From assembly GCA_949297285.1 (NCBI GenBank), contig CASFRL010000052.1, positions 1-64,000 of the forward strand: DNA of 64,000 bases, given 5' to 3'. Positions 1-64,000 of this stretch are shown here, in pieces; within the stretch, counting starts at the first letter, position 1; the number at the start of each line of letters is the position of its first letter. The notes below the pieces were generated by a model. That model made no database searches and had not been told where the DNA came from. It saw nothing but the letters and a program-made list of their open reading frames with translations. The stretch comes from an uncultured Bacteroidales bacterium. Lineage in GTDB: Bacteria; Bacteroidota; Bacteroidia; Bacteroidales; Coprobacteraceae. Made by a program: the position numbers and the translations under genes.

Positions 1-13
1 ATTTGTATTTGTC

Positions 14-43
14 TTGCACAATAAAAAAAATACGCTACCTTTG
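14..43 (+). promoter_or_regulatory. Promoter of tRNA-Cys
   Basis: TTG at 14-16 and TACCTTTG at 36-43 are separated by 19 bases, which matches the Bacteroidota sigma-ABfr consensus (TTTG, 19-21 bases, TAnnTTTG). The predicted start is near 50, about 14 bases before the tRNA. Confidence 0.7.
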
Positions 44-63
44 CAAGCGCAAATACAAAACAA

Positions 64-134
64 GGTTCCTTGGCCGAGTGGCTAGGCACCGGTCTGCAAA
101 ACCGTTTACGGCGGTTCGAATCCGCCAGGAACCT
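64..134 (+). tRNA. tRNA-Cys (GCA)
   Basis: A full cloverleaf is visible in 71 nt. The acceptor stem GGTTCCT (64-70) pairs with AGGAACC (127-133). The anticodon stem-loop GGTCTGCAAAACC carries anticodon GCA, and the T-arm is GGCGGTTCGAATCCGCC. The base after the acceptor stem is T, the U73 discriminator expected for cysteine tRNA. CCA is not encoded. It has its own promoter upstream and a terminator immediately downstream, so it is transcribed alone. Confidence 0.97.
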
Positions 135-139
135 CAAAG

Positions 140-187
140 AAGGCTTTTAAGTAACGCTGGTTTAGCGACTTGGAAGCCTTTTTTATT
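140..187 (+). terminator. Terminator after tRNA-Cys
   Basis: AAGGCTT (140-146) pairs with AAGCCTT (174-180), with further inner pairing (AAGT/ACTT and CGCT/AGCG), followed by a T-rich run at 179-187. It begins six bases after the tRNA. Confidence 0.75.
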
Positions 188-209
188 TATACGGAAAATA
201 GGAGATAGG

Positions 210-245
210 AAAAGGCGGTTACGAAAATCGTAACCGCCTTTTCTA
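210..245. terminator. Bidirectional intrinsic terminator
   Basis: A perfect stem of AAAAGGCGGTTACGA with its complement around an AAA loop, flanked by A and T runs. It works in both directions: as a second terminator for the tRNA and as the terminator of the minus-strand lipoprotein gene. Confidence 0.85.
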
Positions 246-348
246 CTTTATGGACCTGAATTTATATAGAGTTCAAAAGCTATTCAAATATCTATATTTG
301 CACGCTTTTTTAACTTTAATATTCAGTGATACAATTTATTATACCGCT

Positions 349-726
349 TTATTTTTCTTCTTCCATATCAATTTCAAAGTACGTATTTTCCCATTTAAAC
401 GCTTTTTGAGTACCTAAGTCGATCCCCCAAGCCAATACATTCAGCAGATTAATGCAAGCTACCGGATTGAAAGATGACTCTAACATTAACGGAGTTGGTT
501 TATAACCTTCTTTCTTTGCAATAAGTTCTTTAGAGGATATTTTCTTTCTGATGCGCACGCTCGTTTCTCCACTTTCGCCGATGGTAGCTATTTTCATACC
601 ATTGTCATAGATTTTTGTGCCTTCTTTCCCGACAAAGGTTATAGTTTGTTTTGCACTTGTAAAAATAGAGCAGCACGAAGTACTGAACAAGGGGATAATT
701 AATCCCAATAAAAATAACTTTTTCAT
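349..726 (-). CDS. Small lipoprotein with PEGA-like domain
   Basis: The 125-residue product starts MKKLFLLGLIIPLFSTSCC, a lipoprotein signal with a lipobox (STSC) around residue 18, so it should be anchored in the envelope. An in-frame ATG further upstream (828) would add 34 residues that spoil the signal peptide, so ATG 726 is preferred. The middle (TITFVGKEGTKIYDNGMKI, then RIRKK and AKKEGY) resembles a PEGA domain, the beta-rich module of many surface lipoproteins. A hydrophobic stretch with NLLNVLAWGIDLGT, typical of the C-terminal part of such 'SKQT' lipoproteins, follows. Family placement is by motif resemblance; the precise role is unknown. A weak promoter (TTTG at 771-774, TACGTTTA at 745-752, minus strand) lies just upstream, so transcription is probably independent of the noncoding RNA behind it. 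Confidence 0.75.
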   Translation of the reverse strand: MKKLFLLGLIIPLFSTSCCSIFTSAKQTITFVGKEGTKIYDNGMKIATIGESGETSVRIRKKISSKELIAKKEGYKPTPLMLESSFNPVACINLLNVLAWGIDLGTQKAFKWENTYFEIDMEEEK

Positions 727-802
727 TTTACAATTTTTTTTAGTTAAACGTATTTTTTTTGCAATATTGCCAAATTGTAAAGCGAATATCATACGTTTAA
801 CC

Positions 803-1002
803 AAAAGAAAAGCGCAGACAATCGCCATACGCTCTCTGGCTCACCACAAGCCACAATACACTATGGGAAGAAGTCTGCGCCCAATATGGGGGTAACACTT
901 CCAACGTGTATTGGTTCAGCTCGTAGCCTTCTGATGTGGTGATTCGAGAGCGGTTGAGCTAAATAATATGTAAAATAAAAAGCGAAGCAGATAAAACTGC
1001 AA
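803..1002 (-). ncRNA. ssrS: 6S RNA (SsrS)-like / Bacteroidales-1 RNA
   Basis: There is no credible ORF here, but a minus-strand transcript of about 200 nt is well delimited. A textbook promoter (TTTG at 1035-1038, TATCTTTG at 1008-1015, spacing 19) lies on one side and GTCTGCGC plus a U-rich tract (812-803) on the other. The RNA folds as a long rod: TGTGGTGATTCGAGAGC (935-951 on +) pairs with GCTCTC (831-836) and TCACCACA (841-848); then CTTCT 928-932 with AGAAG 869-873; then TATTGG 909-914 with CCAATA 881-886; then a small ACAC/GTGT hairpin. Rod shape, length, and flanking promoter and terminator match the Bacteroidales 6S RNA, which sequesters RNA polymerase in stationary phase. SRP RNA, RNase P and tmRNA are excluded by size or absent signature sequences. 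Confidence 0.6.
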
Positions 1003-1007
1003 CGTTG

Positions 1008-1038
1008 CAAAGATAGGCTAAAGGTTTTTACTTTCAAA
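1008..1038 (-). promoter_or_regulatory. Promoter of the 6S-like RNA
   Basis: On the minus strand TTTG (1038-1035) and TATCTTTG (1015-1008) are 19 bases apart, an exact fit to the Bacteroidota consensus. The expected start is near 1001. Confidence 0.75.
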
Positions 1039-1230
1039 GTCTTAATTTGTATTTGCAACCAAATTTTCGATAGAATTTTATAAACATCTGTTTTTGAGAG
1101 AGGGTATTGGGGTAGAATCGATAGGGCTTTTCTTTATAAAAAATCTTTTATGGCATGTTTTATCAAATGTTCTGGCTGTTTGAAAAGATGTAGAGCAAAT
1201 CTGGCAGATTTTATCAATAATGCCCCTTAT

Positions 1231-1263
1231 TTTGATTATTCCGATAAAAAAATTATATATTTG
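1231..1263 (+). promoter_or_regulatory. Promoter of the nuclease-like gene
   Basis: TTTG at 1231-1234 and TATATTTG at 1256-1263, spacing 21. The transcript would start near 1270, giving a leader of about 23 nt before ATG 1293. Confidence 0.65.
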
Positions 1264-1292
1264 GTATCGATAACATATGCAAAAACTTTTGT

Positions 1293-2270
1293 ATGGATGC
1301 GTCAAAAAAATGGAAAAGCCGTCTTTTGTCTTCAAGTATTCCTTTAGAGTTTGAAGCTGCTAAGGTCTTGGTAGACCAAAACATGAGTATTTCTTACGAT
1401 TATTCTTTCCCAAGGAAAGAAGGAGCTGATTATAAAGAGTTTTCTTGTGATTTAAAAGGTTTAGGATTCGTGCCTTTGAATAATGATGATCGAGTCGATG
1501 CAATCATTGAATTATTGGTAGAGTGTAAATATCGTGATGAAGGGAAAGGTTGGGTTTTTCTGCCTGAACTTGATTTGTTTGATTTTTCGAATCAGACATT
1601 GGGTTATGCAACACGAGGAATAACATCTTTTTCTAAAAAAATAGTGTCGCAAAAACCTATTTATGATTTTGAGCAGATATTCAGTTTCTCGCCTAAGGGT
1701 GTAGAGGTCAATTTTAATAATGGAGATGTTTTTGACAAAGATATAAGGCATGGTATCTTGCAACTTAAATATGCTTTGCCATACTTGATCCGTGATGCTA
1801 TTTTAGAAAATGTTTACGGGCATATCGATGATGCAATACCTCGTTTTATTGTACCGATTTTGGTAACTAATGCCGATTTATATCTTATAAATAAAGAATT
1901 TTCGATTGAATCGTTGAAAAAATGCAATGAGATTGAGGAAATAGCAGAAAAAGTCCCTTATCTATTGTTTTATTCAGATATAGGGTCGGATTTTACGGAA
2001 CATCATAAACGTATTTTTAAAAACTTTTATGATGATGTGAAGGGAAATACTTCTTTATTTGAGTTTGAAAACTATCAATTCCAATTTAAAGACCGATATG
2101 GTATCTATCAATCTCCAATAAGGGAATGCGAAGAGTTGGAAAACTCTTATCGGTCGATTTTGCTTTCGTATTATACCCATTTTATAATTTGTTCATTTGA
2201 TCATTTTAAAACTCTTGTTCGACAAATATTTTCGAGTATAGAGCAATCTGTATATATGAAAAACGATTAA
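1293..2270 (+). CDS. PD-(D/E)XK nuclease-like protein
   Basis: The 325-residue protein has no signal peptide or membrane segment. Residues 1-60 contain IPLEFEAAKVLVDQN followed by a beta-rich stretch. Residues 65-85 read DAIIELLVECKYRD, matching the D-(x)n-E-x-K core of restriction-endonuclease-like folds (E of ECK and the following K as metal and phosphate ligands). The rest is alpha/beta with no second recognisable domain. It is a lone gene with its own promoter and no methyltransferase or helicase partner nearby. It could be an orphan restriction or repair nuclease, or a catalytically altered relative. The family assignment rests on the motif alone. Base composition is lower in GC than the next gene, which would fit an accessory origin. 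Confidence 0.6.
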   Translation: MDASKKWKSRLLSSSIPLEFEAAKVLVDQNMSISYDYSFPRKEGADYKEFSCDLKGLGFVPLNNDDRVDAIIELLVECKYRDEGKGWVFLPELDLFDFSNQTLGYATRGITSFSKKIVSQKPIYDFEQIFSFSPKGVEVNFNNGDVFDKDIRHGILQLKYALPYLIRDAILENVYGHIDDAIPRFIVPILVTNADLYLINKEFSIESLKKCNEIEEIAEKVPYLLFYSDIGSDFTEHHKRIFKNFYDDVKGNTSLFEFENYQFQFKDRYGIYQSPIRECEELENSYRSILLSYYTHFIICSFDHFKTLVRQIFSSIEQSVYMKND

Positions 2271-2386
2271 GGGAAAAGTTGTGAGGAAGCGCTATTTGCC
2301 TCATTCTGTAAATCATATCCACTATCTGTTTTGTGGTGAAACGATTGAAATTTAATACTTCAAAAAGTTAAAAAGAATCTGAACGT

Positions 2387-3553
2387 ATGAGAAAAATTAT
2401 TTGGTTATCGGTGTTTGTCGTATCTGCTTGTGCTGTAAAAAATAGTGATGTCGATCTGACGGGATGTTGGCTCGAAATATTACCGCAGAATGTTTCTTAT
2501 ATACAAGGGATGAGTTTAAAACCGGACGGGATGGCCGAATCTCTCGGGATGGCGACATTGAAATATCATAGTTGGAAAAAATCGGACGATCTGCTTATTC
2601 TTGACGGAGAAAGTATCGGGAACGGTCAGACCATTCGATTCTCAGATACCCTGAATATTATCAGTCTTATCAATGACACATTGACAGTAGAACGAAAAAA
2701 TAACCGGATGAGTTTTGTCCGTAAATCGGAATCTGAATTGCCGATGATGTCGAACCCGCTAAACGCTCTACGTCCTGCTTATGAGGGGTTTGAATGGACT
2801 AAATTGTCCGGCGCAGGACTTCGATTGATGGTGCAGGAAAGTGAAAATATAAGATTGATAGGAGACCCCTCTTTACCCGGAATTGTAATGGTTAGAACGG
2901 GTGATGCTGCACCTCATAAGAAAATTCAGATATTTGACCTGAAAAATAGTGATATAAATGAGCTTATTCCGCTTTTAGAAACGATTGAGGGTTGGGATAA
3001 AGAGCAGACTTGTAAATTGAAAGAAATAAAATCAGATCACCGGGGTGTGCATCGATATGTTATCGTGCCTGATGGCAAGTATGCCAAGCAAATGGATGAG
3101 ATGATGCAAAAAGAACCTGTCCCGTCGACATGTAGCGGATGGGGCGTCGGCAATAGTGGCAGTCGCTATTTTGAGGTGCATGAAAATCATCCGGATAAGG
3201 TATTGTTTGTGGAGATAGGGCAAGACGCTCCATTATTCGATGAAAATAGCATTGAGTTTGCAGATGAGGAAAGTGTCGGGTTGTCGACAGATATCCTCTA
3301 TACATTGAAAGGCATTTTACGCATTGGACACGAAGTGTATTCTTTTAAACCGGAGGAGAGCGATGAGGAATTCTGGATCATAGATAAAACCGGAAAACTG
3401 ATCGCTTTATACGATAAGGTGACTAAAGGACAGAAGAATGGTGTTCCGGTAAATGCTACTTTAAAGGTCGAGTATAATGGAAAATGGGATGAAGGATTTG
3501 CGGCTGATTATGACGGAGTCTATTTTGTTCGGGAAATTATCGATCTGAATTAA
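2387..3553 (+). CDS. Lipoprotein with lipocalin-like N-terminal domain
   Basis: The 388-residue product begins MRKIIWLSVFVVSACAV; the VSAC lipobox at residues 12-15 marks it as a lipoprotein. Residues 25-110 (DLTGCWLEILPQ, then GMSLKPDGMAESLGMATLKY) have the pattern of the lipocalin-like domains of Bacteroidales lipoproteins: a GxW near the start, then repeating beta strands. The remaining ~270 residues are beta-rich and acidic, with no motif I can name; cysteines in the TCSGWG segment near residue 248 are notable. It stands alone between the nuclease gene and a convergent gene, with which it shares a terminator. Function unknown. Confidence 0.75.
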   Translation: MRKIIWLSVFVVSACAVKNSDVDLTGCWLEILPQNVSYIQGMSLKPDGMAESLGMATLKYHSWKKSDDLLILDGESIGNGQTIRFSDTLNIISLINDTLTVERKNNRMSFVRKSESELPMMSNPLNALRPAYEGFEWTKLSGAGLRLMVQESENIRLIGDPSLPGIVMVRTGDAAPHKKIQIFDLKNSDINELIPLLETIEGWDKEQTCKLKEIKSDHRGVHRYVIVPDGKYAKQMDEMMQKEPVPSTCSGWGVGNSGSRYFEVHENHPDKVLFVEIGQDAPLFDENSIEFADEESVGLSTDILYTLKGILRIGHEVYSFKPEESDEEFWIIDKTGKLIALYDKVTKGQKNGVPVNATLKVEYNGKWDEGFAADYDGVYFVREIIDLN

Positions 3554-3587
3554 AAATATCGTTGAAAGGAATTTTTCGCAATCGATG

Positions 3588-3640
3588 CGGGCAGAAATAG
3601 GGGTGCTATATCAAATTTCCCTTTATTTCTGCCCGTATTT
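3588..3640. terminator. Terminator between convergent genes
   Basis: CGGGCAGAAATA (3588-3599) pairs perfectly with TATTTCTGCCCG (3624-3635) around a 24-base loop, with a short T-rich tail. It lies between two convergent genes and may serve both. Confidence 0.6.
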
Positions 3641-3663
3641 GAAGTTGCCGCATTGCGATAATG

Positions 3664-4848
3664 TTATTTGCCGATAGGCTGTATATCTTTACGTATGTTT
3701 CTGGATATTTCCAGAAGCGTATAAAACTTTTTCTTGCTTTCTATGGCCGTTTGGTTTTCTTTATACCGTTTGTTTGCGTATTCTTTTGACTTATTGAATA
3801 TCGTATAAGAAATTTCATTCTGGCTTTTTCCGACCATGGTCGAGTCTAACTGCTCTTCCGGAAAAAAGTCATCTAAGTTGACGTCACCGATCATGGTTGT
3901 CTCCAGAAAATCTTTTTGCGTGTGTTTCTTGTCCAGATAATAGCCAACAAACATGTGTCCGGGCATTCTTACCAGTATGGGGTCGATATTGATCGCTTTA
4001 AGTAACGATGCAAATAAAACGCTGCCATCTACACAATTTATTTGAGCAGATTCCAGAACATCTTCAAACAAACGTACACGTTGCGAGAATACGACATTCG
4101 ATGATAGACTTGAAGATGATATCGAACTGTATTTTAAGTTGCGTTTCTGTAAAGCGTTCCAGATGGCATAAACTTGTTTTTCTACATATTTCCCTTGATA
4201 TTGATACCCGAGAAATCTGTTTACGATACGAGTGTTTAATGCCTCTTTCAGGATAATATCGATCATCGGATGGTCTTCATTTACATAAGCCGCGAAAAAT
4301 ATTCCGGTATCATGGAACTTTTGTTTTTCATCGATATAGCCCAATAAACATTCATTGATACTTCTTACCGACATCGTTTTAACGTGTCGTCCCATCTTTT
4401 TCCGGTTCAATTCCACTTGTATGGCTACGCTGACAGGAGAAGGCTGTATGGCTTGCTTTAAGGCATCGTATTTCCAGATAATGTCCGGATATATTTTGTA
4501 TTCGGTTTTAGGCTTTTCCAAGATAAATTCAGAAACCGATTCTTCGAAAAAGGGAGTCGCACCCACGGTGATTCTGACTTTACTATGGGCTACTCCCGAT
4601 TTTATGCGGATAGCAATACTCGATTTCGGATTCCCTAAGTATGACGTATCTGCCGGGACGACGATCTGCGTGTCGGAAACGGCAACAGAAAGAATGGCCG
4701 ACGGGAATATATTGCCACCTAAGTCGTCGGTAATCTCGAATGTCGTGTGTTCGCTGTTATAGCGATACCAGAATAGTCCGGTAATTGCTAAAAGGAGAAA
4801 CGAAAGTATGATTGTAGATATGACCCAAGGGTTCTTGTTCTTGCTCAT
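3664..4848 (-). CDS. Membrane-anchored transglutaminase-like protein
   Basis: The 394-residue protein has one N-terminal membrane helix (residues 9-28, WVISTIILSFLLLAITGLFW) and no cleavage site, so the body should be periplasmic. Residues 40-170 are beta-rich and Ig-like. A papain/transglutaminase-like core follows: INCVDGSVLFASLLKAINI supplies the candidate nucleophile Cys near residue 273, and RMPGHMFVGYYLD supplies the His near 299. NFLETTM-type acidic residues further on could complete a triad. Such domains act as proteases, amidases or cross-linking enzymes; substrate unknown. The gene is monocistronic; a TATCTTTG box lies 25 bp upstream of the start, overlapped by an inverted repeat. 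Confidence 0.75.
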   Translation of the reverse strand: MSKNKNPWVISTIILSFLLLAITGLFWYRYNSEHTTFEITDDLGGNIFPSAILSVAVSDTQIVVPADTSYLGNPKSSIAIRIKSGVAHSKVRITVGATPFFEESVSEFILEKPKTEYKIYPDIIWKYDALKQAIQPSPVSVAIQVELNRKKMGRHVKTMSVRSINECLLGYIDEKQKFHDTGIFFAAYVNEDHPMIDIILKEALNTRIVNRFLGYQYQGKYVEKQVYAIWNALQKRNLKYSSISSSSLSSNVVFSQRVRLFEDVLESAQINCVDGSVLFASLLKAINIDPILVRMPGHMFVGYYLDKKHTQKDFLETTMIGDVNLDDFFPEEQLDSTMVGKSQNEISYTIFNKSKEYANKRYKENQTAIESKKKFYTLLEISRNIRKDIQPIGK

Positions 4849-4872
4849 TTTTAGTTTGGTTTATTCTGGTAA

Positions 4873-4903
4873 CAAAGATAATCATTCTAAATTAAGAATG
4901 ATT
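4873..4903 (-). promoter_or_regulatory. Promoter with overlapping inverted repeat
   Basis: TATCTTTG on the minus strand (4880-4873) is the -7 box for the transglutaminase-like gene. It abuts AATCATTCT (4880-4888) and its complement AGAATGATT (4895-4903), a 9-bp inverted repeat in the -10 to -33 spacer. The position suits a repressor site; no -33 box is obvious. Confidence 0.5.
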
Positions 4904-4978
4904 GCAGATTCTCTTTTTAAAAAACGATTTAAACATTCTCGTTTTTTGATCTGTTTTAATTCTGAAAATAAAAAAGCT

Positions 4979-5452
4979 ATGGATAAAGTTGCAATGCAGA
5001 TACAATTGGTAAAAATAGAAGAACTATTGTATGATGACAAGACAAAACCCGATGATGACATACAAGAAACGATTTTCGTGAAATTGTTGTTGAATGTTTT
5101 ACCCGATATCCGTAAAAATCTCATGGAATTGGTTGTCGGGGTGATTTATCATACCGAATCGGAGAATTTATTGACTTATGAGGTCAAGTCGGTATTTAAA
5201 ATAAAAGGGATGAATGAGTTTGTCTATGTGCAGAATCAGAATGTTTTTGTCATGCCCCAGCTATTGAACATATTGATCGGAATCTCGATAGGTTCTTTAA
5301 GAGGAATGCTGGTGCTTAAGACATCAGAATCGGCTTTTAAAAACTATCCGTTGCCCATAATGAATATTGCAGAGCTTGTCGCTTCTTTACAAACCGAAAC
5401 CGTGAGGCAGTATCCCTATTCTTCTTTTCCCGGATTCAAATATGAATGGTAG
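4979..5452 (+). CDS. SecB-like small conserved protein
   Basis: The frame is open from 4808, but the stretch up to ATG 4979 overlaps the divergent gene and its promoter, so the start MDKVAMQIQLVKIEELL is chosen (157 residues). The protein is soluble, beta-rich in the first two thirds, and ends with GSLRGMLVLKTSESAFKN followed by LPIMN. That closing pattern is familiar in Bacteroidota hypothetical proteins with a SecB-like fold. SecB-like proteins are chaperones or, in some cases, antitoxin chaperones; no toxin gene is next to it. The assignment is tentative. It converges on polyphosphate kinase and overlaps its 3' end by 17 bp. Confidence 0.6.
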   Translation: MDKVAMQIQLVKIEELLYDDKTKPDDDIQETIFVKLLLNVLPDIRKNLMELVVGVIYHTESENLLTYEVKSVFKIKGMNEFVYVQNQNVFVMPQLLNILIGISIGSLRGMLVLKTSESAFKNYPLPIMNIAELVASLQTETVRQYPYSSFPGFKYEW

Positions 5453-7505
5453 AATCCTCCTCGTTTTTCAAAAGTTCGTAGATACATTTTTGAGACCTTA
5501 TTTCTTTTTCGGAGTTATCGGTTACGGGAATATTTTGCAAATGTTCATCGATCAGGCAGGCTTGGGTGTTATCTTGCAGTTGCAATTGTAATACCTTGAT
5601 GATTTTTTGTTTTATTTGTTCGTCTGTGATCGGAAATGCGGTCTCGATTCGGCGTGACAAGTTTCTTTTCATCCAATCGGCCGAACTCAAGAATACCTCT
5701 TCTTTGCCGTCGGCATTAAAATACCACACACGGGAATGTTCTAAAAATTCATCGACAATACGAATAATTTTTATGTTTTTGCTGTAAGGTTGTCCGGGAA
5801 CAAGGCAACAAATGCCCCGTATGATCAAGTCTATTTTTACTCCCGCCTCGCTGGCATCATATAATAACCTTATCATGCCTTCATCTTGTAAACCGTTCAT
5901 TTTTAAAATGATGTAGGCCTTTTTGCCTTGTTTGGCAAGTTCGATCTCGTGAGCGATCTTTTCTTGTAAAGAAAAAATCATATTGAACGGAGACACGATC
6001 AATTGCTTGAAATAAGGATTTGCCGATTTCCCTTCGAGTATATTGAATAATAAACTCAATTCTTGTGTCAATGCCTTGTCGGAAGTGAACAAACCCATAT
6101 CGGAATATATCTTGGCGGTTTTCTCGTTAAAATTACCGGTACTCAGGTATGCAAAATTTTTTCCGCTACTTTCTTCTTTTGGGGGGTGAAGGCGTATCAA
6201 TGCTATTTTGGCGTGCACTTTCAATCCCGGTGTACTATATATTATCTTTATTCCATGTTTTTTCATCCGTTCAGAGGTCGCAATGTTATTCTCCTCATCG
6301 AACCGGGCTTTCAATTCGACAAATACTGTCACTTTTTTACCGTTTTTGGCCGCAGCGATAAGGGCATTGACGATTGCCGACTCTTCGGCAACCCTGTATT
6401 GGGTGATTTTTATCTCATCGACTTTCGGGTCATAAGCAGCTTCGGTAAAAAAACGAACCAAGTAATCGAACGACTGATAAGGATAGCATAACAGTACATC
6501 TTGTTTTTTTATAACCTTGAACATCGATTTGGTTTGGTCGAACAAAGAAACGCGCATCGGCATAAAAGGCGGTAATGTCAGGTCGGGAGATCCGGGATTC
6601 GGGAGTTTAATGAGGTCTTCCAATGTCAGATAGCGTCCGGCAGGAATACATTGGGACATAGGAATGTGGTATGTCTCACATAAAAAGCGAAGCATTTCGG
6701 TCGGCATCCGGTGATTATACACCATGCGGTTTGTACGGCCTGTCTTTCTTTTTTTTACGCTTTTTTGTATCTCTTCCACCAGATCATAGTCTCGATGAGG
6801 ATCGATCGAAAAGTCGGCATCTCTCGAAATACGGATGCTGTAATAAGAGTCGATGATAAACCCGGGAAATACAATGTCCAGATTATATCCGATTGCATCG
6901 TCGATAAACATCAGATAGTGTGTCTTTTCGATAGACGGGAGTGTTATGAATCGAGGTACTTTGGAAAACGGAATTTTTATTAAAGCATAATACGGTTCGA
7001 CTCTTTCTTTTTTATAAAGCCTTATGATCAGGTATAACCGATTATCTCTCAGGAAAGATGAAATATCATCTTTCAGAATCAGCACCGGTTGCAGAAATGG
7101 AAATATTTCGTCATAAAAATAGTTGCGGATAAAAGCCCGGTGTATTTCTAACAGCGGTTGTTCACCTTGATATAAAATAATATTGTTTCGGGCAAGTTCG
7201 GGTAAAATCTCGTCTCGGAATATAAAGAAAAAATCTTGCATTTGCCTGCTTACCTCTTTATTGATTTCGTATAAGATTTCTTCGGCACGAGATTTCGCTT
7301 CAGAGTTGCTGTTTTCCTGAGCAATGGTCTGTCGGTATTCCGATATGCGTATTTTATAGAATTCTTCCAAATTCGAAGAGAATATAGACAGAAATTTTAT
7401 CCGTTCGAATATAGGCAGTTTTTGATTTCGGGATTCTGACAAAACTCGATAATTGAAAGATAACCAGCTGATGTCTCTCTTGAAAAATCTCCGATCTTGG
7501 CTCAT
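5436..7505 (-). CDS. ppk1: Polyphosphate kinase 1
   Basis: At 689 residues this is the normal length for PPK1, which reversibly polymerises the gamma-phosphate of ATP into polyphosphate at the inner membrane. The N-terminal domain reads FFKRDISWLSFNYRVLSE with SNLEEFYKIRISEYRQ shortly after. The catalytic domains include ITQYRVAEESAIVNALIAAA, then GLKVHAKIALI with the histidine that is autophosphorylated in the family, then LSTGNFNEKTAKIYSDMGLF, and a second HSRVWYF / FLSSADWMKRN motif near the C-terminus. No ppx gene is adjacent. The gene is monocistronic; a near-consensus TATATTTA lies upstream on the minus strand. Confidence 0.95.
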   Translation of the reverse strand: MSQDRRFFKRDISWLSFNYRVLSESRNQKLPIFERIKFLSIFSSNLEEFYKIRISEYRQTIAQENSNSEAKSRAEEILYEINKEVSRQMQDFFFIFRDEILPELARNNIILYQGEQPLLEIHRAFIRNYFYDEIFPFLQPVLILKDDISSFLRDNRLYLIIRLYKKERVEPYYALIKIPFSKVPRFITLPSIEKTHYLMFIDDAIGYNLDIVFPGFIIDSYYSIRISRDADFSIDPHRDYDLVEEIQKSVKKRKTGRTNRMVYNHRMPTEMLRFLCETYHIPMSQCIPAGRYLTLEDLIKLPNPGSPDLTLPPFMPMRVSLFDQTKSMFKVIKKQDVLLCYPYQSFDYLVRFFTEAAYDPKVDEIKITQYRVAEESAIVNALIAAAKNGKKVTVFVELKARFDEENNIATSERMKKHGIKIIYSTPGLKVHAKIALIRLHPPKEESSGKNFAYLSTGNFNEKTAKIYSDMGLFTSDKALTQELSLLFNILEGKSANPYFKQLIVSPFNMIFSLQEKIAHEIELAKQGKKAYIILKMNGLQDEGMIRLLYDASEAGVKIDLIIRGICCLVPGQPYSKNIKIIRIVDEFLEHSRVWYFNADGKEEVFLSSADWMKRNLSRRIETAFPITDEQIKQKIIKVLQLQLQDNTQACLIDEHLQNIPVTDNSEKEIRSQKCIYELLKNEEDSTIHI

Positions 7506-7687
7506 AACCTCTAAATACTTTTATGCTGAATAGGTAAATATAAGATTTATTTTGTTATTTTGTATTCGACTCTTTCAAAATCTTGAATAAAAACAATAAA
7601 TCGTTGTTTTGTCCGAATCGGAAAATTTATTTTGAAAAACCGAAAAAAAAACGTAATATAGCAACCGAATTGTTTAAATAAAGTCGT

Positions 7688-7981
7688 GTGGAACATAAGC
7701 AATTTATAGAAGAACTTCAAGTCAGACTGGGAAAAGATAAAAAAGAGATAGACAATCTTTTTTCAGATATGTTACAGATTATAAAAGATCGTTGCAGCCA
7801 AATGGACACCTTGTCTGTGCAGGGCTTCGGTATTTTTGAACCGCGAAAAAAGTTGGAGCGGGTTTCTGTAAATCCGGCAACAGGGAAGCGTATGCTTATC
7901 CCGCCTAAAATCGTATTGTGTTTTAAGCCGGGCACTGTAATTAAAAACCGATTAAAAGGCATTCCCGGAAATGAACAGTAA
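7688..7981 (+). CDS. HU/IHF-family DNA-binding protein
   Basis: The 97-residue protein starts at GTG 7688. The HU fold is clear: two N-terminal helices, then SVQGFGIFEPRKKLERV and the DNA-binding arm VNPATGKRMLIP, with the conserved NPATGK loop, then ILCFKPG-type strand and a C-terminal helix. HU proteins bend DNA as dimers. It overlaps the next gene by 11 bp, implying translational coupling. The neighbour carries a second, more divergent HU domain tethered to the membrane, so the two may heterodimerise. Confidence 0.9.
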   Translation: MEHKQFIEELQVRLGKDKKEIDNLFSDMLQIIKDRCSQMDTLSVQGFGIFEPRKKLERVSVNPATGKRMLIPPKIVLCFKPGTVIKNRLKGIPGNEQ

Positions 7982-9188
7982 AATAGCTTTACCCGATTTG
8001 GTAGAACTCCTTGCCCAAAAGGCCGGATGTACGAAAAAAGATGCCGAGCTCTTTCTGAAAGAGTTTTTCGGATTGGCATCTGAGGTTATATCGAAAGGGG
8101 AGACCTTGAAAATTAACGGATTAGGGGTGTTTAAAATCGTGTGGGTAGAGAAGCGCTCCAGCGTGAATATCCAAACCGGTTTGCCTTTTGAAATTCCCGG
8201 GCATTATAAATTGACATTCTCACCGGATGAAAATCTGAAAGAGGCCGTTAATGCTCCGTTCTCCTGTTTCGAAACCGAAATACTCCCCGATGATGTCATG
8301 ACCGATGCTGTTGTGACAGCCATGGACGACGATGATGATGATAATGTCTTGGATTTTGAAGAGACTGAGGTTGAGGATGTCCGTGAAGAAACGGTTTCTG
8401 ATTCCGGATCGGAAAGTTCGGTTTGCCCGGAAAGTAAAGAAACATCATATACGTTACCTGAAGTCGAAAGTTTGTCAGAAGCTCCTTCGGAAGCTCCTCA
8501 AGAGGAATCTTCCGCTCCGTTAAAGGCATCGCCCGATTTATCACGCTCTGATATTGCAAAAGAGTTTAAACATCGCTTTCGGTTAGGTTATTTATCCGGA
8601 TTTTTGTCGGCCTCTCTTTTGGCATCCTTGATAATCTTGGGATGGTTGTATTTCGATAAAGTCGACACCTATAAAGAGATGAACCTGACAATGCATCCGA
8701 TGACCGTTACCATAAAAAAAGATAAAATGGGAATAAAAGAGAACAAAGATTCTCTGACGATTGTTGAAATGATGGTGACTGACTCTATAAAGGCGACGGC
8801 GGTAGTGCATCAGAAAACGATAGAGGCACATGGCAGTGTAGAAAATGTTGGTAAAGAGAAAGATAGCATATCTTCTCGTAAACCCGATTCGGTAGCGGTG
8901 AGGCCTCAGGAAAAAGTTCCGGACAAAATAAAAACTCCGGTTACGGAAGTTATGAAACCCGGTATATTTTTAACGACTATTTCGTTAAAACACTATGGCC
9001 ATAAAACTTTCTGGGTTTATATCTATGAAGAAAATAAAGCAAAAATAGAAAATCCCAATAATGTCCCAATCGGTACGGTATTGGTAATTCCCGATGCAGA
9101 GAAATATGGGATAAATTCGGGGAGTAAAGAGTCTGTCGCAAAAGCGAAGGCTCTTGCCGAGAAAATATTGAGAAAATATGAAGAATAA
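7971..9188 (+). CDS. HU domain-transmembrane-LysM fusion protein
   Basis: The 405-residue protein has three parts. Residues 1-95 form an HU-like domain (ALPDLVELLAQKAGCTKKDA, then INGLGVFKIVWVEKR and a degenerate arm NIQTGLPFEIPG). A very acidic linker of ~110 residues follows (DDDDDDN, repeated E/S/P). One membrane helix (about 209-228, GFLSASLLASLIILGWLYF) leads to a periplasmic part ending in a LysM-like domain (about 333-385: ISLKHYGHKTFWVYIYEENK, then PIGTVLVIP). This would link nucleoid binding in the cytoplasm to peptidoglycan binding in the periplasm. Similar fusions occur in other Bacteroidales; their role is not established. Domain order is read directly; function is inferred. Confidence 0.85.
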   Translation: MNSKIALPDLVELLAQKAGCTKKDAELFLKEFFGLASEVISKGETLKINGLGVFKIVWVEKRSSVNIQTGLPFEIPGHYKLTFSPDENLKEAVNAPFSCFETEILPDDVMTDAVVTAMDDDDDDNVLDFEETEVEDVREETVSDSGSESSVCPESKETSYTLPEVESLSEAPSEAPQEESSAPLKASPDLSRSDIAKEFKHRFRLGYLSGFLSASLLASLIILGWLYFDKVDTYKEMNLTMHPMTVTIKKDKMGIKENKDSLTIVEMMVTDSIKATAVVHQKTIEAHGSVENVGKEKDSISSRKPDSVAVRPQEKVPDKIKTPVTEVMKPGIFLTTISLKHYGHKTFWVYIYEENKAKIENPNNVPIGTVLVIPDAEKYGINSGSKESVAKAKALAEKILRKYEE

Positions 9189-9197
9189 CTGATATAG

Positions 9198-9242
9198 ACT
9201 AAGTCGCTCGATGAAACTGAAGGGGCGACTTAGTTTTTTTTA
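9198..9242 (+). terminator. Terminator after the HU-LysM gene
   Basis: ACTAAGTCGC (9198-9207) pairs with GCGACTTAGT (9225-9234), followed by a run of T from 9234 to 9241. It separates the HU pair from the Bat operon. Confidence 0.85.
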
Positions 9243-9298
9243 ATACATATTTCTCTTTTTTTTAACGTTTAAACTGTTAAATTTAAAAACAACATACC

Positions 9299-9306
9299 TA
9301 CTTTTG
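9299..9306 (+). promoter_or_regulatory. -7 box of the Bat operon promoter
   Basis: TACTTTTG fits TAnnTTTG and would give a start near 9313, about 44 nt before the moxR ATG. The -33 element is not clear. Confidence 0.5.
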
Positions 9307-9356
9307 CAACAGTACATGGAGATAGAAATAAATAACATATTTAAATAGAAAAAAAT

Positions 9357-10352
9357 ATGAGTCAAACAGTTGATATTCGAGAACTTAACGAGCTTATTGC
9401 CAGTAAGAGCTCTTTTGTGAATATGATCACAATGGGTATGGATCAAGTCATTGTCGGTCAGAAACATCTTGTCGATTCTCTTTTGATCGGATTATTGTCT
9501 AATGGACATATATTGCTGGAAGGTGTTCCCGGATTGGCAAAAACATTGGCGATTAAGACCCTTGCTTCTCTGATTGATGCCAAGTATAACCGTATTCAGT
9601 TTACACCCGACTTGCTTCCGGCCGATGTAATCGGTACGATGGTTTACAGTCAGGCAAAAGAACAATTCCAAGTAAAGAAAGGTCCGGTTTTTGCGAATTT
9701 TGTTTTGGCAGATGAAATAAACCGTGCTCCGGCAAAAGTTCAAAGTGCCTTGTTGGAAGCTATGCAAGAGCGTCAGGTAACGATTGGTGAAGAGACTTAT
9801 AAGTTGGATGATCCGTTCCTCGTATTGGCCACTCAAAACCCTATCGAACAAGAAGGAACCTATCCGTTGCCCGAAGCACAAGTCGATCGTTTCATGCTGA
9901 AAGTTATCATAGGTTATCCTAAAAAAGAAGAAGAAAAACTGATTATCCGTCAAAATATATCCGGCGAAAAGGCAAAAGTACAACCGGTTTTGAAAGCCGA
10001 AGAGATTATCGAAACCCGGGATATTGTTCGTAAAGTATATATCGATGAAAAAATCGAACGTTATATTGTCGATATTGTATTTGCTACCCGTTTCCCGCAA
10101 GATTACGGATTGGCCGACATAAAAGATATGATCTCTTTCGGAGCTTCACCTCGTGCCTCTATTAATTTGGCATTGGCAGCCCGTTCCTATGCGTTCTTGA
10201 AACAGCGTGGCTATGTAATTCCTGAAGATGTCCGTGCCGTATGTCATGACGTTATGCGTCATCGTATCGGATTAAGCTATGAAGCAGAGGCAAATAATGT
10301 TACGTCGGAAGAGGTAATTAGCGAAATATTGAATAAAGTAGAAGTTCCGTAA
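9357..10352 (+). CDS. MoxR-family AAA+ ATPase
   Basis: The 331-residue ATPase has the MoxR-type Walker A GVPGLAKT (about residues 56-63), Walker B FVLADEINRAPAKVQSALLE, sensor region LATQNPIEQEGTYPLPEAQ and arginine-finger segment DRFMLKV. A C-terminal AAA lid is present. MoxR ATPases act as chaperone-like partners of VWA-domain proteins, here presumably BatA and BatB encoded downstream. It is first in a ten-gene operon with short gaps; a TAnnTTTG box and a preceding terminator mark the operon start. Confidence 0.93.
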   Translation: MSQTVDIRELNELIASKSSFVNMITMGMDQVIVGQKHLVDSLLIGLLSNGHILLEGVPGLAKTLAIKTLASLIDAKYNRIQFTPDLLPADVIGTMVYSQAKEQFQVKKGPVFANFVLADEINRAPAKVQSALLEAMQERQVTIGEETYKLDDPFLVLATQNPIEQEGTYPLPEAQVDRFMLKVIIGYPKKEEEKLIIRQNISGEKAKVQPVLKAEEIIETRDIVRKVYIDEKIERYIVDIVFATRFPQDYGLADIKDMISFGASPRASINLALAARSYAFLKQRGYVIPEDVRAVCHDVMRHRIGLSYEAEANNVTSEEVISEILNKVEVP

Positions 10353-10376
10353 CCATTGCGGAGAGAATTGTAACGT

Positions 10377-11246
10377 ATGGAAACAACCGAATTATTAAAA
10401 AAAGTCCGTCAGATCGAGATAAAGACGCGGGGACTGTCTCGTAATATTTTTGCCGGGCAGTACCATACGGCTTTTAAAGGGAGAGGAATGGCCTTTTCCG
10501 AAGTTCGGGAATATCAATTTGGAGATGATGTCCGTGACATCGACTGGAACGTAACGGCCCGTCACCATAAACCCTATATTAAGGTTTTCGAAGAAGAGCG
10601 GGAGTTGACCGTTATGTTACTTATCGATGTGTCGGCCAGCCGCAATTTCGGAGCTGTCGGAGAGTCGAAAAAAGAGACGATGACTGAGATTGCCGCGACA
10701 TTGGCGTTTTCGGCAATACAGAATAATGATAAAATCGGTGTTATCTTTTTCTCCGATCAGGTCGAAAAATTTATTCCCCCCAAGAAAGGACGGAAACATA
10801 TTCTCTATATTATTCGGGAGTTGATCGATTTTAAACCGGAACATACCGGAACAAATTTATCTCTGGTATTGGAATATCTCACCAATGCAATAAAAAAAAG
10901 GTGTACTGCATTTTTTATTTCGGATTTTATCACCGAAGAAAATTTTAAAAATGCCTTATCGGTCGCCAATCGTAAGCACGATGTTGTTGCTGTTCAGGTG
11001 TATGATAAGCGGGAAACCGAACTTCCGAATGTCGGGTTAATGAAAATGCAGGATTCTGAACGGGGAAAAGAGTTGTGGATCGATACTTCCTCAAAACGGG
11101 TGAGAAACGCATATTCTCAATGGTGGACAGACTGTCAGAACCGAGTGTATGATGCAACCCGTAAAAGCCGTGTCGATATAACCTCTATTTCAACAGATGA
11201 AGACTACGTTTTGGCTTTAATGAATCTGTTTAAACATAGAGGATGA
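10377..11246 (+). CDS. DUF58 domain protein of the Bat operon
   Basis: The 289-residue protein is cytoplasmic, without membrane segments. It contains the DUF58 signature REYQFGDDVRDIDWNVTARH, followed by a VWA-like fold with LLIDVSASRNFG (DxSxS metal-site motif). DUF58 proteins are almost always encoded after MoxR and before VWA proteins, as here, and are thought to work with the ATPase. The exact biochemical role is not known. It starts 24 bp after moxR. Confidence 0.9.
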   Translation: METTELLKKVRQIEIKTRGLSRNIFAGQYHTAFKGRGMAFSEVREYQFGDDVRDIDWNVTARHHKPYIKVFEEERELTVMLLIDVSASRNFGAVGESKKETMTEIAATLAFSAIQNNDKIGVIFFSDQVEKFIPPKKGRKHILYIIRELIDFKPEHTGTNLSLVLEYLTNAIKKRCTAFFISDFITEENFKNALSVANRKHDVVAVQVYDKRETELPNVGLMKMQDSERGKELWIDTSSKRVRNAYSQWWTDCQNRVYDATRKSRVDITSISTDEDYVLALMNLFKHRG

Positions 11247-11284
11247 TTATCTCGATCTTGTAACCAAAAAATGGAAATTCTGAG

Positions 11285-12325
11285 ATGAAAAATATTTATA
11301 GAAAACGATTGTTGCGATTTTTTGCTGTTGTCTCGGCTATCTTTGTCGCTGTTCCGTCTTTTGCCGTAAATCCTGTGGTAAGGGCTAAGATGGATTCTAC
11401 ATCTATATGGATGGGAGAACAGACGAGAATACATCTTGAGCTTGTTCAGGACAAAGACAACATGGTATTCATGCCGGTTTTGAACGATACCTTGGTTACG
11501 GGAGTGGAAATACTGAATGTTTCGAAACCCGATACGGTATCGCTGGAAAACAATCGCATTCAGATCAACAGAGATATATTGATTACCTCTTTCGATTCGG
11601 GTTTTTATTATATACCTCCATTTCGGTATATTCTGAATAAAGACACATTTACTACTCAGACATTGAGTCTGAAAGTGGTTCCGGTAGAGGTAGATACAAC
11701 TCAGGCTGCCCTTGATATAAAAGGTGTACAAGAGCCTCCTTTTGTATTGTTGGATTATATTTCCGATACATTTCTTACCATTATCGGCATTATAATTCTG
11801 TTGGCGTTGATTGTGGCCGGATATTTCTATTATAAAAAGAAGAAAAAACCGAAAGAAGACCTTCTCTCTCCAGAAGATTTGTTGCCTCCGCATGAACGGG
11901 CATTGAAAGCCTTGGAAGTCTTAAAAGAAGATAAGCTTTGGCAAAATGGACAAGAAAAGGAATATTATACCCGGTTGACCGAAATCTTGCGCGAGTATAT
12001 AGACGATCGTTTTCATATCAATGCAATGGAAATGACATCATCGCAGATATTGTCTATTTTGCGTTCGAATAAGGAAACGAAGACCGTAGATTCACAACTG
12101 AAGCAAATTTTGGAAATGGCAGATTTTGTGAAATTTGCTAAGATGAGGCCACTTCCTGACGACAATGAGGCGGTGATGAGGAAAGCCGTAACTTTTGTAG
12201 AAGAAACAAAAGTTGTGGAAGAAGTTCCGGTATCCGATGTAAACGAAGAAAAAAAAGTGTCCGGCGTAGAGTCGGGCGAACATACCTCTGCTTCTGCAGA
12301 CTCTAATAAAAACGAAAAATTATGA
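11285..12325 (+). CDS. Bat operon membrane protein with BatD-like layout
   Basis: The 346-residue protein has an N-terminal signal-like segment (RLLRFFAVVSAIFVAVPSFA), an Ig-like periplasmic domain (about 28-160), one membrane helix (about 165-187, TIIGIIILLALIVAGYFYY), then a basic stop-transfer stretch. A cytoplasmic helical domain follows (LPPHERALKALEVLKEDKLW, EKEYYTRLTEILREYIDDRF). The C-terminal ~40 residues are acidic and low complexity. The layout resembles a short BatD. In Bacteroidota a gene of this kind usually lies between DUF58 and batA. Its stop overlaps the batA start in ATGA. Confidence 0.8.
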   Translation: MKNIYRKRLLRFFAVVSAIFVAVPSFAVNPVVRAKMDSTSIWMGEQTRIHLELVQDKDNMVFMPVLNDTLVTGVEILNVSKPDTVSLENNRIQINRDILITSFDSGFYYIPPFRYILNKDTFTTQTLSLKVVPVEVDTTQAALDIKGVQEPPFVLLDYISDTFLTIIGIIILLALIVAGYFYYKKKKKPKEDLLSPEDLLPPHERALKALEVLKEDKLWQNGQEKEYYTRLTEILREYIDDRFHINAMEMTSSQILSILRSNKETKTVDSQLKQILEMADFVKFAKMRPLPDDNEAVMRKAVTFVEETKVVEEVPVSDVNEEKKVSGVESGEHTSASADSNKNEKL

Positions 12326-13305
12326 TATTTGCGAATCCTCTATATCTATGGTTGTTACTTTTGCTCCTTCCGGCAATAGTCTGGTATGTTATGAAGCAAA
12401 AAAAAGCACAAGCTTCATTGCAGGTTTCGTCTACTTTTGCTTTCGATAAATTATCGACGACATACAAAGCCTATCTGCGGCATTTACGTTTTGCTTTGCG
12501 TTTGGGAGCTATTGCATGTGTGATTGTTGCCTTGGCACGTCCGCAATCGACCGACAGCTGGGAAAATCAGACAACAGAGGGGGTCGATATTGTTGTTGCT
12601 TTAGATATTTCGACCAGTATGCTTGCCCGTGATTTTAGCCCCAATCGTATCGATGCGGCAAAAGATGTGGCTGCACAATTTATATCGGGTCGTACGCATG
12701 ATAATATCGGGTTGGTAATATTTGCCGGTGAGAGTTTCACCATGTGCCCGATGACTACCGACCATGCCGTTTTGCTGAATCTGTTGAAAGATGTTCAGTG
12801 CGGTATGATTGCCGATATGACTGCAATCGGAGATGGACTTGCAACCGCAATAAATCGTATTAAAGACGGTCCGGCAAAGTCGAAGACAATTATTTTGTTG
12901 ACAGACGGAACAAATAATGCCGGTGATATCGCTCCGGTTACCGCAGCACAAATTGCGAAATCATTTGGCATTCGGGTATATACGATCGGTGTAGGAACTC
13001 AAGGTATGGCTCCGTATCCGGTTCAAACACCGTATGGAATTGAGTATCAAAATATCCCGGTAGAAATAGATGAAGGTACGTTAAGACAAATTGCATCTAC
13101 TACGGGAGGCGAATATTTCAGAGCAACTAATAAAGGGGTTTTGAAAGATATATTCTCAGAAATTGATAAACTGGAAAAAACAAAATTGACAGTGACCGAG
13201 TTCAGTCGTAGAGAAGAGAACTTTATGCCCTGGGCAATTATGGCGCTTGTTTTGTTGGTTTGTGAGATTGTTTTGAGAAATACCCTATTAAGAAACATCC
13301 CTTAA
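12322..13305 (+). CDS. batA: BatA, VWA-domain membrane protein
   Basis: The 327-residue protein has two N-terminal membrane helices (about 6-20 and 54-72), a von Willebrand factor A domain, and a C-terminal helix (about 303-320). The MIDAS metal site is intact: VALDISTSMLARDFSPNRID (DxSxS), Thr in MTTDHAVLL, and Asp in LLTDGTNNAGD. It overlaps the preceding gene by 4 bp (ATGA) and is followed by batB after 11 bp. Bat proteins were named for aerotolerance in Bacteroides fragilis and are thought to form an envelope complex whose VWA domains respond to MoxR. Confidence 0.93.
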   Translation: MIFANPLYLWLLLLLLPAIVWYVMKQKKAQASLQVSSTFAFDKLSTTYKAYLRHLRFALRLGAIACVIVALARPQSTDSWENQTTEGVDIVVALDISTSMLARDFSPNRIDAAKDVAAQFISGRTHDNIGLVIFAGESFTMCPMTTDHAVLLNLLKDVQCGMIADMTAIGDGLATAINRIKDGPAKSKTIILLTDGTNNAGDIAPVTAAQIAKSFGIRVYTIGVGTQGMAPYPVQTPYGIEYQNIPVEIDEGTLRQIASTTGGEYFRATNKGVLKDIFSEIDKLEKTKLTVTEFSRREENFMPWAIMALVLLVCEIVLRNTLLRNIP

Positions 13306-13316
13306 ATGATTTGATT

Positions 13317-14342
13317 ATGTTTCGATTTGCACAACCAGAATATTTATATCTTCTATTTCTCGTACCGCTAATATGGGCTATCTACCTGTACGGTGTGTAC
13401 CGGAAAAAGAAAAACTTAGAGAAATTCGGACATCTAAAGACGCTCGAGCCTTTGATGTCTGACGTCTCGAAATATAAACCCGGAACAAAATTTTTCTTGC
13501 AGCAATTGGCACTGATCGTTCTTGTATTTTTGATTGCCCGGCCTCAAATGGGCGCAAAGATCGAGACTGTAAAGAAGCAGGGCGTCGAAATTGTTGTTGC
13601 ATTGGACGTTTCTAATTCGATGCTGGCAAGAGATATTAATCCGAGTCGTTTGGAAAAGTCTAAAATGATGTTATCTAAATTGGTCGACGAGTTGGATAAT
13701 GACAAAGTAGGCTTGATCGTATTTGCCGGTGATGCCTATACGCAATTACCCATCACATCCGATTTTGTATCGGCTAAAATGTTTTTGTCGAGTATCGATC
13801 CGAGTATGGTACCGACTCAGGGAACGGCAATTGGCCGAGCCATCGGTCTGGCGATGAATTCGTTCACTCAAGATGAAAGCGCCGATAAAGCCATTATCGT
13901 GATTACCGATGGTGAAAATCATGAGGATGATGCCGTTGCAATGGCCACTGAAGCGGCCAAGAAAGGAATTCGGGTCGATGTAATCGGAATAGGATCACCG
14001 CAGGGATCGCCGATCCCGATGGGTAATGAGAGCAGTGATTTCAGAAAAGATAATGAAGGAAATGTGGTCATTACGAAACTGAATGAACAAATGGGGCAGG
14101 AAATTGCCAAAGCCGGAGGGGGTATTTATGTAACGGCCGATAATACCAACAGTGCATTGCGTGCGTTGACCAATCAAATAAAGAAAATGAAAAAATCGGA
14201 TATCGAAAGTAAAGTATATTCAGAGTATGATGAGCAGTTCCAAGGTTTAGCTTGGATCGTACTTTTACTGTTATTGGCCGATATTTTCATCTTGGATCGG
14301 AAAAACGAATGGATGAAGAAATTTAATTTCTTTACTAAATAA
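13317..14342 (+). CDS. batB: BatB, VWA-domain membrane protein
   Basis: The start is ATG 13317 (MFRFAQPEYLYLLFLVPL); an in-frame TTG six bases upstream is less likely. The 341-residue product mirrors BatA: membrane helices near 10-25 and 58-72, a VWA domain with the intact motif VALDVSNSMLARDINPSRLE, PITSDF and VITDGENHEDD, and a C-terminal helix (about 305-325). It probably arose from BatA by duplication. BatA and BatB are expected to sit together in the inner membrane with their VWA domains outside. Confidence 0.93.
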   Translation: MFRFAQPEYLYLLFLVPLIWAIYLYGVYRKKKNLEKFGHLKTLEPLMSDVSKYKPGTKFFLQQLALIVLVFLIARPQMGAKIETVKKQGVEIVVALDVSNSMLARDINPSRLEKSKMMLSKLVDELDNDKVGLIVFAGDAYTQLPITSDFVSAKMFLSSIDPSMVPTQGTAIGRAIGLAMNSFTQDESADKAIIVITDGENHEDDAVAMATEAAKKGIRVDVIGIGSPQGSPIPMGNESSDFRKDNEGNVVITKLNEQMGQEIAKAGGGIYVTADNTNSALRALTNQIKKMKKSDIESKVYSEYDEQFQGLAWIVLLLLLADIFILDRKNEWMKKFNFFTK

Positions 14343-14369
14343 AATTCGCATTCAAAAAAAGGAGAGATC

Positions 14370-15146
14370 ATGAAATACGTAATAATGATAATTTCACTGT
14401 GTTGTTTTACTACGCTTTTTGGCCAAAATAAGGCTGAGGGAGGGGCGCAGCCTTCGGATAAAAAAGTAGATAAAAAAGTGGAACGAAACAGTGTGCGAAG
14501 CGGAAATAAATTATATTCGGATAAAAAATATACCGAATCAGAAATCGAATATAGAAAAGCATTGGATGCTAATCCCGAATCATGGATAGGAATGTTTAAT
14601 CTGGGAAATTCTCTTTTCCGTCAAGAAAAGTATGAAGAGGCTTTCGAACAATATAAGAATGTCGCGACATTGGAGCCGGATACGATAAAAAGTTCTCAAG
14701 CATGGTACAATATGGGAAATGTCCTTATGCAGGATAAAAAATATGCCGAAAGTATAGAAGCTTATAAAAATGCATTGCGGCGTAATCCGAAAGACGATCA
14801 AGCCCGTTATAATTTGCGGTTGGCGCAATTGCTTTTAAAGAAACAACAACAAGATCAGCAAAACCAAAATCAGAATAAAGATCAAAATAAAGATAACAAA
14901 GATAAAAAGGATCAGAACAAAGATAACAAAGACCAAAATCAGAATCAGCAGCAAAACCAGAATAAAGACAAACAACAGGATAAAAAAGATCAAAACAAAC
15001 AACAATCTTCAGCTCCTCAAATGTCTAAAGAAAATGCTCAGCAGATATTAGATGCCATGCAGCAAGACGAACGGAATACGCAGGAGAAAGTTCGTAAGGC
15101 AATGATGCAACAGCAGAAAAGGAAGAAAACAGATAAAGAGTGGTAA
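14370..15146 (+). CDS. batC: BatC, TPR protein with Q/N/K/D-rich tail
   Basis: The 258-residue product has a signal peptide (MKYVIMIISLCCFTTLFGQ), then three TPR-like repeats (about 40-155: GNKLYSDKKYTESEIEYRKA, AWYNMGNVLMQDKKYAESIE). A low-complexity segment of about 55 residues made almost only of Q, N, K and D runs from about 156 to 212. The last ~45 residues are helical and charged, with SKENAQQILDAMQQDERN. TPR domains mediate protein contacts, here probably with BatA and BatB on the periplasmic side. The start codon is preceded by AAAGGAGAG, a Shine-Dalgarno-like sequence rare in this phylum. Confidence 0.9.
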   Translation: MKYVIMIISLCCFTTLFGQNKAEGGAQPSDKKVDKKVERNSVRSGNKLYSDKKYTESEIEYRKALDANPESWIGMFNLGNSLFRQEKYEEAFEQYKNVATLEPDTIKSSQAWYNMGNVLMQDKKYAESIEAYKNALRRNPKDDQARYNLRLAQLLLKKQQQDQQNQNQNKDQNKDNKDKKDQNKDNKDQNQNQQQNQNKDKQQDKKDQNKQQSSAPQMSKENAQQILDAMQQDERNTQEKVRKAMMQQQKRKKTDKEW

Positions 15147-15165
15147 TATTTAAATTTTGCTCGAT

Positions 15166-15951
15166 ATGGGAAAAAGAACAATGTTCATAGCCTGGATGTT
15201 TTTCCTCGTAAGTTTTGTAACTTATGCAGAAGAGAATGTGCATTTTGAACTGATAGTCCCTCAAAAAGTCTATTCCGGCCGAGAATTTACAATTGTTTTT
15301 CGCCTTGAGAATGCCGTAGGACAAGATTTCAGAGCTCCAGAATTTGACGGATGTCAAGTATTGGAGGGGCCGAAAGTATCTTATCCTTCTCGCTATATAA
15401 TGGAGTGGGGAATAGGTCGCTCTTCGAATTATACCGATTATACGTATGTGTTGAAAACCGACCGTAAAAAGAAAATAAAAATAGGTGCGGCGACGATTCG
15501 GGTCGATGGTAATTTGATAAAAACCTCATCGAAAATTATCCACCTTGAGAAAATTTCAGAACAGAATCTGTATGATGACGCAGTCTCATTTACAGCGATT
15601 GTTCCCGAAAAGGTTGAAGTCGGGAAAACATTTAAGGTCGTTTTTGTTTTAAAAAATGCCCGGGGCGAGCATTTCGACCTTCCGATAGTAAAAAACTGCG
15701 AACTTGTTTATGGCCCGGAGATCTCTCGGAGAGGCGGTTTCTCATTTTTTGGAAGAACTCCGCTTGAAACGTTCTATACATTGGTACTGAAAGCAAAGAA
15801 AACCGGAAAGGTGAAACTTCCGTCGGCTTCGATAAATGTAAATGGCAAAATACTGAAGACGAAAAAAGAGAAAATAAAAATATTGCCGGAGAGTGAAAAA
15901 TCTCGTGAAAAGAGATTTAATGAAGCTCAACGCAAATACCAATCGATATAA
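15166..15951 (+). CDS. Secreted tandem BatD-like-domain protein
   Basis: The start is ATG 15166 (MGKRTMFIAWMFFLVSFVTYAEE, a signal peptide); an upstream in-frame TTG is less likely. The 261-residue product consists of two copies of the Ig-like domain that opens BatD: residues ~23-125 (PQKVYSGREFTIVFRLENA, DFRAPEFDGCQVLEGPKVS) and ~130-240 (PEKVEVGKTFKVVFVLKNA, LPIVKNCELVYGPEIS). A short basic tail follows. No membrane helix or cytoplasmic domain follows, unlike BatD. It lies between batC and batD with gaps of 19 and 24 bp, so it is part of the operon. A duplication of the 5' part of batD is the simplest origin; a periplasmic partner role is inferred. Confidence 0.85.
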   Translation: MGKRTMFIAWMFFLVSFVTYAEENVHFELIVPQKVYSGREFTIVFRLENAVGQDFRAPEFDGCQVLEGPKVSYPSRYIMEWGIGRSSNYTDYTYVLKTDRKKKIKIGAATIRVDGNLIKTSSKIIHLEKISEQNLYDDAVSFTAIVPEKVEVGKTFKVVFVLKNARGEHFDLPIVKNCELVYGPEISRRGGFSFFGRTPLETFYTLVLKAKKTGKVKLPSASINVNGKILKTKKEKIKILPESEKSREKRFNEAQRKYQSI

Positions 15952-15975
15952 AGTAATAAAATAAGTATATTGAGA

Positions 15976-17784
15976 ATGAAAAAAATATTTTTCATATTGG
16001 CGGTTTTTTTCATCGGCGTGTCTTTATGCTCTGCCGATGAAGTAAAATTTTCTGCCTCAGCGCCGGGGCAAGTAATTAAAGGCCAGACATTTCAAATAAC
16101 ATTCACTTTGATTAATGCGAATGGACAAGATTTGAGAGTCCCAGAATTTCCGGGATGTAATGTCCTTTTCGGTCCGGCTGTTTCTCAAGGATCGCAAATT
16201 TCCAGTATAAACGGGAAAACAACAGTTCAAACAGAAGAATCTTATACTTATACATTAAAAGCAATCAAAGAGGGTTCTTATAAAATCGGATCGGCAACCA
16301 TCAAGGTCGGAGGAAAACAGCTAACATCCAATACCCTTAATTTGAGAATATTACCTCCGGATAAGAATGCCGGCAGTAACTCGGCTGATGAAGGATACGG
16401 TTCTTCAGTGCAAGGAACTGCGGGAACCGATGCCACGACATTTGCCCGGTTGATACTTTCGAAAACAAAAGTATATGAACAGGAGGCTATATTGGCAACA
16501 ATCAAATTATATACGAAAGCCGCCAATATGGGACTTGAAAATTATACTTTCCCCAGTTTCGATGGATTTGTTGTACAAGATATGCCTATTCAGAACCCTC
16601 AATTTGAATTAGATCATTATAATGGCGCCAATTATTCGACGGTTATAATTAAAAGAGCTTTATTGTTCCCGCAGCGTTCAGGAAAAATAACCATTAACCC
16701 CGGTAAGTTTGATCTGTCGTTGCAAGTTGTCCGTCCGATGCGAGGCCCGTTCGGGATGATGAGAGGATTGCAGGAAGTGAAGAAGACGGTACGTACACAA
16801 GCTGTCACCGTCGATGTTTTGCCATTACCTTCCGGGAAACCGGCATCATATATGGGTGCGGTAGGGACATTTGCCATTACTTCTTCCATAAATAAAGAAA
16901 CCTTGAAAACCAATGAGGCTGTAACTGTGAAATTGCAAATTAAGGGAACAGGTAACCTCAAGTATATAAAGAATCCCGAAATTAAATTCCCGGCAGATTT
17001 TGAAGTTTATGACCCGAAAATCGATTTGAAAACCCAGAATACGACATCCGGAGTCGAGGGAACACGGGTTATCGAGTATACAGCCATACCTCGTAATGCC
17101 GGAGATTTTACTATCCCGGGAGTGGAGTTTTCATATTTTGATATACATGCAAACAGTTACAAGACTTTGACAACTCCGGAATATCATTTGAAGGTTGAAA
17201 AGGGAACCGGCGGATCGACCGCTCAAATTTCTAATTTTACCGATAAGGAAGCATTGCAAATGCTCAATCAAGATATTCATTTTATAAAGACAGGAAATTT
17301 GCATTTGCAAAAATCTCCCTCTATTATGTGGGGAACCACGACCTATTGGTTATGGTATATTCTACCGGCGTTGTTCTTTATCGTGTTTGTCATTATTAAC
17401 CGGAAACAGGCGCGAGAAAATGCAAATGTTACTTTAATGAAGACTAAAAAGGCAAATAAGGTAGCAACCAAAAGATTGAAAGTTGCCGGTAAATATTTGA
17501 AAGAGCATCAGAAAGAAGCTTTCTATACCGAAGTGTTGCAAGCTGTATGGGGATATTTAAGCGATAAACTGAGTATTCCGTTGTCTGAATTGACACGAGA
17601 TAATGTTGCTTCTGAACTAACAAACTATGGCGCAAGTGAAGAGTTGGTAAGTAGTTTTATGAAGATATTGGATACTTGTGAGTTTGCTCAGTATGCACCG
17701 TCTCAATCGGAAAGTGAAATGGATGAGTTATATGCAGATACGGTGAAAGCGATAGGAAAAATGGAAAATACCGTAAAGAAATAA
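15976..17784 (+). CDS. batD: BatD, Bat complex membrane protein
   Basis: The start is ATG 15976 (MKKIFFILAVFFIGVSLCSA, signal peptide); a TTG two codons upstream is ignored. The 602-residue protein has several tandem Ig-like periplasmic domains (the first with PGQVIKGQTFQITFTLINAN and LRVPEFPGCNVLFGPAVS), one membrane helix (about 452-472, YWLWYILPALFFIVFVIIN) and a cytoplasmic helical domain of ~120 residues. This is the standard BatD (oxygen tolerance) architecture and length. The cytoplasmic tail (EAFYTEVLQAVWGYLSDKL) resembles that of the third gene of this operon, suggesting shared ancestry. Confidence 0.92.
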   Translation: MKKIFFILAVFFIGVSLCSADEVKFSASAPGQVIKGQTFQITFTLINANGQDLRVPEFPGCNVLFGPAVSQGSQISSINGKTTVQTEESYTYTLKAIKEGSYKIGSATIKVGGKQLTSNTLNLRILPPDKNAGSNSADEGYGSSVQGTAGTDATTFARLILSKTKVYEQEAILATIKLYTKAANMGLENYTFPSFDGFVVQDMPIQNPQFELDHYNGANYSTVIIKRALLFPQRSGKITINPGKFDLSLQVVRPMRGPFGMMRGLQEVKKTVRTQAVTVDVLPLPSGKPASYMGAVGTFAITSSINKETLKTNEAVTVKLQIKGTGNLKYIKNPEIKFPADFEVYDPKIDLKTQNTTSGVEGTRVIEYTAIPRNAGDFTIPGVEFSYFDIHANSYKTLTTPEYHLKVEKGTGGSTAQISNFTDKEALQMLNQDIHFIKTGNLHLQKSPSIMWGTTTYWLWYILPALFFIVFVIINRKQARENANVTLMKTKKANKVATKRLKVAGKYLKEHQKEAFYTEVLQAVWGYLSDKLSIPLSELTRDNVASELTNYGASEELVSSFMKILDTCEFAQYAPSQSESEMDELYADTVKAIGKMENTVKK

Positions 17785-17791
17785 AGGAGAT

Positions 17792-18544
17792 ATGAATATG
17801 AAAAAACTATATAGTATTTTACTGTTTTTTTGCCTTTGTACTGTGTCGTTTGGGCAAAATTTGTTGAGTCAGGCAAATGAGGCTTATAGTCGTGAAGATT
17901 ATAAGAAAGCGGCAGAATTATATGAAAAAATGCTTCAAGAGGAAGGTATATCTTCCGATTTGTACTATAATTTGGGAAATGCCTATTATAAGGATAAACA
18001 ATACCCCAAGGCCATTTTGAATTATGAAAGAGCCTTGCTGCTTTCTCCGGGAAATGAAGATGCTCGATTTAATTTGGAGATGGCCAACAGTCGTATAACA
18101 GATAAGATAGAGCCTGTGGGTGTTTTCTTTTTAACCGTTTGGACTCAGAACCTTATTAATACATTGTCTTCAAATAGTTGGGCTATCTTAGGAATCGTCA
18201 GTTTCTTGCTTTTTATAGTCGGAATTTATCTCTATTTCTTTACCAGAAATGTATTGTTGCGGAAGATCGGCTTTTTTGCCGGATTATTGTTGCTGTTGGT
18301 TTCCATATTTTCAAATGATTTTGCATCGGTGCAAAAAGATAAAATGACCGAACGGAAAGAAGCTATAATTTTTGCTCCGACGATTACCATCAAGAGTGCT
18401 CCGGCTGAGAGCGGAACCGATCTTTTTGTTTTGCATGAAGGAACAAAAGTCAAACTTTTGGATAAGGTCGGTGAATGGTCTGAAATCTTGTTGGCAGACG
18501 GAAACCGGGGATGGATTCCGACAGATCAACTGGAAGTAATTTAA
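17792..18544 (+). CDS. batE: BatE, TPR and SH3-like domain protein
   Basis: The 250-residue product has a signal peptide (KKLYSILLFFCLCTVSFGQ) and two to three TPR repeats (about 22-105: SRLDYKK-like segments, LYYNLGNAYYKDKQYPKAIL). Two membrane helices follow (about 131-150 and 157-173). A C-terminal bacterial SH3-like domain (about 188-250) has ITIKSAPAESGTDLFVLHEG, then VGEWSEILLADGNRGWIP. This is the usual BatE layout. The start region AAAGGAGATATGAATATG contains a Shine-Dalgarno-like GGAG and two possible ATGs, 17792 and 17798. It ends the bat genes proper; PAP2 follows. Confidence 0.9.
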   Translation: MNMKKLYSILLFFCLCTVSFGQNLLSQANEAYSREDYKKAAELYEKMLQEEGISSDLYYNLGNAYYKDKQYPKAILNYERALLLSPGNEDARFNLEMANSRITDKIEPVGVFFLTVWTQNLINTLSSNSWAILGIVSFLLFIVGIYLYFFTRNVLLRKIGFFAGLLLLLVSIFSNDFASVQKDKMTERKEAIIFAPTITIKSAPAESGTDLFVLHEGTKVKLLDKVGEWSEILLADGNRGWIPTDQLEVI

Positions 18545-18621
18545 AAGATGAAAAAACATTATTCGATTACACAAAGTGGCATTTGCGTTTTGCCGTTTTG
18601 TGTAATCTTATTTATATAATT

Positions 18622-19314
18622 ATGCTTGACGAACTAATAAAAATAGATCAGCAGATATTGTTGTTCTTTAACCAGCACCATTCTCTATATTGGGATCAAG
18701 TTATGTGGGTTTATACCGGTAAATTTATTTGGATTCCGCTTATTCTCTCTTTTGCATGGGTATATTTTCGTAAAAATTGGAAAGATGCTTTATGGGCTGT
18801 GTTGATGATGGTGCTTGTTGTTACTGTGTGCGATCAGTTTGCCTCGACGATATGCAAACCTTTCTTTGCCCGTTTCAGGCCGGCTCAGGATCCTGATTTT
18901 TCCCAATATGTTACTATCGTAAACGGGTACCGGGGCGGAAGATTCGGTTTTATATCGAGTCATGCGGCAAATGCTGCCGGTCTTGTAACCTTTACGGCAT
19001 TGCTGTTTAAAGATAAACTCTATACTTTTACTGCCGTTATATGGGCAATATTGACGTGTTATTCTCGGATGTATTTGGGCGTTCACTATCCCGGAGACAT
19101 ATTGGCCGGAGGCGTTTGGGGAATATTGGTCGGATGGTCGGGCTATCATTTATATATTGTCGGACGTCGGGTTGCATTAAAACGAGGTTGGCTTCATGGA
19201 GAAAATACACCTTATATAGAAAACAAAGATGTTCGGGCGATTATTGCCGTGATTTATATCACTTTCGTAGTCATATTGGCTATATCGCCATGGATTAATT
19301 TCAGAATAAAATAA
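18622..19314 (+). CDS. PAP2-family lipid phosphatase
   Basis: The frame is open from within batE, but the likely start is ATG 18622 (MLDELIKIDQQILLFFNQ), giving 230 residues. The three PAP2 motifs are present: KPFFARFRP, SSHAAN (usually PSGH; here the first two residues differ) and SRMYLGVHYPGD, among about five or six membrane helices. The family dephosphorylates undecaprenyl pyrophosphate, phosphatidic acid or lipid A; the exact substrate cannot be read from sequence. It lies 77 bp after batE and before a strong terminator, so it is probably the last gene of the Bat transcript. Confidence 0.9.
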   Translation: MLDELIKIDQQILLFFNQHHSLYWDQVMWVYTGKFIWIPLILSFAWVYFRKNWKDALWAVLMMVLVVTVCDQFASTICKPFFARFRPAQDPDFSQYVTIVNGYRGGRFGFISSHAANAAGLVTFTALLFKDKLYTFTAVIWAILTCYSRMYLGVHYPGDILAGGVWGILVGWSGYHLYIVGRRVALKRGWLHGENTPYIENKDVRAIIAVIYITFVVILAISPWINFRIK

Positions 19315-19334
19315 GTGATATTAAAACAAAATAG

Positions 19335-19370
19335 AAACTCACAGAAATTTTTCTCTGTGAGTTTTTTTAT
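19335..19370 (+). terminator. Terminator of the Bat-PAP2 operon
   Basis: ACTCACAGA (19337-19345) pairs with TCTGTGAGT (19354-19362), followed by seven T. It closes the ten-kilobase Bat operon. Confidence 0.85.
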
Positions 19371-19479
19371 TGAGATCAGCGATAAAAAGCCCGATAAAAT
19401 TTGGAAATGTGGATTTTTGAATATAAATTTAATGCGTAATACAAACCATAGCTATTAACCATTTAAAACATTAACGACT

Positions 19480-19755
19480 ATGACTAAAACAATAACATTT
19501 AATGAACTTCGCCGTATCAAAGATTGTTTACCCGATGGTTCTATGCATAGAATAGCAGATGAGTTGAATGTAACAGTACAAACTGTACGTAATTATTTCG
19601 GCGGAAATAATTATGAGTACGGTAAGAATTGCGGTCTGCACATAGAACCGGGTCCTGATGGTGGTATAGTCGTATTGGACAATACTACAATATATGATAT
19701 GGCAATGTCTATTCTTCAAGAAGAAAATAACATTGCCGAAGGAAAACAGGAATAA
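19480..19755 (+). CDS. Small helix-turn-helix protein
   Basis: The 91-residue protein starts MTKTITFNELRRIKDCLPDG. A helix-turn-helix is likely at about residues 20-45 (MHRIADELNVTVQTVRNYFG). The second half (GLHIEPGPDGGIVVLDNTTIYDMAM) is a conserved-looking extension without a named domain. Similar ~90-residue proteins are common in Bacteroidales and probably bind DNA. It is followed 22 bp downstream by a universal stress protein, so both may be co-transcribed. Regulatory target unknown. Confidence 0.8.
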   Translation: MTKTITFNELRRIKDCLPDGSMHRIADELNVTVQTVRNYFGGNNYEYGKNCGLHIEPGPDGGIVVLDNTTIYDMAMSILQEENNIAEGKQE

Positions 19756-19777
19756 TAATTTTTAAAAAATTTGCGTT

Positions 19778-20905
19778 ATGGGCGATGACAAATTAATCAC
19801 AATAGCCATTTATACTTATGAAAAGGCCCAGATTATAAAAGGCATTTTAGAGAACGAGGATATCCCGGTGGCTATCCAAAACGTAAATCTGATACAGCCG
19901 GTGATATCGTCAGGAGTACGCGTAAGAATCAGGGAGCAGGATTTGCCGCATGCCCTTCAAATTTTAGAGCAATATTCGCTTTTCGATGATAAAGATCATC
20001 AGAAAGACAAAAACCAAAATCATGAGAAGAAAGTTTTGATTCCGGTCGATTTTTCCGACTATTCTTTTAAGGCATGTCAGATCGGTTTTGACTTTGCAAA
20101 GGCTCATAATGCCAAAGTAATGTTATTCCATGCTTATTTCAGTCCTTATTTTCCGGGAGCTATTCCCATTACCGATACATTTACTTATGATGTGTCCGAA
20201 GATGAGGCTCTGAAGCAAGTTCAAGCCCGTGTCGGGAAAGATATGACCAACTTTGTAGAAACCTTACACAAACAGATCGAAGATAAATTACTTCCTAATG
20301 TAGAATTCGATTACACTCTTAGAGAAGGAATCCCTGAAGATGAAATCAACCATTACAGCAAAGAATATAATCCTATGTTGATTGTGATGGGAACACGGGG
20401 AAAAAGTCAAAAAGAACTTGATCTGATAGGAAGTGTTACGGCTGAGGTGTTGGATGCTACGAAGTTCCCGGTATTTGCTATCCCGGAAAGTGTACCTTTT
20501 ACAATGATCGATGAGGTAAATAACATTGCTTTCTTCACCAATTTCGATCAGCAAGATTTAATCGGTATAGATACATTCATGAGACTGTTCGGTTCTTATG
20601 ATTTCAAAGTCAACTTTGTGCATATGAATACCAAACGGGATGCGTGGAATGAAATTAAGTTGGCCGGTATGAAAGAGTATTTCGATAAACATTATCCGGG
20701 ACGTGAGGTTGCCTATACGATGTTGAATGGTGATGATTTCTTGAATAGTGTCGAAAAATTTGTCAGAGATGAGAAGATCGATATACTCACAATGACAACC
20801 CGCAAGAGAAATATATTTGCAAGGCTGTTCAATCCGAGTATAGCACATAAGATGTTATTCCATGCAGATACTCCTTTGTTGGTGATTCCATCGGTGGGAT
20901 GGTGA
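19778..20905 (+). CDS. Universal stress protein with DUF2007-like N-terminus
   Basis: The 375-residue protein has three parts. Residues 1-70 (LITIAIYTYEKAQIIKGILE, then VRIREQDLPHALQILEQ) look like DUF2007, a small putative signalling domain. Two UspA domains follow: residues ~85-232 with KKVLIPVDFSDYSFKA and the nucleotide-binding motif GTRGKSQKELDLIGSV (GxxGx9GS), and ~235-375, which lacks that motif and ends LLVIPSVGW. The first UspA domain should bind ATP; the second is probably degenerate. It sits downstream of the small HTH gene and ends before a strong terminator. Confidence 0.88.
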   Translation: MGDDKLITIAIYTYEKAQIIKGILENEDIPVAIQNVNLIQPVISSGVRVRIREQDLPHALQILEQYSLFDDKDHQKDKNQNHEKKVLIPVDFSDYSFKACQIGFDFAKAHNAKVMLFHAYFSPYFPGAIPITDTFTYDVSEDEALKQVQARVGKDMTNFVETLHKQIEDKLLPNVEFDYTLREGIPEDEINHYSKEYNPMLIVMGTRGKSQKELDLIGSVTAEVLDATKFPVFAIPESVPFTMIDEVNNIAFFTNFDQQDLIGIDTFMRLFGSYDFKVNFVHMNTKRDAWNEIKLAGMKEYFDKHYPGREVAYTMLNGDDFLNSVEKFVRDEKIDILTMTTRKRNIFARLFNPSIAHKMLFHADTPLLVIPSVGW

Positions 20906-20953
20906 GAAATTTAATAAGATAAAAGAAATTGTGTCGGTATACAACGGCAACGG

Positions 20954-20995
20954 TATTCCCCGAAAAGTATAAATATTTTCGGGGAATATTTTTTA
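20954..20995 (+). terminator. Terminator after the universal stress gene
   Basis: TATTCCCCGAAAA (20954-20966) pairs with TTTTCGGGGAATA (20976-20988), followed by a T-rich run. The next ~150 bp hold no convincing gene. Confidence 0.85.
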
Positions 20996-21152
20996 TGTCG
21001 ATTAGGGAAATTTACAAGTATATCGTTTCATGGTTTTATTTGTTTTTATATAATATGTTGATTAGTAAATATATAAAAATCTTCATTCTGCCATTTCCCG
21101 ATTTTTTTGCAAAATAATTATAGCGCAGAAAAATATTTCGAAATAAAAATAT

Positions 21153-21160
21153 TATCTTTG
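21153..21160 (+). promoter_or_regulatory. -7 box upstream of the cobalamin riboswitch
   Basis: TATCTTTG at 21153-21160 fits the Bacteroidota -7 consensus and places the transcript start near 21167, exactly at the edge of the riboswitch aptamer. A -33 TTTG is not clear. Confidence 0.6.
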
Positions 21161-21169
21161 TCGCGCTTC

Positions 21170-21345
21170 GGTTCGTTGTTTCTGTTCAGAAACAATGATT
21201 AAAAGGGAATTAGGTGAAAGTCCTGAACAGTCCCGCTGCTGTAAGCTCTATAAAAAATGTTTTGACAATACTTTGGCCACTGTTTGTTATAAAAATGGGA
21301 AGGCGTTCAAAACAGGAGTAAGTCAGAAGACCTGCCGAACAGATT
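21170..21345 (+). promoter_or_regulatory. Cobalamin (vitamin B12) riboswitch
   Basis: The aptamer core is recognisable: GGGAA-TTAGGTGAAAGTCCTGAAC followed by AGTCCCGCTGCTGTAA (about 21214-21244), GCCACTG in loop 5 (about 21276-21282), and the B12 box AGTCAGAAGACCTGCC (21321-21336). The outer stem P1 is GTTCG (21171-21175) with CGAAC (21336-21340). Riboswitches of this class repress translation or transcription of B12-related genes when adenosylcobalamin or a related cobamide is bound. About 115 nt lie between the B12 box and the gene start and form the expression platform, with the short hairpin GGT-ATTTTC-ACC near 21389-21400. Confidence 0.95.
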
Positions 21346-21460
21346 TGTTTCAATAGCTTTCGAGGAATAAGCTTTTGAGTATTGAGAGGTATTTTCACCC
21401 CAGAAAATGTTCACATCCTTATTTTCGGTTGGCTATTTGGTTGTTTATAATCAAATAAAT

Positions 21461-23479
21461 ATGATAAGTATGCAGAAATTTTTATCTTTTAATTGTAAAA
21501 ATGAGAGTCTTTTGTCCAGCCTGAAAAAGTCTGGGATGCTGTTGTGCTGTGGCTTATTATCAGGTTCATTTGCTGTAACAGCTCAAACGACTTCGGTAAC
21601 TAAAGTATTAGAATATGTTCCGGCACCCGGACAATTTGTAAACGCATCTTTGCCTAAATACGAAAACGGTTATACTGCCGAAACGATTCGTAGCAATGTT
21701 GAAACAACAATGAAAGCGGGTAAATCGTTTATCGGATTAGGTGCTTATGGCGGTTATGTCGTGTTGGGATTTGACAAGCCGATTGTCAATGTCCCCGGAG
21801 AATACGATTTTAAAACTATAGGAAATGCTAGCATTAATATTGCGGAATGTGGAATTATAATGGTATCTCAGGATAAGAATGGAAATGGCCTTCCTGATGA
21901 TGAATGGTATGAATTGGCCGGTTCGGAATATAATAATCCTAAAACGGTACACAATTATAAAATAACCTATTATCGTCCTCAATATGATATTGAAATACGA
22001 AAAGGTGAGACCCCAGACGTGAATTATATCAATAATCCGACTTCGTTCCGGACAGAAACGGAAAATAACAATATTGCCGATGTAAAATGGACCGATAATT
22101 TGGGAAATACAGGTTATGTAGAACGCAATATATCCCATAAACAACAATCTTATTATCCAATGTGGATCGAATCGGATGAGTTGACATTTTCCGGTTCTTT
22201 ATTGCCTCCAAATGTAGTTCAATCCGGTTCTATATGGCAATTCCCGGCTTATGATTGGGGATATGCCGATAACTGGAGTGCCGATATGCCAAATGAAAAA
22301 ATCGGCATGAAAATAGATTGGGCTGTCGATAAGTATGGTAATCCGGTACATCTGACACATATTGACTTCGTCAAAGTATATACAGCTCTGAACCAATGTG
22401 TTGGAAGTGTCGGCGAAACGTCAACAGAATTAAAATCTATTATAGACCTTCATCCTGATGCCCAGATTGTAGAAGATAAATCGGTTGTTTTAGATTTGTC
22501 CGAAGCTGTTTTAAATGAATCGGGATATTCAGATTTTGTATTTGATACAAAAACATTATTTTTTGACTTTAATGATTTGTTCCGTTTTTCTCATTCTGCA
22601 ACAGATTGGGGGGGAGGTTCTTTCTCTTGGAGTGGTTTTGTATGCAGTAAACAACAACCTGATTTAAATGAACCTGAAGGGTTATACAACTCGGATGGTA
22701 GTGTAAATACAAGTGTTGTATCTGATTGGGAATATTTAGCCAAAAATTTTTATGCGGCTGTACCCGGAACTGGAATAAAAGGGGATAATTCGCCTTACAT
22801 TTTTGGTTATTGGGATTCTTATAATGCGGCATCTAATATTATATCATTTACAGATGGAATGTCTCATAAAGTAAAAGGTGTGTATGTGACCAACTCTGCC
22901 ATAAACTATATTTCGATGAAATATGGCGACGCTTATGGAAAGAAATTTGGAGGAAAAGAGGGAACAGACCCGGATTTCTTGAAATTGACAGCCACAGGGA
23001 AGAATGGAAATGTAGAGACAGGAAGCGTCGATTTTTATTTGGCCGATTACCGTTCAGATTATAGTTGTGATGATTATATCGTTACAGACTGGAGTTGGAT
23101 GGATCTCTCATCTTTGGGAGAAGTGTCTTCGATAGAGTTTTCTTTGTCCTCTTCCGATAATGGAGATTATGGAATAAACACACCGACCTATTTTTGTTTG
23201 GATGGCCTATCGGTAGATTCTCAGGGTACTGTTCCGACTTCAATAACGAATGCCGAAAAGCAAGAGGCTTGGAGTGTATATCCTAATCCGGCAACCGATT
23301 ATATCCGGATAAAAGGCGGCGAATATAAAAAGGCCGATATTTATTCGTTGAACGGTGCGCTTGTTCGCTCCGTATCGATTTCGGAACAGATTTATGTGGG
23401 CGATCTTGCTGCGGGCGTTTACTATATCCGTATCACAGACGACACATATACTTCTACATTGAAATTTATCAAACAGTGA
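21461..23479 (+). CDS. B12-regulated surface protein with T9SS tail
   Basis: The frame opens at 21407, but ATG 21461 or 21470 gives a proper signal peptide ending near AVTAQT, so about 672 residues. Residues ~30-330 form a module with FIGLGAYGGYVVLGFD and GNGLPDDEWYELAGSEY, familiar from Bacteroidota surface proteins of B12 loci. Residues ~340-590 resemble DUF4465 (SFSWSGFVCSK, FYAAVPGTGI, FGYWDSYNAAS). The last ~75 residues are a type IX secretion sorting domain (VYPNPATDYIRIKG, DIYSLNGALVRS, LAAGVYYIRITD). The riboswitch ties it to cobalamin; capture of B12 at the cell surface is inferred. No btuB-type receptor or BtuFCD transporter lies in the window. Confidence 0.85.
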   Translation: MISMQKFLSFNCKNESLLSSLKKSGMLLCCGLLSGSFAVTAQTTSVTKVLEYVPAPGQFVNASLPKYENGYTAETIRSNVETTMKAGKSFIGLGAYGGYVVLGFDKPIVNVPGEYDFKTIGNASINIAECGIIMVSQDKNGNGLPDDEWYELAGSEYNNPKTVHNYKITYYRPQYDIEIRKGETPDVNYINNPTSFRTETENNNIADVKWTDNLGNTGYVERNISHKQQSYYPMWIESDELTFSGSLLPPNVVQSGSIWQFPAYDWGYADNWSADMPNEKIGMKIDWAVDKYGNPVHLTHIDFVKVYTALNQCVGSVGETSTELKSIIDLHPDAQIVEDKSVVLDLSEAVLNESGYSDFVFDTKTLFFDFNDLFRFSHSATDWGGGSFSWSGFVCSKQQPDLNEPEGLYNSDGSVNTSVVSDWEYLAKNFYAAVPGTGIKGDNSPYIFGYWDSYNAASNIISFTDGMSHKVKGVYVTNSAINYISMKYGDAYGKKFGGKEGTDPDFLKLTATGKNGNVETGSVDFYLADYRSDYSCDDYIVTDWSWMDLSSLGEVSSIEFSLSSSDNGDYGINTPTYFCLDGLSVDSQGTVPTSITNAEKQEAWSVYPNPATDYIRIKGGEYKKADIYSLNGALVRSVSISEQIYVGDLAAGVYYIRITDDTYTSTLKFIKQ

Positions 23480-23514
23480 TAAGTTAAGTTTTCCTTTACA
23501 AACTGATCTGCGTA

Positions 23515-23552
23515 AAAAGGTTATCCTATTTTAGGATAACCTTTTTTATTTC
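23515..23552 (+). terminator. Terminator after the B12-regulated gene
   Basis: AAGGTTATCCTA (23518-23529) pairs with TAGGATAACCTT around a TTT loop and is followed by a T run. Confidence 0.85.
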
Positions 23553-23594
23553 TATAAACAAAATCGGTATTTTTTCTGTTTAAAACGAAAAAAC

Positions 23595-24356
23595 ATGGAT
23601 TTTATAACAGTTATATCTTTATTGTTGGCCGGTGCAATCTGTGGAATTGTAAATGTGATCGGAGGGGGAGGTTCTCTGTTGGCGCTTCCGGTTTTATTGG
23701 CTTTAGGCTTGCCTGCCGGAGTTGTTAATGGAACAAATAGAATAGCTATTTTATTACAAGATATTGCAGCAGTAGCAACTTTCCATAAAAAAAAGCAACT
23801 CCCTGTACGGGAAGGATTCGCACTATCCGTCCCTGTTGTTATTGGCGCTGTTGCCGGTGCATGGTTGGCGGCAGAATATCTGACCGAAACAATATTGAAT
23901 ATTGTAATTTTGCTATTGACCGTGCTGATGATTGCCGCACTCTTTTTTCAGCCCGACAAATGGACTCGCGCTAAGGATTTGGTAACATTCCGGCGATTGA
24001 CGGTGGGTAATTTCATTTTATTGTTGTTGATCGGTTTCTATGGCGGTTTTATACAAGCCGGATTTACGTATCTTATATTGGCTGTGTTGGTATTGAAGAT
24101 GGGGCATAATATGATTGCCGGAGATGCGCTGAAACTTTTTCTTAATCTGATGATTATCCCTATTGCCTTGATAATATTCATATATCATGCCCAAATCGCT
24201 TGGTCCTACGGATTATTGATGGGAGCCGGAAGTGCAATCGGTGGATATTGGGGTGTAAAATTTGTCCGTTCATGGAGTCCGACATTTATACGAAGTATAT
24301 TGTTGATTTTATTGGTATTGTCGGCATTGTATATTATTTTCTTTCGGATGATATAA
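23595..24356 (+). CDS. TSUP-family (TauE/SafE) permease
   Basis: The 253-residue protein has about eight hydrophobic helices and the N-terminal TSUP pattern ICGIVNVIGGGGSLLALPVL, then PAGVVNGTNRIAILLQ, with a repeat of the pattern in the second half (FYGGFIQAGFTYLILAVL). The family transports sulfite, sulfonates or other anions, often as an exporter; the substrate here is not known. It lies 38 bp before the ATP-grasp gene and may be co-transcribed with it. Confidence 0.9.
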   Translation: MDFITVISLLLAGAICGIVNVIGGGGSLLALPVLLALGLPAGVVNGTNRIAILLQDIAAVATFHKKKQLPVREGFALSVPVVIGAVAGAWLAAEYLTETILNIVILLLTVLMIAALFFQPDKWTRAKDLVTFRRLTVGNFILLLLIGFYGGFIQAGFTYLILAVLVLKMGHNMIAGDALKLFLNLMIIPIALIIFIYHAQIAWSYGLLMGAGSAIGGYWGVKFVRSWSPTFIRSILLILLVLSALYIIFFRMI

Positions 24357-24393
24357 ATATTCGTAAAAGAAAACCGCTATTTTTGCAGACAGA

Positions 24394-25593
24394 ATGTGGA
24401 GTAAAAACATGTCCGGTTTCCTTTATATTTTCAATCCAGAAAATGACCTTGCCGTTGCAAATGGCGGAGAGAATTATATGGCTCCTCCTCGAGCCAGAAT
24501 TATTGCAGAAGATTTAGCTCTTTTGCCGGTTTGGTATGCCGGAAACAATGATGATGTGATTGTACCGTCCGAAGAATATGCCGATTGGTTATCTCCGGAA
24601 AGAGCCCTTTTGGGGTGTTGTGCCGGAACCGTGATAAAAGACAAATTACCCGATAAAGATTGGAGCGGTTGTGTCCCTTGGGGATGGAGCTCCGAGATTG
24701 CCAGACGTTTGCTTCGCATGGGTATTCCTGCCCGTTTACTGCCGGAAAGTTCTCTTTTACAGACGCAAAAACATTTATGCCATAGAAAACAGACCATAGA
24801 GATATTGAAAGAATTGGAAAAATCGGGAGTTGAAGATATTCCGCGAAAGTTACCGGCCGAATTGTGCAATAGCGAGGCTGTATGCCGTTATATACAAGCT
24901 TCTCCGTTTACGGTTCTCAAGGCTCCATGGTCGGGAAGCGGTAAAGGGCTGAGCTGGGGCAGAGGCGTTTTTGATACTCCTCTTGAGCGATGGAGTCGAG
25001 GTATATTGCGCCGGCAAGGATGTATAATAGGAGAACCTTTCTATGAGAAAGTCCAAGATTTTGCCATGGAGTTTTATTCGGATGGCATTTCATCGGTCAC
25101 TTTTACCGGATACTCATTGTTTAGTACCAACAAGAAAGGAGTATATAGCGGGAATGTCCTGGTTGGGAATGATGAGATATTGAATCGATTGTCTATTTAT
25201 GTATCAAAGACTCGTTTCGATCGTGTGAGAACAGCATTGCAGTCGTTGTTGTCAAAAAAAATAGCCCCTTATTATAAAGGATATTTAGGTGTCGATATGA
25301 TGATTTATAAGGAGCAGGAGGCGTTTTATATCAATCCGTGTGTCGAATTGAATTTGAGAATGAATATGGGAATGGTTGCCCGAATATTTTATGATCGATA
25401 TGTCGCATCCGGATCGGAAGGAATATATGCCGTAGATTACAATCCGGATGCTTCTGCATTATATACAGATCATCTGCAACGAACGACCGATTTCCCGTTA
25501 GTCATTCGCAATCGGAAAATTGTTAAGGGGTATCTCTCTCTATCGCCGGTTACCCCATCATCGCACTATCGGGCAAGAATAGAGATTTACTGA
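24394..25593 (+). CDS. ATP-grasp enzyme of unknown substrate
   Basis: The 399-residue cytoplasmic protein starts MWSKNMSGFLYIFNPENDLA; ATG 24409 is an alternative. The ATP-grasp core is visible: VLKAPWSGSGKGLSWG (glycine-rich loop, about 177-192), then GEPFYEKVQDFAMEFYSDG, and the metal site GYLGVDMMIYKE plus INPCVELNLRMNMG (D, E and N ligands, about 300-330). ATP-grasp enzymes join a carboxylate to an amine or thiol via an acyl-phosphate. The N-terminal 120 residues match no domain I know. The gene follows a TSUP permease; whether they share a pathway is open. Confidence 0.8.
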   Translation: MWSKNMSGFLYIFNPENDLAVANGGENYMAPPRARIIAEDLALLPVWYAGNNDDVIVPSEEYADWLSPERALLGCCAGTVIKDKLPDKDWSGCVPWGWSSEIARRLLRMGIPARLLPESSLLQTQKHLCHRKQTIEILKELEKSGVEDIPRKLPAELCNSEAVCRYIQASPFTVLKAPWSGSGKGLSWGRGVFDTPLERWSRGILRRQGCIIGEPFYEKVQDFAMEFYSDGISSVTFTGYSLFSTNKKGVYSGNVLVGNDEILNRLSIYVSKTRFDRVRTALQSLLSKKIAPYYKGYLGVDMMIYKEQEAFYINPCVELNLRMNMGMVARIFYDRYVASGSEGIYAVDYNPDASALYTDHLQRTTDFPLVIRNRKIVKGYLSLSPVTPSSHYRARIEIY

Positions 25594-25651
25594 ACAGTAA
25601 TCTGTTTTTGTTATCGTATCTACAATCTCTTTCTCTTTCGATGCAAAATTA

Positions 25652-26233
25652 TTAAAATTGTTTGAGTTCCTGATATAGTCGGTGTATAGGCAGTCCCATA
25701 ACATTGAAATAAGAGCCGTTGATCTTATTCACACCAACATAACCGATCCATTCTTGTATTCCGTATGCTCCGGCTTTATCGACAGGATTGTAGTTTTCTA
25801 CATAAAAATCGATCTCCTCTTTATCAAGAACGGCAAATGAAACATCGGTAGAAACAGCAAACGACACCTGCTTGTCTCGTGTAGTAATGCAAACTCCGGT
25901 AATGACCGTATGAACATTCCCGGACAAGGCCTGCAACATCTTCTTGGCATCGTCTTTGTCTTTAGGTTTACCATAGACTTTGCCATGGAGCCAAACAATC
26001 GTATCGGCGGTAATCAGCAGCGTTTTGTCAGTCATTGCCGGTTTATAGGCTTCGGCTTTTTCCTTAGCTATATATTGGGGTATTTCTTCGCCTTGCAGGG
26101 TATCGGGATAAGATTCGTCTATATCTGGAAGAGCGGTTACTTGATACTCGATTCCCAATCCGCTCAGCAATTCACGTCGTCTCGGCGAATTGCTTGCCAA
26201 TAGAATATCATATTTTTGTATGTGTTCTAACAT
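25652..26233 (-). CDS. maf: Maf-like nucleotide pyrophosphatase
   Basis: The 193-residue protein has the Maf N-terminal motif ILLASNSPRRRELLSGLGI (SxSPRRxxLL), the catalytic aspartate in ADTIVW, and the C-terminal segment VDKAGAYGIQEW. Maf/YhdE proteins hydrolyse dTTP, UTP or modified nucleotides to the monophosphate, preventing misincorporation. It is the last gene of a four-gene minus-strand cluster with nitroreductase, DUF2520 dehydrogenase and a KdsC-like phosphatase, starting 30 bp after the latter. Confidence 0.93.
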   Translation of the reverse strand: MLEHIQKYDILLASNSPRRRELLSGLGIEYQVTALPDIDESYPDTLQGEEIPQYIAKEKAEAYKPAMTDKTLLITADTIVWLHGKVYGKPKDKDDAKKMLQALSGNVHTVITGVCITTRDKQVSFAVSTDVSFAVLDKEEIDFYVENYNPVDKAGAYGIQEWIGYVGVNKINGSYFNVMGLPIHRLYQELKQF

Positions 26234-26263
26234 TTTGCCATGAATAATTTTATTATACCGTGT

Positions 26264-26785
26264 TTACCATCCGAATGCTTCGTCGACCATCCATTTCCCT
26301 TGCGCCTTAAGAACCTCTTCGATAACATCCCGACCACATCCGCATCCTCCTTTTTTCGGAGATATATAGGTAGATATTTCTTTGATTTCCGATGCTGCAT
26401 CGGCAGGACAGGTCGGTAGTCCTACCTGTTTCATTACCTCGTAGTCGGGAATATCGTCGCCCATATATAAGACCTCTTCAGGATTCAATCCGGTCGATTT
26501 GAGCCATTGTCCATATTCTACCGTTTTGATTTTGGCTCCCATAAAAATATCTTTTACGCCTAATGCCGCAAATCTTTCATAGACAGCCTGTGTACGTCCA
26601 CCCGTAATGATTGCTACATTATAGCCCAGGCGTACGGCAAGCTGTATGGCATATCCGTCTTTTATGTTTACCATACGCATCGGTTCACCGTTGGGGTGTA
26701 AAGGTACCATGTCCGAGGAGAGGACTCCGTCGACATCGAATGCGAATGCTTTTATTTTTGAAAGGTCATAATTTATCTTGCTCAT
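26264..26785 (-). CDS. kdsC: KdsC-like KDO 8-phosphate phosphatase
   Basis: The start chosen is ATG 26785 ([17 protein letters not shown]); it overlaps the upstream gene by 20 bp. The 173-residue HAD phosphatase has motif I FDVDGVLS, motif II IITGGRT, and motif [17 protein letters not shown], in the compact C0 form typical of KdsC. That enzyme removes phosphate from KDO 8-phosphate for lipopolysaccharide core synthesis. The C-terminal [20 protein letters not shown] is typical of the Bacteroidota members. Specificity is inferred from family resemblance; kdsA or kdsB is not in the window. Confidence 0.85.
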
Positions 26786-27557
26786 AAGAACTGTTTGTTG
26801 CAAATATGTGAATATTCTGGCTTAATAGTTGATAGATATCTTTTAGACGTTCATCTTTTAACAAAGATAATTGCTTGTGCATTACATTCTCATCGTAACG
26901 TACAGCCGGCCCGGTTTGGGCTGCTACGGGAGACATCCCTTTTACTTTATCTGCTGTTTCTTGAATGAGAGGCAGTAATATATCGAACGGCAAGCCCTGT
27001 TCTTGAAGCAACTTTTCTGAGATGGCATACAGATGGTTGGTAAAGTTACAAGCAAATACCGCTGCCAGATGAATGTATTTTCGTTGTTCGGAAGAAATGG
27101 TACGAACATTTTGAGAGATGTTGGATGCAATATCGGTCAGCAGCTGCAAATCTCGTCCTGAGTTAGCTTCGATAAAAAAAGGAATATTCGTAAAGTCGAC
27201 TCTCTTGTTTTTACTGAAAGTTTGTAACGGATAGAGCACGCCGTACCTTTTTATATGAGGCTCGAATACTGTTATAGGTATACTTCCGGCAGTGTGTACC
27301 CACAGTCCGTTATTCGGTTTTATATGCCGGATGCAATCTTGCAGTGCGGTATCTTTTACCGAAAAGATATAGAGGTCGGCCGCATCTTTTATTTGGCTGA
27401 GGTTATCCGTATATTCACAAGATAAAAGTTCGCCCAATATCTTTGCATTCGTAATGCTTCTGCTATATATCTGTACGATTTCGTAACCATGCTCTTGCAA
27501 GGTTTTCGATAATTGAGTCGCCAGATTACCAGCCCCGATAAATATTACTTTTTTCAT
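26766..27557 (-). CDS. Rossmann-fold DUF2520 protein
   Basis: The start is ATG 27557 ([20 protein letters not shown]); an in-frame upstream ATG (27638) overlaps the nitroreductase. The 263-residue protein has an NAD(P)-binding Rossmann domain (GAGNLA, residues 8-13) and a C-terminal helical DUF2520 domain ([20 protein letters not shown], then [14 protein letters not shown]). It resembles 6-phosphogluconate or pyrroline-5-carboxylate reductase-type dehydrogenases; the substrate is unknown. Tight packing with kdsC and maf suggests an operon. Confidence 0.88.
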
Positions 27558-27570
27558 ATTCGAGTCTCGC

Positions 27571-28098
27571 TTACCACTGTCCGATATGAATTTTTTCCCA
27601 TTGAGCCTTATCCGGATCGAAAGGTTTTTTCTCTTCATTTTTATGCCCTAATGTGATGATCGACAACACCTCCATCTCATACGGGATTTTTAGCATTTCT
27701 CGAATATAATCCTCAGCCGGTTGTCCGTTCTCTGTCAATCGGTTTCGTATCTGTATCCAACAACTTCCCAAGCCAAGGTCTTCGGCCTGTAATTGCATCA
27801 GAATTGCAGCAATAGATGCATCTTCAATCCAGACATCGCTTTTTGAAGGATCGGCCAATACGACAACTGCCAATTTGGCACCGGCAATGGGTTTAGCACC
27901 CTGAGCCTTGCAATAAGATAGTTTTTCTAACTGTTCAGGGTCTTCGATTACAACAAATTCCCAACACAAAGACCGTTTGGATGTGGGAGCCATCAGTGCC
28001 GCTTCAAGTATTTCTTTTACATTTTCCGGAGAGATGGGAGCTTCGGTATATTTGCGGATACTGCGCCTGTTTTTAAGCAGATCTTTCAAATTTTCCAT
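27571..28098 (-). CDS. Nitroreductase-family flavoprotein
   Basis: The start is ATG 28098 (MENLKDLLKNRRSIRKYTEA), giving 175 residues. The FMN-binding pattern RRSIRKY near the N-terminus, APTSKRSLCWEFVVIED, and GLGSCWIQIR are typical of the nitroreductase fold, as is the C-terminal segment IITLGHKNEEKKPFD. These dimeric enzymes reduce nitro groups, quinones or enones with NAD(P)H. It is the first gene of the minus-strand cluster, 13 bp before the DUF2520 gene; a TATCTTTG box lies 26 bp upstream. Confidence 0.9.
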   Translation of the reverse strand: MENLKDLLKNRRSIRKYTEAPISPENVKEILEAALMAPTSKRSLCWEFVVIEDPEQLEKLSYCKAQGAKPIAGAKLAVVVLADPSKSDVWIEDASIAAILMQLQAEDLGLGSCWIQIRNRLTENGQPAEDYIREMLKIPYEMEVLSIITLGHKNEEKKPFDPDKAQWEKIHIGQW

Positions 28099-28123
28099 AA
28101 AATAAATATTGAATGTTTTTGTA

Positions 28124-28171
28124 CAAAGATACGATATTGTAGTAAAAGCCCCATAAAAAGATGTAAATTTG
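28124..28171. promoter_or_regulatory. Divergent promoters, nitroreductase and TonB receptor
   Basis: On the minus strand TATCTTTG (28131-28124) serves the nitroreductase cluster. On the plus strand TAAATTTG (28164-28171) serves the receptor, with a TTG at 28137-28139 that is 24 bases away, slightly longer than usual. The two -7 boxes are 33 bp apart, so one regulator could affect both. Confidence 0.5.
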
Positions 28172-28193
28172 CGCATCATGAAAATGTAAATAT

Positions 28194-28215
28194 ACGTAAA
28201 TCGCATTTTTTACGT
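28194..28215. repeat. Inverted repeat in the receptor leader
   Basis: ACGTAAA (28194-28200) and TTTACGT (28209-28215) form a 7-bp inverted repeat with an 8-base spacer. It lies about 16 bases after the predicted transcript start of the TonB receptor, where it could be an operator or a leader hairpin. Confidence 0.4.
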
Positions 28216-28256
28216 TATATATCTGAGATGAAAGATTCTATTGAAAAAAGAGATTC

Positions 28257-30668
28257 ATGAAAATAAAACTATATATATTTTTAGCATTTGTCTTTTTTAC
28301 TTGTTCTGCATTTGCTCAATCGCGTATCAAGATTTCCGGAAAAGTAATCGATGCCGATAATCAAGGTTTAGAGTTGGTCAGTGTCCGTATAGGCGGCACT
28401 ACACAAGGAACATTGACCAATTTGAAAGGTGAATACGAATTGACAATAGCTTCGCAAGACTCGATCGAAGTTATATTTTCCTGTTTGGGATTCCGTACCG
28501 AAAAAAGAGTCTTGGCAGCTCCGCAGGGAAATGTCGTATTGAATGTGAGGCTTTATCAGAAAGACCGAAGGTTGAACGAAGTAGTCGTGACGGAAATAAG
28601 ACGACAGACCGGCACACTCCAAAGAATAGATGCAAAAGATTTGAAGTTGATGCCGGATGCTTCTGGCGGGAGCATAGAAAGCATGTTGTCTACTTTGGCC
28701 GGTGTTAATTCGAGCAATGAGCTCAGTTCGCAATATTCTGTCCGTGGCGGTAATTTCGATGAGAATATTGTTTATGTCAATGGCATAGAGGTATATCGGC
28801 CTTTGTTGGTGCGTTCCGGACAGCAGGAGGGGTTGAGTTTCATAAATCCGAATATGGTAGGGAGCATAGGTTTCTCTTCGGGAGGTTATTCGGCAGAATA
28901 TGGAGATAAAATGTCTTCGGTATTGGATATTACCTATAAACAACCTACGGCTTTTGAGGGAGCCGTGTCTGCGAGTTTCTTGGGGGCGAGCGCCATGATC
29001 GGGCACAGCACCGAGAAATTTTCGCAAATGCACGGATTACGGTATAAAACCAATTCTACGTTATTGAGTTCATTAGATACAAAGGGAGAATATGACCCTT
29101 CGTTTTTCGATTATCAAACTTATTTGACCTATAAGTTTTCGCCCAATTTAAATGTCTCTTTTTTGGGAAATATCTCTAATAATATCTATAATTTTACGCC
29201 ACAGGAACGCACGACAAAATTTGGAACTTATGCATCTGCATCTCAATTTAAGGTCTATTTTGACGGGCAGGAGAAGGATAAATTCCAGACTTTTTTCGGG
29301 GCTTTTTCCGTGAATTACGGAGTCTCGAAATTTACGGCACTTTCGTTGATTGCTTCGGCCTTTGCAACAAATGAAATTGTAACGTATGATATTACTGGAG
29401 AATATTGGCTCGATGAGTTGGATATGGCAAATAATGGAGGTGTTCCCCAAACTTCCGGTACATTAGGATATGGAACTTATCATGAACATGCCCGAAACCG
29501 TTTGAATGCTTCTGTTTTTGCAATAGCTGCCAAAGGAGCTACACGTTTTGGAAAGAACGAACTGAAATATGGCGTTAATTTTCAGCGTGAGATTATAAAG
29601 GATAGAGTGCGGGAATGGGAGCTTCGTGATTCGGCCGGATATTCGTTGCCTCACACCGGTATGGGGATCGATCTGATTTCGAGCCTTAGCTCATATCAAG
29701 ATATGCAAAGCAACCGTTTTTCGTTTTATCTGCAAGATACTTATAAGTTGCGGGCAAATTCGGGCTTTTATACGTTTACCGGCGGAGTGCGTGGAGCATA
29801 TTGGAATTTTAATAAAGAGTTTCTTTTCAGTCCAAGAGTTTCGGTCGGCTATGTTCCCAGTTTTAACGAACGTTTGACATTCCGTTTTGCAACAGGGCTT
29901 TATTATCAAGCACCTTTTTATAAAGAATTAAGAGATACGGTACGTACGGGAGAGAATTATGTCGTCCGCTTAAACCGTTCTATCAAATCTCAAAGATCGG
30001 TTCATTTTGTGTTGGGAAGCGACTATTCTTTCAGGGCAGTAGATCGTCCTTTTAAATTTACGGCAGAATTGTATTATAAAAAACTTGATAATCTGATACC
30101 TTACGAAGTCGATAATGTCCGCATCTGGTATTCGGGAAAAAATGAGGCGAAAGGGTATGCGGCCGGATTGGATATGAAACTTTTCGGACAATTTGTGCCG
30201 GGAACCGATTCTTGGTTGAGTTTTTCTTTAATGCGAACAAGAGAAACGATAGGAGGGGTCACTGTCCCGCGTCCGACAGAACAGCGATATAGTGTAGCTC
30301 TGTTTTTTCAAGATTATGTTCCTCGTTTTCCGAAATATAAATTTAGCTTGCGGGCGATTTGGGCCGATGGCTTGCCTGTCGGGGCTCCACGATTGGGACG
30401 TCAGGCCGGATATTTTCGTACGACACCTTATCGTAGGGTCGATATAGGAGCTTCCCGTTTGTTGGTCGGAGGCGAAGATCGTTTGATGAACCGAGGATTT
30501 TTCCGCTATTTTAAAAGTATCTGGATCGGGTTGGATGTATTCAACCTTTTGGATATAAGTAATGTGAATTCTTATTATTGGGTGACCGATATTTATAATC
30601 ATCAGAGTGCTGTCCCCAATTATCTTACGATGAGACAATTTAATTTGAGGCTGTCGATGGAATTCTAA
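28257..30668 (+). CDS. TonB-dependent outer membrane receptor
   Basis: The 803-residue product has a signal peptide (MKIKLYIFLAFVFFTCSAFA), a carboxypeptidase-regulatory-like domain (about 24-105: ISGKVIDADNQGLELVSVRI, GTLTNLKGEYELT), and a plug domain (about 120-225: SIESMLSTLAGVNSSNELSS, YSVRGGNFDENIVYVNGIEV). A long beta-barrel ends LRLSMEF with the terminal aromatic residue expected for outer membrane insertion. It imports a ligand with energy from TonB. There is no SusD-type partner nearby, so it is not a glycan (Sus) system; a cofactor, peptide or metal substrate is possible but not identifiable. Its 3' end overlaps the convergent comEC gene by 29 bp. Confidence 0.92.
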   Translation: MKIKLYIFLAFVFFTCSAFAQSRIKISGKVIDADNQGLELVSVRIGGTTQGTLTNLKGEYELTIASQDSIEVIFSCLGFRTEKRVLAAPQGNVVLNVRLYQKDRRLNEVVVTEIRRQTGTLQRIDAKDLKLMPDASGGSIESMLSTLAGVNSSNELSSQYSVRGGNFDENIVYVNGIEVYRPLLVRSGQQEGLSFINPNMVGSIGFSSGGYSAEYGDKMSSVLDITYKQPTAFEGAVSASFLGASAMIGHSTEKFSQMHGLRYKTNSTLLSSLDTKGEYDPSFFDYQTYLTYKFSPNLNVSFLGNISNNIYNFTPQERTTKFGTYASASQFKVYFDGQEKDKFQTFFGAFSVNYGVSKFTALSLIASAFATNEIVTYDITGEYWLDELDMANNGGVPQTSGTLGYGTYHEHARNRLNASVFAIAAKGATRFGKNELKYGVNFQREIIKDRVREWELRDSAGYSLPHTGMGIDLISSLSSYQDMQSNRFSFYLQDTYKLRANSGFYTFTGGVRGAYWNFNKEFLFSPRVSVGYVPSFNERLTFRFATGLYYQAPFYKELRDTVRTGENYVVRLNRSIKSQRSVHFVLGSDYSFRAVDRPFKFTAELYYKKLDNLIPYEVDNVRIWYSGKNEAKGYAAGLDMKLFGQFVPGTDSWLSFSLMRTRETIGGVTVPRPTEQRYSVALFFQDYVPRFPKYKFSLRAIWADGLPVGAPRLGRQAGYFRTTPYRRVDIGASRLLVGGEDRLMNRGFFRYFKSIWIGLDVFNLLDISNVNSYYWVTDIYNHQSAVPNYLTMRQFNLRLSMEF

Positions 30669-32766
30669 GTTGCGTATCTGTGTCGAACATCCATGCTCCC
30701 GAGTTTCTTATCGAATAATAAGGAATGCCCAATCGGTCCGATTCTTTTTGTAATGCCTGTTGCTTGAAATAGTTGAGATCGGCGCATAGTATGATTGTCC
30801 GGATGTTGAAGATTTCTGAAATGTCTGAAAGTTTTCCTGAAAAACCTTGGCTGATGATTGCATAATCGATGGGAAAAAGATATGTGCTTTTTTTGTCTTT
30901 CCAATATTCTGAATTCAGTAACAAAATAGTACTGCCTTTGAACCGGATAAATGGCAAACGGATATACAATTCTTGAACGTTGCAATTGTCGTTTACGATA
31001 TTTAGATCTTCTATTCCGTTCTTGATCCAGAAATTGTAAGCCTTTTTTTCTATTGTTGAATCTTGCTTGTCCGGATTCGGATAAAAAATGTAATTGTTCC
31101 CATTATCAATAAAATTGATAGTCGTATGGTGATTGTCATGATATACGATCCAGGCATTTCTTATCGGTTGGTCTTTATAAAAAATATCTGCTGTGATAAA
31201 TAAAACGGTAAACAGCAAAGTGAAAATGAGAATATCGCTGCGACGTGTCCGGAATGACCAAAAAAATGTAAAGATTACAATGAATAGAAAAAGCAGATAA
31301 TGCGGTTCTATCCAAATATTGCGGATAGAAGAGTAGGATAGGGAGGCGATTGCCCGGGTCAAATGTTCTATATATATGAGACTTTGATCCAGTCCTTCTA
31401 TCAAAAAGTTTACCGATATTTGCAAATAGTCTGTTATTAGGACTAAAATGCCAACTCCCAATATAATCGGAAGAAACGGGACTATGATTAAATTTGTCAA
31501 CAATGAGAATAACGGTAATTCATGAAAATAGTATATGACCAATGGCAATGTCCCTATTTGCGCTGCTGCGGAAACACAAAATATGGATGTTATATATGAA
31601 CTCCATTTTGATGAGGGCGCTATTGTGTGATAAAGAACAGGATATATGTAGAGAATCGAAAATACGGCAATAAAACTCAATTGAAAACTGATATTAAACA
31701 GATAATAAGGATTATATAACAGCATAAAGAAAGCCGCAGCGAAAAGATTGTTTAAGCTTGTCCCTTTGCGATCGAGGATTTGCCCGAATAAGATGAAACT
31801 GATCATGATCGTTGCTCGGACTGTCGAAGGCGATAATCCGCTGATGAACGCATATATCCATAAAAATACAAGTATGAGAATCGGACGTAACCTTGATAGT
31901 TTTATCCATACGAGTGGAGAGAGAAGTACATATAACAATGACCATATGATACCCGTATGCAGCCCGCTGACAGCAAGTATGTGAGAAAGTCCGCTTGTTG
32001 AAAACTCGCTGCGTATTTCGGGAGTTATATAATCGGTATTTCCTAACAACAGCGCAACCAGTATCGCATAAGATGTTTCGGAAAAATTGTTGTTTTGCAA
32101 TTTCTTGCATATCGATTCTTGTATTTCGAGTGCTGTACTTTTGATAGAGTTATTTTTCTTGTGTCCTAAATATTTCCACTCGTTTGAATTTAAGTATTGC
32201 GAGTATTGAATCCCTTTGTGTTTCATGTAGGATGCATAATCGAAACTTTCAGGATTCTTGAAATTCCCGATAGATACAAGGTCCGGTTTGAATAAAATAA
32301 AATCGTCTTTTGTCAGGGATCGAGATGTGCTATCGGGTTTGAAATATAAAATGACCTTCAGTCTGTCACGTATTGTCTTTTTGTTATGTTGGACCCACTC
32401 CTGTATTTCGGCCTCACAGCAAATTGTTCGGGGAGTTTCTTTATTGTTTAAGACCGAAGCAATGGCATATTTGTGCTTTCCCGGAAAGTTTCCCAAATCT
32501 TCTTTTTGTTTGATCAGCAATGTCGCAATGCCTGTGGATATGAAAAAGCAGGAAATGGCAATTCCGAAACAATATCGGTCGGCAAACCGTTTTGAAGGGA
32601 ATTTTGAACTGTTATGATATTTGATTATGAATAAAATACCCAAAAATAAAAATATGCAGATAGAGTACGGAAATGGGAAAAAGTATTGAATTAAGATTCC
32701 GCATAAAAAGGGAAGCAATATGCGTATAAAAGGAGCTTCTTCAATGGGAAGAAAAGAATTTCTCAT
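30640..32766 (-). CDS. comEC: ComEC/Rec2-family membrane protein
   Basis: The 708-residue protein starts with several membrane helices and a DUF4131 region (about 1-190). The competence domain follows with the hallmark HILAVSGLHTGIIWSLL (about 260-275) and many helices to about 520. The last ~190 residues take the place of the metallo-beta-lactamase domain, but I find no HxHxDH motif, so it would be inactive or replaced. ComEC is the inner membrane channel for single-stranded DNA during natural transformation. Bacteroidota usually have a short form such as this one. It lies downstream of rpe on the same strand. Confidence 0.9.
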   Translation of the reverse strand: MRNSFLPIEEAPFIRILLPFLCGILIQYFFPFPYSICIFLFLGILFIIKYHNSSKFPSKRFADRYCFGIAISCFFISTGIATLLIKQKEDLGNFPGKHKYAIASVLNNKETPRTICCEAEIQEWVQHNKKTIRDRLKVILYFKPDSTSRSLTKDDFILFKPDLVSIGNFKNPESFDYASYMKHKGIQYSQYLNSNEWKYLGHKKNNSIKSTALEIQESICKKLQNNNFSETSYAILVALLLGNTDYITPEIRSEFSTSGLSHILAVSGLHTGIIWSLLYVLLSPLVWIKLSRLRPILILVFLWIYAFISGLSPSTVRATIMISFILFGQILDRKGTSLNNLFAAAFFMLLYNPYYLFNISFQLSFIAVFSILYIYPVLYHTIAPSSKWSSYITSIFCVSAAAQIGTLPLVIYYFHELPLFSLLTNLIIVPFLPIILGVGILVLITDYLQISVNFLIEGLDQSLIYIEHLTRAIASLSYSSIRNIWIEPHYLLFLFIVIFTFFWSFRTRRSDILIFTLLFTVLFITADIFYKDQPIRNAWIVYHDNHHTTINFIDNGNNYIFYPNPDKQDSTIEKKAYNFWIKNGIEDLNIVNDNCNVQELYIRLPFIRFKGSTILLLNSEYWKDKKSTYLFPIDYAIISQGFSGKLSDISEIFNIRTIILCADLNYFKQQALQKESDRLGIPYYSIRNSGAWMFDTDTQLRIPSTASN

Positions 32767-32926
32767 GGTATCGATCTGTTTGAATTATTTTATACGATAC
32801 ATACGGGAGTACAGGAAATGACAAATAAAGAGATGATGTGTTTTTTTATATGGAATTAGAATGAGATTAACAAAGAATGTGTTGTGTAATTTATCAGACT
32901 CCCTGTCTCCAGTATTATATCGAATT

Positions 32927-33577
32927 TTATAATGCTTTGAATTCAGATATTATTTGTGTCGGGTTTTCTGTGTTGAATATTGCATTCCCGGCAACAAGAA
33001 TATCTGCCCCTGCTTCCAAAACTCTCTTTCCGGTATTCAGATTAATGCCTCCATCTACTTCGATAAGGGTATGGGCATTTTTCCGTAAGATCATTTCTTT
33101 CAGGGCTTTTATTTTTTCGATCGAGTGTTCTATGAATTTTTGTCCTCCGAATCCCGGATTTACAGACATGATGAGTACCATGTCGACGTCTTGCACGATA
33201 TCTTCCAATAGAGAAACAGGTGTGTGCGGGTTTAGTGTGACACCGGCTTTCATCCCGTTTTGTTTTATTTGTTCTATTGTCCGGTGCAAGTGTACACATG
33301 TTTCATAATGGACATTCATCATATAAGCTCCCGATTCCTTGATCTCGTAAATAAATTTGGTCGGATCGGTAATCATAAGATGTACATCCAGAGGTTTGGT
33401 GCTGATCTTTTTTATGTATTTCATGACCGGAAATCCAAAAGAAATATTAGGAACAAATACACCATCCATAATATCCAGATGCAACCAATCGGCTTCGCTT
33501 TGGTTTACCATTTCTATCGTTGCCTGTAAATTACCAAAGTCGGCAGATAAAAGAGACGGGGCTATCTTATGTGTCAT
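32927..33577 (-). CDS. rpe: Ribulose-phosphate 3-epimerase
   Basis: The start is ATG 33577 (MTHKIAPSLLSADFGNLQAT), giving 216 residues; an ATG 24 bp upstream is less likely. The TIM barrel carries the family residues: IAPSLLSADF, LHLDIMDGVFVPNISFG, DVHLMITDP, VLIMSVNPGFGGQKFI and IEVDGGIN. It interconverts ribulose 5-phosphate and xylulose 5-phosphate in the pentose phosphate pathway. A TATCTTTG box (minus strand, 33608-33601) lies 24 bp upstream, with TTG 22 bases before it. Confidence 0.95.
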   Translation of the reverse strand: MTHKIAPSLLSADFGNLQATIEMVNQSEADWLHLDIMDGVFVPNISFGFPVMKYIKKISTKPLDVHLMITDPTKFIYEIKESGAYMMNVHYETCVHLHRTIEQIKQNGMKAGVTLNPHTPVSLLEDIVQDVDMVLIMSVNPGFGGQKFIEHSIEKIKALKEMILRKNAHTLIEVDGGINLNTGKRVLEAGADILVAGNAIFNTENPTQIISEFKAL

Positions 33578-33600
33578 ATCTTCTAAAATCAGATTATGCA

Positions 33601-33608
33601 CAAAGATA
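33601..33608 (-). promoter_or_regulatory. -7 box of rpe
   Basis: TATCTTTG on the minus strand, with a TTTTTTG about 22 bases upstream as the -33 element. The predicted leader is short, under 20 nt. Confidence 0.6.
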
Positions 33609-33673
33609 CAGATAGGTTTTAATTTATAAACAAAAAATAGGGTATTTTTCTTTATCGTCCGGGTATAATAATC

Positions 33674-33712
33674 GAGGACATCTGAAAAAATGTTTCAAAT
33701 GTCCCCCGGTTT
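33674..33712 (-). terminator. Hairpin after the 52-residue ORF
   Basis: GGGACATTTG and CAGATGTCCTC form a stem around an A/T-rich loop directly after the small ORF's stop. On the minus strand the 3' tail is only moderately T-rich; on the plus strand it is followed by GGTTTTT. It separates the small gene from rpe. Confidence 0.55.
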
Positions 33713-33871
33713 TTAGTTCATAATGTATCCTCCAAGATTTTTCGGCAATTTGTTTTCATAGGTATATGATCTTGCAAATTGTTTAAGGAGTTCTACGGTC
33801 GAACTCTTGGGCTCTACAATGGGATTGTTGGCTTTTTTCGAAAGTTGACGAGGCGTAGCGATTTTTTTCAT
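33713..33871 (-). CDS. Conserved-looking 52-residue protein
   Basis: An ORF of 53 codons, ATG at 33871 and TAA at 33713, lies between the ECF sigma gene and rpe. It encodes a basic protein beginning MKKIATPRQLSKKANNPI, with a helix in the middle (TVELLKQFARSYTYE) and ending LPKNLGGYIMN. The KQFARSY plus LP plus terminal MN pattern recalls very small uncharacterised proteins common in Bacteroidales; I know no function for them. It is on the same strand as the sigma factor, 73 bp downstream. Its start codon lies inside the 3' arm of a long hairpin. It could be a real small protein or a leader peptide; the coding-like composition and terminator placement support a gene. Confidence 0.7.
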   Translation of the reverse strand: MKKIATPRQLSKKANNPIVEPKSSTVELLKQFARSYTYENKLPKNLGGYIMN

Positions 33872-33914
33872 AGGCACTATTTTTTTGTTCTACTTATTAT
33901 TAGAACGTGCCTAT
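33870..33914 (-). promoter_or_regulatory. Hairpin covering the small ORF's start codon
   Basis: On the minus strand ATAGGCAC pairs with GTGCCTAT and, inside it, GTTCTA pairs with TAGAAC, with a bulge of nine bases on the 3' side and an 8-base loop. The final AT of the outer arm is the first two bases of the ATG. Folding would hide the start, so translation is probably controlled by this structure. Confidence 0.6.
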
Positions 33915-33944
33915 TGGGTTTTTATTATTTCGATATGCTTTTTT

Positions 33945-34535
33945 TTATAAAGAAAGTTCTATTCGATTATCTTCGGCCATTTTTCTTATATTTAAAATGG
34001 CATATCTCATCCGTCCCAAAGCCGTATTGATACTTACCTTGGTAGCATCGGCAATCTCTTTGAAGCTCATGTTTTTATAGTAACGCATGATCAGAACCTC
34101 TTTTTGATTGTCGGGCAGTGCAGTTATCAGTTTACGAATGTCAGCACGAATTTGGGTTTGTACCAGAAAATCCTCGATTGTACCCTCGCTCAACTCTTTT
34201 CTGTTGAATATATCCGGGTTCATTTCATCGTTAGACAAGTGATTCTCATTTTTTTCTTGTCGGTAGTAATCGATGATCAAGTTATGCGCAATGCGGGAAA
34301 TCCACGACGGGAATTTTCCCGTTTCAACATAACGGCCCTGCTTTATTGTCATAATTACTTTTACGAAAGTTTCTTGAAAGATATCTTCCGTTAAGTCTTT
34401 ATCCTTGACTATGTAATATATGTAAGAATAAATACGGTTTTTGTATCTGTTTAGAAGGATATCAAAAGCCTCATTATTACCCTTTGAATAAAGTACGACC
34501 AGTTCTTCGTCTGCTCGTGATATTAAATTATTCAT
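33945..34535 (-). CDS. ECF RNA polymerase sigma factor
   Basis: The 196-residue protein has the ECF layout: region 2 (about 25-95, FDILLNRYKNRIYSYIYYIV, DKDLTEDIFQETFVKVIMTI, SWISRIAHNLIIDYYR) and region 4 (about 130-185, LPDNQKEVLIMRYYKNMSFK, IADATKVSINTALGRMRYAI). No anti-sigma factor gene lies beside it; downstream on the same strand is the 52-residue ORF. The unusual linker (NDEMNPDIFNRKELSEGTIE) is acidic. Its regulon and signal cannot be read from the window. Confidence 0.93.
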   Translation of the reverse strand: MNNLISRADEELVVLYSKGNNEAFDILLNRYKNRIYSYIYYIVKDKDLTEDIFQETFVKVIMTIKQGRYVETGKFPSWISRIAHNLIIDYYRQEKNENHLSNDEMNPDIFNRKELSEGTIEDFLVQTQIRADIRKLITALPDNQKEVLIMRYYKNMSFKEIADATKVSINTALGRMRYAILNIRKMAEDNRIELSL

Positions 34536-34786
34536 TACCTTGTAGTATGTTGGTTTAAGAGTAATATTCTTCTATAGGCTTTCGTTTTTTATTTATGTAG
34601 ATGAATTAATGATTTGCTGCAAATAAAATATATTTCTAAAACAAAAAAAAACATTGGGCTTATTTTTCCGTTCTTTAATTGAATATTTAACGGTTTTAAC
34701 AAGCAAAATGTTAATGATTTAAGGATTGGAAAATTTTCGAATAAAAAGATTTTAATAAGGGAAGTGTGTTTCTTCGGTATTATTTG

Positions 34787-34794
34787 TATTTTTG
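34787..34794 (+). promoter_or_regulatory. -7 box of the nucleotidyltransferase gene
   Basis: TATTTTTG fits TAnnTTTG and predicts a start near 34801, about 26 nt before the ATG. The rest of the 291-bp gap back to the sigma factor gene is AT-rich, with no other feature I can support. Confidence 0.5.
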
Positions 34795-34826
34795 TAGCTC
34801 GTTTACCAACTAAATTAACGTGAATT

Positions 34827-35726
34827 ATGAAACCTACATTATTTGTCTTGGCTGCCGGAATGGGTAGTCGTTATGGCGGATTGAAACAGCTTGACGGGCT
34901 TGGACCCAATGGCGAGACTATCATGGATTATTCTATTTTTGATGCAGTACGCGGAGGATTCGGCAAAGTTGTTTTTGTAATCAGACACTCTTTTGAGGAA
35001 GATTTTAGAGCAAAAATTTTGAAAAAATATGAGAATGTAATCCCCGTAGAGGTTGTATTTCAGGAATTGGACTATTTGCCTAAAGGATTTTCTCTTCCTG
35101 AAGGTCGTGAAAAGCCGTGGGGAACCAATCATGCTGTATTGATGGGAAAGGATGTGATTAAAGAACCTTTCGCTGTTATTAATGCAGATGATTTCTACGG
35201 ACGGGAAAGTTTTGCTGTTCTTGCCGATTATCTATCGAAATTGGAAGGGAAAAAGAATGAATACTGTATGGTTGGATATCGTGTAGGGAATACCCTGTCA
35301 GAAAGCGGTTCTGTTGCCCGTGGTGTTTGTGAGATGAATGACAAGAACGAGCTGACTTCTGTTGTAGAACGTACTCAAATAGAACGTCGCGACGGAAAAG
35401 TAATGTTCAAAGAGGGGGACGTTTGGACAGAAGTTGACGAAAATGCTCCGGTATCTATGAATATGTGGGGATTTACGCCCGATTATTTTAAATATTCAGA
35501 AGATTATTTTGTTCAGTTCTTGAAAGAGAATGCCGGAAATATAAAATCGGAATATTTCATTCCGCTGATGGTGAACCATTTGATCCAGAATAAAATTGCG
35601 ACAGTAAAAGTTTTGGATACTCCTTCCAAGTGGTTCGGGGTAACATACGCTTTAGATCGTCCGTATGTGGTAGATAAAATAAATGCGTTGATTGCAGCCG
35701 GAGAATATCCAGAAAAATTGTTCTGA
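34827..35726 (+). CDS. Sugar-nucleotide (NTP) transferase-like protein
   Basis: The 299-residue protein carries the nucleotidyltransferase signature LAAGMGSRYGGLKQLDGLGP at residues 8-27 and the acidic metal motif INADDFYGRESF (about 115-125). It resembles glucose-1-phosphate thymidylyl/uridylyltransferases but is a separate Bacteroidota branch, so the sugar is uncertain. It is monocistronic, with its own promoter and a strong bidirectional terminator before uvrA. Confidence 0.88.
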   Translation: MKPTLFVLAAGMGSRYGGLKQLDGLGPNGETIMDYSIFDAVRGGFGKVVFVIRHSFEEDFRAKILKKYENVIPVEVVFQELDYLPKGFSLPEGREKPWGTNHAVLMGKDVIKEPFAVINADDFYGRESFAVLADYLSKLEGKKNEYCMVGYRVGNTLSESGSVARGVCEMNDKNELTSVVERTQIERRDGKVMFKEGDVWTEVDENAPVSMNMWGFTPDYFKYSEDYFVQFLKENAGNIKSEYFIPLMVNHLIQNKIATVKVLDTPSKWFGVTYALDRPYVVDKINALIAAGEYPEKLF

Positions 35727-35754
35727 TAATTTGTAGGAATTAAAATGAAAAGAT

Positions 35755-35791
35755 AAAAAAGCATTTGAAATATTATTCAAATGCTTTTTTT
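35755..35791. terminator. Bidirectional terminator, nucleotidyltransferase and uvrA
   Basis: AAAAAAGCATTTGA (35755-35768) pairs with TCAAATGCTTTTTT (35777-35790). It serves both convergent genes. Confidence 0.9.
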
Positions 35792-35799
35792 ATTGATTT

Positions 35800-38580
35800 T
35801 TACAATTTGTCTTTCAAATATCTCCCGGTATAAGACTGTTTGCATCGGGCAATATCCTCAGGAGTTCCCGAGCATACGATATACCCACCTTTGTCTCCGC
35901 CTTCCGGACCCATGTCTATGACATAATCTGCGCATTTGATAACATCCATGTTATGTTCGATAATTACGACAGTATGCCCTTTTTCTATCAGGGAATCAAA
36001 AGCGCTCAGTAACGTTTTTATATCGTGAAAATGCAATCCGGTTGTCGGTTCATCGAAAACGAATATCGTAGGATCTTGTTTTTCGTTGCTTAAGAAATAG
36101 GCCAGTTTTACTCGTTGGTTTTCTCCTCCGGAAAGTGTTGACGACGCTTGTCCCAACTTGATATATCCCAATCCTACATCTTGCAAAGGTTTCAACCTTT
36201 TTATAATTTTCTTTTCAGTACTGCCCTGTTGTTCCGAGAAGAACTCAATAGCTTGGTTAATTGTCATTTCCAAGATATCGTTGATGTTTTTCCCCCTGTA
36301 CTCGATTTCGAGGATCTCTTGCTTGAATCTTTTCCCGTGACAACTTTCGCAGGTAAGGGTAATATCTGCCATAAACTGCATTTCAACGGTGATTGTGCCA
36401 TCTCCTTTGCACTCTTCGCAGCGACCGCCCTCTACATTGAACGAAAAGAACGCCGGGTTGAATCCCATCAGTTTTGCTGCTGGTTGTTCGGCATATAATT
36501 TTCGTATTTCATCAAATGCCTTTAAATATGTTGCCGGATTTGATCTTGAAGACTTTCCGATCGGATTTTGATCGACAAATTCGATATGTTTGACCATGTG
36601 CATATCTCCCGATAATCGGTTGAAGGTGCCCGGTAATTCTCCGTCTTCTTCATAAAATCTGGAGAGAGATTTGAAAAAAACATCTCTGACCAATGACGAC
36701 TTTCCTGATCCGCTGACTCCGGTAACGACAGTCATTACATGTAGAGGAAATATCGCATCAACTCCTTTCAAATTGTTATGGGCGGCCCCTTCTACTTTGA
36801 TATAGCTGTTCCATTTCCTTCGGTATGCAGGAGTTTCTATTTTTTCCTCTCCGGTAAGATAACGTACCGTATAACTTTTTGTTGCTTTTTCAAGTCTTGA
36901 TAAATCCCCTTGATAGACAACCTCACCACCTAAACGTCCGGCTTTAGGTCCGATATCGATAATGTAGTCGGCTGCACGAATTATTTCTTCGTCATGTTCT
37001 ACGACAATTACGGTATTACCCAAATTTTGCAGTTCTCTCAATACTTTTATCAGCAGAGCCGTATCGCGAGAATGTAGCCCGATACTGGGTTCGTCCAGAA
37101 TATACAAGGACCCTACTAAACTGCTACCCAAAGACGTTGCGAGATTGATTCGCTGACTTTCTCCTCCTGAGAGTGTAGATGAGAGTCTGTTTAAAGTCAG
37201 ATAGCCTAATCCGACATTTACTAAAAATCCGATTCTGTTTTTGATTTCGGTCAGTAATCTTTTGGCTACAATAGCATCATGCTCGTCCAGAGATAACGTG
37301 TCGAAAAAACTTTTCAAATCGGTAATCGGAAGGCTTGTTAATTCAGAAATCGATTTTCCTCCGATTTTTACATATTGCGCTTGCGGTTTCAAGCGTCCGC
37401 CTTTGCAATCGGGACAGATCGTTTTGCCTCTATATCGGGCAAGCATGACTCTGTATTGAATTTTGTATTGGTTTTCTTCAAGCATTTTGAAGAAATCGCG
37501 AATGCCTCCGAAAAGGTGGTTCCCATTCCATAGTAACTCTTTTTCCTGTTCTGTCAGTTGATAGTAGGGGCGGTGTATGGGAAAATGAGACTCTTCTGCT
37601 GCGCGGATCAGCTCTTTTTTCCATTCACTCATTTTTTCTCCTTTCCAGCACATGACAGCATCATCAAACACCGATAGCGCTTTATTGGGGATAACCAGAT
37701 TCTCGTCTATACCGATAACTTTGCCAAACCCTTCGCAAGTAGGACATGCCCCTACGGGACTGTTAAAACTGAACATGAGATCATTGGGTTCCTCGAATAC
37801 AATTCCGTCAGCTTCGAACCGTTTAGAAAATGTATGTTTTTCAATCCCTTTCTCGGTATAAAATTTAAGCATACATTCTCCTCGTCCTTCGAAAAATGCG
37901 GTTTCGGCAGAATCGGCCAAACGACTGATTGTATTTTTTTCGGAAGAAACGACCATTCGGTCGATTATTAGAAAAAGAGCCGTATTGTCTATATCTGTTG
38001 CATCGATTAGATCTTCGATGCGGATGGTTTTTTCTTGATATTCTACACGATTATATCCCTCTTTTAATAATATTTCGAGTTGTGTTTTTAGCGATCGCCC
38101 TTCAGAAATATGCAAGGTAGTGAGCACCGAAAAGCGAGTCCCTTCGGGATAATTCAGCATACATTGAATAATATCCTCGACCTGATGTTTCTTGACCTCT
38201 TTCCCTGATATCGGAGAAATTGTTTTTCCGATGCGGGCATACAATAGTCGTAAATAGTCATATATCTCAGTAGAAGTACCGACCGTAGACCTCGGATTTC
38301 GGGTATTTACTTTCTGCTCTATTGCGATTGCCGGAGGAATACCTTTTATGAAATCACATTCAGGTTTGCTCATGCGGCCCAAAAATTGTCGGGCATAGGC
38401 CGACAAGCTTTCGACATATCGCCGTTGCCCTTCGGCATACAGCGTGTCAAATGCCAGAGAGGATTTTCCAGATCCAGAAAGTCCTGTTATAACAATTAGC
38501 TTGTTTCGGGGAATCTCTATATCTATATTTTTGAGATTATTTACCCGAGCTCCTTTTACAAATATTGAATTATCGCTCAT
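35800..38580 (-). CDS. uvrA: UvrA, excision nuclease ATPase subunit
   Basis: At 926 residues this is a normal UvrA, the damage-recognition subunit of nucleotide excision repair. It has two ABC modules: Walker [21 protein letters not shown] and [16 protein letters not shown]; signatures [20 protein letters not shown] and [15 protein letters not shown]; Walker [16 protein letters not shown] and [15 protein letters not shown]. The zinc-finger cysteines are present: CPTC/CPDC in the first module, CEEC and CESC in the second. UvrB and UvrC are not in the window. TATCTTTG (minus strand, 38616-38609) 29 bp upstream is its promoter. Confidence 0.97.
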
Positions 38581-38608
38581 GTTCGCTGGTCAAATCAAAA
38601 TCGACCTG

Positions 38609-38616
38609 CAAAGATA
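38609..38616 (-). promoter_or_regulatory. -7 box of uvrA
   Basis: TATCTTTG on the minus strand, 29 bp from the uvrA start. No SOS-type box is evident. Confidence 0.55.
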
Positions 38617-38770
38617 ATACTTAAAAACGGATGTAAAAAAAAGGTTTATCTCTTTCAGATACATTATAGATATTTTTTTCTCTTTGGGTATTTAACGGTA
38701 GAAAAATAAAATAATTGAAAAAAAGAGAGAATATTTAGTGTTGAAAAAATAAAAGACATCTGTTTTTTGT

Positions 38771-38778
38771 TAACTTTG
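38771..38778 (+). promoter_or_regulatory. -7 box of the YtxH operon
   Basis: TAACTTTG fits TAnnTTTG; a transcript from near 38785 would have a leader of about 18 nt. The -33 box is not well spaced (TTG at 38741). Confidence 0.5.
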
Positions 38779-38802
38779 TAATAGCACTAAAAATAAATGA
38801 TT

Positions 38803-39012
38803 ATGAAAAATTTATCAGTATTGTTCGCTTTCTTGGGTGGTGCAGCCGTTGGTGCCGCATTGGGTGTATTGTTTGCTCCGGAAAAGGGTGTAGATACCCG
38901 TAAACGTATTTGTCAACTTCTTCGTGAAAAAGGAATTAAATTGAACCATCAAGAAATGGATGAATTGGTGGATCAGATTACCACAGAATTGACTTCGGAT
39001 AATAAAGAGTAA
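38803..39012 (+). CDS. YtxH-domain membrane protein
   Basis: The start is ATG 38803 (MKNLSVLFAFLGGAAVGAALG); an ATG six bases upstream is possible. The 69-residue protein has one glycine/alanine-rich helix followed by APEKGVDTRKRI, the YtxH pattern (helix, then APxxGxxTR). The C-terminal half is a charged helix. YtxH proteins are linked to envelope or general stress. It heads a three-gene cassette of small membrane proteins. Confidence 0.88.
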   Translation: MKNLSVLFAFLGGAAVGAALGVLFAPEKGVDTRKRICQLLREKGIKLNHQEMDELVDQITTELTSDNKE

Positions 39013-39022
39013 AAGAACTTTT

Positions 39023-39059
39023 AGGACAAGTATGGTATGCATAAGATCATACTTGTCCT
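39023..39059. repeat. Perfect 12-bp inverted repeat between ytxH and holin-like genes
   Basis: AGGACAAGTATG (39023-39034) and CATACTTGTCCT (39048-39059) are exact complements around a 13-base spacer. There is no T run, so it is not a normal terminator; an RNA processing or stability hairpin, or a DNA operator, fits better. Confidence 0.75.
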
Positions 39060-39075
39060 GTAATGTCTGTATTTT

Positions 39076-39429
39076 ATGACAAACAATGACTATAAACCAA
39101 CATCTATACATCAATTGATTTCTGAAATCAAAGAATATTTTGGCTTACAAAGAGATTTGTTAAAGGTAGAAAGTGTTGAGAAACTTACTATTCTTATTTC
39201 GGCATTTATTGTTTTGTTGATAGCTATTATTCTTAGTGGAGGAGCTCTATTTTATTTACTTTTTGCTTTAGCTTATTTACTTGAACCGATTATCGGTATG
39301 ATAGGCGCTTTTGTGATTATTAGCGGCATTTGTTTATTGATATTGGCCATTGTTATACTATTGAAAAAACAGCTTATAATCAATCCGATAGTTCGATTTT
39401 TATACAAATTGTTTTTAAAGAATATATGA
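39076..39429 (+). CDS. Phage-holin-like (DUF1469) membrane protein
   Basis: The 117-residue protein has an amphipathic N-terminus (IHQLISEIKEYFGLQRDLLK, with a helix rich in E and K) and two membrane helices (about 43-66 and 77-95). That is the layout of the putative Actinobacteriophage-holin/DUF1469 family, despite no phage context. Such proteins occur widely beside YtxH genes in Bacteroidota and probably act in envelope stability. It overlaps the next gene by 4 bp (ATGA). Confidence 0.8.
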   Translation: MTNNDYKPTSIHQLISEIKEYFGLQRDLLKVESVEKLTILISAFIVLLIAIILSGGALFYLLFALAYLLEPIIGMIGAFVIISGICLLILAIVILLKKQLIINPIVRFLYKLFLKNI

Positions 39430-39668
39430 ATACTCGGGAAAGGAAAATGACATTGGAAGATTTGTCGATCCGTAAACGCGAACTTCGGAAACGGGTCGAT
39501 GATCAACGAGGTAAGATTATCAAAACTTACAATACGTTGACCGAACCTTTTACTTTTAATGCGGTGAATACATCGTTAATAAAAAAAATAACGACCGGGT
39601 TTGCTATATTCGATGGTTTTATGATCGGATTGAAGATTATTCGTAAAATAAAAACGCTGTTTCGTTGA
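39426..39668 (+). CDS. Small basic membrane-associated protein
   Basis: The start ATG 39426 overlaps the previous stop. The 80-residue protein is very basic at the N-terminus (MNTRERKMTLEDLSIRKREL), and its last 30 residues are moderately hydrophobic (ITTGFAIFDGFMIGLKIIRK). No known domain. Its tight coupling to the YtxH and holin-like genes makes it the third member of that cassette. Confidence 0.75.
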   Translation: MNTRERKMTLEDLSIRKRELRKRVDDQRGKIIKTYNTLTEPFTFNAVNTSLIKKITTGFAIFDGFMIGLKIIRKIKTLFR

Positions 39669-39709
39669 TGTAGGTTAAAATATTGAAGTTGTAGATAAAT
39701 AAGATTTTT

Positions 39710-39741
39710 TTTGGAAAAATGCTATAATGCTTCTATATTTG
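39710..39741 (+). promoter_or_regulatory. Promoter of the 179-residue lipoprotein gene
   Basis: TTTG at 39710-39713 and TATATTTG at 39734-39741, spacing 20; this is close to the ideal consensus. Confidence 0.7.
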
Positions 39742-39799
39742 TGGTCAGTTTTTAAAATCAGGTTTAATTAATGTAAGACTAAAAAAAGTAAACGTAAGT

Positions 39800-40339
39800 A
39801 TGAAAAAAAATTTATTCTATTTGTTTATAGCTCTATTTGCTACAACATTTATGACAGCATGTGATAAAGATGATGATAAAGATGTAGATAAGACTGCAGA
39901 AACTATTGCGAAAGAAACAGGCTCTTATACTCAAGGAAAAATATCGATATATATTTTGGGCGATGCTATTGGTAGTTGGAACGAATTGCCTGAAACAGCA
40001 GATATCGAAGTAACTCAGAACTTGAATGTGGAACTTACTTCTAATGAGGCAGCAAGCATTGATTTGACAATTAAGGATTTGGATTTGACGAATGGATCAG
40101 ATCCGAATGCAGATCGTATGACTCTTTCTGTACCGGGTGTACCGGTAACGGCCGCAGATGGATCTTTAGTGATTAACTCTACAAGTAAAACTTGGTCTGT
40201 ACCTATCATGAGCGGTTTTTTTGCTGATGTAAATAAGATTGAGGGTACGATTAAAGACGGTCAAATGAATCTTCAGTTATCTGCATTCCAGAATGATTTG
40301 GAACAGTATGTGTATATTGCAGTTGCAGTTGCCAAATAA
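39800..40339 (+). CDS. Lipoprotein, lipocalin/calycin-like
   Basis: The 179-residue product has a lipoprotein signal ending FMTAC (Cys about residue 21), then an acidic linker DKDDDKDVDK. A beta-rich domain follows (GSYTQGKISIYILGD, then ITSTSKTWSVPI-type strands) resembling the small calycin-like lipoproteins of Bacteroidales (the DUF4840/DUF4925 type). Acidic residues just after the lipidated cysteine could be a surface-export (LES-type) signal. Function unknown. It is monocistronic, with a good promoter and terminator. Confidence 0.8.
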   Translation: MKKNLFYLFIALFATTFMTACDKDDDKDVDKTAETIAKETGSYTQGKISIYILGDAIGSWNELPETADIEVTQNLNVELTSNEAASIDLTIKDLDLTNGSDPNADRMTLSVPGVPVTAADGSLVINSTSKTWSVPIMSGFFADVNKIEGTIKDGQMNLQLSAFQNDLEQYVYIAVAVAK

Positions 40340-40362
40340 TAAAATACTATATAATATAACGA

Positions 40363-40399
40363 AAGGTGTTGCCCGTATTGCAGGCAACACCTTTTTTGT
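40363..40399 (+). terminator. Terminator after the lipoprotein gene
   Basis: AAGGTGTTGCC (40363-40373) pairs with GGCAACACCTT (40383-40393), followed by six T. The next ~190 bp hold no supportable gene. Confidence 0.88.
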
Positions 40400-40591
40400 A
40401 ATCGTTAATCTATCTATAATCGGAAAACTTTATTCATTGGATATTTGTTTTTTATAGTACATAATTACATATTTTATGAGGGATGATAGCTGATTTGTAG
40501 TGTTGACAAATGTGATTTTCGGGAAGATCTGGATAGAACTGCTTGGATGAATAAATTAAGAAAACTCCTGAAATAATTTGAATAATAAGAC

Positions 40592-40599
40592 TATCTTTG
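40592..40599 (+). promoter_or_regulatory. -7 box before the TPR gene
   Basis: TATCTTTG fits the -7 consensus and predicts a start near 40606, 25 nt before ATG 40631. No -33 box at the right distance. It would serve the TPR gene, prmA and the LacI gene. Confidence 0.5.
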
Positions 40600-40630
40600 C
40601 ACGGTGATAAAATCTTTTAGTTAATTGAAG

Positions 40631-41374
40631 ATGAAACGAATTTTTTTTGTTGTTACTCTATTTATATGTGCTCTATGCAATATCGAAGCACAACAAATCA
40701 ATTATAAGGCTACGGCGTTCAATTTGTTCCTGAACGGAAAAATGACCCAATGGACATGGTTGATCAATAAGATGACTTCAGACCCTAAAATGCAGAATGA
40801 AGAGGGGCAGATAGAGATTTTGACATATTATTATGGTTTGGTTGGACATTTGATGGATGCCGGTCAGAAGAAACAAGCTTCGGAAAATCTGCAAAAAGCC
40901 AATAAACTTGCGGCACAGTTATACAAGACAGCTCCGAATAATCCTGTTTTACTTGGGCTTATGGCCAATCTGACAGGCTTTCAGATAGCCCTTTCTCCCT
41001 TGAAAGCAACAACTTTGGCAAAAGGCATGATGAATAAAGCCAAGCAGGCCATAGCTAAAGGCCCAGACGATCCGTATGTAAATATTCTATATTCGAATAT
41101 ATTGTTTTATATGCCGGATATTTTTGGCGGAGATACCGAAAAATCGCTTCAAGGTTATAAAAAAGCCTTGCAGATTATGGATGCAAATCCTGAATTGAAA
41201 AAGAATAATTGGATGTATGTTCAGGTAATGGTGACGATCGGAGTGGTAGAAGAAAAACAAGAAAATTATGCAGAAGCCCAGAAGATGTATCGAAGGGTTT
41301 TGCAATTATATCCCGAATATGCACATGTAAAAAATGTCACATATCCCCGTTTGTTGGAAAAAATGAAGGGTTGA
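40631..41374 (+). CDS. Exported TPR-repeat protein
   Basis: The start is ATG 40631 (MKRIFFVVTLFICALCNIEAQ, signal peptide); an in-frame TTG upstream is ignored. The 247-residue product is all-helical: helices in the middle (ASENLQKANKLAAQLYKTAP) and a clear TPR unit at the C-terminus (VMVTIGVVEEKQENYAEAQK, then MYRRVLQLYPEYAHVKN). It is probably periplasmic. It is 24 bp before prmA and likely co-transcribed with it, without an obvious functional link. Confidence 0.8.
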   Translation: MKRIFFVVTLFICALCNIEAQQINYKATAFNLFLNGKMTQWTWLINKMTSDPKMQNEEGQIEILTYYYGLVGHLMDAGQKKQASENLQKANKLAAQLYKTAPNNPVLLGLMANLTGFQIALSPLKATTLAKGMMNKAKQAIAKGPDDPYVNILYSNILFYMPDIFGGDTEKSLQGYKKALQIMDANPELKKNNWMYVQVMVTIGVVEEKQENYAEAQKMYRRVLQLYPEYAHVKNVTYPRLLEKMKG

Positions 41375-41398
41375 TCTCATCTTGTAGAGTTTAAAGTT

Positions 41399-42247
41399 AT
41401 GAATTATATTGAAGTTAAAATAACGCTTACCCCTTGCACGGATGTATGTACCGATTTGCTCTCAGCTTTTTTAGGTGAAATCGGATTCGAAAGTTTTATG
41501 CCTTTTGAAAACGGACTGTTGGCATATATACAACAGCCGTTGTTTGACGAACGTTTGATGAAACAACAGTTCGCTTTAATTCCGGTTGATTGTGCAATCG
41601 ATTATACAATATCGGAAATCCCCGATCGTAATTGGAATGAAGAGTGGGAAAAGAATTATTTTACGCCCATTTTGATTAAGGATAGATGTGTTGTACACAG
41701 CTCTTTTCATACGGATATTCCCAAAGTAGAATACGATATTTTGATAGATCCCAAGATGTCGTTTGGAACAGGACATCATGAGACAACAAGTTCGATGATG
41801 GAAATGATGCTCGAAACGTCGTTTGTTGGTAAGACCGTTTTGGATATGGGATGTGGAACGGCCATATTAGCGATATTGGCGAGTTTGCGAGGTGCAAAAT
41901 CAGTTACAGCAGTCGATATTGATGAGTGGGCCTATAAAAATGCTTGTGAAAATGTATCATTAAATCATATTTCGAATATCGAGGTTTTGTTAGGCGGTTC
42001 GGAGCGAATCGTCGGAAATAAATACGATATTATCTTGGCAAATATAAACCGCAATATCTTGTTGGAAAATATGAAAACTTATGCATCTTGTATGAGTGAA
42101 AATTCGGAGCTTTATATGAGTGGATTTTACAAAGAAGATATTCCGGTTATATGTGAAGAGGCTGAGCGGTGCGGATTGATAATGGAAAGCTATATCGAAA
42201 AAAAGCGTTGGGTAGGAACTAAATTTGTAAAGAAAGAAAAAGCATGA
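41399..42247 (+). CDS. prmA: Ribosomal protein L11 methyltransferase
   Basis: The 282-residue protein has the PrmA layout: an N-terminal substrate-recognition domain (EVKITLTPCTDVCTDLLSAF), a linker with NWNEEWEKNYFTPI, the helix-preceding motif FGTGHHETT, and the SAM-binding motif VLDMGCGTAILAI. A C-terminal DIILANINRNILLENM completes the Rossmann methyltransferase. It trimethylates ribosomal protein L11. Its stop overlaps the LacI-type start in ATGA. Confidence 0.93.
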   Translation: MNYIEVKITLTPCTDVCTDLLSAFLGEIGFESFMPFENGLLAYIQQPLFDERLMKQQFALIPVDCAIDYTISEIPDRNWNEEWEKNYFTPILIKDRCVVHSSFHTDIPKVEYDILIDPKMSFGTGHHETTSSMMEMMLETSFVGKTVLDMGCGTAILAILASLRGAKSVTAVDIDEWAYKNACENVSLNHISNIEVLLGGSERIVGNKYDIILANINRNILLENMKTYASCMSENSELYMSGFYKEDIPVICEEAERCGLIMESYIEKKRWVGTKFVKKEKA

Positions 42248-43278
42248 ATCCGTTGCAGAAAGTTACGATATATGATTTGGCAAAAGAGTTGAATACTTCG
42301 GCTTCAACTGTTTCGCGAGCTTTGCAAAATCATCCGAGAATTAGCGATAAAATGAAAAAGGCCGTGTTGGAACTTGCCGAAAAAATGAACTATCATCCCG
42401 ACCCGATTGCACACCATTTAAGGACAGGAAAAGGTTCTGTGATCGGAGTTATCGTTCCACGAATCGACCGCCATTTTTTTGCTTCTGTGATCGGAGGTAT
42501 TGAGAGCGTTGCTCACGCTGCCGGTTATAGTGTATTGGTTTCCCAATCGAACGAACATTGGGAAGAGGAGAAAAATATTGTAAAAACGATGCTTGCCAAA
42601 AAAATTGATGGATTGGCCGTATCGCTTGCTTCAGAAACAATAGACTATAAACATTTCGATGCTGCAATCAATAGGGGAGTGCCTGTCGTCTTTTTTGACC
42701 GGGTTCCGTTGGAAAAGAAAAGCAGTTGTGTCAGGATCGATAATCGTATAGCAGCATATAATGCCGTTAGGCATCTTATCGATCAAGGTTGCACCCGTAT
42801 TGCTCATTTGGCCGGTCCACAAACGATCAGTGTTTACAAAGATCGTCAAGAGGGTTATCTTCAAGCCTTAAAAGATGCAGGTATTTCTATAAATCCTTCT
42901 TTAATCTATGAAAACAGTATAACCTTGGCGACTGGAGAAAAAGCCGGAGAAAAAATCCTTGAATTGGCAGATCGTCCCGATGCTATTTTTTGCGCCGGAG
43001 ACTATTCGGCTATGGGCGTAATGCATGTTTTAAGAAAAAACGGAGTGCAAATTCCCGAAGATGTTGCAATTGTCGGATTTGCCAACGAGCCTTTTGATTC
43101 TTTTGTCGACCCGCCATTAAGTTCTGTCGATCAAGTCAATAAAAAAATGGGTGAGACTGTTGCAGAAGTCTTGTTGGAAGAATTGTCGGTTGATCTTGAA
43201 GATAGAGAATGGGCCGATAAAGTATTGCAACCCTCTTTGATAATAAGAGAATCATCGATTAAAAAACGTGATAAATAA
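42244..43278 (+). CDS. LacI-family regulator of the kdu genes
   Basis: The 344-residue protein has an N-terminal LacI HTH (TIYDLAKELNTSASTVSRAL, hinge YHPDPIAHHLRTGKGSVIGV) and a periplasmic-binding-protein-like effector domain (about 62-340: IGVIVPRIDRHFFASVIGG, VFFDRVPLE, FCAGDYSAMGVMHVL, VGFANEPFDSFVDPPLSSVD). It lies 145 bp upstream of kduI, whose promoter carries an 18-bp palindrome of LacI type, so it probably represses kduI-kduD-DUF4861. The inducer is inferred to be a uronate-derived ketosugar. It is translationally coupled to prmA. Confidence 0.92.
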   Translation: MNPLQKVTIYDLAKELNTSASTVSRALQNHPRISDKMKKAVLELAEKMNYHPDPIAHHLRTGKGSVIGVIVPRIDRHFFASVIGGIESVAHAAGYSVLVSQSNEHWEEEKNIVKTMLAKKIDGLAVSLASETIDYKHFDAAINRGVPVVFFDRVPLEKKSSCVRIDNRIAAYNAVRHLIDQGCTRIAHLAGPQTISVYKDRQEGYLQALKDAGISINPSLIYENSITLATGEKAGEKILELADRPDAIFCAGDYSAMGVMHVLRKNGVQIPEDVAIVGFANEPFDSFVDPPLSSVDQVNKKMGETVAEVLLEELSVDLEDREWADKVLQPSLIIRESSIKKRDK

Positions 43279-43297
43279 AAAAAAATCGCTTAAGTCA

Positions 43298-43343
43298 TTG
43301 TTTGAAAATTATTTTTTTATATATTTGTGCAATCGATTACACA
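43298..43343 (+). promoter_or_regulatory. kdu promoter with LacI-type operator
   Basis: TTG at 43298-43300 and TATATTTG at 43320-43327 (spacing 19) form the promoter. The palindrome TGTGCAATCGATTACACA (43326-43343) has 8-bp half sites around a central CG and one mismatch pair. It covers the end of the -7 box and the start site. Bound regulator there would block the promoter. Confidence 0.8.
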
Positions 43344-43423
43344 GCTTACCGGAAAGGTAAAGCGTTAGAGGGTGTAAAAGTATTTATAATAATCTAATAA
43401 TCAGATATATAAATTAAAAGGCT

Positions 43424-44266
43424 ATGAAAACAAATTATGAACTTCGCTACGCAAGCAACCCTCGGGATGCAAAAAGTTACGATACGGCTCGTTTGCGCGA
43501 AGATTTTTTGATTCAAAACTTGTTTGTAAATAATGAAGTAAATATGGTTTACTCCATGTATGATCGTCTGATCGTCGGAGGCGCCAAACCTGTCGGAGAA
43601 GTATTGACATTAGAAGCGATAGATCCATTAAAAGCTCCCCATTTTCTTTCTCGTCGTGAGCTCGGAATTTTTAACGTTGGCGGTCCCGGTTGTGTAAAAG
43701 TCGGAGACAAGACTTTTGACCTGAATTACAAAGAAGCTCTTTATCTTGGCGCCGGAGAACGTACGGTAACTTTTGAAAGTCTGGATGATAAAAATCCGGC
43801 CAAATTCTATTTCAATTCAGCTCCCGCGCATAAGACCTATCCCGACAAGAAGGTGACAAAAGCCGATGCCGTAGTTGCCGAAATGGGATCATTAGAAGGC
43901 TCTAATTATCGGAATATCAACAAAATGTTGGTAACTCAAGTTTTGGAAACTTGTCAATTGCAAATGGGTATGACCGAATTGCAACCGGGAAGCGTATGGA
44001 ATACAATGCCTGCCCATACTCATAGTCGTCGAATGGAAGCCTATTTCTATTTTGAAGTTCCGGAAGGAAATGCTGTTTGTCACTTTATGGGAGAACCAAC
44101 CGAAACCCGTCACATCTGGATGAAGGGTGATGAAGCAGTTTTATCTCCTGAATGGTCGATACATTCGGCTGCTGCAACCAGCAACTACACCTTTATTTGG
44201 GGAATGGGTGGAGAAAATCTGGATTATGGAGATCAAGACTTCTATAAAAACACAGATCTTAAATAA
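43424..44266 (+). CDS. kduI: 4-deoxy-L-threo-5-hexosulose-uronate ketol-isomerase
   Basis: The 280-residue protein matches KduI in length. The zinc-site segment [13 protein letters not shown] provides two His and one Glu (spacing as in E. coli KduI), and [20 protein letters not shown] gives the last His. [20 protein letters not shown] and [18 protein letters not shown] are typical N-terminal cupin sequences. It converts DKI (unsaturated uronate opened by 4-deoxy chemistry) into 3-deoxy-D-glycero-2,5-hexodiulosonate, the substrate of KduD. It is first in the kdu operon. Confidence 0.96.
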
Positions 44267-44294
44267 GAATTTAAACACACTAACTTTATAAAAT

Positions 44295-45089
44295 ATGGTA
44301 AATTTCTCATTGGAAGGTAAGGTTGCACTTGTAACAGGTGCTTCTTACGGTATTGGTTTCGCTTTAGCTACGGCATTTGCCGAAGCCGGTGCAAAAATCG
44401 TTTTCAACGACATTAAACCCGAATTGGTAGAAAAAGGATTGGCTGCTTATGAAGCAGAAGGAATTAAAGCACACGGCTATGTTTGTGATGTAACAAACGA
44501 AGAACAGGTAAAAGCGTTGGTTGCTCAAATAGAAAAAGAAGTCGGTGTTATCGATATCTTGGTAAATAATGCAGGTATTATCAAACGTATACCTATGCAT
44601 GAAATGTCGGCAGCCGATTTCCGTCAGGTAATCGATATTGATTTGAATGGTCCGTTTATCGTTTCTAAGGCTGTTATACCTTCTATGATAAAAAAAGGAC
44701 ACGGAAAAATTATAAACATTTGTTCGATGATGAGCGAATTGGGTCGTGAAACCGTATCGGCTTATGCTGCTGCAAAAGGTGGTCTTAAAATGTTGACCAA
44801 GAATATTGCTTCAGAATATGGCGAATACAACATCCAATGTAACGGTATCGGTCCGGGATATATTGCAACTCCTCAGACTGCACCATTGCGTGAAAAACAA
44901 CCCGATGGATCAAGACATCCGTTCGATTCGTTTATTGTAGCTAAAACTCCGGCTGCACGTTGGGGAACTCCCGAAGATTTGATGGGCCCGGCTGTATTTT
45001 TGGCATCGGATGCATCTAATTTTGTTAACGGTCATATCCTTTATGTTGATGGAGGTATTTTGGCATATATCGGAAAACAACCTCAATAA
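44295..45089 (+). CDS. kduD: 2-dehydro-3-deoxy-D-gluconate 5-dehydrogenase
   Basis: The 264-residue short-chain dehydrogenase has the nucleotide-binding VTGASYGIG (about 13-21), the NNAG motif (VNNAGIIKR), and the catalytic YAAAKGG with a preceding serine (INICSMMSELGRETVSAYAA). It reduces the KduI product to 2-keto-3-deoxygluconate with NAD(P)H. It follows kduI by 28 bp. KdgK and KdgA, which complete the pathway to pyruvate and glyceraldehyde 3-phosphate, are not here. Confidence 0.95.
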   Translation: MVNFSLEGKVALVTGASYGIGFALATAFAEAGAKIVFNDIKPELVEKGLAAYEAEGIKAHGYVCDVTNEEQVKALVAQIEKEVGVIDILVNNAGIIKRIPMHEMSAADFRQVIDIDLNGPFIVSKAVIPSMIKKGHGKIINICSMMSELGRETVSAYAAAKGGLKMLTKNIASEYGEYNIQCNGIGPGYIATPQTAPLREKQPDGSRHPFDSFIVAKTPAARWGTPEDLMGPAVFLASDASNFVNGHILYVDGGILAYIGKQPQ

Positions 45090-45112
45090 AATCGAGAGAT
45101 GATTTTAGATAT

Positions 45113-45142
45113 ACCCTCTGCCTTAAAATTGAGGCAGAGGGT
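45113..45142 (+). terminator. Hairpin between kduD and the DUF4861 gene
   Basis: ACCCTCTGCCT (45113-45123) pairs perfectly with AGGCAGAGGGT (45132-45142). The tail (TATTGTGTATTAT) is only weakly T-rich, so it may terminate partially or act as an mRNA-stability or differential-expression element within the operon. Confidence 0.6.
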
Positions 45143-45175
45143 TATTGTGTATTATAAATAACCAATAATAGAGAT

Positions 45176-46405
45176 ATGAAAAAATTATTTTTATTGCTAT
45201 TGATTGCCGTTTTCGGATTTTCTTGCAACAATGGAAAGAATATCAAGATTTCGGTAAAGAATGATTCTGCGATCGACCGTGAAAATGAAATTGTCGAAAT
45301 TTCTATTGATGAACTCGCATTACCTGATACAGCACAATTTATCATTGTAGACGCACAAGGAGGACAACTTCCTTACCAATTGACTTATGATGGAAAGTTG
45401 ATATTTCCTGTAACCGTGAAAGCTAATTCTGCCGTTGAATACACGATACAAGCCGGTGTTCCCGAAGCATATGATACGTTGGCTTGCGGAAGACAATATC
45501 CCGAACGTGTAGACGATATTGCATGGGAAAATGATAAGATTGCTTTCCGTACTTACGGACCTGCACTTCAAGCTACCGGAGAGAGAGCTTTCGGTTATGA
45601 TGTTTGGGTAAAATCTGTATCGGAACCTGTCGTTGAAAAACGTTATGAAGGTGAACTGAATCCTGAAACAAAAGCTCGCATAGATGAGTTGAAAAAGACT
45701 GACCCTAAAGCTGCTGATGAATTATATAAATCGGTATCTTACCATGTAGATCATGGAAACGGATTGGATTGTTACAAAGTAGGACCTACTTTGGGTGGAG
45801 GTACTGCTGCATTGATGGTAAATGACACGATTATTTATCCTTATTGCTATAAGACATTTGAAATATTGGATAATGGACCTTTGCGTTTTTCTGTAAAATT
45901 GACTTATAACCCGTTGATCGTAAACGGAGACTCTATTATCGAAACCCGTTTGATTTCATTGGATGCCGGTTCTCAACTGAACAAGACCGTAGTCGTATAT
46001 GATAATCTGAAAGAAACAACACCTGTGGTTGCCGGTATCGTATTGCATGATCCTGAAGCATCTGCAAAATATGCAGCATCTGCTGAAAAAGGCTATATTA
46101 CTTATGCCGATCCGACCGATAACCCGAATAACAATAACGGAACAATCTTTGTCGGTGCAATATTGCCGACAGCAAAAGATGCAAAAGCTGTTTATTTCGG
46201 AGAAAAAGAAAAGAATGAAGAAAGAGGCGGAGCCGACGGACATGTTTTGGCTATTGCCGATTATGCTCCCGGTTCGGAATTGGTTTATTATTGGGGCGCC
46301 GGATGGAGCAAATATGGCTTTGATACAATAGACGATTGGAATGCTTATATCGATAAAATGGCTTCGATAAAGAGCGAACCGCTTACCGTATCGATTGTAA
46401 AATAA
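45176..46405 (+). CDS. DUF4861 lipoprotein
   Basis: The 409-residue product has a lipoprotein signal (MKKLFLLLLIAVFGFSC; Cys residue 17) and the DUF4861 pattern (ENEIVEISIDELALP, VDDIAWENDKIAFRTYGPA, VSYHVDHGNGLDCYKVGPTL, VYYWGAGWSKYGF). DUF4861 proteins are found beside uronate and pectin or glycosaminoglycan genes in Bacteroidota, often anchored outside. Its activity is not established to my knowledge; a carbohydrate-active role is inferred from the company of KduI and KduD. No polysaccharide lyase or GH88 gene is in the window. Confidence 0.88.
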   Translation: MKKLFLLLLIAVFGFSCNNGKNIKISVKNDSAIDRENEIVEISIDELALPDTAQFIIVDAQGGQLPYQLTYDGKLIFPVTVKANSAVEYTIQAGVPEAYDTLACGRQYPERVDDIAWENDKIAFRTYGPALQATGERAFGYDVWVKSVSEPVVEKRYEGELNPETKARIDELKKTDPKAADELYKSVSYHVDHGNGLDCYKVGPTLGGGTAALMVNDTIIYPYCYKTFEILDNGPLRFSVKLTYNPLIVNGDSIIETRLISLDAGSQLNKTVVVYDNLKETTPVVAGIVLHDPEASAKYAASAEKGYITYADPTDNPNNNNGTIFVGAILPTAKDAKAVYFGEKEKNEERGGADGHVLAIADYAPGSELVYYWGAGWSKYGFDTIDDWNAYIDKMASIKSEPLTVSIVK

Positions 46406-46424
46406 CATAGGACGATAATTTATT

Positions 46425-46468
46425 AGAAAGCCGGACAATATAGGATTGCCCGGCTTTCTGTTTTTTTA
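46425..46468 (+). terminator. Terminator of the kdu operon
   Basis: AGAAAGCCGG (46425-46434) pairs with CCGGCTTTCT (46450-46459), followed by a run of T. Confidence 0.88.
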
Positions 46469-46484
46469 ATCAAAAAAAATATTT

Positions 46485-46492
46485 TACGTTTG
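46485..46492 (+). promoter_or_regulatory. -7 box of mtgA
   Basis: TACGTTTG fits TAnnTTTG; the start near 46499 gives a leader of about 19 nt. Confidence 0.5.
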
Positions 46493-46517
46493 CAGGTGAA
46501 ATGCAAATATTTATAAA

Positions 46518-47195
46518 ATGAAACGTTTTTGGCGGATTATCCGAAATATTTTTATATTCTTCTTTGTCTCGACAATTCTTGCGGTTCTGATATACCGTTT
46601 TGTGCCGGTATACATAACCCCGCTTATGTTGATTCGATGTACACAAGATATGATAGACGGGAAAAAGCCCCATTTATATCACCGTTGGGTCTCTTTGGAT
46701 GACATGAGCCATTGGTTGCCACAAGCTGTTGTCGCCTCAGAAGATAATCTTTTCTTGCAACATTCGGGATTTGACTTTCAGCAAATAAAAAAAGCGATAG
46801 AAGAAAATAAGACTCGTAAAAGACCGCGAGGGGCAAGCACGATATCCCAGCAGACTGCAAAAAATGTTTTTTTATGGCCCGGACATTCTTTTATACGGAA
46901 AGGATTCGAAGTCTATTTTACATTTTTGATAGAGCAATTATGGGGAAAGCAGCGTATTATGGAAGTATATCTCAACTCGATTGAGATGGGAAAAAACATA
47001 TATGGAGCGGAAGCTGTTGCCAAACATCATTTTAATACGACAGCCCGAAAACTCACCCGGTCACAGTGTGCCTTGATTGCAGCATCGTTGCCTAATCCCA
47101 TTCGTTACAATTCGGCAGCACCCTCTTCTTATATGCAGAGAAGAAAAAGTAAGATTTTGTTCTTGATGAATCAGATAGGCCCTGTCAAATTCTAA
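46518..47195 (+). CDS. mtgA: Monofunctional peptidoglycan glycosyltransferase
   Basis: The 225-residue protein has one N-terminal membrane helix (about 10-28) and a GT51 catalytic domain: [14 protein letters not shown] (EDxxFxxHxG), [18 protein letters not shown] (GxSTIxQQxxKN), [21 protein letters not shown] (RKxxE-type helix). It polymerises lipid II into glycan strands in the periplasm. It lacks the transpeptidase part, so it is MtgA rather than a penicillin-binding protein. Monocistronic, with its own promoter. Confidence 0.93.
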
Positions 47196-47283
47196 TTTTA
47201 TTTTCTCTCTTGCAAAAAGCTATTTTGCAAGATTATTTTTATTCAAATTTGTAGAAGAATAGGATTATTATCTTTTATTTTGT

Positions 47284-47291
47284 TATATTTG
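47284..47291 (+). promoter_or_regulatory. -7 box of the purU-his operon
   Basis: TATATTTG is followed 21 bp later by the purU start. The -33 TTTG (47248) is too far for a good match. Confidence 0.45.
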
Positions 47292-47311
47292 CACTCCAAA
47301 ATAGATAAGAT

Positions 47312-48187
47312 ATGTCAAAACAAAAAAATAGCAGTACAAATGCAATATTGCTTATGCATTGTCCTGACCAGCCCGGAATCTTGGCTGTAGTAACAGACTT
47401 TATTAATGTAAATGGCGGAAATATCTTGTATCTCGATCAATACGTAGATCGAGAGAACCATGTCTTTTTTATGCGGGTAGAATGGGATTTGACAAACTTT
47501 ATTATCCCTCAAAATAAAATAGAAGATTATTTCAATACATTATACGGACAGAAGTATGATATGAGTTTTAATCTTTATTTTAACGACCGTAAACCGCGTA
47601 TGGCGATATTTGTATCGAAGATGTCTCACTGTTTATACGATATATTGGCTCGATATACCGCAGGAGAATGGAATGTCGAAATACCGGTGATTATCAGTAA
47701 TCATCCCGATTTGGAAAGTGTAGCTAAAAGATTTGATATCGATTATCATATATTTCCGGTCAATAAAGAGAATAAGGCCGAACAAGAAGCCAAAGAATTG
47801 GAGTTGTTGAAAAAATATGATATCGATTTCATTGTATTGGCTCGTTATATGCAGGTTGTTTCTTCCGATTTCATAAAGCATTATCCCGATAAGATTATAA
47901 ATATTCATCACTCTTTCCTTCCGGCATTTATGGGGGCTAAACCCTATCATGCAGCTTTCGAACGGGGGGTGAAGTTGATTGGAGCGACAAGCCATTATGT
48001 GACGACCGATTTGGATGCAGGGCCTATTATAGAGCAGGATATTGTTCGTATTTCTCATAAAGATTCTATTGCCGATTTGGTTTATAAAGGACAAGATTTG
48101 GAAAAAATCGTATTATCCCGGGCCGTAGAAAAGCATATCGATCGAAAAATATTGACTTATCGTAATAAAACCGTAGTTTTCAATTAA
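47312..48187 (+). CDS. purU: Formyltetrahydrofolate deformylase
   Basis: The 291-residue protein has an N-terminal ACT domain (about 10-85: LLMHCPDQPGILAVVTDFIN) and a formyltransferase fold with the catalytic region INIHHSFLPAFMGAKPYHAA (Asn, His) and the aspartate in VTTDLDAGPIIEQ. It hydrolyses 10-formyl-THF to formate and THF, feeding purine synthesis and balancing one-carbon units. It is the first gene of a cluster with hisH 6 bp downstream, so regulation with histidine genes is likely. Confidence 0.93.
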   Translation: MSKQKNSSTNAILLMHCPDQPGILAVVTDFINVNGGNILYLDQYVDRENHVFFMRVEWDLTNFIIPQNKIEDYFNTLYGQKYDMSFNLYFNDRKPRMAIFVSKMSHCLYDILARYTAGEWNVEIPVIISNHPDLESVAKRFDIDYHIFPVNKENKAEQEAKELELLKKYDIDFIVLARYMQVVSSDFIKHYPDKIINIHHSFLPAFMGAKPYHAAFERGVKLIGATSHYVTTDLDAGPIIEQDIVRISHKDSIADLVYKGQDLEKIVLSRAVEKHIDRKILTYRNKTVVFN

Positions 48188-48193
48188 GGTGAA

Positions 48194-48784
48194 ATGAACG
48201 TTGCGATTATTAAGTATAATGCCGGCAATATTTATTCGGTGGATTGTGCGCTGAGACGAGTCGGAATAGAGGCTGAGGTAACAGACAATAAAGAGATTTT
48301 GATGTCTGCTGATAAGGTAATATTTCCGGGAGTAGGTGAGGCGGCTTCTACAATGCGATATTTAAGAGAAAACAATCTCGATTCTTTAATAAAGAATTTG
48401 AAACAGCCTGTATTGGGTATTTGCATCGGTATGCAGTTGATGTGTCGGCATTCAGAGGAAGGTGATGCCGATTGCCTGAATATATTTGATGTCGATGTAA
48501 AGCGATTTAGAGCAGAAGGAACAGCATATAAAATACCGCATATGGGATGGAATACGGTAAAAAATATCGACCCGTGTATGTTCCCGAAGAACATAGAGAA
48601 TCAATATGTATATTTTGTACATAGCTACTATGTACCGGTATGTCGCTATACTACTGCCGAGACAGAATATATTTTGCCTTTCAGCGCAGCCTTGCATAAA
48701 GATAATTTTTATGCTACTCAATTCCATATAGAGAAGAGCGGAGCTATCGGTGAAGATATATTGAACCATTTCTTGTCTTTATAA
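48194..48784 (+). CDS. hisH: Imidazole glycerol phosphate synthase, glutaminase subunit
   Basis: The 196-residue class I glutaminase has the nucleophile in [11 protein letters not shown], and [10 protein letters not shown] with the catalytic His and Glu. The proline normally found after that histidine (HPEKS) is isoleucine here. The oxyanion region FPGVGEAAS is normal. It produces ammonia from glutamine for HisF, and it is 6 bp after purU and 19 bp before hisA. Confidence 0.94.
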
Positions 48785-48803
48785 CTATAAAATAAAAAAT
48801 GAT

Positions 48804-49523
48804 ATGATCGAATTAATACCGGCCATAGATATAATAGACGGTAAATGTGTGCGCTTATCGCAAGGCGATTATAAACGCATGACGACTTATAATCATGATC
48901 CGTTGGAAGTAGCAAAAGAATTTCAAGATCATGGAATAAGACGATTGCATGTCGTAGACTTGGATGGCGCAAAAGCTCACCATATCGTAAACTATAAAGC
49001 CTTGGAACGCATAGCATCCAGAACTTCTTTGATCATCGATTTCGGCGGGGGAATCAAGTCTGACGGAGATTTGGAGATTGCGTTCGATTCGGGGGCACAG
49101 ATGGTAACAGGAGGCAGTATTGCCGTAAAAAATCCTGAAATATTTTTATCGTGGCTTGATAAATTCGGATATGAAAAGATCATCTTGGGAGCAGATGCCA
49201 AAGATGGGAAAGTCGCAGTAGGCGGATGGCTCGAATCCTCAGATAAAGAACTAATACCTTTTATCGACTCATTTGTAAAATCGGGCGTGCGTAAAGTGAT
49301 TGCTACGGATATAAGCAAAGACGGAATGTTGCAAGGACCTTCTGTCGATTTGTACAAAAAAATAATTGCACAAATTCCTGATGTATATTTGATCGCCAGT
49401 GGCGGTGTGGCATCGGTAGACGATATCGAAAAATTAGAGTTGGCCGGAATTCCGGCTGTCATATTCGGAAAAGCTCTGTACGAAGGTCGCATAACCTTGA
49501 AAGAATTGTTGCGTTTTTTATAA
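48804..49523 (+). CDS. hisA: Phosphoribosylformimino-5-aminoimidazole carboxamide isomerase
   Basis: The 239-residue TIM barrel starts [20 protein letters not shown], with the catalytic Asp in PAIDIIDG, a phosphate-binding DFGGGIKS, the second Asp in [20 protein letters not shown] and [13 protein letters not shown]. It catalyses the Amadori rearrangement in histidine synthesis. The segment order hisH-hisA-hisF-hisIE is the usual Bacteroidota block. Confidence 0.96.
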
Positions 49524-49537
49524 AAGAATAGGTAGGT

Positions 49538-50299
49538 ATGTTGGCGAAGCGAATAATTCCATGCTTAGATGTAAAAGACGGTAAAACCGTAAAAGGAGTG
49601 AATTTTGTAAACTTCAGAGATGCCGGAGATCCGGTTGAATTGGGAAAGGCTTATAGCCAGCAAGGTGCGGATGAGTTGGTATATTTAGATATAACCGCTT
49701 CATATGAAGGACGTAAGACATTTACTGAGATTGTCAAAAAAGTTGCAGCTCAAGTTTCTATTCCGTTTACGGTCGGTGGAGGAATAAATGAAATGAAAGA
49801 TGTCGATCGTTTGCTGAATGCCGGAGCCGATAAAGTGTCTATAAACTCATCGGCGTTGAAAAATCCACAATTAATTGAAGAAATCGCAAAAAATTTCGGA
49901 TCACAAGTATGTGTTGTCGCAATAGATGCTAACTTTGACAATAAATTGTGGCGTTGCTACTTAAATGGAGGAAGAGTCGCTACTGACAGGGAACTTTTTT
50001 CTTGGGCAAAAGAAGCACAGGAAAGGGGTGCCGGAGAAATTTTATTTACCAGTATGACGCATGACGGGGTGAAAGACGGATATGCCAATGAAGCATTGGC
50101 AAAATTAAATTCAGAATTGAATATTCCGGTAATAGCATCCGGAGGCGCCGGCAAAAAAGAACATTTTAAAGATGCTTTTCTGATAGGAAAAGCTGATGCC
50201 GCTCTTGCCGCAAGTGTATTTCATTTTGGTGAAATATCTATTTCTGAATTGAAAGATTATTTAGATCGAGAAAATATTTGTGTAAGAAAAATATCGTAA
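49538..50299 (+). CDS. hisF: Imidazole glycerol phosphate synthase, cyclase subunit
   Basis: The 253-residue TIM barrel begins [20 protein letters not shown], contains the catalytic Asp in PCLDVKDG and the second Asp in [13 protein letters not shown], and has phosphate-binding loops [10 protein letters not shown] and [12 protein letters not shown]. Together with HisH it makes imidazole glycerol phosphate and AICAR. It follows hisA by 14 bp. Confidence 0.96.
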
Positions 50300-50303
50300 T
50301 ACA

Positions 50304-50900
50304 ATGAATATAGATTTTGCAAAAATGGGAGGGTTGGTGCCTGCAATCATACAGGACAGTTATACCTCTAAGGTTTTGATGCTGGGCTTTATGAACGAAG
50401 AAGCATTGGCAAAAACGAAAGAGCTGGGTAAAGTAACCTTTTTTAGCCGTACTAAAAATCGTTTGTGGACAAAAGGTGAAGAGAGCGGTAACTTTTTATG
50501 GGTCGATTCAATAAAAGAAGACTGCGATAAGGATACGTTACTTATCAAGGTGCGTCCGGCAGGACCCGTTTGCCACACAGGAAGCGATACCTGTTTCGAT
50601 GAAAAAAATCAAGAGGATATTATGTTTATCAAATATCTTCAAGATTTTATAGATCGCCGCAAAAAAGAGATGCCGGAGGGATCATATACGACCTCTTTGT
50701 TTAAAAAAGGAATAAACCGGATGGCTCAGAAAGTGGGTGAAGAAGCAGTCGAAACGGTAATAGAAGCAACGAACGGAACCGATGACAGACTTATTTATGA
50801 AGCGTCTGATCTGATCTATCACTTGATAGTATTATTGACCTCAAAAGGGTATAGATTTGAAGACCTCGCCAGAGAATTGAAAAAAAGGCATAAAGAATAG
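50304..50900 (+). CDS. hisI: Bifunctional phosphoribosyl-AMP cyclohydrolase/ATP pyrophosphohydrolase
   Basis: The 198-residue fusion has HisI first (about 1-105: KVTFFSRTKNRLWTKGEES, DCDKDTLLIKVRPAGPVCHTGSDTCF, with the zinc ligands) and HisE afterwards (about 110-195: MPEGSYTTSLFKKGINRMAQ, VGEEAVETVIEATNG). It performs steps two and three of histidine synthesis. The remaining his genes (hisG, D, C, B) are not in the window. It starts 4 bp after hisF and is 6 bp before the ftsE gene. Confidence 0.95.
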   Translation: MNIDFAKMGGLVPAIIQDSYTSKVLMLGFMNEEALAKTKELGKVTFFSRTKNRLWTKGEESGNFLWVDSIKEDCDKDTLLIKVRPAGPVCHTGSDTCFDEKNQEDIMFIKYLQDFIDRRKKEMPEGSYTTSLFKKGINRMAQKVGEEAVETVIEATNGTDDRLIYEASDLIYHLIVLLTSKGYRFEDLARELKKRHKE

Positions 50901-50906
50901 AAGTCT

Positions 50907-51584
50907 ATGGAAGATGGGTTATTAGTGCAATATGATCATGTTGAAGTTTGCCGTAAAGAACTCGTTGTTTTGAAAGACGTGAATTTCAAATTATATGCTG
51001 GTGAATTTGTATATTTTATCGGCCGTGTAGGGACCGGGAAGAGCAGTTTGCTGAAAACAATGTATGCCGAAATTCCTGTGATCGAAGGGGATGCGACAGT
51101 ACTTGGATTTAATTTGAAATCGCTCCGGAGAAAAGATATTCCTCAATTGAGAAGAAAGATCGGAATTGTATTTCAAGATTTTCAATTACTGACAGACCGA
51201 TCGGTAAAAGACAATCTTAATTTTGTCCTTCAGGCGACCGGATGGAAAAACAAAGTAGAGATAGCCGATCGGGTAGAGCAGGTTTTACAACAAGTAGGCA
51301 TGCAGAACAAAGCCTACAAAATGCCGCATGAATTATCCGGTGGAGAGCAGCAACGGATTGTGATTGCCAGAGCGTTGTTAAATTCTCCGCAGATTATTTT
51401 GGCAGATGAACCGACTGGAAATCTCGACCCTCAGACCGGACAACAGATTGTCTCGTTGTTGCACTCGATTTGTAAAACCGGAACAGCAGTTATCATGACT
51501 ACTCATAATCATCGGTTAGTTGAAGAATTTCCCGGGCGGTTGTTAAAATGCGAAAATAAGAGTTTGTCAGAAGTCACACTCTGA
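50907..51584 (+). CDS. ftsE: FtsE-like ABC transporter ATPase
   Basis: The 225-residue ATPase has Walker A GRVGTGKSSLL, the Q-loop VFQDFQLL, signature LSGGEQQRIVIARALL, Walker B IILADEPTGNLDPQTG, and a switch histidine in MTTHNHRLV. FtsE works with the membrane protein FtsX to activate peptidoglycan hydrolases during division. No ftsX lies beside it, which is common in Bacteroidota. It is translated right after hisIE, so it is probably co-transcribed with the histidine genes. Confidence 0.85.
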   Translation: MEDGLLVQYDHVEVCRKELVVLKDVNFKLYAGEFVYFIGRVGTGKSSLLKTMYAEIPVIEGDATVLGFNLKSLRRKDIPQLRRKIGIVFQDFQLLTDRSVKDNLNFVLQATGWKNKVEIADRVEQVLQQVGMQNKAYKMPHELSGGEQQRIVIARALLNSPQIILADEPTGNLDPQTGQQIVSLLHSICKTGTAVIMTTHNHRLVEEFPGRLLKCENKSLSEVTL

Positions 51585-51591
51585 TAAAGAA

Positions 51592-51621
51592 TTGCTTATT
51601 ACAAATAAAATCGTATCTTTG
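51592..51621 (+). promoter_or_regulatory. Promoter of lysC
   Basis: TTG at 51592-51594 and TATCTTTG at 51614-51621, spacing 19. The leader of ~70 nt contains no lysine riboswitch motif that I can see. Confidence 0.7.
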
Positions 51622-51698
51622 CATTTCGACTATAGAATATGTAAGTCGTTGAAAATATAGGTATTTAATAATAGAACCATTAATTGTAGAAATAAAAA

Positions 51699-53018
51699 AT
51701 GAAAGTTTTAAAGTTTGGTGGAACTTCTGTCGGTTCAGCACAAAGAATGAAAGATGTTGCCAAATTGATTTGTGACGGTGAGCAGAAAATCGTTGTTTTG
51801 TCTGCTATGTCCGGGACAACAAATACACTCGTGGAAATCTCGGATTATTTATACAAGAAAAATCCGGATGGTGCTAACGAAGTCATTAATAGCCTTGAAC
51901 GTAAATACATGCAGGTTATTGATGAGTTATACAGTACAAGTGAGTATAAACAGAAAGCTACTGAAATTATAAAATCTCATTTTGATTATATCCGTTCTTT
52001 TACGAAAGACCTCTTTACTCTTTTTGAGGAAAAAGTAATTTTAGCTCAAGGAGAGTTGATGTCAACGGCTATGGTAAATTTATATCTGAATGAGACTGGC
52101 GTAAAATCTGTATTGATCCCGGCTTTGGACTATATGCGAACCGATAAAAATGCAGAACCGGACCCGGTGTATATAAAAACGAAGCTAAAAGATTTGTTAT
52201 CGATAAATCCGGATGCTCCTATTTATATAACACAAGGCTATATTTGCCGGAATGCTTATGGTGAGATAGATAATTTGCAAAGAGGAGGAAGCGATTATTC
52301 TGCATCATTGGTCGGTGCTGCCATTCAAGCAGATGAAATACAAATATGGACAGATATAGACGGTATGCATAACAATGATCCTCGTTTTGTCCAGAATACA
52401 TCACCGGTCAGATATTTGAATTTTGAAGAGGCTGCAGAGTTGGCTTATTTCGGTGCTAAAATATTGCATCCGACATGTATCCTTCCGGCTAAACTTAATA
52501 ATATCCCTGTCCGTTTGTTGAATACGATGGAACCCGATGCTCCGGGAACTTTAATCTACAATCAATCCGAACCCGGGAAGATAAAAGCGGTAGCCGCCAA
52601 AGACGGTATCACGGCTATTAAGATAAAATCGGGACGTATGCTTTTGGCATATGGATTTTTACGTAAAGTCTTTGAAATTTTTGAAAGCTACCAGACTTCT
52701 ATCGATATGATAACAACCTCTGAGGTTGGAGTTTCTGTAACGATAGACAATACAAAACATCTGACAGAAATTTTGGATGATCTGAAAAAATTCGGAACTG
52801 TCACGGTCGATGAAGATATGGTTATTATCTGCGTTGTGGGAGATTTGGAATGGAATAATATCGGGTTTGAGTCGAATACGATGCAAGCGATGAAAGATAT
52901 TCCGGTGAGAATGGTATCATATGGCGGAAGTAATTATAATATTTCGTTTTTGATAAAGTCTAAGGATAAAACGGCCGCGCTGCAATCGTTGAGTAAATAT
53001 TTGTTCGACACAAAATAA
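51699..53018 (+). CDS. lysC: Aspartate kinase
   Basis: The 439-residue monofunctional kinase starts MKVLKFGGTSVGSAQRMKDV with the KFGGTSV motif. It has a catalytic region with RGGSDYSASLVGAA, and two C-terminal ACT domains (about 310-439: SGRMLLAYGFLRKVFEIFES, then MVIICVVGDLEWNNIG) that would sense lysine or threonine. It phosphorylates aspartate for lysine, threonine and methionine synthesis. It lies 85 bp before lysA with a terminator between them, so the two may have separate transcripts. Confidence 0.95.
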   Translation: MKVLKFGGTSVGSAQRMKDVAKLICDGEQKIVVLSAMSGTTNTLVEISDYLYKKNPDGANEVINSLERKYMQVIDELYSTSEYKQKATEIIKSHFDYIRSFTKDLFTLFEEKVILAQGELMSTAMVNLYLNETGVKSVLIPALDYMRTDKNAEPDPVYIKTKLKDLLSINPDAPIYITQGYICRNAYGEIDNLQRGGSDYSASLVGAAIQADEIQIWTDIDGMHNNDPRFVQNTSPVRYLNFEEAAELAYFGAKILHPTCILPAKLNNIPVRLLNTMEPDAPGTLIYNQSEPGKIKAVAAKDGITAIKIKSGRMLLAYGFLRKVFEIFESYQTSIDMITTSEVGVSVTIDNTKHLTEILDDLKKFGTVTVDEDMVIICVVGDLEWNNIGFESNTMQAMKDIPVRMVSYGGSNYNISFLIKSKDKTAALQSLSKYLFDTK

Positions 53019-53030
53019 AATAAACAAAGG

Positions 53031-53075
53031 GCACGGGCTATTTTATTAGAAAAAAGTAGTCCGTGTTTTTTTTAA
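53031..53075 (+). terminator. Terminator between lysC and lysA
   Basis: CACGGGCTA (53032-53040) pairs with TAGTCCGTG (53057-53065) with one G-U, followed by eight T. lysA would need its own promoter or read-through. Confidence 0.7.
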
Positions 53076-53102
53076 ACGACAAACGTAATTAAATAAAAAT
53101 AT

Positions 53103-54260
53103 ATGAAAGGTCTTTTCCCAATCGATAAATTCAAAAATATAGAAACTCCTTTTTATTATTATGATACTTCATTGTTGAGAGAAACATTGAATAAAATAAA
53201 ACAGGAAACAATTCAGTATTCAAATTATCATGTTCATTATGCGATAAAGGCAAATGCAAATGATCGAATACTTTCTATTATTAGAGAAAATGGATTGGGG
53301 GCGGATTGTGTAAGCGGAGGGGAAATAAAAGCTGCACTGAAAGCCGGTTTCCCAGCAAAAGAAATCGTTTTTGCCGGTGTCGGTAAAGCCGATTGGGAAA
53401 TAAAATTGGGATTAGAATCCGATATATATTGTTTTAACGTAGAATCGATTCCTGAGCTGGACAACATTAATGAGTTGGCTGCTTTATATGGGAAAACCGC
53501 TTCGATAGCTTTGCGTATAAATCCTAATATAGATGCACATACACATCATTATATTACTACGGGATTGAACGAGAACAAATTCGGTATCAGTTTGGTGCAT
53601 CTTGATTCGGTACTCGATCATTTGCAAACATTGAAAAATGTACAGCTTATCGGATTACATTTCCATATCGGTTCGCAAATTACAGATATGGATTCATTTA
53701 AGGGCCTTTGTATCCGAATTAATGAAATACAGGAACATTTGTATCAACGAATGTTGATTGTCGATTCGATAAATGTCGGTGGTGGTTTGGGCGTTAATTA
53801 TGAAGAACCCGATAAACAATCTATTCCGGATTTTAAAAGCTATTTTGATGTTTTTCATAAACATCTTAAATTACGGCCTAAACAAGAGTTGCATTTTGAG
53901 TTGGGACGTTCGGTCGTTTGTCAGTGTGGCTCTCTGATTACAAAAGTTTTATATGTCAAAGAAGGTGTCAATAAAAAATTTGTGATTGCTGATGCCGGAA
54001 TGACAGACTTAATACGCCCGGCTTTATACCAAGCTTATCACAAGATAGAGAATATTACTTCTGATCTGCCGACCGAAGAGTATGACGTTGTCGGACCTAT
54101 TTGTGAGTCATCGGATTGCTTCGGTAAAATGGTTTCGTTAAATAAAACCGTTCGGGGTGATTTGTTGGCTATTCGTTCGGCCGGAGCGTATGGCGAAATT
54201 ATGGCTTCTCAATATAATTGTAGAAAATTGCCGGAGGCTTATTATAGTGATAAAATATAA
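53103..54260 (+). CDS. lysA: Diaminopimelate decarboxylase
   Basis: The 385-residue group IV PLP decarboxylase has the PLP lysine in VHYAIKANANDRIL (about 45-58), the substrate motifs HFHIGSQITD and GGGLGVNYEE, and the second-domain cysteine in ICESSDCFGK, with FELGRSVV for PLP phosphate binding. It makes lysine from meso-diaminopimelate. It is relatively short but complete. It is followed by two strong terminators. Confidence 0.94.
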   Translation: MKGLFPIDKFKNIETPFYYYDTSLLRETLNKIKQETIQYSNYHVHYAIKANANDRILSIIRENGLGADCVSGGEIKAALKAGFPAKEIVFAGVGKADWEIKLGLESDIYCFNVESIPELDNINELAALYGKTASIALRINPNIDAHTHHYITTGLNENKFGISLVHLDSVLDHLQTLKNVQLIGLHFHIGSQITDMDSFKGLCIRINEIQEHLYQRMLIVDSINVGGGLGVNYEEPDKQSIPDFKSYFDVFHKHLKLRPKQELHFELGRSVVCQCGSLITKVLYVKEGVNKKFVIADAGMTDLIRPALYQAYHKIENITSDLPTEEYDVVGPICESSDCFGKMVSLNKTVRGDLLAIRSAGAYGEIMASQYNCRKLPEAYYSDKI

Positions 54261-54292
54261 TATCGGTATTGACTGTTGTTGAACGATATAAG

Positions 54293-54335
54293 ATGCCCTC
54301 AAAAGTTGTCCTGACTTTTGAGGGCATTCTTGTTA
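54293..54335 (+). terminator. Terminator after lysA
   Basis: ATGCCCTCAAAAGT (54293-54306) pairs with ACTTTTGAGGGCAT (54314-54327), followed by TCTTGTT. Confidence 0.8.
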
Positions 54336-54345
54336 TTACAAGTAT

Positions 54346-54394
54346 ATAAAAATCCCCTTGGTTACTATTTTAACGTTAACCAAGGGGATTTTTA
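54346..54394. terminator. Second, symmetric terminator between lysA and maeB
   Basis: ATAAAAATCCCCTTGGTTA (54346-54364) is the exact complement of the arm at 54376-54394, around an 11-base loop. Flanking A/T runs make it usable in both directions; the main user is the convergent maeB gene. Confidence 0.85.
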
Positions 54395-54457
54395 TGTCAA
54401 AAAAGAGTTCGTCTCTTTTTAGAATCGGTTAAAAGACCTTTTTGTAATCGAAAAGAT

Positions 54458-56755
54458 TTACTCTTGTTTCTGTTTCGATTTGCTGATCTCTTCTTGTACG
54501 ATAGCATCCAAGACAGCAACTGTTGTCAAGTTTACAATGTCTCGTGAAGAGCTTTCGATATCTGTAAAGTGTATAGGTTTGTTTAACCCCATTTGAATCG
54601 GTCCGATAGACTCTGCCAATCCCATTTCCAATAACATTTTGTATGCCGAATTTGCAGAACTTAGATTGGGGAAAATAAGTGTATTCACCTCTTTTCCTGC
54701 CAGTTTATTGAACGGGAATGTCTTATCTCGCAAGGCTGTATTAAGCGCAAAGTTGATCTGCATTTCTCCGTCGATAGCCAGTTCCGGGTAATTTTCTTGC
54801 ATTTTTCTGACAGCTTCGTGTACCTGAACAGGACTTCCGGTACTATCTGCACCGAAGTTAGAGTAAGATACCATTGCCATTACCGGTTCATGTGCAAAGA
54901 ATTTAACCGCATGACGAGCTAATCGAGCAATATCGACTAATGTTTCAGAATCGGGGTGACGGTTGATTAACGTATCGGCAAGGAAGTATGTCCCTTTTTT
55001 GGTATTCATGATGTGCATAGCACCAAAGTGTTTATGACCTTCCCGAATGCCGATTACATCTTTCGCTATTTGTATGGTTTCTGTATATTTAGTGTAGGTT
55101 CCGGTAATGAATGCATCTGCATCACCCACTTCAACCATCATCATTCCGAAATAGTTGCGGTCGAACATTTTTTCTCGCGCTTCGTCTAAAGTGATACCTT
55201 CTCGCTGACGTTTTTTTGCCAATATTTTTGCATATTTCTCACGACGTTCAGTCTCTTCTCCACTTCTCAGATTTACGATTTCAAGACCTTCGAGGTTCAA
55301 TCCGTTTTGTTCGGCTATACTATTGATATAGTCTGTATTTCCTAACAGAATAGGGAAACATATGCCTTCTTGGTAGGCTGTAACCGCAGCCGAAAGCATA
55401 TTTGCATGATTTGCTTCTGCAAATACCACTCGTTTCGGATTCTGGACAGCCATTTCTGTAAACCGTCTTATCATCTTGTTGTCGTAACCCATCAGAGCTC
55501 TTAATTTGCTTTCATAGGCATCCCAATCGGTAATTATCGGCTCTGCAACACCCGATTCGATAGCTGCTTTGGCTACTGCCGGAGCAACGGTTGTCAGCAA
55601 TCGGGGATCGAGAGGTTTCGGGATGATATATTCTGGACCGAAGCTTATCCGTTTCAGATTATAAGCTGCATTGACAACATCCGGAACCGGTTTTTTCGCC
55701 AATTCGGCAATAGCATAAACTGCCGCTAATTTCATCGCTTCATTGATGCAAGTTGCTCTTGCATCGAGGGCGCCTCTGAAAATATAAGGGAATCCGAGTA
55801 CATTGTTGATTTGGTTCGGATAATCGGAACGTCCTGTTGCGAATATTAAATCTGGGCGAGAAGATTTCGCTTTTTCGTATGCGATTTCAGGATTCGGATT
55901 AGCCAATGCAAAAACAATCGGCTTTTCGTTCATCGAGCGAATCATGTCGACAGTCAATACATCCGCTTTTGAAAGTCCGAGGAATACATCTGCACCTCGC
56001 ATAGCCTCTTCTAATGTATCGATGTCGCGATTGGTAATAAATTGTTTTTTCGATTCATTCAAGTCGGTACGTTTATAGTTGATTACCCCACGGCTATCAA
56101 CCATTACGATATTTTCTTTTTTGGCGCCCAACATCATATACAGTTTTGTACATGAACTGGCCGATGCTCCGGCACCATTAACGACGATTTTTACATCTTC
56201 GATTTTTTTGTTTTGTATTTCGAGCGCATTCAGCAGTCCGGCTCCCGATATGATAGCCGTACCGTGTTGGTCGTCATGCATGACAGGAATAGACAGTTCT
56301 TCTTTCAATCGGTTTTCTATTTCGAAACATTCGGGAGCTTTTATGTCTTCCAAATTGATTCCTCCGAATGTCGGGGAAATAGCTTTTACGGCTTGAACGA
56401 ATTTTTCGGGATCTTTTTCGTTTATTTCAATATCGAAAACATCGATACCTGCAAATATTTTGAATAAAAGACCTTTTCCTTCCATTACGGGTTTGCCGGC
56501 TAATGCTCCGATATCTCCCAATCCCAATACCGCAGTCCCGTTTGAAATGACAGCCACTAAGTTGCCTTTTGAAGTGTATTCGTATGCTTTTTGAGAATTT
56601 TTCTCTATTTCAAGGCATGGTTCGGCCACGCCGGGAGAATATGCAAGAGATAAATCCATCTGAGTGCTGTACGGTTTGGTGGGAACAACTTCTATTTTCC
56701 CCGGTTTGCCCTGGCTATGATACAGAAGGGCAGCTTCTTTTGTTACTTTTGACAT
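54458..56755 (-). CDS. maeB: NADP malic enzyme with phosphotransacetylase domain
   Basis: The start chosen is ATG 56755 ([20 protein letters not shown]), giving 765 residues; an ATG 54 bp upstream adds a non-conserved stretch. Residues ~1-430 are a malic enzyme: [56 protein letters not shown]-type NAD(P) loop [16 protein letters not shown], and [10 protein letters not shown]. Residues ~440-765 form a PTA-like domain ([43 protein letters not shown]). The fusion decarboxylates malate to pyruvate and regulates by the PTA-like part. Confidence 0.95.
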
Positions 56756-56956
56756 ATGCTGTAAATTATATATGTAATGTAAGATGAATAATATTTCAAT
56801 ATTTATCAAAATTTTCCATGCAAATCTAATAATTTATATTCGTCCTGAAAATAAAAAATACAAACTATAACATTGTTAAATTATGTGTATATGAATAGAC
56901 CTGTTTTGTTTGCATTAATTAACCATAGTTTGAAGTCTATTATCAAAAAAACTTTG

Positions 56957-56986
56957 TTTGTTTTATAAGTTTTCATTTTATCTTTG
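56957..56986 (+). promoter_or_regulatory. Promoter of the TetR-RND operon
   Basis: TTTG at 56957-56960 and TATCTTTG at 56979-56986, spacing 18; TTTG at 56953 would give 22. Direct CAAAGATAAAA repeats downstream of the start could be part of an autoregulatory site. Confidence 0.65.
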
Positions 56987-57014
56987 TTCTGAAATAACAA
57001 AGATAAAACCAAGA

Positions 57015-57638
57015 ATGAATAGTGATTTAAGAGTCCGGATCATAGATAAAGCTTCTATTTTGTTCACCAGACATGGAATTAAGTCTGTAACGATGGATTA
57101 TATAGCAAGCCAAATGGGAATATCTAAACGCACTCTTTATGAAAATTTCAAAGATAAAGATCAATTGTTGTTGGAGACTATTTTATATATCCATAAAGAT
57201 ACGGAAGACGAAGCCGGAGAAATTTATAAAACGGCAGAAAATTCTTTAGATCTTTTACTGAAAGTTTTTCAGTCGACGTGGCATAAAATGCAGCATATAA
57301 ATAGGAACTACTTCAGTGATATAAAACGATATCATCCGTCGATAGCCAGTGTCTTGGAAAATAATCGCGCCCAGCGGGCCGGGTATATGGCATCATTGAT
57401 GGAACAAGGTAAGCGAGAGGGGTTGATTCGTGAAGATTTAAAGTCTCAGATCGCTTCATTTTTATTAATGGCTCAATTCGATTTCCTTTTTAATTCGGAT
57501 GAGGTATTCGTTTCGCAATATTCATTGATTGAAATTTATGAGACGATCTTTATGAATTTTATTCGAGGCATTGCAACATCCAAAGGTATTGTGTTTATCG
57601 ATGAATTTATAAACCGGGTAGAAAATACACAAAAGTAA
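57015..57638 (+). CDS. TetR-family regulator of the RND efflux operon
   Basis: The start is ATG 57015 (MNSDLRVRIIDKASILFTRH), giving 207 residues. The HTH is typical: GIKSVTMDYIASQMGISKRT, LYENFKDKDQLLLETIL (about 20-58). The C-terminal ligand-binding domain is helical. It heads the efflux operon, 22 bp before the outer membrane factor gene, and likely represses it in the absence of an inducer. Confidence 0.92.
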   Translation: MNSDLRVRIIDKASILFTRHGIKSVTMDYIASQMGISKRTLYENFKDKDQLLLETILYIHKDTEDEAGEIYKTAENSLDLLLKVFQSTWHKMQHINRNYFSDIKRYHPSIASVLENNRAQRAGYMASLMEQGKREGLIREDLKSQIASFLLMAQFDFLFNSDEVFVSQYSLIEIYETIFMNFIRGIATSKGIVFIDEFINRVENTQK

Positions 57639-57659
57639 ATGCGTTAGAATATAATAGGT

Positions 57660-59036
57660 ATGAAAAAAAATCTGTTTTTAAAACAAGCCGGGATGGTTTT
57701 TGTGTTCATATTTTCGATGCAGAATGGTCTTAAGGCTCAGGAGAAATCACAATGTTTGACATTGGATTTGGATATGGCGATAAGAATAGCCTTAAGTGAG
57801 AATCCGACAATAAAGGTTGCCGACATAGAAATTACCCGAAAAGATTATTCTTATAAAGGTGCCATCGGAAATTTACTTCCAACAATAGCCGCTTCGGGAG
57901 ATTATTCTCGGACGTTGAAAAAGCAAGTTATGTATATGGATGTTGATATCCCGGGTATGGATAACGGCATGAAAGTAGGACAAGATAATTCATATTCTTT
58001 GGGATTTAATTTTCAGCTGCCGATTGTTGCCCCTACATTTTGGAAAAATATACAATTGTCGAAAGCTGATATCGAACAAACGTTGGAAAGTGCCCGAGCT
58101 TCAAGATTATCTTTAGTCGATCAGGTTAAGAAGGCATATTATAATATTATGATGAGTGAAGATTCTTATCAAGTATTGAAAGAAAGCTATGATAATGCCC
58201 GTCTTAATGCAAAAGATTTCAGAAATAAGTATAACCAAGGTGTAGCTTCGGAGTATGATGTGCTGCGTGCCGAAGTTCAAGTGCGAACTTTAGAACCGGG
58301 GCTTTTACAAGCGGAGAATGGTGTAAAACTCTCTAAAATAAATTTGAAAGTTCTTTTGGGAATGGACATGGACATAGATATTGCTCCGGCCAATAAGTTA
58401 TCGGATTATGAAAAGGATATGTATGAACAGGTATTGAATATAGACACCTCTTTGCAAAATAATACAAACTTAAGGCAACTCGATTTGCAAGCCGATTATT
58501 TGAAAAAAGCATTGACCGTACAAAAAATGTCGTGGTATCCTACGTTGACAGCAACGGGATTGTATAATTGGAATTCGATGAGTAACGGTTCTATGTTTAA
58601 AAATTTCCGTTGGAATCCGTATTCTATGGTCGGATTGACATTGTCTATCCCAATTTTTCAGGGAGGAAGCCGTTATTATAAAGTAAAAGATGCTCAACTA
58701 ACTGTTAATCAAATGAAGTTTAATCGACAAGATCTGGTCAAGAACCTGCAAATGCAAACCATATCGTATATGGATAACATTCAAAAATCGATTAAGCAAA
58801 TAGCTTCGAACAAAGAAGGTGTAATACAAGCTGAAAAAGCATATTCGATTATGCAAAAGAAGTTTGAGATCGGTGCGGCTACTTTTATTGAAGTAAATGA
58901 TGCTAATGTTGCTCTTACCAATGCAAAATTGTCATATTATCAGGCCATACACGATTATTTGGCCGCTAAGTCTGATTTGGAGCAGGTTACCGGCAATGTC
59001 GATTTAAACAGCTATATGCAAAGCCACCAAGATTGA
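57660..59036 (+). CDS. TolC-like outer membrane factor
   Basis: The 458-residue product has a signal peptide (MVFVFIFSMQNGLKAQE) and two TolC-type repeats of long helices and short beta segments (LDLDMAIRIALSENPTIKVA, YNIMMSEDSYQVLKESYD; and ADYLKKALTVQKMSWYPTLT, YQAIHDYLAAKSDLEQVTG). It should form the trimeric outer membrane channel of the tripartite pump. It follows the regulator by 22 bp and precedes the adaptor by 40 bp. Confidence 0.92.
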   Translation: MKKNLFLKQAGMVFVFIFSMQNGLKAQEKSQCLTLDLDMAIRIALSENPTIKVADIEITRKDYSYKGAIGNLLPTIAASGDYSRTLKKQVMYMDVDIPGMDNGMKVGQDNSYSLGFNFQLPIVAPTFWKNIQLSKADIEQTLESARASRLSLVDQVKKAYYNIMMSEDSYQVLKESYDNARLNAKDFRNKYNQGVASEYDVLRAEVQVRTLEPGLLQAENGVKLSKINLKVLLGMDMDIDIAPANKLSDYEKDMYEQVLNIDTSLQNNTNLRQLDLQADYLKKALTVQKMSWYPTLTATGLYNWNSMSNGSMFKNFRWNPYSMVGLTLSIPIFQGGSRYYKVKDAQLTVNQMKFNRQDLVKNLQMQTISYMDNIQKSIKQIASNKEGVIQAEKAYSIMQKKFEIGAATFIEVNDANVALTNAKLSYYQAIHDYLAAKSDLEQVTGNVDLNSYMQSHQD

Positions 59037-59075
59037 TCGTTTAAAATTTCCAAGAAAATAAAGAAAATAAATATA

Positions 59076-60107
59076 ATGAACATGATGAAAAATAAGGAGA
59101 TAGGCATTATATCATTGCTCATTTGTATGGTAGTGTCCTCTTGTACAGGAGAAAAAAAACAGAATATTACAGTTGATGAAAAACCGCTTGTTCGGCTTGA
59201 AGCCGTAAAAAAACAGGCCGTAGAGCAGATTCAGGAATTTACGGCGACTGTTGAAGCGGATGTTGTAAATAACATATCTTCATCGATGTCGTTGCGTATA
59301 AATGATATTTTGGTGGAAGTCGGAGATCATGTACATAAAGGGCAGATTCTTGCTCAAATGGATAAAACAAATCTTTTGCAGTCAAAAACACAATTGGAGA
59401 ATATCCAATTGGAATATGATCGTGCTCTTGAGTTATATAAGGTCGGAGGTGCCTCAAAACAAAGTTTAGATGCGCAAAAGATGCAATTGGATGTCGCAAA
59501 GACTACGTATGAGAATTTAGAAGAGAATACCCAATTGGTAAGCCCTATCGATGGAATTGTGACTGCCCGTAACTATGATAATGGGGATATGGTCGGAGTC
59601 GATCCGGTTGTGACTATTGAACAAATGACTCCGGTGAAACTTTTGGTAAATGTCTCGGAGAGTTTTTATACTCAGGTAAAAAAAGGAATGGACGTTAAAA
59701 TAAAAGTCGATGTTTATGGCGATGAAATATTTCAAGGAAAGGTTAGCCTTATTTATCCGACAATCGATCCGCAAACGAGAACATTCCCGGTAGAGATCGA
59801 ATTGCCGAATCGCGATTTAAGGGTACGACCCGGTATGTTTGCTCGTGTTACCATGAATTTTGGTACGCAAGATCATGTTGTTGCACCAGACCTTTCTATT
59901 ATTAAACAGGCCGGATCCGGTGACCGTTATATTTATGTTTATAAAGATGGAAAAGTTTCTTATAATAAAGTCTTGTTAGGGCGTCGGATGGATGACCGAT
60001 ATGAAATTATTTCGGGTGTATCTGACGGTGATCTTGTTGTCGTTGCCGGACAGAGCCGCTTGTCGAATGGAGCAGAGGTTTCTGTAGAAAGTAATAATAA
60101 CCAATAA
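59076..60107 (+). CDS. RND efflux periplasmic adaptor (lipoprotein)
   Basis: The 343-residue protein starts MNMMKNKEIGIISLLICMVV with a lipobox (VVSSC), so it is anchored to the inner membrane by lipid. It has the membrane-fusion layout: lipoyl halves (SMSLRINDILVEVGDHVHKG and LVSPIDGIVTARNYDNGDMV) around a helical hairpin (LENIQLEYDRALELYKVGG), then beta-barrel and membrane-proximal domains (IDPQTRTFPVEIELPNRDLR, VRPGMFARVTM). ATG 59085 is an alternative start. It links the RND pump to the TolC channel. Confidence 0.93.
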   Translation: MNMMKNKEIGIISLLICMVVSSCTGEKKQNITVDEKPLVRLEAVKKQAVEQIQEFTATVEADVVNNISSSMSLRINDILVEVGDHVHKGQILAQMDKTNLLQSKTQLENIQLEYDRALELYKVGGASKQSLDAQKMQLDVAKTTYENLEENTQLVSPIDGIVTARNYDNGDMVGVDPVVTIEQMTPVKLLVNVSESFYTQVKKGMDVKIKVDVYGDEIFQGKVSLIYPTIDPQTRTFPVEIELPNRDLRVRPGMFARVTMNFGTQDHVVAPDLSIIKQAGSGDRYIYVYKDGKVSYNKVLLGRRMDDRYEIISGVSDGDLVVVAGQSRLSNGAEVSVESNNNQ

Positions 60108-60143
60108 GTCTTTTTGAACCTTTTTTAATAAAAGAAATAAGTT

Positions 60144-63100
60144 ATGAGTTTATATTCATCTGCAGTAAAAAAGCCGATTACGACAGCACTTTGTTTTGTG
60201 GCGATTGTGATTATCGGGCTTTTTTCGTTAAGTAGATTATCGATAGATTTATTGCCGGATATAGAGACCAATACAATTATGGTAATAACGGCATATCCGG
60301 GGGCCAGTGCTTCAGATATAGAGACAAACGTAACGAAAGTCATGGAAAATACCTTGAATACCGTGACGGATTTGAAGCATATTACATCTCAGTCGAAAGA
60401 GAATTTGTCTATTGTAACATTGGAATTTGAATATGGAACAGATATCGATGTTGCAACCAATGATGTACGCGACAAACTGGATATCGTCGAATCTTCACTT
60501 CCTGATAATGTCGAGAATCCGATTATTTTCAAGTTCGGGACAGATGATATTCCTATTTTAATACTCTCGGTTACAGCTCAAGAGAGTATGCCGGCACTAT
60601 ATAAAATTTTGGATGACAAAGTTGCTAATCCATTGAAACGTATAGGTGGCGTAGGTTCGGTATCTATAACGGGTGCTCCGGAACGAGAAATTCAAGTGTA
60701 TTGCGATCCTTTAAAGTTGGAGGCATATAATTTGACGATAGAGGGTATTTCGGGAATTATTGCTCAAGAGAACCTGAATACTCCGGGCGGAAGTATCGAT
60801 ATCGGTTCTAATACATATTCTTTACGGGTACAAGGCGAGTTTACCGATGCAAAGCAGATGGAAAATATAGTCATTGGTACTTATGGTAATAAAACCGTAT
60901 TTTTAAAAGATGTTGCTCGGATAGAAGATAGCGTTAAGGAAAGAGCTCAAGAGGCATATAATAACGGTACTCAAGGAGGAATGATCGTTATTCAGAAACA
61001 GTCGGGAGCAAACTCTGTTGAAATATCTAATGCGGTTTTGAAGCGTTTGCCGACGATACAAGAAGATTTACCTTCGGATGTGAAATTGGATATTATAATA
61101 AATACTTCTACCAATATTGAAAATACGATAGCCAGTTTGGTCGAAACGGTTTTTGTTACCTTTATTATCGTAATGCTGGTCGTTCTGGTATTTTTAGGTC
61201 GTTGGAGAGCTACGTTTATTATTATCATTACGATACCAATATCTTTGATTGCGTCGTTTGCCTATTTGTTGATCTCGGGCAATACGATAAATATCATATC
61301 GTTGAGTTCATTAAGTATTGCTATCGGTATGGTTGTGGATGATGCCATTGTCGTATTGGAAAATGTGACCAATCATATAGAACGTGGTAGTGCACCCAAA
61401 CAGGCCGCTATACATGGGACGAATGAAGTTGCCATATCGGTTATTGCATCTACTCTTACCATGTTGGCCGTATTCTTGCCGTTGACGATGATTACCGGAA
61501 TGGCCGGAGTCTTGTTCCGTCAGTTGGGATGGATTGTGAGTATAATTATGATTGTATCTACCGTTTGTGCATTGTCTTTGACACCGATGCTTTGCTCACA
61601 ATGGTTGCGTCTTGATCCTAAGAAAGGCAAATTATTTATGCTATTCTTTACGCCGATTGAGAAAGCTCTTGACCTGTTAGATGTTGGATATGCAAAATTA
61701 ATTACTTGGGCAGTTGGCCATCGGACAATTGTTGTGAGCGGTGCCGCTGTAATTTTTGTAGGGAGTTTGTTCCTCACCCGATTTATTTCCACTGAATTTT
61801 TCCCGACGCAGGACAATGCTCGTATCGGGATAACGATAGAACTTCCGGTGGGTACACGTACCGAAATTTCAAGAGAATTGGCTTTGAAAATAGATAAAGA
61901 ATTTCGCGAAAAATATCCGGAGATTTTGATTTCTAATTTTACAGTAGGACAGGCTGATACGGATAATACTTTTGGCTCTATACAAACTAATGGTTCCCAT
62001 ATCGTTTCGTACAATATAAATTTGTCCAGTGTCGGAGATCGTGAACGTGGATTGGTCGAAATTTGCGAAATGATGCGTCAAGATCTGAAAAAATATCCTG
62101 AGATCAAGACTTTTGAAGTAAATGCCGGTGGTAGTTCTGAATCGATGGGAGGTCAGAGTACCGTAGATGTCGAAATTTATGGTTACGATTTTAATGCGAC
62201 AGATAAAGTGGCGTCGGAACTATCTAATAGAATGAGGAATTTAAAGATATGTTCAGGTGTACATATAAGCCGTGAAGACTATATTCCGGAATATCAAGTT
62301 GATTTTGATCGAGAAAAGTTAGCTTTGAACGGATTGAATGTGGCAACAGCATCTTCTTATTTACGTAACCGTATTAATGGTACGACAGCTTCATATTACC
62401 GGGAAGACGGTGATGAATATGATATTACGGTTCGTTATGCTCCGGAGTATCGACAATCGGTTGAAGATATTGAAAATATAATGGTGTATAATGCTCAGGG
62501 AAATGGTGTCAGAATTCGTGATTTGGGAAAAGTGGTAGAACGCATGACGCCTCCGACTATTGAACGGAAAAATAGAGAGCGTGTCGTAACCGTAAAGGGG
62601 GTTGTCGCTCCGGGTGCTGCTTTAGGAGATCTGGTTCAAGAAACGCAGAATATAATTGCTGATATGGACATCCCGTCTGATATAAGTTTAACTATTGGTG
62701 GTGCTTTTGAAGATCAGCAAGATACCTTTAAAGACTTGACTATATTGGGCGTTATGATAATATTGCTTGTATTTATTGTCTTGGCAGCACAATTCGAGTC
62801 ACTTACCGATCCCTTTATTATCATGTTCTCTTTGCCGTTTGCTTTTACCGGTGTATTTATCGGGTTGGCCGTAACCGGAACACCTTTGGGGGTTATGGCG
62901 TTGATCGGAGTTATTATGTTGGCCGGTATTGTAGTAAAAAACGGTATCGTATTGATCGATTATACCATTTTGAATCGAGAACGAGGTTTGTCTATTACCC
63001 ATGCTGTAATACATGCTGGTAAATCTCGTTTACGCCCTGTGTTGATGACAACGTTGACAACGGTATTCGGTATGATACCTATGGCTGTCGGAACCGGTGA

Positions 63101-63272
63101 AGGTTCTGAAATGTGGCGTTCAATGGGTATGACTGTCGCTTGGGGTTTGTCTGTCTCCACATTGATTACATTAGTCATCGTTCCTGTTGTATATTGTATA
63201 TTTGCCAAAAGAGGGTTATTCCGTAGACGACGTAAGTTGGCCGCTGAATTAAAAGGATTAGAAAAATTATGA
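60144..63272 (+). CDS. RND (HAE-1-type) efflux transporter
   Basis: The 1042-residue protein has twelve membrane helices in two similar halves, each with a large periplasmic loop. Motifs include TTALCFVAIVIIGLFSLSRL at the start, SIAIGMVVDDAIVVLENVTN in helix 4 with the proton-relay aspartates, and LAGIVVKNGIVLIDYTILNR in the second half. This layout is typical of AcrB/MexB-like and closely related antibiotic, detergent and solvent pumps; substrates cannot be named. It is 36 bp after the adaptor. Confidence 0.94.
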   Translation: MSLYSSAVKKPITTALCFVAIVIIGLFSLSRLSIDLLPDIETNTIMVITAYPGASASDIETNVTKVMENTLNTVTDLKHITSQSKENLSIVTLEFEYGTDIDVATNDVRDKLDIVESSLPDNVENPIIFKFGTDDIPILILSVTAQESMPALYKILDDKVANPLKRIGGVGSVSITGAPEREIQVYCDPLKLEAYNLTIEGISGIIAQENLNTPGGSIDIGSNTYSLRVQGEFTDAKQMENIVIGTYGNKTVFLKDVARIEDSVKERAQEAYNNGTQGGMIVIQKQSGANSVEISNAVLKRLPTIQEDLPSDVKLDIIINTSTNIENTIASLVETVFVTFIIVMLVVLVFLGRWRATFIIIITIPISLIASFAYLLISGNTINIISLSSLSIAIGMVVDDAIVVLENVTNHIERGSAPKQAAIHGTNEVAISVIASTLTMLAVFLPLTMITGMAGVLFRQLGWIVSIIMIVSTVCALSLTPMLCSQWLRLDPKKGKLFMLFFTPIEKALDLLDVGYAKLITWAVGHRTIVVSGAAVIFVGSLFLTRFISTEFFPTQDNARIGITIELPVGTRTEISRELALKIDKEFREKYPEILISNFTVGQADTDNTFGSIQTNGSHIVSYNINLSSVGDRERGLVEICEMMRQDLKKYPEIKTFEVNAGGSSESMGGQSTVDVEIYGYDFNATDKVASELSNRMRNLKICSGVHISREDYIPEYQVDFDREKLALNGLNVATASSYLRNRINGTTASYYREDGDEYDITVRYAPEYRQSVEDIENIMVYNAQGNGVRIRDLGKVVERMTPPTIERKNRERVVTVKGVVAPGAALGDLVQETQNIIADMDIPSDISLTIGGAFEDQQDTFKDLTILGVMIILLVFIVLAAQFESLTDPFIIMFSLPFAFTGVFIGLAVTGTPLGVMALIGVIMLAGIVVKNGIVLIDYTILNRERGLSITHAVIHAGKSRLRPVLMTTLTTVFGMIPMAVGTGEGSEMWRSMGMTVAWGLSVSTLITLVIVPVVYCIFAKRGLFRRRRKLAAELKGLEKL

Positions 63273-63334
63273 TTTGTGCTTTGAAAGAGATTGCTAAGGT
63301 TTTTGAAGCATTAATAACGATAGAAAAATAATTT

Positions 63335-63628
63335 ATGAAAGCAATATTTATAGCATTCGATCAAGCTCATTTAGAGATGATTCAAAGTATTTTGGATCAT
63401 CATAATTGCCGAGGATTTTCTTATTGGGAAAATATTCAAGGCCGTGGTTCGGTGAAAGGAGAACCACACTATGGAAGTCATGCATGGCCGAGCATGAATT
63501 CGGCAATATTGACAATTGTCGAAGATCATCAAGTGAATAAGTTATTGGAACTTCTCCATAAATTGGATAAACAGAAAGAGGCTTTAGGGCTTAGAGCCTT
63601 TGTTTGGAATATCGAACAAAGTATATAA
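63335..63628 (+). CDS. PII-like small protein of the RND operon
   Basis: The 97-residue protein has a ferredoxin-like pattern (KAIFIAFDQAHLEMIQSILD, then AILTIVEDHQVNKLLELLHK) with the loop GRGSVKGEPHYGSHAWPSM, which resembles PII-like or related small metal- or nucleotide-binding proteins. Similar genes occur after RND pumps in Bacteroidota. It could sense a pump-related signal; no target is known. It lies 62 bp after the pump gene and 15 bp before the next ORF. Confidence 0.75.
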   Translation: MKAIFIAFDQAHLEMIQSILDHHNCRGFSYWENIQGRGSVKGEPHYGSHAWPSMNSAILTIVEDHQVNKLLELLHKLDKQKEALGLRAFVWNIEQSI

Positions 63629-63643
63629 AAAACAAGATATCTT

Positions 63644-64000
63644 ATGGCTGAAAAAGCAGATGTTATTGTAAAAATTATGTTGAATAGTCGGAAAAGGAGA
63701 GGGGTTTATCTTTTTTCGGCAAGCATGTGCCTTATTACCGCATTTTTGTTTTTTCTGTCTGGGTTTTTATACAGACATCATTTCCCGGGATTTCATTTGT
63801 CGATATTGTTTACGATTATAGGGATATTTCTTCTCTGTTTTTCTTTGTGGGCTATATACTGTTTACGGAAAAGCGATTATATAGGCATGATTGTTTCTGA
63901 TGAAGGTGTTACCGATCTTTCTACCGGTTATCGTATCGGTACGGTTCTTTGGACAGATGTAAATAAGATCAAGATTATGGATGATCTTGAGAATTTGCAT
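63644..64000 (+). CDS. Membrane protein, cut by the window end
   Basis: The start ATG 63644 opens a frame with no stop before 64000 (119 codons visible). It begins MAEKADVIVKIMLNSRKRRG, has two hydrophobic helices (about 23-43 and 50-72), and then a soluble part starting KSDYIGMIVSDEGVTDLSTG that looks like the beginning of a PH-like domain, as in other small two-helix membrane proteins. It follows the PII-like gene by 15 bp, so it belongs to the same operon. The rest of the gene lies beyond the window. Confidence 0.8.
   Translation, partial: MAEKADVIVKIMLNSRKRRGVYLFSASMCLITAFLFFLSGFLYRHHFPGFHLSILFTIIGIFLLCFSLWAIYCLRKSDYIGMIVSDEGVTDLSTGYRIGTVLWTDVNKIKIMDDLENLH

Follow-up and report, generated by a model that had tools for sequence, protein, structure and literature searches.

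Small soluble or short cytoplasmic anti-sigma factors are represented by NepR with EcfG and by CnrY with CnrH, and the promoters read by ECF sigma factors typically combine a CGT -10 box with a fixed spacing. Type IX secretion is the main protein export route of Bacteroidota, whose genes are mostly without Shine-Dalgarno sites. Two other well-known genes illustrate control at the start codon. In phage T4 the promoter of the lysozyme gene (e) lies within the 5' arm of a hairpin by which the start is hidden in readthrough mRNA, and infC, encoding IF3, is controlled through an AUU start codon. Recombinant SigP of P. gingivalis binds the porT promoter; the motif proposed for this sigma factor ends in [AT][AC]T[AG]A (PMC4800418). 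PorY depends on SigP in the same species, and among its six ECF sigma factors downstream anti-sigma candidates have been named for four and none for SigP (PMC7712824). The literature searched contained no direct protein partner of SigP other than PorX. In F. psychrophilum, type IX secretion genes are driven from SM6 promoters, whose -10 box contains CGT (PMC9723704).

The window analysed here is a stretch of 64,000 nucleotides from an uncultured Bacteroidales bacterium (GenBank contig CASFRL010000052.1), and the features considered are collected in Table 1. An earlier note on this DNA had drawn attention to a short ORF lying between an ECF sigma gene and rpe on the same strand, and the coordinates confirmed this arrangement, the sigma gene ending 73 bp before the ATG. 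The ORF comprises 52 codons and a stop and encodes MKKIATPRQLSKKANNPIVEPKSSTVELLKQFARSYTYENKLPKNLGGYIMN, in which the LP and the final MN remarked on in the note are present. An in-frame GTG at 33877 would give a 54-aa alternative product; several relatives have a stop or a non-start codon at that position and CCT just before the ATG, and the ATG was therefore accepted as the start. GCCT was likewise rejected as coding sequence, some relatives having stop codons directly before CCT.

Table 1. Coordinates of the small gene, its neighbours and the associated sequence elements in the window
Feature	Position	Strand	Remarks
Gene of the 52-aa small protein	33713..33871	minus	motif, homologues, dN/dS
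rpe, next gene downstream of the small ORF	32927..33577	minus	context, outside the proposed system
ECF sigma factor, 196 aa; probable SigP	33945..34535	minus	single-copy orthologue across Bacteroidales
Element GCCTATG(A-rich)TAC[TG]C over the start codon	33851..33886	minus	A-rich stretch 12-14 nt before ATG
Element copy in the sigma leader	34556..34590	minus	GCCTATAGAAGAATATTACTCT at 34558-34579; AUA for AUG
CGTT, putative ECF -10 element	33904..33907	minus	within hairpin 5' arm
AATAA, putative ECF -35 element	33922..33926	minus	14 nt from CGTT
Hairpin	33870..33914	minus	GCCTAT of start region in 3' arm

A first search matched the small protein in nine of 60 near genomes, comprising its own, four congeners (all positive) and four other genomes. 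A profile built from these nine sequences matched 59 of 393 Bacteroidales genomes, with one match per genome. The nearest named matches belong to Barnesiella, and named homologues were found in Barnesiella, Muribaculaceae, Dysgonomonas, Tannerella, Parabacteroides and others. One contig labelled Pseudoflavonifractor (L081) carries a Bacteroidales-type sigma together with the small gene, and its assembly is probably mislabelled. Alignment of 90 distinct sequences gave the family motif P..[ST]T...[LI][KR]QFAR.Y; the features kept are the helix [ST]T...[LI][KR]QFAR.Y, with M-K-x-x-[ST]-T at the N-terminus, and a nearly invariant terminal Asn. The earlier note had proposed that synonymous codon changes among relatives would support the ORF. 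In six groups of relatives substitutions fell mainly at third codon positions, and dN/dS was about 0.04-0.33, mostly below 0.2. These comparisons identify the small ORF as a real gene whose protein is under purifying selection. The leader peptide considered in the note was discarded, since the ORF is selected as a protein and the downstream gene differs between lineages, rpe being conserved there only in the genus and its near relatives.

All members tested were without a match in Pfam, NCBIfam and PDB, and no known anti-sigma domain was found by these searches. No signal peptide or membrane segment was evident by eye, and an AlphaFold model of the small protein alone consisted of one 13-residue helix. 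The small protein is cytoplasmic and hitherto undescribed, and its family illustrates how fast-evolving proteins of 44-78 aa without a known domain escape annotation. Rfam gave no match at the small-gene locus; elsewhere in the window a cobalamin riboswitch (RF00174, 103.7 bits) lies at 21152-21353 on the plus strand.

The association with the sigma gene was analysed at 83 loci, that is, at homologues anchored by the presence of the promoter motif described below. In 46 the small gene follows the sigma orthologue on the same strand and in 12 the two are divergent, so that they are adjacent in 58 of the 83, and in most lineages. In 25 the sigma is not nearby; unlinked copies occur in Dysgonomonas and some Muribaculaceae. 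When the whole phylum was searched, other families of Bacteroidia gave weak matches; in eight cases the match was an uninterrupted reading frame of 46-63 codons immediately following the sigma orthologue. Among 30 Bacteroidales genomes without a match to the small-protein profile, the sigma was the single strong match in 28. Many such profile-negative genomes have a diverged ORF of 56-78 aa behind the sigma gene, starting GCCTATG...TCTAC and encoding a C-terminal helix of the P..[TVA][LIV]..[IL][LM].[FY][AS] type, and a version of 44-49 aa occupies the same place in further genomes of the class Bacteroidia. Homology of these distant ORFs is based on position, start element and a short motif, their scores not being significant. 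Judged by this recurrent genomic association, the small protein belongs with the sigma factor across the class Bacteroidia, and the claim that the ORF encodes a genuine conserved protein tied to the ECF sigma was upheld.

The upstream regions of the homologues contain a second conserved feature. Of 90 homologues, 84 have CGTT 25-60 nt upstream of the ATG, usually at 33-39 nt. It is preceded at a fixed distance of 14 nt by A[ACT]TAA, the main form being A[AC]TAA-N14-CGTT. This pattern is kept where the sigma gene is divergent or unlinked. A profile of the promoter region placed the small gene on top in six of seven genomes and also flagged, in three congeners, the gene of PorT, which was named by the NCBIfam equivalog model T9SS_PorT_SprT (251 bits, cut-off 125). 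The pattern A[ACT][TC]AA-N13-15-CGTT precedes porT in 20 of 33 genomes, compared with a chance expectation of 2.3% per 160 nt, and three porT genes of the Barnesiella group are one base off it (AATAT). The motif proposed for SigP resembles the -35 part of the small-gene promoter. Since SigP binds the porT promoter in P. gingivalis and the small gene shares the porT pattern, the sigma factor of the window was taken as SigP; shared target, size and single copy suggest that it is probably the SigP orthologue, and it appears to control type IX secretion.

Other matches to the promoter profile, recurring or single, were near chance level. CGTT promoters before the sigma gene, which would indicate autoregulation, were found in 2 of 59 loci, again at chance level. 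A large regulon was not supported by the strict pattern in five congeners, where matches did not exceed those of a reversed control and nearly all fetched ones were intragenic. A few individual sites were nevertheless recorded. In the window genome, AATAA-N14-CGTT stands 32 nt before the gene of a membrane histidine kinase of 383 aa (L284, contig C98, near 3708); because PorY is SigP-dependent in P. gingivalis, this may be the PorY gene. Two species of another genus (L270 and L287, genomes G293 and G356) show the pattern before the gene of a 475-aa lipoprotein (CIDDDFTTSPSHVLAFSTDTVAFDTVF...), for which NCBIfam and Pfam gave no match. The pattern also lies 24 nt before the gene of an RdgB-like nucleotide pyrophosphatase in the window genome (L149, contig C28, 10367), with similar sequence in the congener G002, and a promoter-like pattern is found about 97 nt before an apparent primary sigma factor gene (L276, G003:C75 3659).

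The pattern common to the small gene and porT, and its retention by unlinked copies, would also be expected if the small protein were a functional component or accessory within the sigma regulon, for instance in type IX secretion, and adjacency reflected shared regulation only. We regard this as rather unlikely, because linkage to the sigma gene recurs on the same strand and divergently, within Bacteroidales and in other orders, which suggests a specific relation to the sigma, and because no export signal or membrane segment is apparent in the protein. The alternative that we prefer is a partner of the sigma factor. The note had suggested an anti-sigma-like partner: the small gene is encoded beside the sigma gene with a putative sigma promoter upstream, as an anti-sigma gene would be, and this part of the suggestion stands, although the family contains none of the known anti-sigma domains.

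The start region itself is conserved at the nucleotide level. GCCT directly precedes the ATG in 88 of 90 homologues, and conservation continues into the codons: Ser at position 5 is encoded by TCT in 53 of 53 cases (23% elsewhere in the gene) and Thr at position 6 by ACT in 60 of 88 (22% elsewhere). A copy of the same element is located 42-50 nt before the sigma ATG in all 59 loci examined, and also in other orders. GCCT is followed in 95 leaders by AUA, AUC or AUU; AUG does not occur, and the third base of this codon is never G. Positions -14 to -12 are A in 93% of cases (58 leaders), and A at -14 to -12 characterises Bacteroidota translation starts (PMC6847099). In another group of Bacteroidales, 19 of 37 further sigma leaders have GGAG[GA] 4-8 nt before AU[AC] (chance 0.7%); this is an upper estimate, since the same signal had helped to select some of the sites from several candidates. 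Start-site signals are thus arranged around a conserved non-AUG codon. Housekeeping-type TAnnTTTG boxes upstream of the element (17 of 58, compared with 3.9% by chance) place it in the sigma 5' UTR, and no significant folding of the leader element was detected.

In nearly all genomes searched, the element is unique to the small gene and the sigma leader. A profile model (R1) gave these two the highest ranks in almost every one of 11 genomes, and a strict search for GCCTAT...TACTC returned 13 matches in 10 genomes, the four outside the sigma leader being unrelated coding sequence. A recurrent third gene with the element was sought as well; the one good profile match, in genome G025, belongs to a 506-aa gene starting GCCTATGAAAAGAAC and does not recur. 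This site (L244, G025:C4 15883, gene start GCCTATGAAAAGAACAATTACTA) is the single third element match in that genome.

One reading of the sigma leader is that it forms a conserved start mimic, in which AUA, AUC or AUU takes the place of the AUG that its small partner has at this site, and a start-codon-discrimination switch sets the ratio of sigma to partner. Ribosome initiation and the strictness of start-codon checking would then determine this ratio. We put this forward as a tentative proposal that is more probably wrong than right. If true, an ECF sigma factor would be governed by such a switch throughout the class Bacteroidia. Sharing of one element by both genes, the sigma copy having a non-AUG codon, makes translational control in Bacteroidota directly testable here. 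The restriction of the element to exactly these two genes, with further matches in unrelated genes or at chance, could otherwise mean that the small protein is an RNA-binding autoregulator: it would attach to GCCUAU...UACUC both in the sigma leader and in its own mRNA, where it would cover the AUG, and so limit translation of both. The protein is indeed basic in the window species; its net charge, however, drops to only about +3 in other members, the family has no known RNA-binding domain, and the translation-start layout of the sigma element accounts for part of the conservation without a binding protein, which makes this explanation clearly unlikely.

The hairpin over the start codon was found as the earlier note had drawn it, with 45 nt, an 8-bp outer and a 6-bp inner stem, and the ATG in its 3' arm, the AU of AUG being paired. 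Its predicted energy is -15 kcal/mol, compared with -3.45 +/- 1.76 in 200 dinucleotide shuffles (z -6.6), none of which was as stable. Conservation of the drawn structure, which the note had proposed as a check, is only partial within the genus: L002 retains the outer stem, L006 has a different hairpin, and L003 and L004 have no significant structure at the site. Over all 83 loci, the leader halves pair more strongly than under permutation (z -9.3, compared with -1.6 and -3.1 in control regions); the full set was used with controls, since too few loci were left after the leaders had been grouped at 70% identity.

The predicted transcript starting after CGTT is unstructured (z 0.1 to 0.3), which pointed to a role of the hairpin in readthrough RNA alone and predicted its loss where the upstream gene is divergent. 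This prediction held. At 64 loci with an upstream gene on the same strand, the mean z was -1.86 and 39% of values were below -2, whereas at 19 loci with a divergent upstream gene the mean was -0.03 and none was below -2 (p 5e-5). At the level of protein clusters the contrast was kept (32 vs 15, p 9e-4), although divergent arrangements are concentrated in a few lineages and the test is thus not fully independent. A wider, more distant same-strand set averaged -1.1. In longer readthrough RNAs the start region was predicted to be, on average, equally open in the same-strand and other groups, so the signal is carried by local structure and not by global folding. The hairpin thus tracks possible readthrough and holds a promoter element in its 5' arm, and its strength behind same-strand genes and absence at divergent loci suggest that it probably silences the small gene on readthrough mRNA.

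A stable hairpin that pairs the start codon, with leader-half pairing well above permuted levels, might instead be a signal-responsive switch on the small gene's own mRNA, such as a thermosensor or a ligand-controlled element. We consider this clearly unlikely, since the hairpin overlaps the conserved CGTT element and is absent at divergent loci that retain the gene, the promoter and the start element. Translational control as raised in the note is therefore kept in part: control at the start codon is likely, while a leader of the gene's own mRNA that responds to a signal is probably not what the hairpin represents, since it overlaps the likely -10 element with its 5' arm and disappears where readthrough is impossible. 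That the transcript is mainly a regulatory RNA of dual function with the element as pairing seed, as the nucleotide-level conservation across the start codon might suggest, is highly improbable given amino-acid-level purifying selection over the whole ORF and very diverged members that keep the ORF and the C-terminal motif and not the RNA sequence.

Silencing on readthrough mRNA can be combined with the promoter and the sigma association into a single mechanism. The ECF sigma would transcribe the small gene from the CGTT promoter, giving a predicted mRNA that starts about 25 nt before the AUG, does not contain the 5' arm of the hairpin and would be translated. Readthrough mRNA from the sigma gene would fold the hairpin and stay untranslated, so that output of the small protein would be proportional to sigma activity. 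The protein would then most likely feed back on the sigma as an anti-sigma or adaptor-like partner; a gene that is probably sigma-controlled and belongs to the sigma makes this the likeliest role. Taken jointly, a sigma-driven CGTT promoter, a readthrough-silencing hairpin and a feedback partner form the reading that we favour, with slightly better than even confidence. An anti-sigma-like function, in which the small protein would bind the sigma, is most likely as a functional guess; in an AlphaFold2 model of a natural readthrough fusion, made from an alignment of only 16 rows, the small part was of low confidence, with a pLDDT of about 40-62, so that the model says nothing about binding. The small protein is a concrete candidate partner of the probable SigP that travels with it across Bacteroidia and has its own promoter and a putatively insulated start codon.

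Compared with NepR and CnrY, the small protein is also encoded beside an ECF sigma gene, is likely to consist, as modelled, of a short helix with flexible flanks, and is expressed from a promoter probably used by its sigma. It differs in that no sequence relation to them was found, in having its own promoter and a start-codon hairpin, and in that its binding to the sigma is putative. As in infC, the sigma leader has a conserved non-AUG codon in start-codon position; unlike infC, its AUA, AUC or AUU is separated from the true AUG by about 45 nt, upstream of which it starts a short ORF or none. The T4 e gene offers the closest parallel for the hairpin, since here too a promoter element lies in the 5' arm and the start codon in the 3' arm, and the hairpin would form only in readthrough RNA. 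In contrast to e, the small gene is a putative regulatory gene on a Bacteroidota chromosome, with an arrangement deduced from sequence. The SM6 promoters of F. psychrophilum resemble the small-gene promoter in the CGT of the -10 box and in the type IX secretion genes downstream, whereas the accessible part of the SM6 report assigns them to no single sigma factor and does not mention the small gene (PMC9723704). With PorXY-SigP the likeness extends to the porT promoter pattern, which is that of the small gene, and to a single-copy ECF sigma of 196 aa, compared with 193 aa for SigP (PMC4800418, PMC7712824). The literature found describes no small partner of SigP, whereas the sigma factor of the window occurs with one across Bacteroidia.
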